Shown in pieces: positions 1-43,041 of a stretch of 43,041 bases of DNA; within the stretch, counting starts at the first letter, position 1, and every line of letters begins with the position of its first letter. The notes below the pieces were generated by a model. It saw only the letters and a list, made by a program, of their open reading frames with translations, searched no databases and was not told the DNA's origin. The translations under genes were made by a program, and so were the position numbers. Source of the stretch: Oscillospiraceae bacterium (GTDB taxonomy: Bacteria; Bacillota; Clostridia; Oscillospirales; Oscillospiraceae); contig CACYHB010000013.1 of the NCBI GenBank assembly GCA_902774015.1, positions 1 to 43,041 on the forward strand, read 5' to 3'.

Positions 1-40
1 GAAAAAGCCTCTGAACCATTTGATGATTCAGAGGCTTCTT
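1..40 (-). terminator. Intrinsic terminator downstream of groEL
   Basis: An 11-bp perfect stem (AAGCCTCTGAA, positions 5-15, with 27-37) and an 11-nt loop are followed on the minus strand by a run of five T. It lies about 130 nt past the groEL stop. The 41-171 stretch between them holds no gene that I can see. Confidence 0.8.
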
Positions 41-171
41 CATAGTTACTCATTAGGCGCAAAGCTTTCTGCGTAAGGTCTGCGTAAGCTCGAACTTTTC
101 GCATTTAAAAGTTTGCGTTTTCATGAAGAATAGATACTAATTTGCTTGATTTCTCACTCGAAAGTTACATC

Positions 172-1800
<1,629 letters not shown>

Positions 1801-1821
1801 TCAAAACGCCTCCTGCAACTA

Positions 1822-2106
1822 TTATTCGATAATGGCCAGAATATCGGACTGGCGCACGATGGTGTACTCCTGATCGTCCAGCTTGACCTTGCTGCCGCTG
1901 TACTTGCCGATCAGCACGTTCTCGCCGGGCTTGACGATCATCTTGACCTCGTTGCCGTCCACCAGACCGCCGGGGCCGACTTCAACGACCTCATAGATCT
2001 CGGGCTTCTCCTGGGCAGAAGCGGTCAGGAAAATGCCGGAAGCGGTCTTCTCCTCCGCCGCGTTCTGCTTGAGAACCACTCTGTCAGCCATGGGTTTGAG
2101 TTTCAT
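1822..2106 (-). CDS. groES: GroES, 10-kDa co-chaperonin
   Basis: Heptameric lid of the GroEL chamber. At 94 aa it has the usual family length. It begins MKLKPMADRVVLKQ and contains the co-chaperonin core EVVEVGPGG, GENVLIGKYSGSKV and a final DILAIIE. The mobile-loop region (EEKTASGIFL, about residues 18-27) that contacts GroEL is present. The start has GGAGG with a good spacing. First gene of the operon, directly below a CIRCE operator and a sigma-A promoter. Confidence 0.97.
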   Translation of the reverse strand: MKLKPMADRVVLKQNAAEEKTASGIFLTASAQEKPEIYEVVEVGPGGLVDGNEVKMIVKPGENVLIGKYSGSKVKLDDQEYTIVRQSDILAIIE

Positions 2107-2158
2107 TGCTTCTATACCTCCATAAATTTACTTACAATTTGGGTTGCTGACAAAAATC

Positions 2159-2199
2159 AGCAGCGTTAGCACTCAAAATACCTGAGTGCTAACGCTGCT
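2159..2199 (-). promoter_or_regulatory. CIRCE operator (HrcA binding site)
   Basis: The canonical TTAGCACTC-N9-GAGTGCTAA lies at 2166-2192, embedded in a longer 16-bp perfect inverted repeat (2159-2199). It sits between the promoter and the groES start, where HrcA represses heat-shock transcription in Firmicutes. hrcA itself is not in the window. Confidence 0.97.
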
Positions 2200-2200
2200 T

Positions 2201-2228
2201 ATCATACCACACTTTTCTGTTTTTTCAA
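2201..2228 (-). promoter_or_regulatory. Sigma-A promoter of groES-groEL
   Basis: On the minus strand: -35 TTGAAA (2223-2228), 16-nt spacer, -10 TATGAT (2201-2206). The start point falls at the edge of the CIRCE repeat, so HrcA would block initiation. Confidence 0.85.
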
Positions 2229-2324
2229 GTCCCCGGCGGAAAAAAGTTCTGAACATTTTGTTAAGGCCGCTCAGGAAAGGCGCTGCGGGGCCGCGACGGT
2301 CTGCGAAGCGCGCAGGATCTCGTC

Positions 2325-3251
2325 TCAGCGTGTCGGATCGTCGAAAAACCGCATCCCCTTGGGGACGATCAGCTTCAGCGCCTTCGGCACCATGCGCATG
2401 ACCACGTGGTCGGCCTGCATCTCTTCACCGTCCACGTTGATGACTTCGGTGCGGCCGAAGGTCATTTCCAGCGCGCCGCCGGTTCGCAGGTGCGTCACGT
2501 ACCGGGGCATCTCATCCGCCTTGCCGGCGGCGTACTTGCCGATCAGCGCGGCAAACTCCAGGAGACTTACTTTCTTCACGACAAAGACGTCCATGATCCC
2601 GTCGTCCGGCCGGGCGTGCAGGCTGGGATTGAAGCCGCCGCCGTAAAAACGCCCGTTGCAGGCGCAGACCAGCGTGGTCTTCCCGCTGCGCTGAAAGTCG
2701 CCGCAGGAGACGGACATTTCGCTGGAAATGCCCTTGAACACGTTCACCGCCGCCGACACCACATAGGCCGACGCCTTGCCGAGCAGGGGGATGCCGCCGT
2801 ATTTGTGCACCTCGGTGCCGACACGGGCGTCGATGCCCACCGAACAGATGTTGACGCTCCAGCGGCCGTTGCAGTCGATCAGGTCGATGGCGCGCTCTTC
2901 GCCGTCCAGCAGTGCGTCCAGATCCCGGAAGAGATCCTTCTCCTCGCCGAACATGCGGCAGAAGTCGTTGCCGGTGCCCGTGGGAAAGGGGCAGACCGCC
3001 ACGTTGGGCTGCTCGGCCGCGCCGCAGACGCATTCGTTGAAGGTGCCGTCGCCCCCGCAGGCGTAGACGCGCAGCTGTTCGCCGAGCCCGGCCTCGGTAA
3101 TGATCTTCCGCGCGGCGTCCATCGGCCCGCATGTCACATAGATTTCAAAGCTGTCCTCCCGATCCTGAAAGGCTTTTTCCACCTTTGCGCGTACCTCCGC
3201 GGTTTTGTCGGAGCCGCCGGCGACGGGATTGACGATGAAAAGATGCTTCAT
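2325..3251 (-). CDS. Diacylglycerol/lipid kinase (YegS/BmrU family)
   Basis: Soluble or membrane-associated ATP-dependent lipid kinase, likely acting on diacylglycerol or a related lipid. The 308-aa product begins MKHLFIVNPVAGGS. It has the DAGK catalytic motifs VYACGGDGTFNE (about residues 63-74) and FPTGTGNDF (about 88-96), and a C-terminal beta domain containing INVDGEE. I chose the ATG at 3251: it overlaps the stop of the upstream methyltransferase gene as ATGA and is preceded by GAGGAGAG. An in-frame ATG 39 nt upstream lies inside the neighbouring gene. Family and fold are secure. The exact lipid substrate is not. Confidence 0.9.
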   Translation of the reverse strand: MKHLFIVNPVAGGSDKTAEVRAKVEKAFQDREDSFEIYVTCGPMDAARKIITEAGLGEQLRVYACGGDGTFNECVCGAAEQPNVAVCPFPTGTGNDFCRMFGEEKDLFRDLDALLDGEERAIDLIDCNGRWSVNICSVGIDARVGTEVHKYGGIPLLGKASAYVVSAAVNVFKGISSEMSVSCGDFQRSGKTTLVCACNGRFYGGGFNPSLHARPDDGIMDVFVVKKVSLLEFAALIGKYAAGKADEMPRYVTHLRTGGALEMTFGRTEVINVDGEEMQADHVVMRMVPKALKLIVPKGMRFFDDPTR

Positions 3252-4375
3252 TTTCTCTCTCCTCTGTCTGTAAACATAAAGAGGTCGCATTTGATCATGC
3301 CGTTATAGAGCTTGCGCTTTTTGTCGGCCTTGCAGCCGAAGCAGCGCTCAAACTCCGTGTGGGACGAGAGCAGATAGAGCTGCCAGCCGGGGCAGCGCTC
3401 CAGCGCTTTACCGAAGCCGGTATACAGCGCCTCCGCCTCCTGCTTTTCCATGATACGCTCGCCGTAGGGCGGGTTGGTGACAATGACGCCCCGCTCGGTC
3501 TGCCGGTCGAACGCCATCGCGTCGGCGACGGCAAAGCGCACGACGTCGTCCACGCCGGCGCGCTCGGCGTTCTTTCGCGCAATCGCGACGGCCTTCGGGT
3601 CCACGTCCGAGGCGAAAATCGAATACTCGCCCCGAAACTCCTTCGCCCGGGCCTGCTCCTTCGCGCGCTCCCAGATCTTCGGATCCAGCGTCCGCCAGTC
3701 CATGGCGGCAAAATGCCGGCTGAGACCCGGCGCCCGGTTCTTTGCGATCAGCGCCGCCTCGATGGGGATGGTGCCGCTGCCGCAGAAGGGGTCGGCAAAA
3801 TCGCCCTTCCCCCGGTAGCGGGCCAGATTCACCATGGCGGCGGCCAGCGTCTCCCGCAGGGGCGCTGCGTTGTGCGCCGGACGGTAGCCCCGCTTGTGCA
3901 GGCCCTCGCCGCTGGTGTCGAGGCACAGGGAGGCCCGATCCTTCATAAGGGAAAAACGGATCTGCACCGTCTCCCCGGTCTCGGGGAACCACTGCAGCCC
4001 GTAACGGCTCCTGAGGCGCTCCGCCACGGCCTTTTTGATGATCCTCTGGCAGTCGGGGACGGAGGCCAGGGTGGAATTGAGGCTGTAGCCCGTGACGGGG
4101 AAGGCGGCGTCCTTCGGGATGAAGTTCTCCCAGGGCAGGGCGCGGGTGCCCTCGAAGAGAGCGTCGAAGCTCGGCGCCTCGAAGCACCCCAGCTCCAGCA
4201 GCACGCGCTCGCCGGTACGCAGATTCAGGTTGGCTGCGGCCAGCGCGTCGCTGCCGCCGGAAAAATATACGCGGCCGTTCTCAGCGCTCACCTCCGCCAT
4301 GCCCAGGCGGCGCAGCTCGTCCGCCGCCAGCCCTTCCAGGCCGAACAGGCAGGGCACGCAAAAACGCATTTCCAT
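3248..4375 (-). CDS. THUMP-domain rRNA guanine-N2 methyltransferase (RlmL/YpsC type)
   Basis: Class I SAM-dependent RNA methyltransferase, 375 aa. The N-terminal THUMP region (about 1-155, MRFCVPCLFGLEGLAADELR) is followed by the Rossmann methyltransferase domain with FADPFCGSGTIPIEAALIA (about 195-213) and the catalytic TNPPYGER (about 304-311). This is the family of RlmL, which makes m2G2445 in 23S rRNA, and of Firmicute YpsC. It lacks the second methyltransferase half of E. coli RlmKL, which is normal for Firmicutes. It is the first gene of a two-gene operon with the lipid kinase (4-nt overlap) under the promoter at 4416-4444. The start could also be the second ATG, two codons in. Confidence 0.92.
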   Translation of the reverse strand: MEMRFCVPCLFGLEGLAADELRRLGMAEVSAENGRVYFSGGSDALAAANLNLRTGERVLLELGCFEAPSFDALFEGTRALPWENFIPKDAAFPVTGYSLNSTLASVPDCQRIIKKAVAERLRSRYGLQWFPETGETVQIRFSLMKDRASLCLDTSGEGLHKRGYRPAHNAAPLRETLAAAMVNLARYRGKGDFADPFCGSGTIPIEAALIAKNRAPGLSRHFAAMDWRTLDPKIWERAKEQARAKEFRGEYSIFASDVDPKAVAIARKNAERAGVDDVVRFAVADAMAFDRQTERGVIVTNPPYGERIMEKQEAEALYTGFGKALERCPGWQLYLLSSHTEFERCFGCKADKKRKLYNGMIKCDLFMFTDRGERK

Positions 4376-4415
4376 GGATGCTCCCCGTTTCTTTCAGTAT
4401 TCTCACTGTTTTTGT

Positions 4416-4444
4416 ATCTTACATCATTTTTCGATCCTTGTAAA
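4416..4444 (-). promoter_or_regulatory. Sigma-A promoter for the RlmL-like gene and lipid kinase gene
   Basis: Minus strand TTTACA (4439-4444), 17-nt spacer, TAAGAT (4416-4421). It lies about 40 nt upstream of the start codon in an AT-rich gap that divides two divergent units. Confidence 0.7.
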
Positions 4445-4532
4445 TAACGTTTTAAGCAGTTTTACAGCAAAACATTTTGAATATTATGCATATTTATTTG
4501 CTGAGAAAGTTCGAAAAAACAGAAAAAAACTA

Positions 4533-4561
4533 TTGAATTTTTTGAACAATAGCGGTATAGT
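4533..4561 (+). promoter_or_regulatory. Sigma-A promoter for the 4606 gene and the CstA-type gene
   Basis: Plus strand TTGAAT (4533-4538), 17-nt spacer, TATAGT (4556-4561). It is followed about 30 nt later by GGAGG and the ATG at 4606. The region upstream (about 4445-4532) is strongly AT-rich. Confidence 0.8.
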
Positions 4562-4605
4562 ATGAGTTGGTCATAATTTGTTCATTTTTTGGAGGAAGCC
4601 GTCCC

Positions 4606-5118
4606 ATGCCGATCACGCGCGAGCAGTTTGCAGAGGTGTTGAAGGACGCCTACAGCGCCTACTACGACATTGCGGACGACGCCGGGACGGAGCTGCCGCT
4701 GCTCTTCCGGGCCGACTACAAGGACCGTGACGAGCACTACTGGTTCGTAAAGAGCGCGACGGTATGGGTCAACGAAAAAAATGAACATGCCTACGTTTTC
4801 TCCGCCCCCTTCTTTGATGCGGACAGCGTGAAGGCCTGCGTGGACTATGCGCTGGCGGACGGGCTGCCCCGCGTCAGACCCCACAAGGAGCACCAGTGCA
4901 CCAACATCAAGGTGGTGTTTCTGGCCGACCGGGCGGACGATGCGGTGCGCAGGGCCGTGAAGAAGCTGAACTTCACGAAAAACTACAAGTTCGGCCTCTG
5001 GGGCTATACCAATCTGCTGGCGGGCATCACGGATCTGACGGAGAAAAAAACCGTCACCAACATGGCCGGGCATGATCTGGAGCCCTTTTTCAAGAAACTA
5101 TTTGCCGTCAGGGAATGA
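4606..5118 (+). CDS. Conserved-looking protein of unknown function, upstream of cstA
   Basis: 170 aa, soluble, no signal peptide or membrane segment. It begins MPITREQFAEVLKDAYSAYYDI, rich in charged and aromatic residues, with the later segment FTKNYKFGLWGYTNLLAGITDL. I do not recognise the family. I chose the start at 4606 because GGAGG (4591-4595) lies 10 nt before it; the longer frame has no ribosome site. It sits under its own promoter and only 52 nt before the CstA-type gene, on the same strand and with no terminator between. They are therefore probably co-transcribed, which makes a regulatory or accessory role for the transporter possible but unproven. Confidence 0.75.
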   Translation: MPITREQFAEVLKDAYSAYYDIADDAGTELPLLFRADYKDRDEHYWFVKSATVWVNEKNEHAYVFSAPFFDADSVKACVDYALADGLPRVRPHKEHQCTNIKVVFLADRADDAVRRAVKKLNFTKNYKFGLWGYTNLLAGITDLTEKKTVTNMAGHDLEPFFKKLFAVRE

Positions 5119-5170
5119 TCCCGGGCCGCAATTAGTTAATACAATACTTTTTCATTAAGGAGTGAAAAGT

Positions 5171-6865
5171 GTGAGCGCATTACTGATTCTCTTAGTCGCG
5201 GTCGTTCTGCTTGCTCTGGGCTATGTCTTCTATGGCAGCTGGCTGGCCAAGCAGTGGGGCGTCGACCCCAACCGCGAGACCCCGGCCCACACCAGCTACG
5301 ACGGAATGGACTTCGTTCCTGCCAACCCCGCCGTTCTGATGGGCCACCACTTCTCTTCGATCGCCGGTGCAGGCCCCATCAACGGACCGATCCAGGCCGC
5401 CGTGTTCGGCTGGGTTCCCGTTTTCCTGTGGTGTGTGTTCGGCGGCATCTTCTTCGGTGCCATGCATGACTTTGGCGCCCTGTTCGCCTCCATCCGTCAC
5501 AACGGCGGCTCCATCGGCCAGATCATGAAGGACTCCATGGGCGTCAAGGCCCAGCGCCTCTTCATCGTCTTCGCCCTCGCTGTTCTGATCCTGGTCATCG
5601 CCTCCTTCACCGCTGTCGTGGCCGGCACCTTCGTGTCTGTGGATCCTTCCGCTCCCACCTATGCCGCCAACGGCGCCACCGCAATGACCTCCATCCTGTT
5701 CATCGTCATTGCCGCCATCTTCGGTTTCTTCGTGTACCGCAAGAACGCCAAGATCGGTCCCGCGACCGTCATCGGCATCATCGGCATCATCGCCATCGTC
5801 TTCCTCGGCCAGGAAATCGGCCTGCACTTCAGCCGCACCTTCTGGGTCCTCTTCATCGCCGTGTACGTCACCGTGGCTTCCCTGCTGCCCGTGTGGATCC
5901 TGCTGCAGCCCCGTGACTACCTGAGCTCCTTCCTGCTCTACGGCATGATGGGTCTTGCCCTCATCGCCATCATCGGCGGCTCCTTCACCGGTGTTGCTGT
6001 CGTCCAGGTTCCTGCTTTCACCGGCCTGGTCAACGCTGCCGGTCAGCCCATCTTCCCCTTCCTGTTCATCACCGTCGCCTGCGGCGCCTGCTCCGGCTTC
6101 CACTCTCTGATCTCTTCCGGTACTTCCTCCAAGCAGATCAACAATGAGAAGGACGCTCAGATCATCGGCTACGGCTCCATGGTCATCGAGTCCGCCCTGG
6201 GCGTTATCGCTCTGATCGCTGTCGGCGTGGTGTGGAACCTGGTCGGCGACAAGTATCAGATGTCCGCTCCTCCCACCATCTTCGCCGGTGGTATCGCCAC
6301 CATGTTCGATTCCTTCGTGCATGGCTCCTACAGCACCATCTACAACCTGTTCACCCTGGCCGTCTCCGTCTTCGCTCTGACCTCTCTGGACTCCGCAACT
6401 CGTCTGTGCCGCTACCTGTTCGCCGAGCTGCTCACTCCGGAAGGAAAGACCCATGATGATCTGACCGGTGCTGCCAAGTTCTTCAGCACTCCTATCGTCT
6501 CCACCCTGATCATGGTCGTCATCGGCTGCGGCATGGGCTTCATGGGCCTGTCCCAGATCTGGAGCGTGTTCGGTGCTGCCAACCAGCTGCTCGCCGGCGT
6601 GGCCATGCTCGCTGTCTGCACCTGGCTCGGCAAGATCGGCCGCAACAACAAGATGTTCTTCTTCCCCATGGTCTTCATGCTCTGCGCGACGATCACCGCT
6701 CTGTGCTTCACCATTGTGAAGGGCTTTGCCACCATCGCTGCCGGCGCTCAGTGGGGCACCTACTTCCAGGTTATCTGGAGCATCGCTCTGGTTGTCCTGG
6801 CGGTTGTCCTGGCTGTCATGTCCTTCAAGACTCTGTCCGCTCAGGCCAAGTCCAAGAAGGCGTAA
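5171..6865 (+). CDS. cstA: CstA-family transporter (carbon starvation / pyruvate or peptide uptake)
   Basis: Polytopic inner-membrane protein, 564 aa, with many hydrophobic helices. Family features visible: an N-terminal helix, PAHTSYDGMDFVPANPAVLMGHHFSSIAGAGPINGP (about residues 35-70, a CstA hallmark), MHDFGALFASIRHNGGSIG, and ACGACSGFHSLISSGTSSKQI (about 300-320). Relatives are proton-coupled pyruvate symporters (BtsT) or peptide-uptake proteins (E. coli CstA, about 700 aa). This is the shorter Firmicute form. I chose the GTG at 5171: AAGGAG (5157-5162) stands 8 nt before it, while the earlier in-frame GTG at 5162 overlaps that site. Codon use is strongly biased, which suggests high expression. 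The substrate is not decided by sequence. Confidence 0.9.
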   Translation: MSALLILLVAVVLLALGYVFYGSWLAKQWGVDPNRETPAHTSYDGMDFVPANPAVLMGHHFSSIAGAGPINGPIQAAVFGWVPVFLWCVFGGIFFGAMHDFGALFASIRHNGGSIGQIMKDSMGVKAQRLFIVFALAVLILVIASFTAVVAGTFVSVDPSAPTYAANGATAMTSILFIVIAAIFGFFVYRKNAKIGPATVIGIIGIIAIVFLGQEIGLHFSRTFWVLFIAVYVTVASLLPVWILLQPRDYLSSFLLYGMMGLALIAIIGGSFTGVAVVQVPAFTGLVNAAGQPIFPFLFITVACGACSGFHSLISSGTSSKQINNEKDAQIIGYGSMVIESALGVIALIAVGVVWNLVGDKYQMSAPPTIFAGGIATMFDSFVHGSYSTIYNLFTLAVSVFALTSLDSATRLCRYLFAELLTPEGKTHDDLTGAAKFFSTPIVSTLIMVVIGCGMGFMGLSQIWSVFGAANQLLAGVAMLAVCTWLGKIGRNNKMFFFPMVFMLCATITALCFTIVKGFATIAAGAQWGTYFQVIWSIALVVLAVVLAVMSFKTLSAQAKSKKA

Positions 6866-6885
6866 GCCGATCGCAAAAAATTATC

Positions 6886-6916
6886 AAAAGGACGCTGCAT
6901 CCGCAGCGTCCTTTTT
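6886..6916 (+). terminator. Intrinsic terminator of cstA
   Basis: Stem AAAAGGACGCTGC / GCAGCGTCCTTTT with loop ATCC, ending in a T run, 20 nt after the stop codon. Confidence 0.92.
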
Positions 6917-6932
6917 CTGAGGGTTTACTCGT

Positions 6933-7490
6933 ATGTTTTTTGATCCGACCTTATACCGCGGCCGTCCGGCGGAAGCGCGCATCCCCAAGGAGGAGCGCTG
7001 CTACGATCTGCTGGACCGTCTGGGCATTGAGTACTACCGCGTGGACCACGAGCACGCCGACACCATCGAGGCCTGCCGGGAGGTGGAGAGTCTGCTTGGC
7101 TGCAGGATCTGCAAGAACCTCTTCCTCACGAACCGGCAGCAGACGGATTTCTATCTGCTGCTCATGCCCGGGGACAAGCCCTTCAAGACCAAGCTCCTCT
7201 CCAGACAGATCGGCTCGGCCCGCCTGAGCTTTGCAAGCCCGGAGCATATGCAGAAATACCTGGACATTACGCCCGGCTCCGTGAGCGTTCTGGGGCTCAT
7301 GAACGACCGGGAGAAAGCCGTCAAGCTGCTGGTGGACCGGGATCTGCTGCAGGAGGAGAGCTTCGGCTGCCACCCCTGCATCAACAGCTCCAGCCTGCGC
7401 TTTTCCACCGCCGATCTTTTTGCGCGCCTGCTGCCCGCTCTGGAGCATGAGCCCGGCTTCGTAGACTTCCCCTGGACAATCGAGGATTGA
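6933..7490 (+). CDS. YbaK/ProX-type aminoacyl-tRNA deacylase
   Basis: Free-standing trans-editing domain that hydrolyses mischarged tRNA; the closest functional type is the ProXp-ala/PrdX group, which clears Ala-tRNA(Pro). The 185-aa product is one YbaK fold. It shows YYRVDHEHADTIEACREVE, the conserved CKNLFLTNRQQTDFYLLLMPGDKPF (lysine about residue 56), SVLGLMNDREKAV (about 116-128) and GCHPCINSSSLRFS (about 147-160). GAGGG lies 9 nt before the ATG. It is a single gene between two terminators. Specificity (Pro versus Cys editing) is inferred from similarity. Confidence 0.85.
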   Translation: MFFDPTLYRGRPAEARIPKEERCYDLLDRLGIEYYRVDHEHADTIEACREVESLLGCRICKNLFLTNRQQTDFYLLLMPGDKPFKTKLLSRQIGSARLSFASPEHMQKYLDITPGSVSVLGLMNDREKAVKLLVDRDLLQEESFGCHPCINSSSLRFSTADLFARLLPALEHEPGFVDFPWTIED

Positions 7491-7514
7491 TCTGACCATG
7501 CTCTGCAAAGAGAT

Positions 7515-7559
7515 GGCCCCGGTCGGCTCTTACGCCGATCGGGGCCGTTTTGCGTTTTT
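7515..7559 (+). terminator. Intrinsic terminator after the tRNA-deacylase gene
   Basis: A 13-bp stem with one G-T pair (GGCCCCGGTCGGC / GCCGATCGGGGCC), then GTTTTGCGTTTTTA. It reaches the stop codon of the convergent tetR gene. Confidence 0.85.
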
Positions 7560-8127
7560 ATTCCTGATCCCGGACTTTGCGCCGGAGCAGGTCCTCGGCG
7601 GCGTCTTTCTTGAGTTGGCAGATGCGGTGCATGTCGTCCAGGATGTCGTCCCGCATCCCGCGGGAGATACAGTCCACCACCCAGCCGAAGCAGGCGCATT
7701 TGTGGTAGCGGATGATCAGCTCCTTGTCCCGCTCGTTGACGCGTCGCCCGTCGAGCACCGTGTCCACATAGGTGCGCACCGTATGCTCGCAGATGCGCCA
7801 GAGGCAGTTGGCGTAGGTGCTGCGATTGTCGGAATTGTAGATGTGCAGGATGGCACGGCGGTTCTGCATGGCAAACTGGAGGGCGGTATCCAGGCAGTCC
7901 TCCAGGGACTGGATGCTGGGATACTCCCGCACGATGCGCTCCACCTCGTCCGAGCAGATCTCCTCCAGCAGTGCCGGTATGTCCTGATAGTGATAGTAGA
8001 AGGTGTTGCGGTTGATGCCGCAGCGGTCCGTGATGTCCCGCACGGTGATCTTGTTGAGCGTGCGCTCCTCCAGCAGCTGCAGAAACGCTGTGCGGATCAT
8101 CTGTTTGGTCTGCATCATGTTCCCCAT
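7558..8127 (-). CDS. TetR-family transcriptional regulator
   Basis: 189-aa DNA-binding protein. The N-terminal helix-turn-helix (ITVRDITDRCGINRNTFYYHY, about residues 27-47) has the TetR signature TFYYHY. The C-terminal half is a helical ligand/dimer domain with an AcrR-type C-terminal fold (YANCLWRICEHTVRTYVD), and I cannot name its ligand. It is the last gene of a four-gene operon. Two starts are possible. ATG 8127 has AGGA just upstream. ATG 8118 gives the ATGA overlap with the thioesterase stop that the rest of the operon uses. It may autoregulate the operon, but no palindromic operator was obvious at the promoter. Confidence 0.9.
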   Translation of the reverse strand: MGNMMQTKQMIRTAFLQLLEERTLNKITVRDITDRCGINRNTFYYHYQDIPALLEEICSDEVERIVREYPSIQSLEDCLDTALQFAMQNRRAILHIYNSDNRSTYANCLWRICEHTVRTYVDTVLDGRRVNERDKELIIRYHKCACFGWVVDCISRGMRDDILDDMHRICQLKKDAAEDLLRRKVRDQE

Positions 8128-8822
8128 TTTTCCTGCTCCCCGTAATCCAGCTCCATGCGGAATACCGGTCCGTCATTGACTCCTTCGACGTAATAGCGTT
8201 CGCCTTCCCGACCCCAGGACACGCGCATACTCTCGCCCAGGCGGATCTCGCTCTGATGCTCGGTGACGATCCGGCGGGGGTGGTCCTCCGTCCGGCCGAT
8301 GCAGCCCTCCGCCAGATCGTAGTATCGCGTGTTGTTCATGTGGCCGTTGCTGTCCAGCACGTCTTCCGTCACCGAGTAGTTCCGGCTCTCACAGGTCGTG
8401 AGTCTTGCCGGGGCGGGCGGGCGGCGCTCCTCCAGCCCGGTCACAAGGGGCTGGAGGATCACGCCGTGCTCCTCCGGATTCACCATTTTCCGCGTCTCGC
8501 GGTCCACCACGGTCCAGACGCTGCTCCCGGAGAGGAGGCAGTCGCCCTCCCTGTCCAGCAGGCGGTAATACCGGGGCATCATGCTGTGGCGCGTCTGCCC
8601 GGGCCAGGTCTGCAGGCGGAGCGCCTCTCCCGGCTCCGGCCAGCGGGCTGTGCGCACCAGATAGCGCACCACCACCCACATCAGGCCCTTTTCCCGCAGG
8701 TCGTCGCCGCTGAGACGGTAGCCCACACATTGCTCGCCCGCGATATCCTGCAGCCAGAGGAAGAGCTGCCGCGTGGAGAGGCCCTCCGCCGGGACGGTCA
8801 GCATTTTTTCATAGATCTCCAT
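8115..8822 (-). CDS. Acyl-ACP thioesterase (FatA/FatB-like, double hotdog)
   Basis: Releases free fatty acid from acyl-ACP. The 235-aa product begins MEIYEKMLTVPAEGLSTRQL. The first hotdog half contains VVVRYLVRTARWPEPGE. The second contains the catalytic-type motif DVLDSNGHMNNTRYYDLAEG (N159, H161), matching the plant/bacterial NxHxNNxxY signature. I chose the start at 8822 because AGGAAG is spaced 7 nt before it. An open frame 49 codons longer upstream overlaps the glycosyltransferase gene and has non-native composition. It starts 4 nt after the GT39 stop and overlaps tetR. Next to a lipid-linked-sugar type glycosyltransferase it may supply acyl chains for an envelope lipid (inference). Confidence 0.88.
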   Translation of the reverse strand: MEIYEKMLTVPAEGLSTRQLFLWLQDIAGEQCVGYRLSGDDLREKGLMWVVVRYLVRTARWPEPGEALRLQTWPGQTRHSMMPRYYRLLDREGDCLLSGSSVWTVVDRETRKMVNPEEHGVILQPLVTGLEERRPPAPARLTTCESRNYSVTEDVLDSNGHMNNTRYYDLAEGCIGRTEDHPRRIVTEHQSEIRLGESMRVSWGREGERYYVEGVNDGPVFRMELDYGEQEKWGT

Positions 8823-8826
8823 ACAT

Positions 8827-10341
8827 TCACTTCCTGTAGAGGGTATAATAGCCAAAGCGCTCCGCCGTATAGCCCCGCTCCTCCAGAAAGGTCCCGTCGT
8901 TCCAGGCGGAGAGCAGATAACAGGGCTCCTCCCCCATGCCGTTTTCCGATTCGAAGCGGTAGCGGTCAAAGGACGCGGCGCGCAGAAATGCCGCGGGGTA
9001 ATTCTGATAGCGCACCGTTTCCCGGAAGCGGGCAGGCTCCAGGTGGGTATAAAACAGTACGTCCGGGTAATACACGTCCCCGGAGAGGACGAGCTCGTCC
9101 TCGGACTGCGCGGCTTCCAGGGCCTCCTCCAGGCCCCAGGCGAAGCTGGGGCGCAGCAACTCCCGATAATCGGTGAAGTAATACCGGGCGAACAGTCCGA
9201 AGCACAGGAGATAGGCCGCCGTCACCAGCGGCAGCAGGCGCAGGCGAAACCGCCCGCAGAACCAGCAGATCCCCTCCCCCGCCAGGAAAACAAGCGGCGG
9301 GAACAGGATGTTGACGCGGTTCACATTCACCTTGACCAGCAGTCCCAGCAACAGGGCCGCCAGGAGCTGGGAGAGCATTGGGGACGCGGGATCGCAGGCA
9401 CGGCCGCGGACCCTCCGCTCCGCGCAGGAGAGAAGGCCAAGCAGCACGAAGGGCGCGGAGAGCGGATAGAGCAGGCCGAAAGCCCCCGCGCTGTTCCACG
9501 GCAGCCCGTCCGACTGGGTCCAAAGGATGGAACACAGGTTCTGCAGATTCTCCGGAATGTTCCGAAAACTCAGCTCGCCGGAGCGCATGTACAGCAGCTT
9601 CGGCACAGAGAAGAAGGCCGTCCGGATCTCGCCGATCCAGCCGAAGTTCACCGCGAGAAACAGCAGAAGCGGCAGGGCCAGCAGCGTCAGCAGCGCTCCG
9701 CCGCCCAGAAGATGCAGGCTGAAGCGGAGTTTCCGGCGGAAAGCGCAAAGGCCCAGCATGAGCGCCAGCATCAGGGGCACGAAAGGCCAGACGGTGGCGT
9801 AGGCGTAGAGGGAGAGACCGTAAAACAGGCCGGAGAGCCAGAAAAAGCGGCCGTCCTCCAGCGCGCGGAGGAAGAAATAAAGGCCGAAGAGCAGAAAGCC
9901 CGGGGCCAGATTGGATTCCAGCGCCCAGCGGCTGAGCAGCACGTGCCAGGGGCATATGGCCAGCAGCAGCATGGTGAGCAGCGCCTGCGTCTCCGAGCGC
10001 ATGCGGCGCACGGCGCCGTACATGGCGGGCAGGCTCAGCAGTCCGGTGAGCAGCTGCGGCAGGCGGATGACCCAGGTTTTCAGGCCGAAAACCGCAAGGA
10101 AGGGCAGCATCAGATAGGATTCCAGGGCGTTCATGCCGCTTCCCCAGGCGGTCAGATACACGGGAAAGCGGTATCCCGCCGTATCCATCCCGTCGCGCAG
10201 CAGACAGAAGGCCTCATAGCCTGCAAAGGCCTCGTCCTGATTGATCCCCTCCGGCACCGCGCCAAAGCGCCAGAGCCGGATGCCGATCCCCAGCGCGAGG
10301 ATCGCCCAGAAGCAAAGGCGGCGCTTCGTCTCGCTCTTCAT
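8827..10341 (-). CDS. GT39-type membrane glycosyltransferase (ArnT/PMT-like)
   Basis: Integral membrane glycosyltransferase of the GT-C fold, 504 aa, with about 10-12 hydrophobic segments. It has the acidic catalytic motif in the first external loop, GINQDEAFAGYEA (about residues 30-42), as in ArnT and protein O-mannosyltransferases, which use polyprenyl-phosphate sugars. A C-terminal soluble part (about 400-504) follows the last helix. I chose the ATG at 10341, which overlaps the upstream stop as ATGA; the longer frame adds an atypical arginine-rich stretch. The acceptor and sugar are unknown. Confidence 0.85.
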   Translation of the reverse strand: MKSETKRRLCFWAILALGIGIRLWRFGAVPEGINQDEAFAGYEAFCLLRDGMDTAGYRFPVYLTAWGSGMNALESYLMLPFLAVFGLKTWVIRLPQLLTGLLSLPAMYGAVRRMRSETQALLTMLLLAICPWHVLLSRWALESNLAPGFLLFGLYFFLRALEDGRFFWLSGLFYGLSLYAYATVWPFVPLMLALMLGLCAFRRKLRFSLHLLGGGALLTLLALPLLLFLAVNFGWIGEIRTAFFSVPKLLYMRSGELSFRNIPENLQNLCSILWTQSDGLPWNSAGAFGLLYPLSAPFVLLGLLSCAERRVRGRACDPASPMLSQLLAALLLGLLVKVNVNRVNILFPPLVFLAGEGICWFCGRFRLRLLPLVTAAYLLCFGLFARYYFTDYRELLRPSFAWGLEEALEAAQSEDELVLSGDVYYPDVLFYTHLEPARFRETVRYQNYPAAFLRAASFDRYRFESENGMGEEPCYLLSAWNDGTFLEERGYTAERFGYYTLYRK

Positions 10342-11078
10342 CGCTTTGCGTCCAGCGTCCAGTGCCGGGAGAATGCGTTGACGGAGCTGCGGCACTCCAC
10401 GATCTTCTGCAGCATGGCGTCCCGTTCGGTGATGACCTGGCCGTTGAGCCGGTCCACGCCCAGCTCCAGCAGCGCAGGGCAGAGCGGCACCGTGGGTCCG
10501 GTGAGAACGGTGAAGGCGTTGCGCGACAGCTCCAGCAGCCGCGGCATGGTCTTGTTGACGGAGGCGGAGCCGGTGATCACCACCACGTCGCAGCGGGGCA
10601 GCAGCGTTTCACAGGCGGAATCCGGGTAATCCCCCGGCCGTGGTTCCCGCTCCAGAATGAAGTATTCCTTTGCGGCGGAGACAAGCTGTTCCGTGATGCC
10701 GCTGTGGTGCAGCAGATGCCCCACGAAGCCCACGGTCTTCCCCTGCAGCGCAAGGCCCTCCAGGGCGCTGTCGGTATAGAAGGTGTTCAGCGTTTCCATG
10801 CGGGACCTGCGGTTCAGGCAGGCGTTGACCACGGCCATGCCCTCGCTGGCCTCCTCGAGGTTCCAGGAGAGGACCGCCCTTGCCGCCTCCCGTGCGGGGA
10901 GGCCCACCAGGGTCTCATAGCCGCGGGCTACGGTCTCCCCCGCCGTATGCATGGCGACGCCCGCCTGACCGTCGGAGAGGACCGCAGCCGTCCAGGAGAC
11001 GCCGCGCACGATTTGCGCCACGGAAGCATCCGTCTCGATACTGTCGAGCAGTGCGCTGTAATAGCTCTCATGGTTCAT
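10338..11078 (-). CDS. DUF364/DUF4213-family protein (putative metal-chelation Rossmann fold)
   Basis: 246-aa soluble protein. The N-terminal half (about 1-115) is a DUF4213-like domain with SDGQAGVAMHTAG. The C-terminal half is DUF364-like, with GKTVGFVGHLLHHSGI (about 126-141), CDVVVITGSASVNKTMPRLLELS (about 175-197) and FTVLTGPTVPLCPALLELG. Members are proposed, not proven, to bind heavy metals or corrinoid-related ligands. I chose the ATG at 11078, because a start at 11096 would leave only about 7 nt of leader after the predicted transcription start. First gene of the operon DUF364-GT39-thioesterase-tetR. Confidence 0.8.
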   Translation of the reverse strand: MNHESYYSALLDSIETDASVAQIVRGVSWTAAVLSDGQAGVAMHTAGETVARGYETLVGLPAREAARAVLSWNLEEASEGMAVVNACLNRRSRMETLNTFYTDSALEGLALQGKTVGFVGHLLHHSGITEQLVSAAKEYFILEREPRPGDYPDSACETLLPRCDVVVITGSASVNKTMPRLLELSRNAFTVLTGPTVPLCPALLELGVDRLNGQVITERDAMLQKIVECRSSVNAFSRHWTLDAKR

Positions 11079-11109
11079 AGCAAACCGTCCATTCAAGTTT
11101 TAATGATTT

Positions 11110-11138
11110 ATTATATCAGATTATCGGCACGCGGTAAA
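11110..11138 (-). promoter_or_regulatory. Promoter of the DUF364-GT39-thioesterase-tetR operon
   Basis: Minus strand TTTACC (11133-11138), 17-nt spacer ending TGA, then a perfect TATAAT (11110-11115). The -35 box abuts the plsY terminator stem. Confidence 0.8.
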
Positions 11139-11164
11139 GCCCCGGGAGCACTGGCTCCCGGGGC
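11135..11164 (-). terminator. Terminator of plsY
   Basis: Perfect 11-bp stem GCCCCGGGAGC / GCTCCCGGGGC with loop ACTG (11139-11164), 18 nt past the plsY stop and followed by TTTA on the minus strand. The U tract is short. Confidence 0.65.
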
Positions 11165-11182
11165 TGTTCGTGCTGCGCCGTA

Positions 11183-11803
11183 TCAGCGCTCTTCCTTTTT
11201 CCGTTTGTCGTCCGCCGCCTTGAAGTCCGGCTCGGTGCCGGCGGCCAGGCGCTTGAGATTGCCGCGGTGCTGAAAAACCGCGATGCACATGGCTGTGGCA
11301 GCGAGGACGATCTTCGGCGTGCCCACCGCGAACAGGATCGCGGCGATTGTGATCGCCACAGAGGCCGCCAGAGAGCCGGCGGAGACTTTCTTCGTCAGCA
11401 GCGCCACGATCAGAAACACCGCCACGATGGCCAAAAAGACGCGCCAGTCGATGGCGAGACCCAGAGCCGCGCCGACAGAGATCCCTTTGCCTCCCTTGAA
11501 CTCATGAAACACCGGGAAGCAGTGGCCCAGCATACAGGCGATGCCGCCCGCGCAGAGTCCCCAGTCGCCCAACAGCTTCCAGCCGATCCAGACGGAGAGC
11601 CCGGCCTTTGCCATATCGCACACCAGGGTCAGCACGCCGGCCGCCCAGCCGTAGACCCGCGCCATGTTGGTGGCACCGGCATTGCCGCTGCCCTTGCCGC
11701 GTACATCCCCGCCCCAGGCATTCCGGGACAAAAGGATCGAAGAAGAAAGCGAACCCAGCAGATAGCCGATCGCGATCGCCAGGAGCAGTTTCCATACATT
11801 CAT
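11183..11803 (-). CDS. plsY: PlsY, glycerol-3-phosphate acyltransferase
   Basis: Membrane enzyme that transfers the acyl group of acyl-phosphate to sn-glycerol-3-phosphate, the first acylation of phospholipid synthesis. 206 aa with about five membrane helices. All three PlsY motifs are seen: RGKGSGNAGATNMAR (about residues 35-49), GHCFPVFHEFKGGKG (about 92-106, with catalytic H/K/GG) and GTP near 165. GGAGA precedes the ATG. Single-gene unit with its own promoter and terminator. The C-terminal tail (DFKAADDKRKKEER) is charged and probably cytoplasmic. Confidence 0.96.
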   Translation of the reverse strand: MNVWKLLLAIAIGYLLGSLSSSILLSRNAWGGDVRGKGSGNAGATNMARVYGWAAGVLTLVCDMAKAGLSVWIGWKLLGDWGLCAGGIACMLGHCFPVFHEFKGGKGISVGAALGLAIDWRVFLAIVAVFLIVALLTKKVSAGSLAASVAITIAAILFAVGTPKIVLAATAMCIAVFQHRGNLKRLAAGTEPDFKAADDKRKKEER

Positions 11804-11856
11804 ATCAGATCTCCGGTTTTTCAGACCAAGAATTCACGTGAAGTAGAATTGTTGAT

Positions 11857-11885
11857 ATTATAATCCCGGCATCCCGCCAATGCAA
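11857..11885 (-). promoter_or_regulatory. Promoter of plsY
   Basis: Minus strand TTGCAT (11880-11885), 17-nt spacer, perfect TATAAT (11857-11862), about 50 nt upstream of the start codon. Confidence 0.85.
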
Positions 11886-11909
11886 GGGAAAGGCTTGACA
11901 GTTTTCAGA

Positions 11910-12542
11910 TTATTCAAAGGCGTCCCAGGGGAAGGCCGCGGGCGGCGGCGCGGAGAACGCCAGCGCCTCACCGCTTGCGGGGTGTGCAAAGCGCAGCCGG
12001 TGGGACCAGAGCGCCAGCTCGCAGGGATAGTCCCGGAGGCTGTATTTGCGCTCACCCATCAGCGGCAGGCCCCGGGAGGAAAACTGGACCCGGATCTGAT
12101 GGGTGCGCCCGGTCAGAAGTTCAATGCGCACAAGGCTCATCCCTCCGTGCCGTCCGAGCGTCTCATAGCGCAGGACAGCCTCCTGCACGCCCTTCCCCGG
12201 CGCTTCGGCCACAAAGGTCATTTTCCGGGCCTTGTCCCTGTACAAGAGATCCCGCAGCTCCCCCCGCGCCTCCGTTCTTCCGTCGATCACGGCCAGATAC
12301 TCCTTGTGAAAGCTCCCCTCCCGGACCTGCCGCGACAGTTCCGAGGCCGCCTCCGCGCTGCGTCCGAGCACCATCACGCCGCCCACGACCCGGTCCAGCC
12401 GGTGTACCGTGCGCAGATCGGCGTTTTCGTCGTTCAGCTCCCGCCTGAGCAGCTCCGGCAGGCCGCCCGGCTCATCCGTGGAGAGGACGCGCGGCGGCTT
12501 TACGCAGACAAGGATCGCCGGGTCCTGATAGAGAATCTCCAT
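11910..12542 (-). CDS. RluA-family RNA pseudouridine synthase
   Basis: Isomerises uridine to pseudouridine in rRNA or tRNA. 210 aa, a bare catalytic domain without an S4 domain. The catalytic loop is HRLDRVVGG with nucleophile D50. Also present are RKMTFVAEAPGKGVQEA and the conserved LLTGRTHQIRVQF (about residues 134-146). GGGAGG stands before the ATG. It is transcribed from a promoter that shares its -35 box with divergent rlmD. The target site (RluA, RluC or RluD type) cannot be assigned. Confidence 0.9.
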   Translation of the reverse strand: MEILYQDPAILVCVKPPRVLSTDEPGGLPELLRRELNDENADLRTVHRLDRVVGGVMVLGRSAEAASELSRQVREGSFHKEYLAVIDGRTEARGELRDLLYRDKARKMTFVAEAPGKGVQEAVLRYETLGRHGGMSLVRIELLTGRTHQIRVQFSSRGLPLMGERKYSLRDYPCELALWSHRLRFAHPASGEALAFSAPPPAAFPWDAFE

Positions 12543-12570
12543 TTTCGTCCTCCCAAACGCTGTTTGCTGT

Positions 12571-12620
12571 ATTTTATCACAAGCCGCCGTCTTTGCAAAG
12601 CGCCGTCGGTGTGATATATT
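12571..12620. promoter_or_regulatory. Symmetric divergent promoter for rluA-like gene and rlmD
   Basis: A perfect palindrome CTTTGCAAAG (12591-12600) gives TTTGCA as -35 on both strands. Plus: 17-nt spacer, extended -10 TGATATATT with TATATT at 12615-12620. Minus: 17-nt spacer, TAAAAT at 12571-12576. The two -10 boxes are equidistant from the centre, so the polymerases would compete for one site. Confidence 0.75.
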
Positions 12621-12648
12621 GGAGGCAGCACGAAACTCGGAGGCTTTT

Positions 12649-13818
12649 ATGGAAACGATTCGCCCGCTCCTCTGCCCACACGCGAAAAAATGCGGCGGCT
12701 GTCAGCTGCAGCATCTGCCCTATGAAAAGCAGCTCGCCCGGAAACAGCGCCGCACGCAGGAGCTGCTGGGGGACTTCGGTCCTGTGTTGCCCATTCTGGG
12801 CATGGAGGACCCGACGCACTACCGCAACAAGGTCACCGCGGCTTTCGCACTGGACACAAATCGCAAAATCGTCTCCGGCATCTATCAGCCGGGGAGCCAC
12901 GCCGTGGTCCCTGTGGACGACTGCCTGATCGAGGACGAGACGGCGGACCGGATCATCGTCAGCATCCGCGGCATGCTGCGGGATTTCAAAATCAAAGTGT
13001 ATGACGAGCGCAGCGGCACCGGCTGGCTGCGGCATGTGCTGGTGCGCCGGGGCTTTTCCACCGGGCAGGTCCTGGTGGTGCTGGTGGCGGCAAGCCCCGT
13101 CTTCCCCACGCAGAAGCCCTTTGTGAAGGCTCTGCTCGAAAAGCACCCGGAGATCACTTCCGTAGTTCTGAACGTCAACGACCGTTTCGGCCCGGTGGTG
13201 CTGGGGACGCGGGAAAAAGTGCTCTTCGGCGAGGGATCTATTGAGGATCTGCTCTGCGGGTATCGCTTCCGCATCTCGCCCCGGTCCTTTTACCAGATCA
13301 ACCCTGTACAGACCGAGAAGCTCTACCGCACGGCGGTAGACTTCGCGCAGCTGACGGGCAAAGAGACCGTGCTGGACGCCTATTGCGGCGTCGGCACCAT
13401 CGGCATCACGGCGAGCGTCGGGGCGAAGCAGGTCATCGGCGTGGAGCTCAATCGCGACGCGGTTGGGGACGCGATCGTCAACGCCCGCATCAACGGCGTG
13501 AAAAACTGCTGGTTCACCGCCGGTGACGCCGGGGAGTACATGGAGCAGATGGCCCGCGACGGCATGCGGCCCGACCTCGTGTTTCTCGACCCGCCCCGCT
13601 CCGGCAGCGATGAGAGATTTCTCTCCTCGCTTTTGCGCTGTGCGCCAAAGCGGGTAGTCTACGTCTCCTGCGACCCGGAGACCCTGGCCCGCGATCTGGG
13701 CGTGCTGGCCAGCGGCGGCTACAAGGTGCAAAAGATCCAGCCCGTGGACATGTTCCCCTACACAAGGCATGTGGAGACGGTGGTATTAATGACAAAAACT
13801 GATGATGGAGAAAAATAA
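12649..13818 (+). CDS. rlmD: RlmD-type 23S rRNA (uracil-5)-methyltransferase (TrmA/RumA family)
   Basis: SAM- and iron-sulfur-dependent enzyme that makes 5-methyluridine in 23S rRNA. 389 aa. The [4Fe-4S] cysteines lie at the very N-terminus, CPHAKKCGGC (C9, C15, C18), with C92 as the likely fourth. SAM site VLDAYCGVGTIGI (about 240-252), FLDPPRSG, and catalytic cysteine in YVSCDPETLARDL. There is no N-terminal TRAM domain. I chose the ATG at 12649, 5 nt after GGAGG. The last about 13 codons, after HVETVV, turn AT-rich and end 1 nt before the GNAT gene. This suggests that an insertion at the 3' end of rlmD replaced its tail. Confidence 0.93.
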   Translation: METIRPLLCPHAKKCGGCQLQHLPYEKQLARKQRRTQELLGDFGPVLPILGMEDPTHYRNKVTAAFALDTNRKIVSGIYQPGSHAVVPVDDCLIEDETADRIIVSIRGMLRDFKIKVYDERSGTGWLRHVLVRRGFSTGQVLVVLVAASPVFPTQKPFVKALLEKHPEITSVVLNVNDRFGPVVLGTREKVLFGEGSIEDLLCGYRFRISPRSFYQINPVQTEKLYRTAVDFAQLTGKETVLDAYCGVGTIGITASVGAKQVIGVELNRDAVGDAIVNARINGVKNCWFTAGDAGEYMEQMARDGMRPDLVFLDPPRSGSDERFLSSLLRCAPKRVVYVSCDPETLARDLGVLASGGYKVQKIQPVDMFPYTRHVETVVLMTKTDDGEK

Positions 13819-13819
13819 T

Positions 13820-14317
13820 ATGATACATTTGGAAAAAATCGATTCAACAAACATATGGGAGATTGTTGATCTGAAGGTATTCAAATCTCAGAAAAGCTTC
13901 GTAGCGGCAAACTGGGTAAGTATCGTCCAGGCTTACGGTGTTCGGGATTCGGCCACAGCCGCGTTCCCGTTTGCCATCTATCACGACAAAAGACCGGTTG
14001 GGTTCCTGATGATCGGTTTTAACGAGGCTGCGATGTATGAAAATTGGGATGACGTTGAAGCTCCAAAGTCCCTGGTCAACAACTACTCCCTCTGGCGTTT
14101 GATGATTGACAAGCGATATCAAAAACGCGGTTACGGCAGAGAAGCGATAAAACTGGCTCTTGACTTTATCAGAACGTGGCCCTGCGGAAAAGCTGAGTAT
14201 TGCTCCCTTTCTTACGAGCCGGAGAACGGGGTGGCAAGAGAGTTATACCGTTCCTTAGGCTTTATTGAAAATGGCGAAATGGATGGCGACGAAATCGTCG
14301 CCGTGTTGAAGCTGTAA
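13820..14317 (+). CDS. GNAT acetyltransferase, spermidine-acetyltransferase-like (copy 1)
   Basis: 165-aa GCN5-related N-acetyltransferase, closest in pattern to Firmicute polyamine acetyltransferases (BltD/SpeG-like). It begins MIHLEKIDSTN and shows PVGFLMIGF, then the acetyl-CoA loop RLMIDKRYQKRGYGREAIKLAL (Q/R-x-x-G-x-G/A) and YEPENGVARELYRSLGF. GGAG lies 9 nt upstream of ATG 13820, 1 nt after the rlmD stop, so it is translationally coupled. It is clearly AT-richer than rlmD. It is paralogous to the 14414 gene (shared IHLEK, GFLMI, LMIDKRYQ/FMIDKRYQ, LSYEPEN). Substrate inferred from similarity only. Confidence 0.88.
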   Translation: MIHLEKIDSTNIWEIVDLKVFKSQKSFVAANWVSIVQAYGVRDSATAAFPFAIYHDKRPVGFLMIGFNEAAMYENWDDVEAPKSLVNNYSLWRLMIDKRYQKRGYGREAIKLALDFIRTWPCGKAEYCSLSYEPENGVARELYRSLGFIENGEMDGDEIVAVLKL

Positions 14318-14342
14318 TACAGAGCGCGTTAAAATCTAGTTT

Positions 14343-14417
14343 GTCGATATGATCCTTCTTGAACATTCTGTTGAGACAGTCGTATTGATGACAAAAACAG
14401 AAAGGAAAGAATTATGA
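14343..14417 (+). pseudogene. Leftover 3' end of an rlmD-like gene (remnant 1)
   Basis: 25 codons, in the order VDM, six variable residues, then VETVVLMTKT. They align without gaps with the last part of the intact rlmD at 13744 onward (VDM, FPYTRH, VETVVLMTKT). In the 30-nt core 25 bases are identical to rlmD, with changes partly at third positions. The stop overlaps the start of the next GNAT gene as ATGA. There is no upstream rlmD body. Confidence 0.75.
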
Positions 14418-14908
14418 ATAACATACACCTGGAAAAGCTTATGTGGGACACGGTTGACGATGTATTAAAGCTTAAGGTCTCAAAAGAGCAAAAGGAATTT
14501 GTCGCCCCGAACCGTGACAGTATGATCGACGCTTATTTTGCTTTGACGGAAGAGGAAATCCCCGTATTCACGTTTGGTATCTATCTCGGGAAAAAGCCCG
14601 TCGGCTTTCTGATGATCGCTTACGACGTTCCGTGGGCAGAGCGGTATTACGATCTGCCGAGGGGCTATTATTACATCTGGCGTTTTATGATCGATAAAAG
14701 ATATCAGGGCAACGGTTACGGGAGAGAAGCGTTAAAGCTTGCCGTAGACTTTATAAAAACTTCTCCGAGCGGAAAATCCGAATACTGCTGGCTGTCTTAT
14801 GAGCCGGAAAATGAGGTGGCGAGGAAGCTGTATCTGTCGTTTGGATTTGAAGAAAAGAAAGAGCTCTGGAAAGAGGATCAGGAAATTCCAGCCGTATACA
14901 AGCTGTGA
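14414..14908 (+). CDS. GNAT acetyltransferase, spermidine-acetyltransferase-like (copy 2)
   Basis: 164-aa paralogue of the preceding GNAT. It begins MNNIHLEKLMWDTVDDVLKL, with KPVGFLMIAYD, the acetyl-CoA loop MIDKRYQGNGYGREALKLA, and LSYEPENEVARKLYLSFGF near the end. AAGGAA precedes the ATG. The stop of rlmD remnant 1 overlaps its start, so the unit [rlmD tail + GNAT] is present twice. Divergence between the two proteins is substantial, so this is not a recent duplication. Probably polyamine or small-amine acetylation (inference). Confidence 0.87.
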   Translation: MNNIHLEKLMWDTVDDVLKLKVSKEQKEFVAPNRDSMIDAYFALTEEEIPVFTFGIYLGKKPVGFLMIAYDVPWAERYYDLPRGYYYIWRFMIDKRYQGNGYGREALKLAVDFIKTSPSGKSEYCWLSYEPENEVARKLYLSFGFEEKKELWKEDQEIPAVYKL

Positions 14909-14998
14909 AATCCGATTCTCCGAGACAATACCATTCATCTGAAATCTCCGCTTAAACCGGTCAACGGCATATTCCTGACACCGAAGCTCGTGACAACA

Positions 14999-15025
14999 GC
15001 GTGAATATGTGCCTTTTATTCACGC
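14999..15025 (+). other. Hairpin just upstream of rlmD remnant 2
   Basis: 9-bp perfect stem GCGTGAATA / TATTCACGC with a 9-nt loop. Part of the loop (GTGCCTT, 15009-15015) is complementary to AAGGCAC (15035-15041) in remnant 2, so an alternative fold is possible. It could be a weak terminator or part of the junction site. Confidence 0.5.
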
Positions 15026-15029
15026 TATT

Positions 15030-15101
15030 GTCCCAAGGCACGTGGAGACGGTAGTTTTGATGTCAAAGAAACAGGCAGCACCAGGTTTGATAAGGGGGTA
15101 A
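15030..15101 (+). pseudogene. Leftover 3' end of an rlmD-like gene (remnant 2)
   Basis: Reading from 15030 the frame gives VPRHVETVVLMSKK and then a new tail to TAA at 15099-15101. RHVETVVLM is identical to the intact RlmD C-terminus, and about 30 of 39 nucleotides match. The stop lies 5 nt before the next gene, whose ribosome site AAGGGGG overlaps it. Confidence 0.75.
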
Positions 15102-15106
15102 AACGT

Positions 15107-15523
15107 ATGAAGACGTATTGCGGAAACAATTGCTGTAAAGAATGTGACAGGCTTTCGGCCTGCGGAGGGTGTGAACAATGCCAGGGACATCCGTTCGGCG
15201 GCAGCTGCGTTGCAGAGAGAAGCAAAGACTTCCCGCTCCTGAAGCGTCAACTGATCACTGAAATAAACGCATTCGGCATTGAAGGCCTTGCTGTAGCTGA
15301 CCTTAATCTGCTGACCGGTTCTTACGTTAATTTGGTATATCCTCTTGCCAACGGATCTGCGGTCCAGTTTCTGAAAGACGACGATATCTATCTGGGAAAT
15401 CAGGTTGAACGGGCAGATTCAGATCGTTGTTACGGCGTTGTCGCAAACGAAGATTTCACTCTTGTTTGTGAGTATGGCTGCAATGGGTCCGATCCGGAAA
15501 TCGTTTTGTATAAACGAAGATAG
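15107..15523 (+). CDS. Cys-rich small protein (DUF3795-like), accessory cassette
   Basis: 138 aa. The N-terminus carries eight cysteines (C5, C9, C10, C13, C19, C22, C25, C34) in the pattern CGNNCCKECDRLSACGGCEQC, which suggests a zinc or iron-sulfur site. The C-terminal part (about 45-138) is a soluble alpha/beta region with VNLVYPLANGSAVQFLKDDDIYLGNQ and YGCNGSDPEIVLYKRR. I believe similar genes are scattered in gut Firmicutes, but I cannot assign a function. GGGGG precedes the ATG. It lies in the AT-richer island after rlmD remnant 2. Confidence 0.75.
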   Translation: MKTYCGNNCCKECDRLSACGGCEQCQGHPFGGSCVAERSKDFPLLKRQLITEINAFGIEGLAVADLNLLTGSYVNLVYPLANGSAVQFLKDDDIYLGNQVERADSDRCYGVVANEDFTLVCEYGCNGSDPEIVLYKRR

Positions 15524-15640
15524 ATCCCGGCATGTCGCTTTGCCGATATTCAGCTTGCCGTCTCAATCCTCAACAGCACCGGGATATTCCCCATTCCTTC
15601 ATTGGGATGCGTCGGCGGGATGCATACAAGCTGTTTTATT

Positions 15641-15754
15641 TTTCCCGCTGTTCCGATACAGGCGGAGACGGTCTGCTGTTTGTACCGCCAAAAGAAAGGC
15701 TTCCTATCCGTGCCTTACGAGCCAAGAGATTTGAATCAATGGAAAGTGATAAGA
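15641..15754 (+). pseudogene. Possible third rlmD-tail remnant
   Basis: In frame from 15641 the translation contains FPAVPIQAETVCCLYRQKK, which resembles RlmD FPYTRHVETVVLM with one extra residue. The nucleotides share a 9-base core, ggagacggt. No stop or coupling with the next gene is seen: the frame runs to 15835. The 15524-15755 gap otherwise holds no convincing gene. Weaker than the first two remnants. Confidence 0.4.
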
Positions 15755-15755
15755 T

Positions 15756-16190
15756 ATGATCAAGAGAGCGAGAATGGAAGACGCCAAAGTGCTTGCAGAT
15801 TTGGCAATTCAAATGTGGACGGATCGTGCTCATGAGGATTTGACAGAGGAGTTTCGCCAGTTGGCAATGAATGACGCTGCTCTCTGCTTGATCAAATACG
15901 TTGATGATAAGCCGATCGCTTTTGCACAGTGCCAACTGCGCCGCGATTACGTTGAAGGAACCGAGAGCTCGCCCGTCGGATATCTTGAGGGCATCTTTGT
16001 TTCAGATGGATACCGGGCAAGAGGCTATGCCGCGGATCTTCTGTCGGAATGCGAGAAATGGGCAAAAGAAAAGGGCTGTACCGAATTTGCCAGCGACTGC
16101 GAACTTGACAATCTTGATAGCTTAAGGTTTCATATGGCTTTGGGATTTGAGGAAGCCAATCGGATCATATGCTTTAGAAAAGATTTGTAG
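15756..16190 (+). CDS. Aminoglycoside 6'-N-acetyltransferase-like GNAT
   Basis: 144-aa GNAT that carries the characteristic AAC(6')-I pattern: RRDYVEGTESSPVGYLEGIFV (about residues 63-83), SDGYRARGYAADLL (acetyl-CoA loop), EKWAKEKGCTEFASDCELDN, and HMALGFEEANRIICFRKDL at the end. Known relatives acetylate the 6'-amine of kanamycin/tobramycin-type drugs with acetyl-CoA in the cytosol. The residue pattern is intact, with no truncation. The ribosome site is weak (GGAAAG). It is in the AT-richer island after rlmD. Whether it confers resistance at its native level is not known. Confidence 0.85.
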   Translation: MIKRARMEDAKVLADLAIQMWTDRAHEDLTEEFRQLAMNDAALCLIKYVDDKPIAFAQCQLRRDYVEGTESSPVGYLEGIFVSDGYRARGYAADLLSECEKWAKEKGCTEFASDCELDNLDSLRFHMALGFEEANRIICFRKDL

Positions 16191-16345
16191 TTTTTGAGAT
16201 AAGAGAAATGCTGCTGTCACAGAAGCCGGAAGCGCCCGTCCGCAGCATTCCGTCCGGAGACACCGCGCTTCAAGCGGCAAAACGCCGTATCCGTTCTGAA
16301 CCGGCGCAGAAAGCAGACCTCAGCACTTGAGAAAGGATGATTCTT

Positions 16346-16477
16346 ATGAACAGCTCCTGGATCCGCATGCTCTATGACGCGGGGACCCGGCTGGAGATCC
16401 GGGCCGACCGCTTCATCGAAAACGTTCTCTGGGGAGCGCTGATCCGGCGTTTTCAAAACAGACGCCGGAAAAAATAA
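16346..16477 (+). CDS. Small 43-aa basic protein, unknown
   Basis: Begins MNSSWIRMLYDAGTRLEIRA and ends RRFQNRRRKK; it is likely an amphipathic helix with a strongly basic tail. AAGGA (16333-16337) stands 8 nt before the ATG, and a strong terminator follows 13 nt after the stop. Both support real expression. The upstream 16191-16345 has no other gene. No family recognised. Confidence 0.5.
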   Translation: MNSSWIRMLYDAGTRLEIRADRFIENVLWGALIRRFQNRRRKK

Positions 16478-16490
16478 GCTCTGTACACAA

Positions 16491-16520
16491 AAAAGCTCTG
16501 CGCAGCTGCGCAGAGCTTTT
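16491..16520. terminator. Bidirectional terminator
   Basis: A 30-nt perfect palindrome with a 13-bp stem (AAAAGCTCTGCGC) and loop AGCT, ending in TTTT on either strand. It serves the 43-aa ORF (plus) and the convergent export-protein gene (minus). Confidence 0.85.
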
Positions 16521-16533
16521 GCGTTCTTATTCT

Positions 16534-17013
16534 TCAGAACACGTGGATCACGCCAAAGGTCAGTCCGGTCGTAATGGCGGCGGCGATGCACACGCCCAGG
16601 AAGATGGTCGGAATCGCCTCCCGCACTCGCAGGTTCAAAAAGGCCGCCACCAGCGCTCCCGTCCAGGCGCCGGTCCCGGGCAGCGGGATCGCCACCAGGA
16701 TCAGCAGGCCCCACAGGCCGTAGCGCCGCACCGTTTCCCCTTTTGTGTCCGCCTTCCGTTCCATGCGGCAGATCAGACCGTCCAGCGCTTTCCAGTGCTT
16801 TCGCAGCCAGGCGAAGATCTGCCGGATATAGACGATGATAAAGGGCGTCGGCACCATGTTCCCGAGGATCGCCGCGGTCAGCGCCAGCGGATAGGCAAGC
16901 CCCTGGGCGATGCCGTAGGGCAGCCCCAGGCGCAGCTCCACCACGGGAACCATGGAGATGGCGAAGGTAGTTATGAACTTCCCGAAAACCGTACCGGTCA
17001 GCCAGTCGATCAT
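16534..17013 (-). CDS. Small multidrug-export family protein (COG2426)
   Basis: 159-aa integral membrane protein with about four hydrophobic helices. Family pattern seen: TFAISMVPVVELRLGLPYGI (about residues 16-35), ILGNMVPTPFIIVYIRQIF, and a late RYGLWGLLILVAIPLPGTGAWTGAL (about 103-127). The family is annotated small multi-drug export protein on slender evidence, so the transport role is uncertain. I chose the ATG at 17013: AGGAG lies 7 nt before it, and it fits the promoter at 17045-17073. Confidence 0.85.
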   Translation of the reverse strand: MIDWLTGTVFGKFITTFAISMVPVVELRLGLPYGIAQGLAYPLALTAAILGNMVPTPFIIVYIRQIFAWLRKHWKALDGLICRMERKADTKGETVRRYGLWGLLILVAIPLPGTGAWTGALVAAFLNLRVREAIPTIFLGVCIAAAITTGLTFGVIHVF

Positions 17014-17044
17014 TCCCGTACTCCTATCCATGATTATCGAAGGA

Positions 17045-17073
17045 AGTATATCATACTCGCCCCGGTTTCGCAA
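17045..17073 (-). promoter_or_regulatory. Promoter of the COG2426 gene
   Basis: Minus strand TTGCGA (17068-17073), 17-nt spacer ending TGA, TATACT (17045-17050): an extended -10 promoter about 25 nt above the start codon's leader. Confidence 0.82.
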
Positions 17074-17150
17074 CAAAGGAAAGGATTAAGAACTCTTAAG
17101 TTTTTCTGCGGCAGCGGAGAGCTTCCGTACAGCGCCGCTTTGTGTGCGGC

Positions 17151-17209
17151 AGAGAAACGGATCGCCGCACCGGCGGCTGACGCCGCAGGTACGGCAATCC
17201 GTTTTCTCT
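17151..17209 (-). terminator. Probable terminator of the malQ operon
   Basis: Long imperfect hairpin (AGAGAAACGGAT with ATCCGTTTTCTCT, one bulge, plus GC-rich inner pairing) 16 nt past the malQ stop. There is no long U tract. Confidence 0.5.
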
Positions 17210-17224
17210 TATCGGCCGCGCCGG

Positions 17225-18706
17225 TCATACTCGCCGGTACAGACGGGTGTATTCCCGCAGCTTTCTGGCCAGATCCTTATCGGCCGCGCCGGGCAGCATG
17301 CGCCACTGCCAGTTGCCGCCAAGGGTCCCGGGGCTGTTCATGCGGGCCGAAGCCGGCAGCTCCAGCACGTCCTGCATCTGCACGACAAAGAGCCGGGAGG
17401 CCGTCCCCATGCCGGTGCGGATCATGCCCCAGCACCAGCCCTCCTCCTCGGTGATGCGCATATAGCGCGCAGCAAAGCGGAGGTGCTTTTTCAGGTTGCT
17501 TTTCAGCCAGCCCTTGACCGTCTCGTTATCGTGGGTACCGATATAGCAGACGCTGTTTTCGCAGCAGTTGTGCGGCATATACGGAGCGTCGCCGTCTGCG
17601 TCGAAGCCGAATTCCAGGATCTTCATTCCGGGGAAGCCGGAGTCGGCCAGCAGCTTTTCCACCTCGGGCGTGGTATAGCCCAGATCCTCGGCGATGAACT
17701 CCAGGCCGGAGAACCAGTTTTTCAGTACGCCCACCAGGTCCATGCCCGGCCCGGGCTTCCAGCGCCCGCGGCGGGCGGTCTTATCGCCGTAGGGCACGGC
17801 CCAGTAGCTCTCAAAACCGCGGAAATGGTCGACCCGGATCACATCGTAGAGCTTGCGCGCACCGTCGATGCGCCGGATCCACCAGCCATAGCCGTCGGCT
17901 TTCATCGCTTTCCAGTCATACAGCGGATTGCCCCAGAGCTGACCGTCCTCGGTGAAGGCGTCGGGCGGTACGCCCGCCACCTCGGTGGGGAGATTGTCCC
18001 GCCCCAGCTGGAAGAACTTCGGCTCGCTCCAGACGTCGGCGGAGTCCAGCGCCACATAGATGGGCACGTCGCCGATGAATCGGACGCCCTTTTCATGGGC
18101 GTAGTCCCGCAGCGCCTCCCACTGGCGGAAAAACAGGAACTGGAGGAAGATGAAGAAATCCACATCCTCCCGCAGCTTTTCGCCCCAGGCGACTACCGCC
18201 GCCGGGCGGTGCAGGCGGATGTCCTCGTCCGGCCACTCGGTCCAGCTCAGCATGCCGAAATGGTATTTGAGCGCCATAAAGAGAGCGTAGTTTTCGAGCC
18301 ATGCGGCATTCTCCGTCCGAAAGGCGGCGACCTGCTCTGCGTAACGCTCACGTCCGCGCTCGAAGGCCCGTCGCAGCAGCGGGAAGCGGAAAGCAAACAG
18401 CCTTGCATAATCCGTCCGCTGAGGATCCTCGCCCCACTCAAAGCCGGTGATCTCACTCTTTTTCAGGAGCTTGTCCTTTACGAGCAGATCCAGATCAATA
18501 TAGTAGGGGCTCCCGGCGTAGGTAGAGAAAGCGGAATAGGGGCTGTCGCCGTAGCTGGTGGGTCCCAGAGGCAGCAGCTGCCAGTAGCGCTGTCCGGCCG
18601 CCTTGAGAAAGTCCACAAACTGGAAAGCGCTTTTCCCCATGGTGCCGATCCCGTAAGGGGAGGGCAGAGAACTCATGGGCATCAGGATACCGCTGGAGCG
18701 GTTCAT
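17225..18706 (-). CDS. malQ: MalQ, 4-alpha-glucanotransferase (amylomaltase, GH77)
   Basis: Cytosolic enzyme that transfers alpha-1,4-glucan chains between maltodextrins and releases glucose. 493 aa. It begins MNRSSGILMPMSSLPSPYGIG. Catalytic residues: nucleophile D293 in IRVDHFRGFESYW, acid/base E340 in FIAEDLGY, and stabiliser D393 in YIGTHDNETVKGW. The substrate loop LLPLGPTSYGDSPYS is intact. The TTG three codons upstream is possible, but the ATG gives the normal family N-terminus. It is the last gene of the operon, 31 nt after the permease. This argues that operon B handles maltodextrin. Confidence 0.96.
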   Translation of the reverse strand: MNRSSGILMPMSSLPSPYGIGTMGKSAFQFVDFLKAAGQRYWQLLPLGPTSYGDSPYSAFSTYAGSPYYIDLDLLVKDKLLKKSEITGFEWGEDPQRTDYARLFAFRFPLLRRAFERGRERYAEQVAAFRTENAAWLENYALFMALKYHFGMLSWTEWPDEDIRLHRPAAVVAWGEKLREDVDFFIFLQFLFFRQWEALRDYAHEKGVRFIGDVPIYVALDSADVWSEPKFFQLGRDNLPTEVAGVPPDAFTEDGQLWGNPLYDWKAMKADGYGWWIRRIDGARKLYDVIRVDHFRGFESYWAVPYGDKTARRGRWKPGPGMDLVGVLKNWFSGLEFIAEDLGYTTPEVEKLLADSGFPGMKILEFGFDADGDAPYMPHNCCENSVCYIGTHDNETVKGWLKSNLKKHLRFAARYMRITEEEGWCWGMIRTGMGTASRLFVVQMQDVLELPASARMNSPGTLGGNWQWRMLPGAADKDLARKLREYTRLYRRV

Positions 18707-18737
18707 AGAAATCAACTCTTTTCCTTTCAGGCTTGCA

Positions 18738-19598
18738 TCAGCCCTTCACAGCGCCGGCCGCAACGCCCTTGATAATATGCTTCTGGCAGATGAGATAGAA
18801 GATGATGACGGGGATGATGCTCAGGAGAATGAGCGCCATGGTAGCGCCGAGATCCACCGTTCCGTAGCTTCCTTTCAGGTACTGGATATGGATGGGGATG
18901 GTGCGGTACTCATTAATATCCAGCACCAGATAGGGCAGCAGGTAATCGTTCCATATCCACATGATCTCCAGGATGCCCACGGAGATCATCGTCGGCTTGA
19001 GCATGGGGAACACCACGGAAAAATAGGTTCGCACCGGCCCACAGCCGTCGATCGAGGCTGCCTCCTCGATCTCCAGGGGTATGGACTTGACAAAGCCTAC
19101 AAACATAAAGATCGACAGGCCCGCGCCAAATCCCAGATAGACGACCGGGATCGTCCAGGGGGTGTTGAGGTGCAGGGAGTCCGCCGTCTTGGAAAGCGTG
19201 AACATGACCATCTGGAACGGCACCACCATGGAGAAAACGCACAGATAGTAGACCGCCTTGCAGAAAGCGGAATTTACCCTTGCGATGTACCAGGCCGCCA
19301 TAGAAGTAAAGAGCAGGATCAGTGCCGTGGAGACCACTGTGATCAGCGCGCTGTAGGCCACGCTCTTCCAGAAAGGATAGTTGCCGAAGGTCATCCCCTT
19401 GACGAAATTGGAAAAGCCCGCCCACATCTCTCCGGTGGGGATCGCGAAGGTATCTGTCTTGACGAAGGTGTTGACTTTGAAGGAGTTGATGACCACGCTG
19501 AGTACGGGAAGCACATAGATGATGCAGATGACGGCGAGGACCGCCGACATAACGGTCTTCCGTCTCCGCTCGGCAGCCAGACTGTCCTGTTTCTTCAT
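18738..19598 (-). CDS. Sugar ABC permease, MalG-like (operon B)
   Basis: Membrane subunit of a CUT1-type carbohydrate ABC importer. 286 aa, six predicted helices. The cytoplasmic EAA loop that docks the ATPase is EEAASIDGCGPVRTYFSVVFP (about residues 187-207). The C-terminal motif KHIIKGVAAGAVKG is typical of MalG-type permeases. Its start overlaps the stop of the partner permease by 1 nt (TAATG). No ATPase gene is in this operon; the MsmX-type ATPase at 22171 is the obvious partner. Confidence 0.93.
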   Translation of the reverse strand: MKKQDSLAAERRRKTVMSAVLAVICIIYVLPVLSVVINSFKVNTFVKTDTFAIPTGEMWAGFSNFVKGMTFGNYPFWKSVAYSALITVVSTALILLFTSMAAWYIARVNSAFCKAVYYLCVFSMVVPFQMVMFTLSKTADSLHLNTPWTIPVVYLGFGAGLSIFMFVGFVKSIPLEIEEAASIDGCGPVRTYFSVVFPMLKPTMISVGILEIMWIWNDYLLPYLVLDINEYRTIPIHIQYLKGSYGTVDLGATMALILLSIIPVIIFYLICQKHIIKGVAAGAVKG

Positions 19599-20482
19599 TA
19601 CTGCTGCACCTCCCTTTTGCGGGTATAAGCAAGCTGGGCCAGACCGATGCCTGCCACCAGGATAAAGAACAGCACAGCCTTGGCCTGAGCGACCCCCTTA
19701 GACGCCGAATTGGAATTATAGAAAGTGTTGTAAATATTCAGCGCCAGCATTTCGGTGGTTTTGATGTTGGAGCCGTCGGGCTGGATGATGAAGGGCTGGC
19801 CGCCTGTCAGCGCCAGGTTCTGGTCAAAGAGCTTGAAGCCGTTGGTGAGGCTCAAGAAGGTACAGATCGTAATGGAGGGCATCACGTTGGGGATCGTCAC
19901 GCGGAAGAGCGTCTGCGAGCGGGAAGCCCCGTCGATCTTCGCGGCCTCCAGCATATCCTCGGGTACGGACTGAAGTCCCGCAATGTAAATGATCATCATA
20001 TAGCCGATCTGCTGCCAGCACATGAGGATAATGAGGCCCCAGAAGCCATACTTGGTCTCCATCAGAATGGAGGTCCCGTATCGGGAGAGGATGCCGTCAA
20101 ATATCATGGACCAGATGTAGCCCAGCACGATGCCGCCGATCAGATTGGGCATGAAGAACACCGTGCGGAACAAATTCGAGCCTTTGACGCCCTGCGTCAG
20201 GACATAGGCTGCGGCAAAGCCGAGAATGTTGATAAACAGGAGGCTGACCAGGGCAAAAAGCGCAGTATACCAGAAAGCGTGCATGAAAGTGGGGTCTTTC
20301 AGCGCAGAGGCGTAATTGTCCAGCCCGATGAACTTCGCATTGCGGATCAGCTTGAATTTACAGAAGGACAGGTAGATGCCCTGGAAAAAGGGCCATACGA
20401 AGCCGATGGCGAAGGCGGCCGTGACCGGTCCAAGAAACAGCCAGAACCACCGGCGAAGGGGATTCTTGAAGATACCTTTCAA
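19598..20482 (-). CDS. Sugar ABC permease, MalF-like (operon B)
   Basis: 294-aa membrane subunit, about six helices, short N-terminus (LKGIFKNPLRRWFWLFLGPV), EAA loop EAAKIDGASRSQTLFRVTIP (about residues 183-202). I assign a TTG start at 20482 because AGGGAG stands 7-8 nt before it. The ATG 8 nt upstream leads to an immediate stop, and the longer open frame reaches into the binding-protein gene. It follows the binding protein with a 91-nt gap that holds a strong hairpin. Confidence 0.9.
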   Translation of the reverse strand: MKGIFKNPLRRWFWLFLGPVTAAFAIGFVWPFFQGIYLSFCKFKLIRNAKFIGLDNYASALKDPTFMHAFWYTALFALVSLLFINILGFAAAYVLTQGVKGSNLFRTVFFMPNLIGGIVLGYIWSMIFDGILSRYGTSILMETKYGFWGLIILMCWQQIGYMMIIYIAGLQSVPEDMLEAAKIDGASRSQTLFRVTIPNVMPSITICTFLSLTNGFKLFDQNLALTGGQPFIIQPDGSNIKTTEMLALNIYNTFYNSNSASKGVAQAKAVLFFILVAGIGLAQLAYTRKREVQQ

Positions 20483-20510
20483 ATTGCCATCTCCCTTTTC
20501 TCTAACGGAA

Positions 20511-20538
20511 GCGGGGCGGACGAACCCGTCCGCCCCGC
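20511..20538 (-). other. Hairpin between binding-protein and permease genes (operon B)
   Basis: Perfect 12-bp stem GCGGGGCGGACG / CGTCCGCCCCGC, loop of 4 nt, no U tract. Likely an mRNA-stabilising or processing hairpin that keeps binding-protein message in excess over permease message. Confidence 0.65.
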
Positions 20539-20573
20539 AGGTTTGCTTGTTTTTTTCGATCTGCTTTTCAGAA

Positions 20574-21854
20574 TCAGCCGTTGGCGGCCTTGTACTGAAC
20601 GGCCCAGCCGTCGACGAAAGCGGTCTTGACCTGCTCCCAGTTTTCCTCAGACTGGTCAGCGTTGTAAGCATTCAGCGCGGAAACCAAAGCGGCGCGGTAG
20701 TCGTCCACGTTGGGCTGGTAGTTGGTGGCCCAATCCATGACGTAGCAGCCATCCGCAATGTAGTCGGCAGCGTCGGTCAGGAAGCCGTTCTGGGATTCGG
20801 GGGCATTCTTGTAAGGCAGGATGCCCAGCTGCTCGACCATGATGCCGGCGGCCTCGGGATCGGAGACGAGCCAGACCATGAAGTCCATCGTAGCCTTCTT
20901 ATCCGCCTCGGAGGCGTTGTCGTTGATGGCCCAGCAGTTCTCGGTACCGCAGTTCAGGCCGGCCTTCTCCTCGCCTTCCACACCGCAGTAGTAGGGGATC
21001 ATCGTGGCATTGGGAACAGCCTCGGAAACAGCGGCGTACTCCCAGGAGCCGTTGACAAAGAAAGCAGCCTTGCCGGTCTTGAACTCATTCTCGGCATCGT
21101 GGCCGCCGGTGGCCAGATCCTTCGGGTCGGTCAGGCTGTTGTTGATGCAGAGGTCATACAGGTTCTTGAAGTTCTCCATGTAGTCGCCGGTCAGCTCGGC
21201 GGGGCACTCGGTCCAGCCGCCGGCGTCGCGCTCTTCATAGAAGTACTCGAGGTTGGCCATGTGGCCGGTAAAGCGCCAGGAGGAGGAGCCGTCCATGTCG
21301 GAAGAGGAGAAGGCGTCGAAGCCCAGCTCCTCGGCGCGGGCGTGAATGTCCTCGGCGACGGCCTTCAGGCCCTCGAAGTTCTTCAGCTCGTCCATGCTGT
21401 GGCCGGCCTTCTCGATGAGGTCGGGGTTGACGATGATGCCGTAGCACTCATAGCAGTAGCCGATGGAGACCAGGCGGCCGTCCTCATCATAGAGGTTGTA
21501 GGCGTCGGTGCTCAGCTCGTTGGCAATGGGCGTGTCGGTCAGGTCCATGGCGAACTCACCCCACTCCTTCACGCCAGCCTGGTTGCCGATGATGAAGAGG
21601 GTCGGAGCGGAGGATTTATCCATCTCGGAGGTCAGGGTCTGGCTGTAGGTACCGGAGGCGGCGGTGACAACCTTCACGGGCACGCCGGTCTTCTCGGTGT
21701 ACAGCTTGGCAAGGCCCTGCGCAGCCTCGTCGAGTTCGGGCTTGAAGTTCAGCCAGTAAACAGAGCCTTCATTGTCAGCGTAAGCGGTGCCGCCCACGGC
21801 TGCCAGAGCGAAGACCATGACCAGAGTCAGAACCAGTGCAATGATCTTTTTCAT
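20574..21854 (-). CDS. Extracellular sugar-binding protein (MalE-like, operon B), no lipobox cysteine
   Basis: 426-aa solute-binding protein of the CUT1 class. It delivers an oligosaccharide, probably maltodextrin given malQ in the operon, to the downstream permeases. The signal peptide MKKIIALVLTLVMVFALAAV is followed by GGTAYADNEG. The position where the lipoprotein cysteine is expected (ALAAC-GG) is a GTG valine, and an AYA-D type signal peptidase I site follows. In a Gram-positive this would release the protein unless it is held otherwise. The mature part has the usual binding-protein pattern, including FFVNGSWEYAAV. AAGGAG gives a clear start. Promoter and operator lie upstream. Confidence 0.92.
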   Translation of the reverse strand: MKKIIALVLTLVMVFALAAVGGTAYADNEGSVYWLNFKPELDEAAQGLAKLYTEKTGVPVKVVTAASGTYSQTLTSEMDKSSAPTLFIIGNQAGVKEWGEFAMDLTDTPIANELSTDAYNLYDEDGRLVSIGYCYECYGIIVNPDLIEKAGHSMDELKNFEGLKAVAEDIHARAEELGFDAFSSSDMDGSSSWRFTGHMANLEYFYEERDAGGWTECPAELTGDYMENFKNLYDLCINNSLTDPKDLATGGHDAENEFKTGKAAFFVNGSWEYAAVSEAVPNATMIPYYCGVEGEEKAGLNCGTENCWAINDNASEADKKATMDFMVWLVSDPEAAGIMVEQLGILPYKNAPESQNGFLTDAADYIADGCYVMDWATNYQPNVDDYRAALVSALNAYNADQSEENWEQVKTAFVDGWAVQYKAANG

Positions 21855-21978
21855 TTTGATTTCTCCTTTTCATGTTTTCCTCGCGCTGCGAGGTATGTTC
21901 CATTTATTTTCAAGCCCACGGGAAACCCGGGCGAACCGGCCGTCGTTTCCGCTGGCCCAAAAACCGCAGGAAATGCGA

Positions 21979-21998
21979 AAGAATTATTACAAATTCTT
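21979..21998 (-). promoter_or_regulatory. Palindromic operator of operon B
   Basis: AAGAATT-ATTACA-AATTCTT, a perfect 7-bp inverted repeat with 6-nt centre, starting 10 nt below the -10 box, in the position of a repressor roadblock. A nearly identical copy lies at 27520-27539 in operon A. The 21855-22170 gap also holds the promoter and a small hairpin, and no gene. Confidence 0.7.
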
Positions 21999-22008
21999 TA
22001 ACAGTTTT

Positions 22009-22037
22009 ATTATACTCTCCCTTCCCACCCTTGTCCA
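22009..22037 (-). promoter_or_regulatory. Promoter of sugar ABC operon B
   Basis: Minus strand TGGACA (22032-22037), 17-nt spacer, TATAAT (22009-22014). Identical boxes and spacing occur at operon A. The leader to the start codon is about 150 nt. Confidence 0.85.
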
Positions 22038-22144
22038 CTGCTCCCCCGCCGTCTTTTTATACGAAAAAGATTAAAACATTTTGTGCATTATACTTAGGAC
22101 ATAAGCGGCAGGGGCCGTTCCCAGTAAGACAAGACTACATTGGT

Positions 22145-22162
22145 GGGCGTGTTTCCACGCCC
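22145..22162 (-). other. Small hairpin after the ABC ATPase gene
   Basis: 7-bp stem GGGCGTG / CACGCCC, 4-nt loop, 8 nt past the ATPase stop. The T run lies on the wrong side for a minus-strand terminator, so its role is unclear. Confidence 0.4.
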
Positions 22163-22170
22163 CCAGTTTT

Positions 22171-23292
<1,122 letters not shown>

Positions 23293-23309
23293 ACTGTTAT
23301 CTCCTTTTC

Positions 23310-24179
23310 TCAGCCTTTGACGGCGCCGCCGGTCACGCCTTCGACGTAGTATTTCTGCAGACACATGAACAGGATGGTCACAGGGATCGCGACGATCACG
23401 CCGCCGGCACAGAACATGGTATAGCGCTGGCCGATCATATCCTGCTGCAGCCAGTTCCACATGCCGACCGCCACGTTCATGCCGGAGGAAGTGCCGAAAG
23501 ACACATACTTGGCAAACACGAAGTCGCCCCAGGGGCCCATGAAGGCGGTCAGGACCGTGTAGATGACGATGGGCTTTGCCAGCGGCAGGATGATCTTCGT
23601 CAGCACCTGGGCACGGGTGGCGCCGTCCACGCGGGCCGCCTCATCCAGCGACTTGGGGATCGTGTCGAAGAAGCCCTTGGACACGTAGTAGCCCATACCG
23701 GAGGAGGCGATATAGACCAGGATCAGGCCGGGGACCGCGTTGGCCTGGGTCAGACCCAGATCCTTCAGTACGCGGTAGAGGATGATCATGGTCAGCATGC
23801 CCGGGAACAGGCCGAGGATCAGCATGAATCGCATCAGCCCGTCGCGCATTTTGAAGCGGAAGCGGGAGAGCGTATAGCTCATGCACAGGACGATGACCGT
23901 CTGCAGGACGGCGACGACCAGCGCGATCACGAAGGTGTTGAGATACCAGCGCTTGAAGTCGGAGTTCCACAGGGCGATATAGTTGTCCCAGCCCCAATGA
24001 CGCGGCACGACGTAGCCTACCTGCCAGGTGGATTCCACACGGAAGGACTGCAGAACGATACAGATAAAGGGGATCAGCCACACCACGCTCATGACGATGA
24101 GGACGATATAAACGATCGTGTTGGAGATACGGGCGCTGGCCCTCAGGCCCATGCTCCGCTTTTCAAGTGTTTCATTCAT
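23310..24179 (-). CDS. Sugar ABC permease, MalG-like (operon A)
   Basis: 289-aa membrane subunit with six predicted helices. EAA loop LDEAARVDGATRAQVLTKIIL (about residues 183-203), C-terminal VEGVTGGAVKG. GAGGAGG precedes the ATG, which overlaps the MalF-like stop by 1 nt (TAATG). It pairs with the 513-aa MalF-like subunit. GanQ of galacto-oligosaccharide importers and MalG of maltodextrin importers are both this size, so the substrate remains open. Confidence 0.94.
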   Translation of the reverse strand: MNETLEKRSMGLRASARISNTIVYIVLIVMSVVWLIPFICIVLQSFRVESTWQVGYVVPRHWGWDNYIALWNSDFKRWYLNTFVIALVVAVLQTVIVLCMSYTLSRFRFKMRDGLMRFMLILGLFPGMLTMIILYRVLKDLGLTQANAVPGLILVYIASSGMGYYVSKGFFDTIPKSLDEAARVDGATRAQVLTKIILPLAKPIVIYTVLTAFMGPWGDFVFAKYVSFGTSSGMNVAVGMWNWLQQDMIGQRYTMFCAGGVIVAIPVTILFMCLQKYYVEGVTGGAVKG

Positions 24180-25720
24180 TACTGGAAATCCTCCTCATTC
24201 TTGATCGAGGGCAGCACATTGTAGACCACCAGTGTAATGAGCGCGACAACCACGAAGACCATGATGCCGACCACGGAGGCCAGATAGTACTGGGCCTCGG
24301 GTCCGGTCGTAATCTTGAAGAGCCAGGTGATCAGCAGATCCGTATAACCCACCGAGCCCGCCGCGCCGGAGGCAGCGGCATTGGTAGGCGCGCCGCCGGT
24401 CAGCAGATAGATGACGTTGAAGTTGTTCATATTGCTCGTAAAGCTCGTAAGCAGATACGGGCCGGTGATGAAGAGCATATAGGGCAGGGTGATCTTCGTG
24501 TACTGCTGCCAGGCGTTGGCGCCGTCAATCCGGGAGGACTCATAGAGATCGGCAGGGATGTTCATCAAAATACCGGTGGCGATCAGCATCAGATAGGGGA
24601 TGCCGATCCAGATGTTGATCACGATGACCATGATGCGCGGCAGCAGGGCGTTGTGAGCCTGGCTGCCCCAGAAGTCGATGGCCTGCTTGATCCAGCCCAT
24701 ATTCAACAGAAAACCGTTGACGATGCCGTTTTTGGCGAACATTTTGGAGACGTACAGGAGGGAGATGAACTGGGGAATGGCGATGGTCAGGACCAGGATC
24801 GTGCGCCAGACCTTTTTGAGGCGGATACCCTTCTTGTTGATCATCATGGCCACGAACATGCCGAGGAAGTAGTTGGTGAAGGTGGCGAAGAAGGCCCAGA
24901 TCAGCGTCCAGGTCAGGATCTCGCCGAAGGTGGCGGAATAGTTGGCGCCGCTGCCCGACCAGGTGAGCAGGGTGCGGAAGTTCGCGAGGCCCTGCCAGCC
25001 GAAGAGCGCGTTGTTGTAACCGTCGTGGGTGCCGTCGTAGTTGGTGAAAGCGACCAGGATCATAAAGACGATGGGCATCACCGTGAAGACCAGGATACCG
25101 GTCAGCGGCAGGGCCAGAAGCGTCTTGTAAAACTGCTCGTCCACCAGGCTTCTCAGATCGTCGCCGCTGGTCTTGAGGCGGCGGCCCGCCCTGAGATATT
25201 CCTCGGCGAGTTTGTTCTGTCTGACGTTCAGCCGCCAGGTGTAAAGGAAGGCGACGATGAAGAAAAGCGTCAGAACGCCGTAGAGCAGGATCTTGAAGGA
25301 GTTGTCACCGTAGGTCATGGTATAGGCGTCCAGCACGGCGTTATACTCCTCGTGGGGCCCGATCTTTCCCAGGGAAGGCAGCATGCTGATCCAGTAGCCG
25401 CCGGCGGTGACCATATAGAAAATAAACACGACCTCCATCAGCAGGAACAGCAGGCCGCGCAGCACCTGGCCGCGGGCGATGCTGCCGAAGCCCATCACGA
25501 GATAGGAGGTTTTGGTTTTCCAATCGCCCCGGACAAAGGTCATCACGACGTCGGCGAGCTCGCTGCCGATGCTGACGCCGATGTTTTTGAAGAAACGCCC
25601 GATCGCGAGAAAAAGGTTCGCGATGGCGCGGGGGATCGAAGCGAAAAAGGAAGTCACTTTATACAGGAACTTCTGCCCTTTGCTCAGGCGCAGAAACTCC
25701 AGATCGTTGTATCTTTTCAT
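24179..25720 (-). CDS. Sugar ABC permease, long MalF-like subunit (operon A)
   Basis: 513-aa membrane subunit, as long as E. coli MalF and much longer than the operon B partner. Residues 1-200 hold amphipathic and hydrophobic N-terminal segments (TSYLVMGFGSIARGQVLRGL, then two helices). The transport core runs from about 205, with LPLTGILVFTVMPIVFMILVAF, and the EAA loop is YESSRIDGANAWQQYTKITLP (about 410-430). It is separated from the binding-protein gene by 128 nt with an intrinsic terminator hairpin. This long form is found in MalF and GanP-type systems (family knowledge), fitting either maltodextrin or galacto-oligosaccharide. Confidence 0.93.
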   Translation of the reverse strand: MKRYNDLEFLRLSKGQKFLYKVTSFFASIPRAIANLFLAIGRFFKNIGVSIGSELADVVMTFVRGDWKTKTSYLVMGFGSIARGQVLRGLLFLLMEVVFIFYMVTAGGYWISMLPSLGKIGPHEEYNAVLDAYTMTYGDNSFKILLYGVLTLFFIVAFLYTWRLNVRQNKLAEEYLRAGRRLKTSGDDLRSLVDEQFYKTLLALPLTGILVFTVMPIVFMILVAFTNYDGTHDGYNNALFGWQGLANFRTLLTWSGSGANYSATFGEILTWTLIWAFFATFTNYFLGMFVAMMINKKGIRLKKVWRTILVLTIAIPQFISLLYVSKMFAKNGIVNGFLLNMGWIKQAIDFWGSQAHNALLPRIMVIVINIWIGIPYLMLIATGILMNIPADLYESSRIDGANAWQQYTKITLPYMLFITGPYLLTSFTSNMNNFNVIYLLTGGAPTNAAASGAAGSVGYTDLLITWLFKITTGPEAQYYLASVVGIMVFVVVALITLVVYNVLPSIKNEEDFQ

Positions 25721-25743
25721 AACATTTCCCCTTTTTCCTCTTG

Positions 25744-25783
25744 ATAAAAACTTGGTTGGAGCCGGGAATTGACTCCAACCAAG
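25744..25783 (-). terminator. Internal terminator/attenuator between binding protein and permease (operon A)
   Basis: Perfect 11-bp stem CTTGGTTGGAG / CTCCAACCAAG (25751-25783), followed by TTTTTATC. It is located inside the operon, so it probably reduces permease message relative to binding-protein message. Confidence 0.85.
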
Positions 25784-25848
25784 TACTTACACGGATGCAG
25801 CCAAAGGAATGGATATTCACTTTGGAAGCGTATTCTTCAATTCGATTC

Positions 25849-27393
25849 TTACTGCGCCAGCAGTTCCACGGTGCCGGCATCGCCGTCGATCGTCAGCTGC
25901 ACGATGTAGCTGCCGTCGGCGTCGACCTTCACGTTCTCGCCGTCAGCGGCGCCGAAGTTCACGTCCCAGGAACCGCCCTGGCGGCACTTCAGCTCGTCGC
26001 CGGCCTTGAGCTCGAGGACTTCAGACTGGAACACGCCGGCTTCGACCTCGGTCATGGGGAAGTCGGTATCCCAGTTGGTGCCGCAGACAGCACCGATGAC
26101 GCTCCACGCGTTCTTCTGCTCGTCGGTCATGTTGAACACGGCGGAGATGGCGGCGGTGTAGTTGTCCAGAGCAGCCTGCAGGCCGGCCTCGTCGGTGGCG
26201 TTCTTGACGTCGGTGCCGATGACCTTGGCGATATCCCACCAGGAGCCGTGGATCTGGCCCTGAACCTGCGCATAGGCGTTCTGCGCCTGGAGCGCGGTCA
26301 GCGCAACGTTCGCCTGAACGGCCTCATTGGCCTGAGCGTTCAGGTTGGAGGGACCCCAGGCCACAGCGTTGAAGCGCTCGAGCTGGCCCTGCTCGCCGGT
26401 CAGATACTGAGCCAGCTTGTGCAGAGCGGCAGCCTTGACGGCGTCGGTCTGGGGCTTGATGCCCATCAGCTTGCAGCCGCTGAAGGAACCCATGTGGTAG
26501 GTCTGGCCGTCCACCTCGAAGGAGGGCAGCGCGGCGGCGCCCAGATTCTCGCCCAGGATGCCGGCAACGGTCTCGTAGGCCCAGGTGCCGGTCACGACCA
26601 CGGCGCAGCCGGCGTCAAAGCCGGCGCCGTCGGAGGAGCTGAGGTAGAACTTGGAGTCGAGCAGCTTCTTCATGCCCTTGACGGCGATCAGGCCCTCGGG
26701 GCTGTTGAAGGTGTCGTGCACGGAGACGAAAGCGCCGTCGGAGTCGGTCTCCCACTCGGAGACGCAGCCGGTGCCGAAGAACCAGGAGGCGATGTACCAG
26801 GCGGAGGTCTCATTCTCCATGGCGAAGTACTTGCCGGCAGCCTCGCAGTCGGCGATCAGCTTCTCGAGGGAGCCCACATCCTCCTCGGGGATGACGGTCT
26901 TGTCATAGTACATGAAGTAGCCGTTGTCAGCCGTCAGGGGGTAGGCGAAGAGCTCATCGCCCATGGTGGCGGCGGTGACGGCACTGCCGTCGTTGGCGGA
27001 GCGGACAGCCTCACCGGCGGCCACGCCCAGCTTGGCCAGAGCACCGGCCTGAACCAGACGGGCGAACTGGTCCTGCGCGAAGCAGAAAATGTCGCCGCCG
27101 GCTTCGACGTCGGTGATCATCTTGGTGGCGGCGTCGCCCTCGCCCACGGCTTCGACCGTGGCGTTGAAGGTGATGCCATCGGTGTTGCTGGCGTTAAAGT
27201 CGTCGATCTGCTGCTTGGTCAGATCCACGATCGCGTCGGCGACCCAGACCGTGATGTCGTAGGTGCCGGCCAGTTCCCCGCCGGCGGCGGGAGCTTCGGC
27301 CGCAGGCTCAGTGGCTGCGGGAGCGGAGCCGCCGCAGGCGCACAGCGCAAAGACCATGACCAGAGCCAGGATCATTGCCAGAACTTTTTTCAT
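25849..27393 (-). CDS. Sugar-binding lipoprotein fused to a SusE/X25-like domain (operon A)
   Basis: 514-aa lipoprotein. Signal MKKVLAMILALVMVFALCAC, lipobox LCAC with lipid cysteine C20, and an Ala/Pro/Glu linker to about residue 40. The MalE-like binding protein (about 41-425) contains KYFAMENETSAWYIASWFFG and AVVVTGTWAYETVAG. The last 86 residues (429-514) are extra compared with MalE. They look like a small beta-sandwich of the SusE/SusF or pullulanase-X25 kind: GTNWDTDFPMTEVEAG, then KAGDELKCRQGGSWDVNFG, then DADGSYIVQLTID. GGAGG supports the start. First gene of operon A. Substrate is starch- or galactan-derived oligomers; the domain hints at alpha-glucan. Confidence 0.9.
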   Translation of the reverse strand: MKKVLAMILALVMVFALCACGGSAPAATEPAAEAPAAGGELAGTYDITVWVADAIVDLTKQQIDDFNASNTDGITFNATVEAVGEGDAATKMITDVEAGGDIFCFAQDQFARLVQAGALAKLGVAAGEAVRSANDGSAVTAATMGDELFAYPLTADNGYFMYYDKTVIPEEDVGSLEKLIADCEAAGKYFAMENETSAWYIASWFFGTGCVSEWETDSDGAFVSVHDTFNSPEGLIAVKGMKKLLDSKFYLSSSDGAGFDAGCAVVVTGTWAYETVAGILGENLGAAALPSFEVDGQTYHMGSFSGCKLMGIKPQTDAVKAAALHKLAQYLTGEQGQLERFNAVAWGPSNLNAQANEAVQANVALTALQAQNAYAQVQGQIHGSWWDIAKVIGTDVKNATDEAGLQAALDNYTAAISAVFNMTDEQKNAWSVIGAVCGTNWDTDFPMTEVEAGVFQSEVLELKAGDELKCRQGGSWDVNFGAADGENVKVDADGSYIVQLTIDGDAGTVELLAQ

Positions 27394-27519
27394 CTTGTTT
27401 CCTCCTTAAAAAATACATACTATTCAAAGGCAAAGCCTTGAAATACAAAGGAAATGCAGCTTCTTCCGCAACTTTACAAAAGAAATAGGTACAAAAGAAA
27501 TAGGTGGCTTTTATCCCGG

Positions 27520-27539
27520 GAGAATTATTACAGATTCTT
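27520..27539 (-). promoter_or_regulatory. Palindromic operator of operon A
   Basis: GAGAATT-ATTACA-GATTCTT on the plus strand, matching the operon B operator at 18 of 20 positions with the centre ATTACA unchanged. It starts 11 nt below the -10 box. Confidence 0.7.
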
Positions 27540-27550
27540 AAACGAATATC

Positions 27551-27579
27551 ATTATACTATTGCTTTTTTCTGTTGTCCA
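27551..27579 (-). promoter_or_regulatory. Promoter of sugar ABC operon A
   Basis: Minus strand TGGACA (27574-27579), 17-nt spacer, TATAAT (27551-27556): same boxes and spacing as operon B, while the spacer sequence differs. Confidence 0.85.
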
Positions 27580-27637
27580 CAGACCTGTGCATGTCTTTTT
27601 TTACAAAAATATTCCAATTCTTTTGTGCAAAAATACG

Positions 27638-27671
27638 ATAAAAAATTCGCGGGCGGCCTCAGCCGCCCGCG
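27638..27671 (-). terminator. Terminator of the GH53 operon
   Basis: 10-bp GC-rich stem CGCGGGCGGC / GCCGCCCGCG, loop of 4 nt, then AATTTTTTAT on the minus strand, 20 nt past the stop. Confidence 0.9.
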
Positions 27672-27690
27672 TGCTCTCCGGATTACCGCT

Positions 27691-29667
<1,977 letters not shown>

Positions 29668-29725
29668 TCATATTTCGGGAGCGGCAGTCGGCCGCCCGGG
29701 CCGTTCCTTGGCCTCAGCGGCGGGC

Positions 29726-30268
29726 TCAGTTCATATTCAGCAGTTCCCCGATCAGCCAATAGGCCGCCATGTCTTTCTCTCCGGCGTGAAGGGAATTCGC
29801 TCCGAGGAAAAGATAGTACTCCCCTTCCCCGTAGCCCAGGAAGTCGGCTGCGCAGCCGCTCTCCCCGTCCCAGACCCGGATCCCGCAGGGCTCTCCGTCC
29901 AGCTCCAGCAGTTCCCCTGCCGCCGCGGGAAGCGCGGCGGGGTCCAGCGGACGGAAAGAGTCCCGGTAGCCTTCGACGCTCTCTATCGGCACGATATAGA
30001 CATCGGCATTGAGAAGGCCTGTTTCGTCGAACATGGCATAGTCGAAGCTGTGCGCCTGGATGAGCCGTATGCCCTCCGGTCTGCGCGCCTCCAGCGCGGC
30101 GGAGAGCTCCCTGTCGCGGCAGCTCTCCACTTCGGCAAACAGCACCAGCTTTTTCTCCTCCGGGGCATCGGTCAGGAAATTGAAAACGAAACCCCAGAGC
30201 ACCGCTGCCAGGATCGCCCAGACCACGTATTCATGCAGCTGCGAGAGGATATTTTTGAGAACTCTCAT
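29726..30268 (-). CDS. Membrane-anchored protein, unknown function
   Basis: 180 aa. One N-terminal membrane helix (VVWAILAAVLWGFVFNFL, about residues 15-32) and an extracytoplasmic domain beginning EEKKLVLFAEVESCRDRELSAAL. This part has alternating strand/helix character, with ADVYIVPIESVEGY about residues 88-101, and may be a small Rossmann-like or truncated binding-protein fold. I do not recognise the family. Its start overlaps the stop of the upstream gene as ATGA, and GH53 follows 73 nt later, so the three genes are probably one operon. A link to galactan use is inference. Confidence 0.75.
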   Translation of the reverse strand: MRVLKNILSQLHEYVVWAILAAVLWGFVFNFLTDAPEEKKLVLFAEVESCRDRELSAALEARRPEGIRLIQAHSFDYAMFDETGLLNADVYIVPIESVEGYRDSFRPLDPAALPAAAGELLELDGEPCGIRVWDGESGCAADFLGYGEGEYYLFLGANSLHAGEKDMAAYWLIGELLNMN

Positions 30269-30750
30269 TTCGCGTACCCCGCAATATAGCCGTTCACAAG
30301 ATACAGCGTCAGCTCGTCTCCGGCTTCCCGCAGCGCTTTGGCCCGGGAAGAACAGACTTTGAGCCGGCGCTTCCCCTCTTCGTTCTCCAGCAGCACGATC
30401 GTGATGCGGATGCTGTTCACGATCCGGAGCCGCTCCTGCGTCACCGTGACGCGGCCGCGCAGCTTCTCCGCCTCGCCCTGGGAAAGCATCCCGGCGTGCT
30501 GCCGCTCAAAACGCGTTTCCGCAAGGGTAAAACGGCGCAGATACAGCACCAGCCAGCCCGCGATCGTCCAGATCGCGACGCAGGCCGGCTCCATTCTTCC
30601 CGCGTTGCCGCTGTCGGTCAACACACAGAGGACGATGCAGGCGATCAGCGCCGCCAGTCCCAGCGTCCAGCAGAACAAACGCGTATTTCGGATTTTTCGT
30701 TCCAGCCGGGAGAGATCCTCCGGGCTGTACAAAGGCGTCATATGTTCCAT
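30265..30750 (-). CDS. Two-helix membrane protein, unknown function
   Basis: 161 aa. Two hydrophobic helices (FCWTLGLAALIACIVLCVL about 23-41 and CVAIWTIAGWLVLYLRRF about 53-70), then a cytoplasmic, charged C-terminal domain (VTVTQERLRIVNSIRITIVLLENEEGKRRLKV). I chose the ATG at 30750. The predicted transcription start falls on or beside it, so the mRNA may be leaderless; the next ATG, 9 nt on, has GGAA just upstream. First gene of the GH53 operon. No family recognised. Confidence 0.7.
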   Translation of the reverse strand: MEHMTPLYSPEDLSRLERKIRNTRLFCWTLGLAALIACIVLCVLTDSGNAGRMEPACVAIWTIAGWLVLYLRRFTLAETRFERQHAGMLSQGEAEKLRGRVTVTQERLRIVNSIRITIVLLENEEGKRRLKVCSSRAKALREAGDELTLYLVNGYIAGYAK

Positions 30751-30756
30751 GCGGTT

Positions 30757-30808
30757 ATTATAGCATCCCCGCTCTCTCCTTGACAAGTTTCTTGCCGTCG
30801 ATTACAAT
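30757..30808. promoter_or_regulatory. Divergent promoters with overlapping -35 boxes (GH53 operon / alpha-amylase)
   Basis: Plus: consensus TTGACA (30780-30785), 17-nt spacer, TACAAT (30803-30808). Minus: TTGTCA (30781-30786), 18-nt spacer, perfect TATAAT (30757-30762). Both -35 boxes lie in the palindrome CTTGACAAG, so simultaneous polymerase binding is unlikely. Confidence 0.78.
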
Positions 30809-30842
30809 TTTTCCAGAACCGAACGTTACAGGAGGGATCATT

Positions 30843-32519
30843 ATGCGTAAATTCTCAGCGCTGCTCTCGGCTGTGCTCCTCTGCGCCATCATGCTCACAG
30901 GCTGCGGGCAGGCTGCTCCCGCAGCCCGGACCGATGAGGCGGGGTATCTCGTCTCCGCCGCCGACGGGAGTCTTCTCCTCTCCGAAGACGGCGAGGCTGT
31001 GCTGGACAGCTCTGCCTGGCATTTTGACGCGCCGGACGACAATTACCGGGTCTTCTACGAGATCTTCACGGGTTCCTTCTCCGATTCCGACGGAGACGGC
31101 GTGGGCGATCTGCAGGGCATCATCCAGCACATGGACTATCTGAACGACGGGGACCCGGCCTCCGGCCGGAGTCTCGGGATCGAGGGCATCTGGCTCACGC
31201 CGATTTTCGCTTCTCCCTCCTATCACAAATACGACGTGACCGATTACTACTCCGTGGACAAGCAGTTCGGCACGCTGGAGGATCTGCAGGCGCTGATCGA
31301 CGCCTGTCACGAGCGCGGCGTGAAGCTGATCCTGGACCTCCCGCTCAACCATACCGGTGAACGCTGCTCCTGGTTTTCCAGGTTCAAGACCGCGCACCTG
31401 GCCGGAAACACGGAGGACGAATACTACAGCTTCTACAGCTTTGTGACCCCGGACGAGGGGAGCAAGGCTCCCGCCGGTTACCGACAGCTCAGCGGCACCG
31501 GCGACTGGTATGAGTGCAACTTCGACGGTTCCATGCCCGAGCTCAATTTTGACAACGAAGAAGTGCGCAGAGAGCTTGTCCGGGTCGCGCAGTTCTATCT
31601 GGACATGGGCGTGGACGGCTTCCGCTTCGACGCGGCAAAATACGTCTATTTCGGCGACAATCAGCGCAGTGCGGAGTTCTGGGACTGGTATCTGGCCCAG
31701 CTGCGCGCGCTGAAGCCCGATCTCTACGCCGTGGCCGAGGTTTGGGATTCCGACGGCGTGACCGATGAATATTTCAGCGCCGTGAACTGCTTTGACTTCA
31801 CCACCTCGCAGACCAGCGGTCTGATCACCACCACGGCACAGCACGGGAACGTGAACGCCTATACCGCCTATGTGGACGGCTATCTGGACCGGATTCACGC
31901 CATCCGGGAAGACGCCATGATCGTCCCCTTCATCGCAAACCATGACACCGACCGTGCTTCCGGCTATCTGACCGTAGCCAGCGGGAACATGAAGGTGGCG
32001 GCCAACCTCTATCTGCTCTCCAGCGGCTCGCCCTTTATCTATTACGGTGAGGAGCTGGGAATGCGCGGCTCCCGCGGCGGTGCCAACACCGACGCCAACC
32101 GGCGGCTTGCCATGCTCTGGGGCGACGGTGATACCGTCCGCGATCCCGAAGGCACGACCTACAGTCCCTCCAAGCAGATCGAGACCACCGCCGCCGACCA
32201 GAAGGCCGACGAGGGAAGTCTGTACAGCTACTACAAAAAGCTGCTCATGATCCGTGCCGCACATCCGGCTATCGCCCGGGGCGATTACACCGCGCTGTCC
32301 TTTGAGGGCAGCAAGCTCGGCGGCTTTGTGGCAGATCTGGACGGCGATCGGGTCTGCGTGCTGCACAACACCACCCTCAGCGCCGCGGACGTCGACCTGG
32401 CCGCGCAGGGCATTGAGGACTTCTCCGTCCTTTCCGCCTTCATCGGTGTGGAGAACGCCTCGCTGGAGGACGGCATCCTCCATCTGGGTGCCCAGACCAG
32501 CGCCGTGCTGCTGCCCTGA
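30843..32519 (+). CDS. Alpha-amylase-family lipoprotein (GH13)
   Basis: 558-aa surface lipoprotein. Lipobox LTGC (C21). GH13 barrel from about residue 67, with YRVFYEIFTGSFSDSDGDGVGDL (metal site and start of the barrel). Conserved regions: DLPLNH (165-170), nucleophile D263 in GFRFDAAKY, acid/base E299 in AVAEVWD, and FIANHDTDRA with D368. A C-terminal beta domain closes the protein, and there is no separate starch-binding module. Likely releases maltodextrins from starch or glycogen outside the cell. AGGAGGG precedes the ATG. It is a single gene with a strong promoter and terminator, divergent from the galactanase operon. Confidence 0.93.
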   Translation: MRKFSALLSAVLLCAIMLTGCGQAAPAARTDEAGYLVSAADGSLLLSEDGEAVLDSSAWHFDAPDDNYRVFYEIFTGSFSDSDGDGVGDLQGIIQHMDYLNDGDPASGRSLGIEGIWLTPIFASPSYHKYDVTDYYSVDKQFGTLEDLQALIDACHERGVKLILDLPLNHTGERCSWFSRFKTAHLAGNTEDEYYSFYSFVTPDEGSKAPAGYRQLSGTGDWYECNFDGSMPELNFDNEEVRRELVRVAQFYLDMGVDGFRFDAAKYVYFGDNQRSAEFWDWYLAQLRALKPDLYAVAEVWDSDGVTDEYFSAVNCFDFTTSQTSGLITTTAQHGNVNAYTAYVDGYLDRIHAIREDAMIVPFIANHDTDRASGYLTVASGNMKVAANLYLLSSGSPFIYYGEELGMRGSRGGANTDANRRLAMLWGDGDTVRDPEGTTYSPSKQIETTAADQKADEGSLYSYYKKLLMIRAAHPAIARGDYTALSFEGSKLGGFVADLDGDRVCVLHNTTLSAADVDLAAQGIEDFSVLSAFIGVENASLEDGILHLGAQTSAVLLP

Positions 32520-32543
32520 GCGCCGCGCTTCCCCGCGCGGCGG

Positions 32544-32610
32544 AAAAGGGGCTGTGAAGAACAGGAGAGCCGAAACTCCCCTGGGCTTCACAGCCCCTTT
32601 TTATTTTTTT
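32544..32610. terminator. Long-stem terminator, alpha-amylase
   Basis: 16-bp stem AAAAGGGGCTGTGAAG / CTTCACAGCCCCTTTT (32544-32559 with 32586-32601), 26-nt loop, then TTTATTTTTTT-like tail. It probably also ends the convergent antiporter transcript. Confidence 0.88.
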
Positions 32611-32661
32611 GATCCAGCTCCAGAAGCCGCAGCCCCTGCTTCTGCCCGGAGGCGCGACGCT

Positions 32662-33639
32662 TTATGAAACGAACTGATAAACCGTAAAGGCCGCATAGAT
32701 CGTCAGCAGGAGGACCCCCTGCCAGCGCCTCAGCTCGCCTTTCTTCAAGGCCGGCAGGCACATGATCATCATCACCGCCAGCATGACGGGCAGGTCAATG
32801 ACCATGCTTGAATTGACGCCGCCCATCACGGTCTTCTCCGTCGGGATCGCAAAGGGAGAGATCGAAATGGCCGCGCCGCTGACCAGAACGATGTTGAACA
32901 GATTTGCTCCGATGATATTCCCCAGAGACAGCGAGCCGTGGCCCTTCAAAAGGCTGGTGATGGCCGTGATCAGTTCGGGGAGGCTTGTGCCCAGCGCCAC
33001 CATGGTCAGGCCGATGACAGAGTCGGGAACACCCAGCGCGGCGGCGATCTTGGTGCCGTTGTCCACCAGGAAACGGGCGCCGAGCGCAATGGCCGCAGCG
33101 CCGATCACCAGCAGAAGCAGCTCCATTGCAAAAGAGCGCTCTTTCTCCCCGCTCTCCTCTTCCGCGTTCTCTTCCGCCATTTCCGGATGTTTCTTCATCT
33201 GCATCGTGGAGACGACCATGTACAGCACAAATACCGCGAGATATGCCAGCCCCATCCAGCGCTGGAAACGGCCCATCGTCCAGGCGATCAGGGCATAAGA
33301 GGCGGCGGCGGCGAAGAAGAAGGCGGTCGGCAGGACAAAGGACCTGGGCTGCACCTTGCTCGGGCTCGCCGTAATGGTGATGGCCGCGATCAGGCTCGTG
33401 TTGCATATGATCGAGCCGATGGCGTTGCCGTAGCTGATGCCGGCATTGCCCTGCAGGGCCGCCTGGCTGGAGACCATCACCTCGGGGAGTGTGGTCCCGA
33501 TGGAGACGATCGTGGCGCCGATCAACAGCTCCGGAAGGTGAAAGCGGCGTGCGATGCCGACCGAACCATCGACAAACCAGTCGCCGCCTTTGATCAGAAG
33601 GACGAATCCGACAAGGAACAACAGCACAGGTACCAGCAT
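32662..33639 (-). CDS. Calcium/sodium antiporter (CaCA family, YrbG-like)
   Basis: 325-aa cation/Ca2+ exchanger with about ten membrane helices in two inverted halves. Alpha-1 repeat: GATIVSIGTTLPEVMVSSQAAL (about residues 41-62). Alpha-2 repeat: IGLTMVALGTSLPELITAIT (about 215-234). Each carries the conserved G-T-S/T-L-P-E signature. A charged cytoplasmic loop (MKKHPEMAEENAEEESGEKE) joins them. I chose the ATG at 33639, with AGGA upstream; the longer open frame reaches through the promoter. It follows a GC-rich leader of about 145 nt (33640-33783). Confidence 0.92.
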   Translation of the reverse strand: MLVPVLLFLVGFVLLIKGGDWFVDGSVGIARRFHLPELLIGATIVSIGTTLPEVMVSSQAALQGNAGISYGNAIGSIICNTSLIAAITITASPSKVQPRSFVLPTAFFFAAAASYALIAWTMGRFQRWMGLAYLAVFVLYMVVSTMQMKKHPEMAEENAEEESGEKERSFAMELLLLVIGAAAIALGARFLVDNGTKIAAALGVPDSVIGLTMVALGTSLPELITAITSLLKGHGSLSLGNIIGANLFNIVLVSGAAISISPFAIPTEKTVMGGVNSSMVIDLPVMLAVMMIMCLPALKKGELRRWQGVLLLTIYAAFTVYQFVS

Positions 33640-33783
33640 GAATTTCAGTTTCCTTTCCAATGATCTGCCCGCGGGACAAAGCGTCCGGGAGCTTGCGCTC
33701 AGCCTCCGCACTCTGGGCAGAAAAGGCGGGCGCAGGGAGGGAGAGCGTCCCGCGAAAGCAGCTGCGCGTCCGTTCTCCAGACA
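33640..33783 (-). other. Structured 5' leader of the antiporter gene
   Basis: About 145-nt untranslated leader. CGCGGGAC (plus 33670-33677) can pair with GTCCCGCG (33747-33754), and TCTGCCC (33664-33670) with GGGCAGA (33715-33721). The pairings share a base and cross, so they would be alternatives or a pseudoknot. No known riboswitch consensus recognised. Confidence 0.4.
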
Positions 33784-33789
33784 ACAGAA

Positions 33790-33818
33790 ACTATAATACT
33801 TGCCGCTGATGATTTCAA
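33790..33818 (-). promoter_or_regulatory. Promoter of the antiporter gene
   Basis: Minus strand TTGAAA (33813-33818), 17-nt spacer, TATAGT (33790-33795). The remaining 33819-33956, down from the GH2 stop, is GC-rich with no gene or clear terminator. Confidence 0.8.
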
Positions 33819-33956
33819 GTCCGGAGTCGAGTTTTTCGGTTCTTCGGACCTTTTCGCGTTGAGTGCAGGGCTCTCGGCGTGCTTTCTCCCCGGGCCTCCG
33901 CAGCCGCGCGTCCGGTGCGGCGGCGGAGCGGGGCGCGGCTTCGTTTTTCGCTTCGG

Positions 33957-36410
33957 TCAGACGCTTTTCAGCGTGATCGTTTTCTCCCCGCAGCCCTCGG
34001 CTTCGATACGTACCCGGATCTCGCCCGCTTCCTCCGTGCTGCGGACGACTGCCATCACACGGCCGTCGAAGGTCTCCCAGGCGCTGTCCCGGTAGCTCCC
34101 CTCGCACTGAGGATGGGCGGAACCGAAGCCCGCAAGCACCCCTGCGCCATCGACCGTGACCGTGACCCTGCGCTTTTCAAAGCGGCTGGGCAGGCCGTTT
34201 TCGTCGAGCAGATCCACGGTAACGAAGGCCGCGCCGCGGCCGTCGGCGGTGATGCATTCATTTTCCGCCGTGACGCCGAGCTTGACGGGCGCGCCTGCCG
34301 AACGCAGCGCAAAGCGCCCGTCTTCTTTGCCCTTCGTATAACCGACGGCCAGCAGCTCGCCGGGGGCATAGTTCAGCGCAAAGGCGGCCTCGTGCCGCTC
34401 GGTGGCTCTGCGTCCCAGGGAGACCCCGTTCAGGAAAAGCTCAACTTCCTCAGACGCGGAAAGCACGTGTGCCACAGTCGCTTTGCCTTCAAAGCCGGGC
34501 CAGGTCCAGCTGTCGATGGCGTCATAGTATTTCCAGTCGTTGCTGTTGTCCGGCTGACCGAAGCGGTCCAGACGCTCCACGGCGATCATGGGCTCACGGC
34601 GCAGGCCGTAGGCGATCTCACGCAGATAGCTCACCGGGCGGCGGTACGCGTTGAGATTGATGTCCCCGCAGTAGGCGAGCCTGTCGGGGTACCAGCCCTG
34701 CTCGCGGCGCTCCGGGGCGTAGTGGTAGCAGGCGATACCCGCTTCTCCCAGGTAATCATAGCCCGTCCACGTGAAGTCGCCCAGGACGTGGGGATTGCGT
34801 TCGGCGATCTCCCACAGGCGCGCGATCTCGGTGGGGTAGGTTTCGCTGCCCACGACCACGCGCTCGGGGTGCAGAAGATGCTCCAGCTCATGCCGGGCGG
34901 TCAGGTAGTTATAGCCCACCACGTCCAGCTCACAGGCCACCTCCTCCATCGCTTCGGAAAGGCCGCGGCTGGTGGAAAAAGCGTCCATTTTCCGCTGCTC
35001 CATCTTGGCCATGGCTGCGTTGAGAGCCTCGCTGCCGGAGGAGTCCCCCTGCTCCTGCGGCGTTTCCTCCGTTCCCGCCATCAGCGCGACCATCTCGTCG
35101 ACGTGATCCGCCATGGCGAGGAAACCGTTGATGGCCCCGGTCACGTAGCGCGTGCCGTCCAGCTCGCGCAGATAGTTGGCCATCTCGCGGTTGCGCCGTC
35201 CGCCGCTGCGGCGGCCGATCTCCGGGATCTCGTTGCCGAGACTGTAGAGCACGACGCAGGGGTGGTTATAATCCTTGGCGACCAGGCGCTCGATACTCAG
35301 CCGCCATTCGCCGACCAGGTCCAGCGCGTAGTCCGCGCTGTTCTTCGGCATCTCCCACATGTCCGACAGCTCGTCCATGACCAGGATGCCGAGACGGTCG
35401 CAGACGTCCAGCAGGGCCTTGCCCGCCGGGTGATGAGCCGAACGGATGGCGTTGAAGCCCGCTGCCTTGAGCTGTCGCATGCGGTATTCTTCCGCGTCGG
35501 GCAGGGTGGTGGCGCCGATCAGGCCGTTGTCGTGGTGGATGCAGGCGCCGCGCAGCTTATACGCAGCGCCGTTGATGCGCAGGCCGCGCCGGGCGTCCAG
35601 GCTGAGTTTCCGGATGCCGAAGCTGCCCTCGGCGCGATCCAGAAGGCTTTCCCCCTCAAAAAGCTCCGCGCGCCAGGCATACATGGCCGGGTGCTCCGGG
35701 TTCCAAAGCTCGGGATCGTCCACGACAAAGCGCAGGTGGGACTTCACTTCCTCCGTCTGGAGGACGGAAACCACATTCTCAGCGCTCGTCTCCCGCCCGT
35801 CCGGGGCGGTGAGGGTCACGCGCAGGCACAGCTTTTTCGCCTCCAGGCCGCTGTTGCGAACAGAGACGTCCGCCAGCACCAGAGCATAGCGGTCTGCCAG
35901 CTCTGCCGTGGTAAGCCTCACGCCCTCGGGCTGCACATGGATGCGCTCACCCTGCCAGAGCCAGACGTCCCGGTACAGCCCCGCGCCGGGGTACCAGCGG
36001 GAGCCGTTCTCCGCACCTCTGGCGATGACCTGCAGCACGTTCTCCTCGCCGCAGCGAAGCCGGCCGTTGAGTTCGGCATAAAACTGGGAATAGCCGTAAT
36101 GATTCGCGGCAATCAGCTCGCCGTTGAGGTAAACCATGGCCTGGGCCATGACGCCCTCGAATTCCAGCGTATTCTGCTTCTGTTCCCACTCACAGGGTGC
36201 AAAGAAGCGCTTTTCATAGGTATAGGATTTCACCGGGTAATAGCCGGTCTGGTTGCCGCTGGGAGCGTCCGGGCGGCGCTCCTCCAGGATCATCGCGTCC
36301 TGGGGAAGCACGACGGGCACGGCCTCCGGCTCGGAACCGAAGATCACGCCGAAGGGATTGGGCACGCCGGGCCGTACGGTCCAGCCGGTATTGAAAAGCT
36401 GCCTGCGCAT
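33957..36410 (-). CDS. Beta-galactosidase, glycoside hydrolase family 2
   Basis: 817-aa enzyme without a signal peptide, thus cytosolic; it would release galactose from imported beta-galactosides. Order: sugar-binding jelly roll (about 5-165, YEKRFFAPCEW, NGELIAANHYGYSQF, RWYPGAGLYRDVWL), Ig-like domain (about 170-270), and TIM barrel (about 275-600) with acid/base E394 in YSLGNEIPE and nucleophile E523 in VVGSETYPTE. C-terminal Ig-like domains (DUF4982-type, then a domain with FVTVDLLDENG) end the protein. ATG 36410 has GAAGGA/AAGGAG above it. It is a single gene with its own promoter, about 4 kb upstream of the galactanase operon. Confidence 0.93.
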   Translation of the reverse strand: MRRQLFNTGWTVRPGVPNPFGVIFGSEPEAVPVVLPQDAMILEERRPDAPSGNQTGYYPVKSYTYEKRFFAPCEWEQKQNTLEFEGVMAQAMVYLNGELIAANHYGYSQFYAELNGRLRCGEENVLQVIARGAENGSRWYPGAGLYRDVWLWQGERIHVQPEGVRLTTAELADRYALVLADVSVRNSGLEAKKLCLRVTLTAPDGRETSAENVVSVLQTEEVKSHLRFVVDDPELWNPEHPAMYAWRAELFEGESLLDRAEGSFGIRKLSLDARRGLRINGAAYKLRGACIHHDNGLIGATTLPDAEEYRMRQLKAAGFNAIRSAHHPAGKALLDVCDRLGILVMDELSDMWEMPKNSADYALDLVGEWRLSIERLVAKDYNHPCVVLYSLGNEIPEIGRRSGGRRNREMANYLRELDGTRYVTGAINGFLAMADHVDEMVALMAGTEETPQEQGDSSGSEALNAAMAKMEQRKMDAFSTSRGLSEAMEEVACELDVVGYNYLTARHELEHLLHPERVVVGSETYPTEIARLWEIAERNPHVLGDFTWTGYDYLGEAGIACYHYAPERREQGWYPDRLAYCGDINLNAYRRPVSYLREIAYGLRREPMIAVERLDRFGQPDNSNDWKYYDAIDSWTWPGFEGKATVAHVLSASEEVELFLNGVSLGRRATERHEAAFALNYAPGELLAVGYTKGKEDGRFALRSAGAPVKLGVTAENECITADGRGAAFVTVDLLDENGLPSRFEKRRVTVTVDGAGVLAGFGSAHPQCEGSYRDSAWETFDGRVMAVVRSTEEAGEIRVRIEAEGCGEKTITLKSV

Positions 36411-36459
36411 ATGTATCCTTCTCCTTTGAAATTCCTGAGGACGGAAATCCGCCCTCCTT

Positions 36460-36489
36460 ATCATACACTGACTGCCTGCCGGTTTTCAA
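36460..36489 (-). promoter_or_regulatory. Promoter of the GH2 gene
   Basis: Minus strand TTGAAA (36484-36489), 18-nt spacer, TATGAT (36460-36465). Below it, CGGAAATCCG near 36441-36450 is a short palindrome that might be an operator. Confidence 0.72.
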
Positions 36490-36601
36490 GTTGCCATTGC
36501 GAACTGCACGGCATATGTCGTCCGGGAAAACGTCCGGGCATTTTTTCTCCCGGCTTTGCTGTCATTACTTTTTCCGTCCGGTTCTTCCGATCCAGGCGGC
36601 A

Positions 36602-36636
36602 GGAAACGGCATCGCCGCTTGCGCGATGCCGTTTCC
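36602..36636 (-). terminator. Hairpin after the seven-gene operon
   Basis: Perfect 14-bp stem GGAAACGGCATCGC / GCGATGCCGTTTCC with a 7-nt loop, 50 nt past the last stop. There is no U tract on the minus strand; the T-rich side favours plus. Confidence 0.45.
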
Positions 36637-36685
36637 CTGTTTCCCTTTTTTCTTCATGCGGGATCCTTGTCGGCGTCCGGTTTCC

Positions 36686-37459
36686 TCATGCCTGAAGCGT
36701 GGGGAAATAGGGGCAATCCCGGAAAAGGCACTCCCGGTTTTCGCGGAAATAGCGGCAGGATACCTTGCCGAGAGGCATCTCAACGCCTAAAAGCTCTTCC
36801 GTGAAAGCGGCGGCGCGCGTGATGGTAAGCCGGCCGGTGCGCTTGCAGCAGCGTGGACCGCCTGCATCGGCGATCGCGTTCAGGCAGTCGGCAACGAGGC
36901 GCTGTGGGATGGGCCAGGCCTCCTTGTGCAGGGGGTTGGAGCCCAGAAGGATGCTCATATAGATCCCCGCTCCGGCCGCCGCACCGCAGACGCCCCAATA
37001 GCCGCAGGCACCGCCCGGCACCTGGGAGGCGCGGCGCACCGCCTCCCGCAGCGCTTTCTCCAGATGGATCTCCCCGCCGTTGTTGCGGTAGGCGGTCAGC
37101 AGCACACAGGGGACGATGACGTGGTGCTCCGGCCCGTGCATGTGCACCTGGCGCAGCGCGACCACCTGCTCGAAAAGCGCAAGCGGGTCCTTTTCCGTAC
37201 CGGCAAGCAGGAGTGGGACGAAAAAGGCAATGGATGAAGACGCATGGCAGCTGTCGCAGACGAAGTGGCCGTCCTCGCAGGCGGCGTTTGCGTCGGCCTC
37301 TTTCCCGCAGACAGAGCAGCGCAGCGGACGCGTTTCGCCGAAATAGGTCAGGGGCTTCCCGCACAGGAGGCAGCCCGTTTTGTGCTGCGCCCTGTCCGGT
37401 GCAGGGGATGGCTGGCAGCAGCAGTTCTCCTCTGCCTGTTTCTTTTTGATCTCGGTCAT
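36686..37459 (-). CDS. DUF5714-type zinc-ribbon protein
   Basis: 257-aa cytosolic protein. The N-terminus has CCCQ, then two CxxC ribbons, GCLLCGKPLTYF and RCSVCGKEADANAACEDGHFVCDSCH (about residues 30-72). The rest is a helical domain with QVHMHGPEHHVIVPCVLLTAY and GGACGYWGVCGAAAGAGI (about 148-165). The end is a further Cys cluster, CRYFRENRECLFRDCPYFP. I recognise the layout as DUF5714; the function is unknown. I chose the ATG at 37459, which overlaps the CoA-ligase stop as ATGA and has GGAGG. Last gene of the TrsS-type operon. Confidence 0.82.
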   Translation of the reverse strand: MTEIKKKQAEENCCCQPSPAPDRAQHKTGCLLCGKPLTYFGETRPLRCSVCGKEADANAACEDGHFVCDSCHASSSIAFFVPLLLAGTEKDPLALFEQVVALRQVHMHGPEHHVIVPCVLLTAYRNNGGEIHLEKALREAVRRASQVPGGACGYWGVCGAAAGAGIYMSILLGSNPLHKEAWPIPQRLVADCLNAIADAGGPRCCKRTGRLTITRAAAFTEELLGVEMPLGKVSCRYFRENRECLFRDCPYFPTLQA

Positions 37460-38631
37460 CGTTCCTCCACCTTTCGTTTTCCCGCATAGAGGCTGCGGTC
37501 CTCCGGCCTCGCCGGGCGGACTTCTGTTTCGGCGTCCAGTGCGGGCAGAACGCCTTCGCCGCAGGTCAGGATCTGAAGATGCAGTCTGCCCTCCCGCCGC
37601 TCCGCGCGGTAGTCGGCAACGAAGGGCAGCGAAAACAGTGTTTCGTCCAGGGCTGCCAGCTCCGCCGTCTCCTTGCGGCGCACGGTATCGAGCCGCAGCA
37701 CTTCGCTGCCGCAGGGACATCTGCCGGGAATCACCCGGGTATAGTCGCCGGTGCGGTAGCGGATCAGGGGCATGGCCTCCATGCCGATGGTGGTGATGAC
37801 CAGCTCCCCGGTCTCGCCCGGCGGCAGCGGGCGGCCCTGCTCGTCAACAATCTCGGCGATCACATGGTTTTCCCGCAGGTGCATGCCCTCGTGGGCGCTG
37901 CAGCATATGGCTCCGCCCAGCGCCATCTCCCGCGAACCGTAATGGGGGAAAAGGCGGCTTTGCAGGATCGCCTCGCAGCCCCTGAGAACGGCGTTGGGGC
38001 AGGCGTCGCCGCTGACGAGGGCCCGCTTCAGACTGCCCCGGCCGCAGACGCGCAGCAGCGAGAGGAGCTGTACCGGCATACCCACAAAGGTGTCCGGTTT
38101 TTCTTTTTCCAGCACCGCGGAAAATTCGCCGTAGCTGAGCCCGACGCCCAGCCGGAGGGGTCTTGCTCCGAGGCGCCCGATCGCCTCCGCGATCAGTTCC
38201 CCCAGGCCGTGCGGCCCGGAGAAGGGAAAGCAGACCATGGTGACGCTGCCGGGAAAGATCAGTTCTCCCAGGCCCGCCGCAAAGAGCTCCACGGTGTGCT
38301 CGCAGTCGCCTTCCGTGTAAAACACCCGCTTGGCGGCGCCGGTGGTGCCGGAGGTCGCGTCGGAGAGCACCCGCTGCACCTCCGCCTGGGAGCAGAGCAG
38401 CAGTCCCGATGCCTGATGGGCCAGATCCTCGTCCGTGGTAAAGGGGAGGGAGGCAAGCTCGGAAAGCGAATCCAGATGCCCGGGCAAATCCCGGTAGAAG
38501 CCGCCCCGCTCTTTTTCGCGGCCGAGCAGGACGTTGAGTTTCCGGAGCTGCAGCAGTTCAATGCTCGCTCTGGTAACAGGCGTCAATCCCTCCTGCGCAG
38601 ACAGAAGAGCGTCGATTCGGGAGAGCGTCAT
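37456..38631 (-). CDS. AMP-dependent CoA ligase-like protein (DVU_1553 type)
   Basis: 391-aa adenylate-forming enzyme of the phenylacetate-CoA-ligase-like branch. ATP loop SDATSGTTGAAKRVFYT (about residues 90-106). Mid-motif FPHYGSREMALGGAICC, then TGELVITTIGMEAMPLIRYRTGDYT (about 283-307, with the RTGD hinge), and a Cys pair GRCPCGSE. The C-terminal lysine domain is short, AGKRKVEER. It would activate a carboxylate as acyl-AMP and pass it to CoA or another thiol. The substrate is unknown. ATGA overlaps at both ends show tight coupling with the radical SAM gene and DUF5714. Confidence 0.82.
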   Translation of the reverse strand: MTLSRIDALLSAQEGLTPVTRASIELLQLRKLNVLLGREKERGGFYRDLPGHLDSLSELASLPFTTDEDLAHQASGLLLCSQAEVQRVLSDATSGTTGAAKRVFYTEGDCEHTVELFAAGLGELIFPGSVTMVCFPFSGPHGLGELIAEAIGRLGARPLRLGVGLSYGEFSAVLEKEKPDTFVGMPVQLLSLLRVCGRGSLKRALVSGDACPNAVLRGCEAILQSRLFPHYGSREMALGGAICCSAHEGMHLRENHVIAEIVDEQGRPLPPGETGELVITTIGMEAMPLIRYRTGDYTRVIPGRCPCGSEVLRLDTVRRKETAELAALDETLFSLPFVADYRAERREGRLHLQILTCGEGVLPALDAETEVRPARPEDRSLYAGKRKVEER

Positions 38632-39947
38632 CGGTAGAGCGCCTCCCCGTTACGGTTCGTCAGATTATAGGCGCAGAAAGGCACCATGCCGTATCGGCTG
38701 TCCACCTCGCAGATGTGGCAGCGGCGCAGCCGATCCAGATCCAGGTTCCACGCGTCCTGAAACACCATGCCGGACACGGCAAAGGTGCTGCGCCGCGCCT
38801 GCTCCAGAAAGGCGTCCAGCGCGGAGGTCTCGGTGAGGGCGTCGTCCTCGCCAAAGGCGGACACAGAGCCGCTCCACTGGTCGGCCACGGAGGTACGCGA
38901 ATCGTCGGAACTCGTACAGCAGCACTCGCCGCTCTGCCGGCGGGGAAGGCTCTTGAGCGTGCCGTCAGGGCGGATGCGATAGCTCGCGTGGAAGGAGCAG
39001 TAGGCGCTCTCCGCCCCGCCGCCGTAGAAATCGGAGGCGTGCAGCAGACCGTCTGTCTGCTCTTCGATGAGAGCGAGGAGCTTGGGGATCGTGATCGGTC
39101 GCTCCGGCCTTTCGAGGCCGCAGCGACCGAAATAGCTCAGGGGCTGGAAATGCACGCCGCGCACGGCGGGGGCGTTTTCCAGCGCATAGCGGAGGATCGG
39201 GCCGACCTGATCCTCGTTCACGCCGCGCGCGATCACCGGGACGAGCACGACGCCCAGTCCCGCCGAGGCGCAGGCTTCGATGCAGCGCTTTTTCTCCGCA
39301 AGCAGCGCGCGGCCTCTCAATATTATGTAAACCGAATCGTCGAGCGCGTCAAATTGCAGAAACACCGTATTGAGTCCGGCCTCCCGGAGCGTTTCGGCGT
39401 AACCCGGCTCCGCGGCCAGGCGCAGCCCGTTGGTGTTGAGCTGGAAGAAGGTGAAGCCTTTTTCGCGCCCCATGCGGAGGATCTGGGGCAGATCGTCCCG
39501 CACCGTCGGCTCGCCGCCGGAGAGCTGAATGTTGAACGGGCCGCCGTGGGCCATCAGATAATCGTATTGCTTTTCGATCTCCGCAAGCGGGAGATCTGGC
39601 GCGGGTTCTTCTCCCGCGGCGGCGAAGCAGACCGGGCAGCGCAGATTGCAGCGCCGCGTCAGCTCCAGCAGCATGCAGCAGCCCTTGCGCAGATGCTCGG
39701 TACAGAGGCCGCAGTCGTTGGGGCAGCCCTTTTTCGGCGCACGCCCCTCGCGCGGGGGATCGACGACGGTGTTTTCACTGTTCCAGTGCAGATAAGAGGC
39801 AAGATTGCCCTCCCAGATCAAAGCGGAAAAAACGCCGTGCTCGTCACAGTGCTTGTCGAGATAGATACCGTCCTTTTCCGAGCGCTTCTGCGCGTCGAGG
39901 ACGCGCAGACAGACCGGGCAGACGCTTTTGGTTTTTCCGATGATCAT
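38628..39947 (-). CDS. TrsS-like radical SAM protein
   Basis: 439-aa radical SAM enzyme. Order: N-terminal metal-binding region with CPVC (10-13) and the pattern LDKHCDEHG (30-38); a second Cys group CPNDCGLC (75-82); the radical SAM cluster motif CNLRCPVC (C100, C104, C107); LSGGEPTVRDDL (about 138-149). The C-terminal Cys-rich end has ECCC and CHICEVDSRYGMVPFC. The layout matches, from memory, the radical SAM (seleno)protein TrsS family (DVU_1554 position). Here the key positions are cysteine and no in-frame UGA is needed. It starts inside the stop of the C-GCAxxG-C-C gene (ATGA). The reaction is not known. Confidence 0.85.
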   Translation of the reverse strand: MIIGKTKSVCPVCLRVLDAQKRSEKDGIYLDKHCDEHGVFSALIWEGNLASYLHWNSENTVVDPPREGRAPKKGCPNDCGLCTEHLRKGCCMLLELTRRCNLRCPVCFAAAGEEPAPDLPLAEIEKQYDYLMAHGGPFNIQLSGGEPTVRDDLPQILRMGREKGFTFFQLNTNGLRLAAEPGYAETLREAGLNTVFLQFDALDDSVYIILRGRALLAEKKRCIEACASAGLGVVLVPVIARGVNEDQVGPILRYALENAPAVRGVHFQPLSYFGRCGLERPERPITIPKLLALIEEQTDGLLHASDFYGGGAESAYCSFHASYRIRPDGTLKSLPRRQSGECCCTSSDDSRTSVADQWSGSVSAFGEDDALTETSALDAFLEQARRSTFAVSGMVFQDAWNLDLDRLRRCHICEVDSRYGMVPFCAYNLTNRNGEALYR

Positions 39948-40369
39948 AGCAGTCCCCGCTCCGACAAGATCTCCATGCATTTTTCAAAGGTGGCCGCGAT
40001 GATCTGCGGGCAGTATTCCACGCGCTTGGCGGGATTGCCCTTCGTGATGTCGCGGCAGTCGATCCCGCCGTATTCGGCGGTCATCTCCTCCTCAAACCAC
40101 CGGGTGAATTCACCCAGGGCCGGCTTGTGCTGCGGATCGTCGAAGCCGGTATCCTCACCCTTGCCGGTGAAATACGAGATCAGGCAGGCGCCGCCCGTCA
40201 TGCAGCCGCAGCAGCCTTGGGAAAAGCCCACGCCGCCGTTGAGACCGCCCATGGCCTTGACGAGGCCGGGGTTTTCCTCGCCCAGCGTATCCAGCATCAG
40301 GATCGCCAGGATCTGGCTGCAGAAATAGCCGTAACGGCTCAATTCCATCACGCGGTCAAACAGATCCAT
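39944..40369 (-). CDS. C-GCAxxG-C-C family redox protein (DVU_1555 type)
   Basis: 141-aa small helical protein of the C_GCAxxG_C_C family. CSQILAILML sits near residue 17. The motif region GGVGFSQGCCGCMTGGACLISYF (about 46-68) holds the conserved Gly/Cys pattern, and a late Cys pair lies in CRDITKG and EYCPQII. Members are thought to carry redox-active cysteines or a cofactor and often sit by metabolic oxidoreductases. I chose the ATG at 40369, with AAGGA 9 nt before, 2 nt after the methyltransferase stop. It is coupled to TrsS by the ATGA overlap. Confidence 0.85.
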   Translation of the reverse strand: MDLFDRVMELSRYGYFCSQILAILMLDTLGEENPGLVKAMGGLNGGVGFSQGCCGCMTGGACLISYFTGKGEDTGFDDPQHKPALGEFTRWFEEEMTAEYGGIDCRDITKGNPAKRVEYCPQIIAATFEKCMEILSERGLL

Positions 40370-40371
40370 GC

Positions 40372-40887
40372 TTATCCGTCCTTTCTTCCGATCAGCAGCC
40401 AGTAGCTGCACTTCCCTTTCGGGATCTCACAGCAGGGCGCGTCGCCGCGCCAGAGAGCCTCCAGATAATACTCCCGCCATGCGTCCGTCAGATCCTCGGC
40501 GCAGAGCAGCGTAAAGCCGGCCGCGCGCAGCAGCGCCGCCGGGTCGTCAAAGAACAGATCCGACAGCAGCAGCTTCCCGCCCGGCTTCAGCAGCCGCCGG
40601 GCCTCACGCAGCGCGCCGCGTTGATCACCCGAGACGAAAAACGCGCACTCGCTCAGCACCGCATCAAAGCTCGCGTCGGGAAAGCCCGTACACAGCAGGT
40701 CGCCCCGCTCGACCGATTCCCCGCGCGGCTCAAGATCGATCCCCCGCGCCGCATAACCCATCCCGCGCAGCAGCGCAAGCGCTTCGCCCGCGCCCGCGCC
40801 GAGATCGAGCACCGAAACGCCCTGCGGCAGCGCCGCCAGCTCGATGAGACGGCGGGTGTGCGCCTCGCCGCCGGGGTGGCTCCTCAT
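40372..40887 (-). CDS. SAM-dependent methyltransferase (DVU_1556/TrsM type)
   Basis: 171-aa class I methyltransferase. It begins MRSHPGGEAHTRRLIELAAL, then motif I VLDLGAGAGEALALL (about residues 26-40), the acidic end of strand 2 GIDLEP, FDAVLSECAFF (motif IV region) and RRLLKPGGKLLLSDLF (about 96-111). The HPGG N-terminus is a feature I associate with the TrsS-linked methyltransferase family. The substrate is unknown. Genes on both sides are in the same operon, with a 4-nt overlap to the mini redox protein. Confidence 0.83.
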   Translation of the reverse strand: MRSHPGGEAHTRRLIELAALPQGVSVLDLGAGAGEALALLRGMGYAARGIDLEPRGESVERGDLLCTGFPDASFDAVLSECAFFVSGDQRGALREARRLLKPGGKLLLSDLFFDDPAALLRAAGFTLLCAEDLTDAWREYYLEALWRGDAPCCEIPKGKCSYWLLIGRKDG

Positions 40888-41105
40888 TTGTCCTCCAGCG
40901 CCCGTTCAACGGACGCCACCTTGCCCAGCGCCAGCTCCTCCGGCACGTAGACGAAGCCGCAGACCGGGCAAACAGGGAGCTCCACGGGAAAGCCGTTGTC
41001 CAGATACAGGAACTTGGCTTTACCCTTGACGAGAGGCACGCCGCATTTGACGCACCTGAGCTTTCCCTGCGGGTCTATGGTGTAATAGTTTTTCTCGATG
41101 GCCAT
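40884..41105 (-). CDS. Small CxxC redox/zinc-ribbon protein (DVU_1557 type)
   Basis: 73 aa. It has two CxxC knuckles, LRCVKCGVPL (C18, C21) and PVCPVCGFVYVPEE (C46, C49), as in rubredoxin-like or zinc-ribbon folds. GAGGGATAAGC stands before the ATG. It lies 2 nt after the oxidoreductase stop and overlaps the methyltransferase start. It could shuttle electrons between the large oxidoreductase and TrsS (inference). Confidence 0.82.
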   Translation of the reverse strand: MAIEKNYYTIDPQGKLRCVKCGVPLVKGKAKFLYLDNGFPVELPVCPVCGFVYVPEELALGKVASVERALEDK

Positions 41106-41107
41106 GC

Positions 41108-43041
41108 TTATCCCTCTCTCTTTTCCACACGCATCCGGTGGCTCCAGGCGCGGTGTACCAGGAAGCCCCCGTCCGTGCGGCTGAACTTCACCCAGAAGGT
41201 GGCGTTGCCGACGCGCTTTCTCGCGGCCAGCAGACCGTCCTCGTCCTCGATGGCCTCGCCGCTGATACGGAAGTCCTCCAGCACGGCGATCACGTCGTCG
41301 GTCAGGATCATGCGGTCATCCATCATGCGCCGGGCCTCATCGGTATAGTTCAGTTCAAAATCCAGCTTCATCTCAGCCGTCTCCTCATGCCACAGATCCA
41401 ACAGCAGTTCCTTTTTCAGCGCAAGGCGGTTGCGGCGCTTTTCGCTGATATCCGGGGGATTGCCCGCGTCCGTGCCGTAGCACAGCTCCAGCAGGTGGCG
41501 GGATTCCCGCCCCTGCCGGGCGAAGCGGTCGCGGCAGGCCATGCAGTAGCTGATGTAGGGCGCGTCCGAGCGCTCGAGACATTTCTCCGTCATCTCACCC
41601 GCCACCTCGCGGTTGGCGTAGGCGGTCAGGCCGCCGTAGCCGCAGCAGGGGGAGCGGTCGCCGGAATAGGGAGTGTCGATCAGCTCACAGCCCAGCCGGA
41701 CAGCCAGCGTGCGGATGGCAGCCTGGGTCTCTTCGTCGCCGCGGGCGCCGCAGGAATCGTGCAGCGCCGCCGGACGGTCGAGTCCGTGCGCGCCCTCCGG
41801 CAGCCCGCGTTCGAGCAAAACGTCCCAGATGCCTTTTATGGTAATGCCCTCGTGGGTCGAAAGCTCTTTTTTACAGGTCGGGCAGCCCGCGATCACGATC
41901 GGATCGCCGAGCCGCGCAAGCTCGCGGTCAATGAATTCCCGCGTCTGCGCCTCCATCTCATAGCGCCCTGCCCAGTCGCAGATGGCGCCGCAGCAGCCCA
42001 GCATCAGCGCCACGCCTCCGGGGAGTCTGGCGCAGAGGTCCTCATAGGCGGCGCGCACCGTCTGCGGTGCGATGGCCGCGGCCTGACAGCCGGGGAAGAA
42101 AACATATCTGCACCGCTCAAAGCCCGGCTGGGGCCTTGCGAGGAAGGCCTCCTCATTGGAAAAGAGCATGTCCAGCAGCGCAAACTCATGGGGCGCGAGC
42201 GGCATCTTATCCGTGGAAACCATGTTCTGCCGCGCCAGATGGCACACGCGAGCCATATCAAAGCCGTTGGGACAGACCGCCGTGCACTGTCCGCAGAGCG
42301 AGCAGGCGTTCATCGGTTTGTTCAGCTGATGATCGCCCATGATGATCTGGGTGTTGTTGTAGATCTCCCGGGCCAGCAGGCCGGGATGCTTTTTATAATG
42401 CTTGAGGTAGGCGCAGCTCCTGAGACATTCCTCGCAGTGGCAGCTGATGCAGCGGCCGGCCTCCGCGATCGCCTCTTCCCTGCTGTAGCCGTCCGCCGAC
42501 ACCGGCACGCGCGCAAGGGCTTTGGCCTCGCTGAGATCGGTATAAAGCCTGCTCTCCACCGGCCCCTCCTGTCCGCGGGTGTTGCGCGGATCGAGGTTCT
42601 GGGCCAGCCGGTCCACCGTCAGCGCGGCCTTTTTCGCGCCGAAGGCGGCATCCAGCACGCCCGCGGTCCGCCCGCTGACGAGGTGCTCGGCCTCGCAGTA
42701 CATCAGCTCCGGGATCGCTTCGCTGTCCGGGAAAACGGCTGCTCTGACGTCGTCCGAGGCGCACAGGACGTCAAAGGATGCTTTTTTTGTATCATAGAAC
42801 GCCGCGTCGAGGCGGCAGTTGCATTCGAACTGAATGTCCTTCCCGCGCAGGCGCCTGAGTTCCAGGCGGAAAGCTTCCTCCTCCAGGAAGGGCGCGGCGG
42901 TGCGCAGCCAGCTCTCCTCATCCGGCTCCTCGCAGAATACCTTGACCGGATAGGCCTTCTTTTCCAGCTCGCCCGCCAGCAGCAGCGGGAAGAGTCCGGA
43001 ACCGAAAACAGCCGTCGTTTTTCGCTTCTTGCTCCGGAAGA
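41108..43041 (-). CDS. Pyridine-nucleotide oxidoreductase / dicluster / CCG-domain protein (5' end off the window)
   Basis: The open frame has no start before the window edge, so at least 644 codons are visible and the N-terminus is missing. Visible order: Rossmann dinucleotide motif TTAVFGSGLFPLLLAGELEK near the edge, CNCRLDAA, then a linker. A dicluster ferredoxin part follows: CISCHCEECLRSC and ACSLCGQCTAVCPNGF. Then come two CCG-type domains (FFPGCQAAA...LGCCGAICD, CPTCKKEL, DSCGARG...SPCCGYGG, CMACRDRF), as in HdrB/GlpC. A C-terminal region ends FWVKFSRTDGGFLVH. An internal ATG at 42703 is not the start, since the frame and Rossmann fold continue upstream. It probably feeds electrons to the operon's reaction. 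Confidence 0.85.
   Translation of the reverse strand, partial: FRSKKRKTTAVFGSGLFPLLLAGELEKKAYPVKVFCEEPDEESWLRTAAPFLEEEAFRLELRRLRGKDIQFECNCRLDAAFYDTKKASFDVLCASDDVRAAVFPDSEAIPELMYCEAEHLVSGRTAGVLDAAFGAKKAALTVDRLAQNLDPRNTRGQEGPVESRLYTDLSEAKALARVPVSADGYSREEAIAEAGRCISCHCEECLRSCAYLKHYKKHPGLLAREIYNNTQIIMGDHQLNKPMNACSLCGQCTAVCPNGFDMARVCHLARQNMVSTDKMPLAPHEFALLDMLFSNEEAFLARPQPGFERCRYVFFPGCQAAAIAPQTVRAAYEDLCARLPGGVALMLGCCGAICDWAGRYEMEAQTREFIDRELARLGDPIVIAGCPTCKKELSTHEGITIKGIWDVLLERGLPEGAHGLDRPAALHDSCGARGDEETQAAIRTLAVRLGCELIDTPYSGDRSPCCGYGGLTAYANREVAGEMTEKCLERSDAPYISYCMACRDRFARQGRESRHLLELCYGTDAGNPPDISEKRRNRLALKKELLLDLWHEETAEMKLDFELNYTDEARRMMDDRMILTDDVIAVLEDFRISGEAIEDEDGLLAARKRVGNATFWVKFSRTDGGFLVHRAWSHRMRVEKREG

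Follow-up and report, generated by a model that had tools for sequence, protein, structure and literature searches.

The window analysed here, a stretch of 43,041 nucleotides that makes up a whole contig (C13) of a rumen Oscillospiraceae bacterium, carries at its far end an operon of seven minus-strand open reading frames (36686-43039), none of which has an internal stop. The genes, beginning with the first of the operon, and the feature that joins them are as follows:

41108..43039, minus strand: DICL (gene 1), a DVU_1558-type dicluster/CCG iron-sulfur protein, its N-terminus cut by the contig end (NF045663)
40884..41105, minus strand: CXXC, a 73-residue redox protein of the DVU_1557 family with two CxxC pairs (NF045645, PF24292)
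40372..40887, minus strand: MT, a class I SAM-dependent methyltransferase of the DVU_1556 type, ArsM/UbiE-like (NF045667)
39944..40369, minus strand: CGCA, a C-GCAxxG-C-C redox protein of the DVU_1555 family (NF045669, PF09719)
38628..39947, minus strand: TrsS, a Tes-type radical SAM enzyme (NF045646; AF2 model)
37456..38631, minus strand: LIG, a PaaK/F390-synthetase-like adenylate-forming ligase of the DVU_1553 family (NF045666)
36686..37459, minus strand: DUF5714 protein with a Cys-rich N-terminus and a weak C-GCAxxG-like core (PF18978)
36686..41107, minus strand: translational coupling by four ATGA overlaps and two 2-nt gaps, read directly

The genes and their tight spacing had been predicted from the sequence, and direct reading bears them out, with ATGA overlaps at 37456-37459, 38628-38631, 39944-39947 and 40884-40887 and 2-nt gaps at 40370-40371 and 41106-41107. 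The family names also stand, since five of the six NCBIfam families of genes 1-6 score above their cut-offs, as does DUF5714 above that of Pfam; the name TrsM was met in none of the profile, database or literature searches made. These families are already named in NCBIfam, where the TrsS and DVU_1551-1558 set is credited, according to the available text of PMC13188914, to Haft and Tolstoy 2025. As the original prediction had it, they have no known product: none is named in the literature searched, a search that lay outside that primary paper and met the DVU locus tags in proteomics tables only. Compared with the NCBIfam set, the methyltransferase of the window falls under its own cut-off, the operon is of the cysteine rather than the selenocysteine form, DUF5714 is appended at its end, and gene 1 belongs to a clade without the flavin signature. 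The order of the genes is that found in relatives. However, the operon is not complete, as it had looked to be: the contig ends at 43041 and cuts the N-terminus of gene 1, and the gene for an aldehyde oxidoreductase (AOR), found upstream elsewhere, is absent.

The smaller parts are assigned with varying margins. CXXC matches NF045645 with 91.8 bits (cut-off 60) and PF24292 with 90.9 bits, and its CxxC pairs, rubredoxin-like by eye, are conserved among 39 aligned proteins. CGCA, whose start codon was picked from the 2-nt gap to MT, reaches 153.6 bits with NF045669 (cut-off 103) and 82.6 bits with PF09719; a PDB search for a precedent of C-GCAxxG gave no meaningful match. MT has the SAM-type motif DLGAGAG and scores 122.3 bits with NF045667, under the cut-off of 155, yet this is its best-scoring family. 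LIG contains the SGTTG and RTGD motifs (NF045666, 322.3 bits; cut-off 300). The DUF5714 protein is well supported by PF18978 (207 bits; cut-off 26.2) and matches PF09719 below threshold (18.9 bits; cut-off 27). It is not a member of the related MbdU family (NF045648, 151.4 bits against a cut-off of 600), which carries two selenocysteines; no in-frame TGA occurs in it or in any other of the seven genes, so that a selenoprotein operon in this host was rejected. A profile search of the genome gave for SelB a partial match only, below cut-off and near a contig edge.

DICL matches NF045663 with 660 bits (cut-off 530) over profile positions 103-758 of 759, and thus lacks about 100 N-terminal residues. 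It consists of an HdrC-like dicluster part, two HdrB-like CCG motifs (residues 310-389 and 430-502) and a C-terminal domain of about 87 residues, DICLc. Pfam CCG finds one match only in the window protein (21.3 bits; cut-off 20.6), and two CCG motifs are present in 61 of 62 DICL proteins. A PDB sequence search with gene 1 alone gave no match, and a prosthetic group on DICLc was rejected, as the domain has no conserved Lys or Cys. Gene 1 had been described as a flavin protein supplying electrons from NAD(P)H. In fact, of the motifs expected in an NAD(P)H/FAD oxidoreductase of the GltD/NfnB type, neither GxGxxG/A nor the second FAD motif, a pattern written after the alignment had been inspected, is found in the window protein or in 41 others of the 62; the signature is kept by 20. 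Its loss extends over the gut-Firmicutes clade (41/41 members) and maps to a single event with a support of 0.998 on a tree of the C-terminal 480 residues (FastTree, one run, as for all trees here). A supply from NAD(P)H is therefore not supported.

The usual upstream neighbour of DICL in most relatives is a MOP-type molybdenum AOR, and the window is almost certainly the downstream half of such a TrsS-AOR locus. The N-terminus of the host AOR sits at the end of another contig, C51, which cuts it after some 245 residues (NF045668, 429.1 bits over profile positions 2-244; cut-off 1100), and an estimated 2.4 kb is missing between C51 and C13. C51 also holds a protein of about 90 residues and TylF-like, DVU_1551-ModE, His-phosphatase/HD and MoeA-like proteins. 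The molybdenum hydroxylase and NTP transferase predicted to lie past 43041 have their counterparts in this AOR fragment and in the DVU_1551-like protein (198 bits; cut-off 315); the XdhC-type factor also sought there, NF045664, was not found in a profile search of the host genome. The fragment shares 97% identity with the AOR from a locus (L040) whose TrsS is 91% identical to that of the window, and 81% identity with the AOR from a related locus (L063), which in turn matches the Desulfovibrio MOP-type AORs 1dgj and 1sij with 1173 and 1145 bits. The Aor of D. vulgaris is DVU_1559, a number that follows directly on those of the DVU_1551-1558 families. In 1dgj and 1sij, as described in the available text of PMC10223205, a second oxo group replaces the sulfur on molybdenum, and there are two Fe/S centres and no FAD; flavodoxin is proposed there as the missing flavin partner. 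Gene 1 is suggested for this role by its family name, a candidacy rejected because the clade of the window has lost the flavin signature; the 20 of 62 DICL proteins that keep the signature may have such a role.

The association with AOR was followed in genomes and in listed loci. Among 391 Clostridia genomes, TrsS and AOR coincide in 15 of 15, the split AOR of the host being counted. Among 395 genomes of a second phylum, both occur in 31, TrsS in 43 and AOR in 33; 12 of the 43 have no AOR over the cut-off, two of them owing to contig ends. In 12 genomes, all metagenome assemblies by title, the TrsS locus has no AOR nearby; four of these have none at E<=1e-100 and only five have one over the cut-off. 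The locus set comprises 80 listed out of 545 confirmed places and the window, 81 loci in all. These loci contain 58 AOR matches, followed on the same strand by DICL in 56, within 400 nt in 48, with a median gap of 137.5 nt. Counts of neighbours are based on 46 loci, the other 35, including the window, being left out for short flanks; AOR is present in 40 of the 46. Neighbour genes were called by homology and length with no gene finder, with HMMs built from the same loci and score thresholds set by hand, and their families are partly identified only (for example, F20 and above). The figures of 2e-27 and 7e-34 ignore kinship and are not used as probabilities.

The families of DICL, CXXC, MT, CGCA and LIG are each present in 41 of these 46 listed loci, and all five stand beside TrsS in 39, a count derived from the list of missing parts per locus. 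Such clustering is not due to chance. The original prediction of one pathway is supported insofar as the parts form a unit; the stand-alone pathway with electrons from NAD(P)H is not supported: the unit travels with MOP-type AOR in Clostridia and with other redox enzymes elsewhere. Comparison of the loci shows TrsS, the methyltransferase, the ligase, the CxxC protein and DICLc as a module that occurs also without AOR, and its usual neighbours as redox enzymes, namely AOR and the HdrC/HdrB-like protein in this genome and other oxidoreductases elsewhere. A dicluster-CCG protein, DsrK-like in one case, lies in the cluster in eight of 10 AOR-less loci. No CCG protein was seen in L184; the 14.8 kb read of L194 gave no DICL or AOR match, and its other frames gave no identification. 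In L199 (genome G111), also without AOR, a dihydrolipoyl dehydrogenase (475.6 bits; cut-off 408.8), with GTCVTRGCIPTK intact, stands between the methyltransferase and TrsS; this is a single locus, and other contigs of its genome carry AOR. The loci L056, L059, L060 and L093 hold a solitary TrsS. A cysteine desulfurase is found in 14 of the 46 well-flanked listed loci. Carriers of TrsS include gut Blautia, rumen Oscillospiraceae, Sporomusa and Chloroflexi.

TrsS itself (NF045646, 585.2 bits; cut-off 490) has its nearest solved and profiled relative in Tes/GDGT-MAS (MJ0619; 7tol, 7tom), and its AF2 model matches 7tol with an E-value of 1.4e-40 and a TMq of 0.80. The ligands given for GDGT-MAS in the available text of PMC9433317 are retained: numbered in the 450-residue frame 38628-39980, TrsS has a CX2CX20CX2H rubredoxin-like site (C21/C24/C45/H48), the Cys3His ligands of the N-cluster (C86/C90/C93/H96), the radical SAM motif CX3CX2C (C111/C115/C118) and the labile Met439. 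Selenocysteine, an optional feature of the NF045646 family, does not occur in the window protein. TrsS differs from Tes in its gene neighbours, in a loop with Cys runs and in the invariant Cys101 and Cys328, both absent from Tes. Two (421 and 436) of the four C-terminal Tes cysteines are retained, making the binding of a C-terminal cluster unsure, and the invariant Cys328 might act as a stand-in ligand. The Tyr459 that is strictly conserved in archaeal Tes is replaced in TrsS by E (54), V (32), I (10), T (6) or a gap (3; n=105). TrsS misses the cut-off of the Tes family NF045702 (320.2 bits against 450) and forms its own clade (support 0.991, 105/105), separate from Tes and four Mss-like proteins; its identification as Mss was rejected on this placement and on the column at Tyr459. 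Vicinal-Cys runs in the loop occur in 95 of 105 TrsS proteins; three of the four Mss-like proteins have one as well. A suggested excess of loop cysteines in TrsS of cysteine-desulfurase loci is weak (rank test p = 0.043 on related sequences, with rows L090, L091 and L109 incomplete).

The explanation that we favour, half of an AOR locus with a reusable module that makes a thiol carrier, is given a probability of roughly 0.4 as a whole. Its chemical part, that the module makes a small thiol or dithiol carrier with TrsS placing sulfur on an adenylate-activated carbon chain, is tentative. The ligase would adenylate a carboxylic acid; TrsS would take a hydrogen from an unactivated carbon and insert sulfur supplied by its C-terminal [4Fe-4S] cluster; and the sulfur-bearing product, a dedicated electron carrier, would be tailored by the methyltransferase. 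The CCG site of DICL would read its thiol/disulfide state and relay electrons from the oxidoreductase, here passing from the aldehyde to DICL by way of the two [2Fe-2S] clusters in AOR. The sulfur step is suggested by the retained ligands and by the accumulation, under limiting SAM, of a GDGT-MAS substrate with one sulfur added, as described in the available text of PMC9433317. The disulfide step draws on the paired CCG motifs of DICL, the dicluster-CCG proteins of AOR-less loci and the dihydrolipoyl dehydrogenase of L199; the cysteine desulfurase of some loci also counts in favour. Against the explanation count the lack of that desulfurase in 32 of the 46 listed loci, the solitary TrsS genes, L184 and L194, the TrsS genomes without an AOR over the cut-off, the single occurrence of the dihydrolipoyl dehydrogenase, the bare DICLc domain and the two lost Tes cysteines; the sequence analysis detected no carrier, substrate or sulfur product. 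CCG does not prove disulfide chemistry, as CCG proteins serve other enzymes (GlpC and LdhH are among the NCBIfam matches).

An alternative reshapes the substrate pathway of the original prediction, in which the module would serve one class of carbon compounds: AOR would oxidize an aldehyde to the acid, the ligase would convert this to an acyl-CoA or acyl-adenylate, and the methyltransferase and TrsS would remodel it. The PaaK-like ligase fits, as do the aromatic aldehydes oxidized by the D. gigas AOR (available text of PMC10223205). The AOR-less modules, with neighbours identified only in L184, L186, L188, L190, L191 and L192, lie near genes that are all of a catabolic type, namely those for TRAP transporters, a TfrA-like flavoprotein, HGD-D, a B12-binding protein and RACo-type activases. 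However, different loci combine the constant module with different oxidoreductases, which fits a shared cofactor better than a shared substrate, and ModABC is the sole identified transporter to recur in over three of the loci examined; we consider this pathway unlikely. It is improbable that the module captures and methylates a soft metal or metalloid by means of an ArsM-like methyltransferase, the Cys-run loop and a metal-binding DUF5714. MT does match ArsM families, DUF5714 has a relative in the selenoprotein MbdU, and in some loci the cysteine desulfurase has a further match, under the cut-off, to the selenocysteine lyase SclA; yet no As, Se or Hg transporter or sensor is among the identified recurrent neighbour families, and the link to AOR would be left unexplained. 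That link, and neighbour genes for molybdate uptake, MCD formation and XdhC, would be accounted for if the module modified or inserted the molybdenum cofactor or modified the AOR protein. Such maturation appears quite improbable, since modules without AOR exist, two partner types (TfrA-like and HGD-D) are not molybdenum enzymes, and the available text of PMC10223205 mentions no modification for 1dgj and 1sij, the closest solved AORs. Finally, membrane lipid synthesis, with TrsS coupling acyl chains as its relative Tes or Mss does, is highly improbable given the separate clade, the missed Tes cut-off and the loss of Tyr459 (although Tes variants without it are still active according to the available text of PMC9433317), while an ICMT/phospholipid-methyltransferase-type gene adjoins one Mss-like gene (L203) and no lipid gene is among the identified recurrent TrsS neighbours.

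Read jointly, the parts of the favoured thiol-carrier explanation would amount to a dedicated bacterial pathway for a novel thiol/disulfide carrier, a counterpart of methanogen CoM/CoB or of lipoate, which we regard as somewhat unlikely. It would comprise the ligase, the methyltransferase and a Tes-type radical SAM enzyme halting at the carbon-sulfur stage, its product being plugged, mostly via an HdrB-like site, into AOR, TfrA-like flavoprotein, DMSO-reductase-family and 2-hydroxyacyl-CoA dehydratase-like enzymes. The gut-Firmicutes HdrB-like protein, having lost its flavin, would then depend on the carrier. The sHdr-LbpA lipoate system, according to the available text of PMC10332631, likewise clusters an Hdr-like enzyme with an adenylating ligase and radical SAM enzymes, but of other ligase and radical SAM families, so that the likeness is an analogy only. 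No lipoyl-carrier domain was reported among the parts scanned, LIG is a PF00501 AMP-binding protein and not of the lipoate:protein ligase fold, and no lipoyl synthase family is among the best 25 of 41 NCBIfam and three Pfam matches of TrsS.

The electron partner of the Desulfovibrio AOR has been open for decades, and DICL, by its position downstream of AOR on the same strand, offers a testable alternative to flavodoxin. The loci also place the uncharacterized radical SAM family TrsS in a definite enzymatic context. Should the thiol reading prove true, a new bacterial redox cofactor would be within reach of ordinary metabolomics.

The seven minus-strand genes at the end of the window belong to one recurrent gene unit, which in this genome has been split by the assembly. 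Read directly, all seven frames are present and open, and they touch or overlap exactly as the original prediction described; its impression of a complete-looking operon was nevertheless mistaken, because the window is C13, one of 88 contigs in a draft genome of 2.78 Mb, and stops at base 43041, and because gene 1 matches its 759-position profile only from position 103, so that about 100 residues are missing. The features concerned are:

36686-43041, minus strand: operon, in the order dicluster/CCG iron-sulfur protein of the DVU_1558 type (DICL, gene 1), CxxC protein, methyltransferase, C-GCAxxG protein, TrsS, ligase, DUF5714 protein
38628-39980, minus strand: TrsS, a Tes-type radical SAM enzyme
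33957-36464, minus strand: glycoside hydrolase family 2 gene, next after the operon at 221 nt and probably unrelated to it
33879-36695, plus strand: 938-aa open frame opposite the hydrolase gene, probably a shadow frame

The family names proposed for the seven genes hold in general, the weak points being the methyltransferase, at 122.3 bits against the 155 required by its model, and the last gene, a DUF5714 protein in Pfam (207 bits). The selenoprotein MbdU was rejected as an identity for the latter, at only 151 of 600 bits.

The missing half can be recognized from relatives. An alignment of 17 TrsS sequences was scanned against one genome per species, and the best 80 of 545 loci came mainly from Firmicutes of the rumen and gut; Sporomusa, Chloroflexi, Spirochaetes and others were also represented. 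When neighbouring reading frames were clustered, most loci that extend far enough proved to have a family of about 917 aa upstream of gene 1; its member in locus L063 is a molybdopterin-dependent aldehyde oxidoreductase (AOR; NF045668, 1515.6 bits, cut-off 1100), and among solved structures 1dgj and 1sij, both from Desulfovibrio, come closest to it. The sole AOR match in the host genome covers the N-terminal 244 profile positions and lies at the extreme end of contig C51 (5270 bp), followed outward by the neighbour family F08 (about 90 aa) and by TylF-like, DVU_1551-ModE fusion, His-phosphatase/HD and MoeA-like proteins, these four named by likeness to neighbour families. This order recurs in several relatives (L062, L063, L098). 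Compared with L040, identity is 97% for the AOR fragment and 91% for the TrsS of the window. Of the genes expected past 43041, a fragment of the molybdenum enzyme and a DVU_1551-like protein were recovered on C51, but no XdhC-type factor (NF045664) matched in the host genome at E≤0.001, and SelB was represented by a partial SelB-like match only; MoaA is over cut-off. At L122:2246-4284, an NTP transferase of the DVU_1551 type that ends in a ModE-like tail precedes a His-phosphatase/HD protein, an arrangement that suggests molybdate control of the locus.

Across the 391 genomes of the host's class, TrsS is over cut-off in 15 and AOR in 14, and when the host's split AOR is counted the two sets are the identical 15. 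One genome, G101, has an AOR fragment below cut-off and no TrsS at E≤1e-60, and in four others TrsS-like proteins score 341-365 bits, under the cut-off, and AOR is absent at E≤1e-200. Among the genomes listed for the host's own family (2) and order (15), all 17 lack TrsS at E≤1e-60; the system is therefore patchy in distribution. In a second phylum, that of the Syntrophobacteraceae record L113 (395 genomes), 43 genomes have TrsS over cut-off and 33 have AOR, with an overlap of 31; a TrsS fragment shares the AOR contig in one AOR-only genome (G732), and in the other (G643) AOR itself is truncated by contig ends. Where at least 8.5 kb upstream and at least 1.5 kb downstream of TrsS were available (46 of 81 loci), AOR is present in 40, DICL, CxxC protein, methyltransferase, C-GCAxxG protein and ligase in 41 each, DVU_1551 in 31, F08 in 29, XdhC in 22, cysteine desulfurase in 14 and DUF5714 in 3. 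The six lacking AOR comprise L071 and L108, which retain other parts, and L056, L059, L060 and L093, where TrsS stands alone with no other module part nearby; the first three of these solitary genes lie in a common chromosomal context that includes genes for topoisomerase and SpoU methylase. A whole-genome search for 12 loci without nearby AOR, including five of these six (not L108), found AOR at E≤1e-100 in eight genomes, five of them over cut-off, and none in four.

The AlphaFold2 model of TrsS (41 sequences, mean pLDDT 86.2) matches GDGT-MAS/Tes with E 1.4e-40 and TMq 0.80, the next family being MoaA (1.8e-12). The available part of the Tes structure paper describes a rubredoxin-like site, C-X2-C-X20-C-X2-H, and an N-terminal cluster with Cys3His ligands (PMC9433317); these ligands and the radical SAM motif are kept in 99-100% of 105 TrsS rows. 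For Met439, which is reported there as the C-terminal cluster's labile ligand, the counterpart in TrsS by manual count is Met405, kept in 102 of 105 rows (the three gaps are shortened rows). Two of four aligned cysteines of the Tes C-terminal region persist as Cys421 and Cys436 in 102 rows, whereas at the remaining two positions Cys is found in just 4% and 18%. Cys328, invariant in TrsS, is absent from Tes and the Mss-like proteins, and none of the 105 has Tyr at the position of Tes Tyr459, a residue without which Tes variants, according to the same text, are still active (PMC9433317). A flexible loop carries runs of vicinal cysteines in 95 of 105 proteins; in a Lachnospiraceae record (L090:10001-11690) it is enlarged by a long series of CCC/CCCC-G-E units. 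In a single FastTree run all 105 TrsS form one clade (support 0.991), separate from Tes, four Mss-like proteins and two tandem partners. Second TrsS-like genes in tandem, in L033 and L036, lack the N-cluster cysteines, and their match stops before the C-terminal region. The window TrsS is 29.8-31.6% identical (E 4e-62 to 4e-73) to the four Mss-like, not proven Mss, proteins (L025-L028); since the published Mss screen, in the portion accessible, used E≤1e-30 and >30% identity (PMC13274423), it may have counted TrsS as Mss.

The partner of this Tes-type enzyme is an HdrC/HdrB-like protein without a flavin signature. Its model (37 sequences, mean pLDDT 90.7) shows partial-length likeness to NfnABC/StnABC and GltD-type proteins, with low whole-length TM-scores (0.2-0.33). 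Among 62 DICL proteins of at least 640 aa, both CCG motifs occur in 61, and the FAD motif GxGxxG/A is present in 20 and absent from 42; 41 of the latter, including that of the window, form one clade in a tree of the C-terminal part (support 0.998), the remaining one being the second copy of L110. With the window's protein in this clade, the proposed NAD(P)H-fed electron supply by way of a flavin in gene 1 is unlikely here.

In the second phylum, 12 TrsS genomes lack AOR over cut-off; these and three controls make up the 15 stretches read. Contig ends account for two (L185 has a partial AOR at the edge, L183 stops inside DICL). Eight loci, L186-L193, hold a shortened module in which the C-terminal DICL domain as a separate frame (DICLc), CxxC protein, methyltransferase and TrsS are constant, the ligase occurs in seven (none on the stretch read of L188) and the C-GCAxxG protein in L191 only. 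They also hold a dicluster-CCG protein, DsrK-like in L191 (326 bits, below its cut-off of 400).

Identified neighbours of the shortened modules
L186: activase, HGD-D protein
L188: HGD-D protein
L190: TfrA-like flavoprotein, TRAP transporter genes, B12-binding protein, corrinoid activase
L191: histidine kinase
L192: RACo-type activase, TRAP gene

L184 has DICLc, CxxC protein, C-GCAxxG protein, TrsS and ligase, lacks the methyltransferase, and adds a DMSO-reductase-family subunit with AsrA- and AsrB-like subunits. The frames identified on the 14.8 kb read of L194 are methyltransferase, TrsS, NTP transferase and phosphatase, with no hit to DICL or AOR among them; about 16 kb from TrsS, on the same contig, lies an AOR-like gene (766 bits). 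In the FastTree run, eight of ten AOR-less TrsS cluster with L019 and L032 (0.984), L184 and L194 falling among AOR-type sequences. In L199, from gut Clostridia, the order is a weak C-GCAxxG match, DICLc, CxxC protein, methyltransferase, dihydrolipoyl dehydrogenase (Lpd; 5417-6826, 475.6 bits, cut-off 408.8, redox motif intact), two TrsS-like genes and ligase; its genome, G111, carries AOR on other contigs. The weak C-GCAxxG protein (L199:3569-3922) has an in-frame TGA at about the position of the first conserved Cys in the window's counterpart, and is a candidate selenoprotein. Hence the module can be separated from AOR, and redox proteins, many from disulfide-acting families, are its usual companions; the oxidoreductase partner has been exchanged between lineages.

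In NCBIfam the component families stand side by side as NF045663-NF045669, the models for AOR, XdhC-like and DVU_1551 proteins among them, and a 2026 review, in its available part, lists TrsS and credits it to Haft and Tolstoy 2025 (PMC13188914); we infer that these authors knew the locus. No product of the system was found named in the accessible portions of the literature searched. The co-occurrence counts, flavin loss, AOR-less modules and Lpd locus were computed here, and priority is not claimed.

As to function, we tentatively favour, at roughly one chance in three, a thiol-carrier step in which the module would make a thiol, by analogy with known systems. A comparable gene set, analogous to the module without including it, is the sHdr-lipoate system, where, in the part of the report available, a ligase and radical SAM enzymes accompany an Hdr-like enzyme and serve another cofactor (PMC10332631). 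That the module constitutes a substrate pathway is rather unlikely, if still a serious competitor; metalloid handling would be a long shot, AOR maturation a slightly longer one, and lipid synthesis is scarcely to be expected. For the thiol-carrier step the precedent is Tes, which under limiting SAM is described, in the available text, as building up a sulfur-bearing substrate (PMC9433317); TrsS, set beside an adenylating ligase and disulfide-acting proteins, might halt at the sulfur-bearing stage and yield a thiol.
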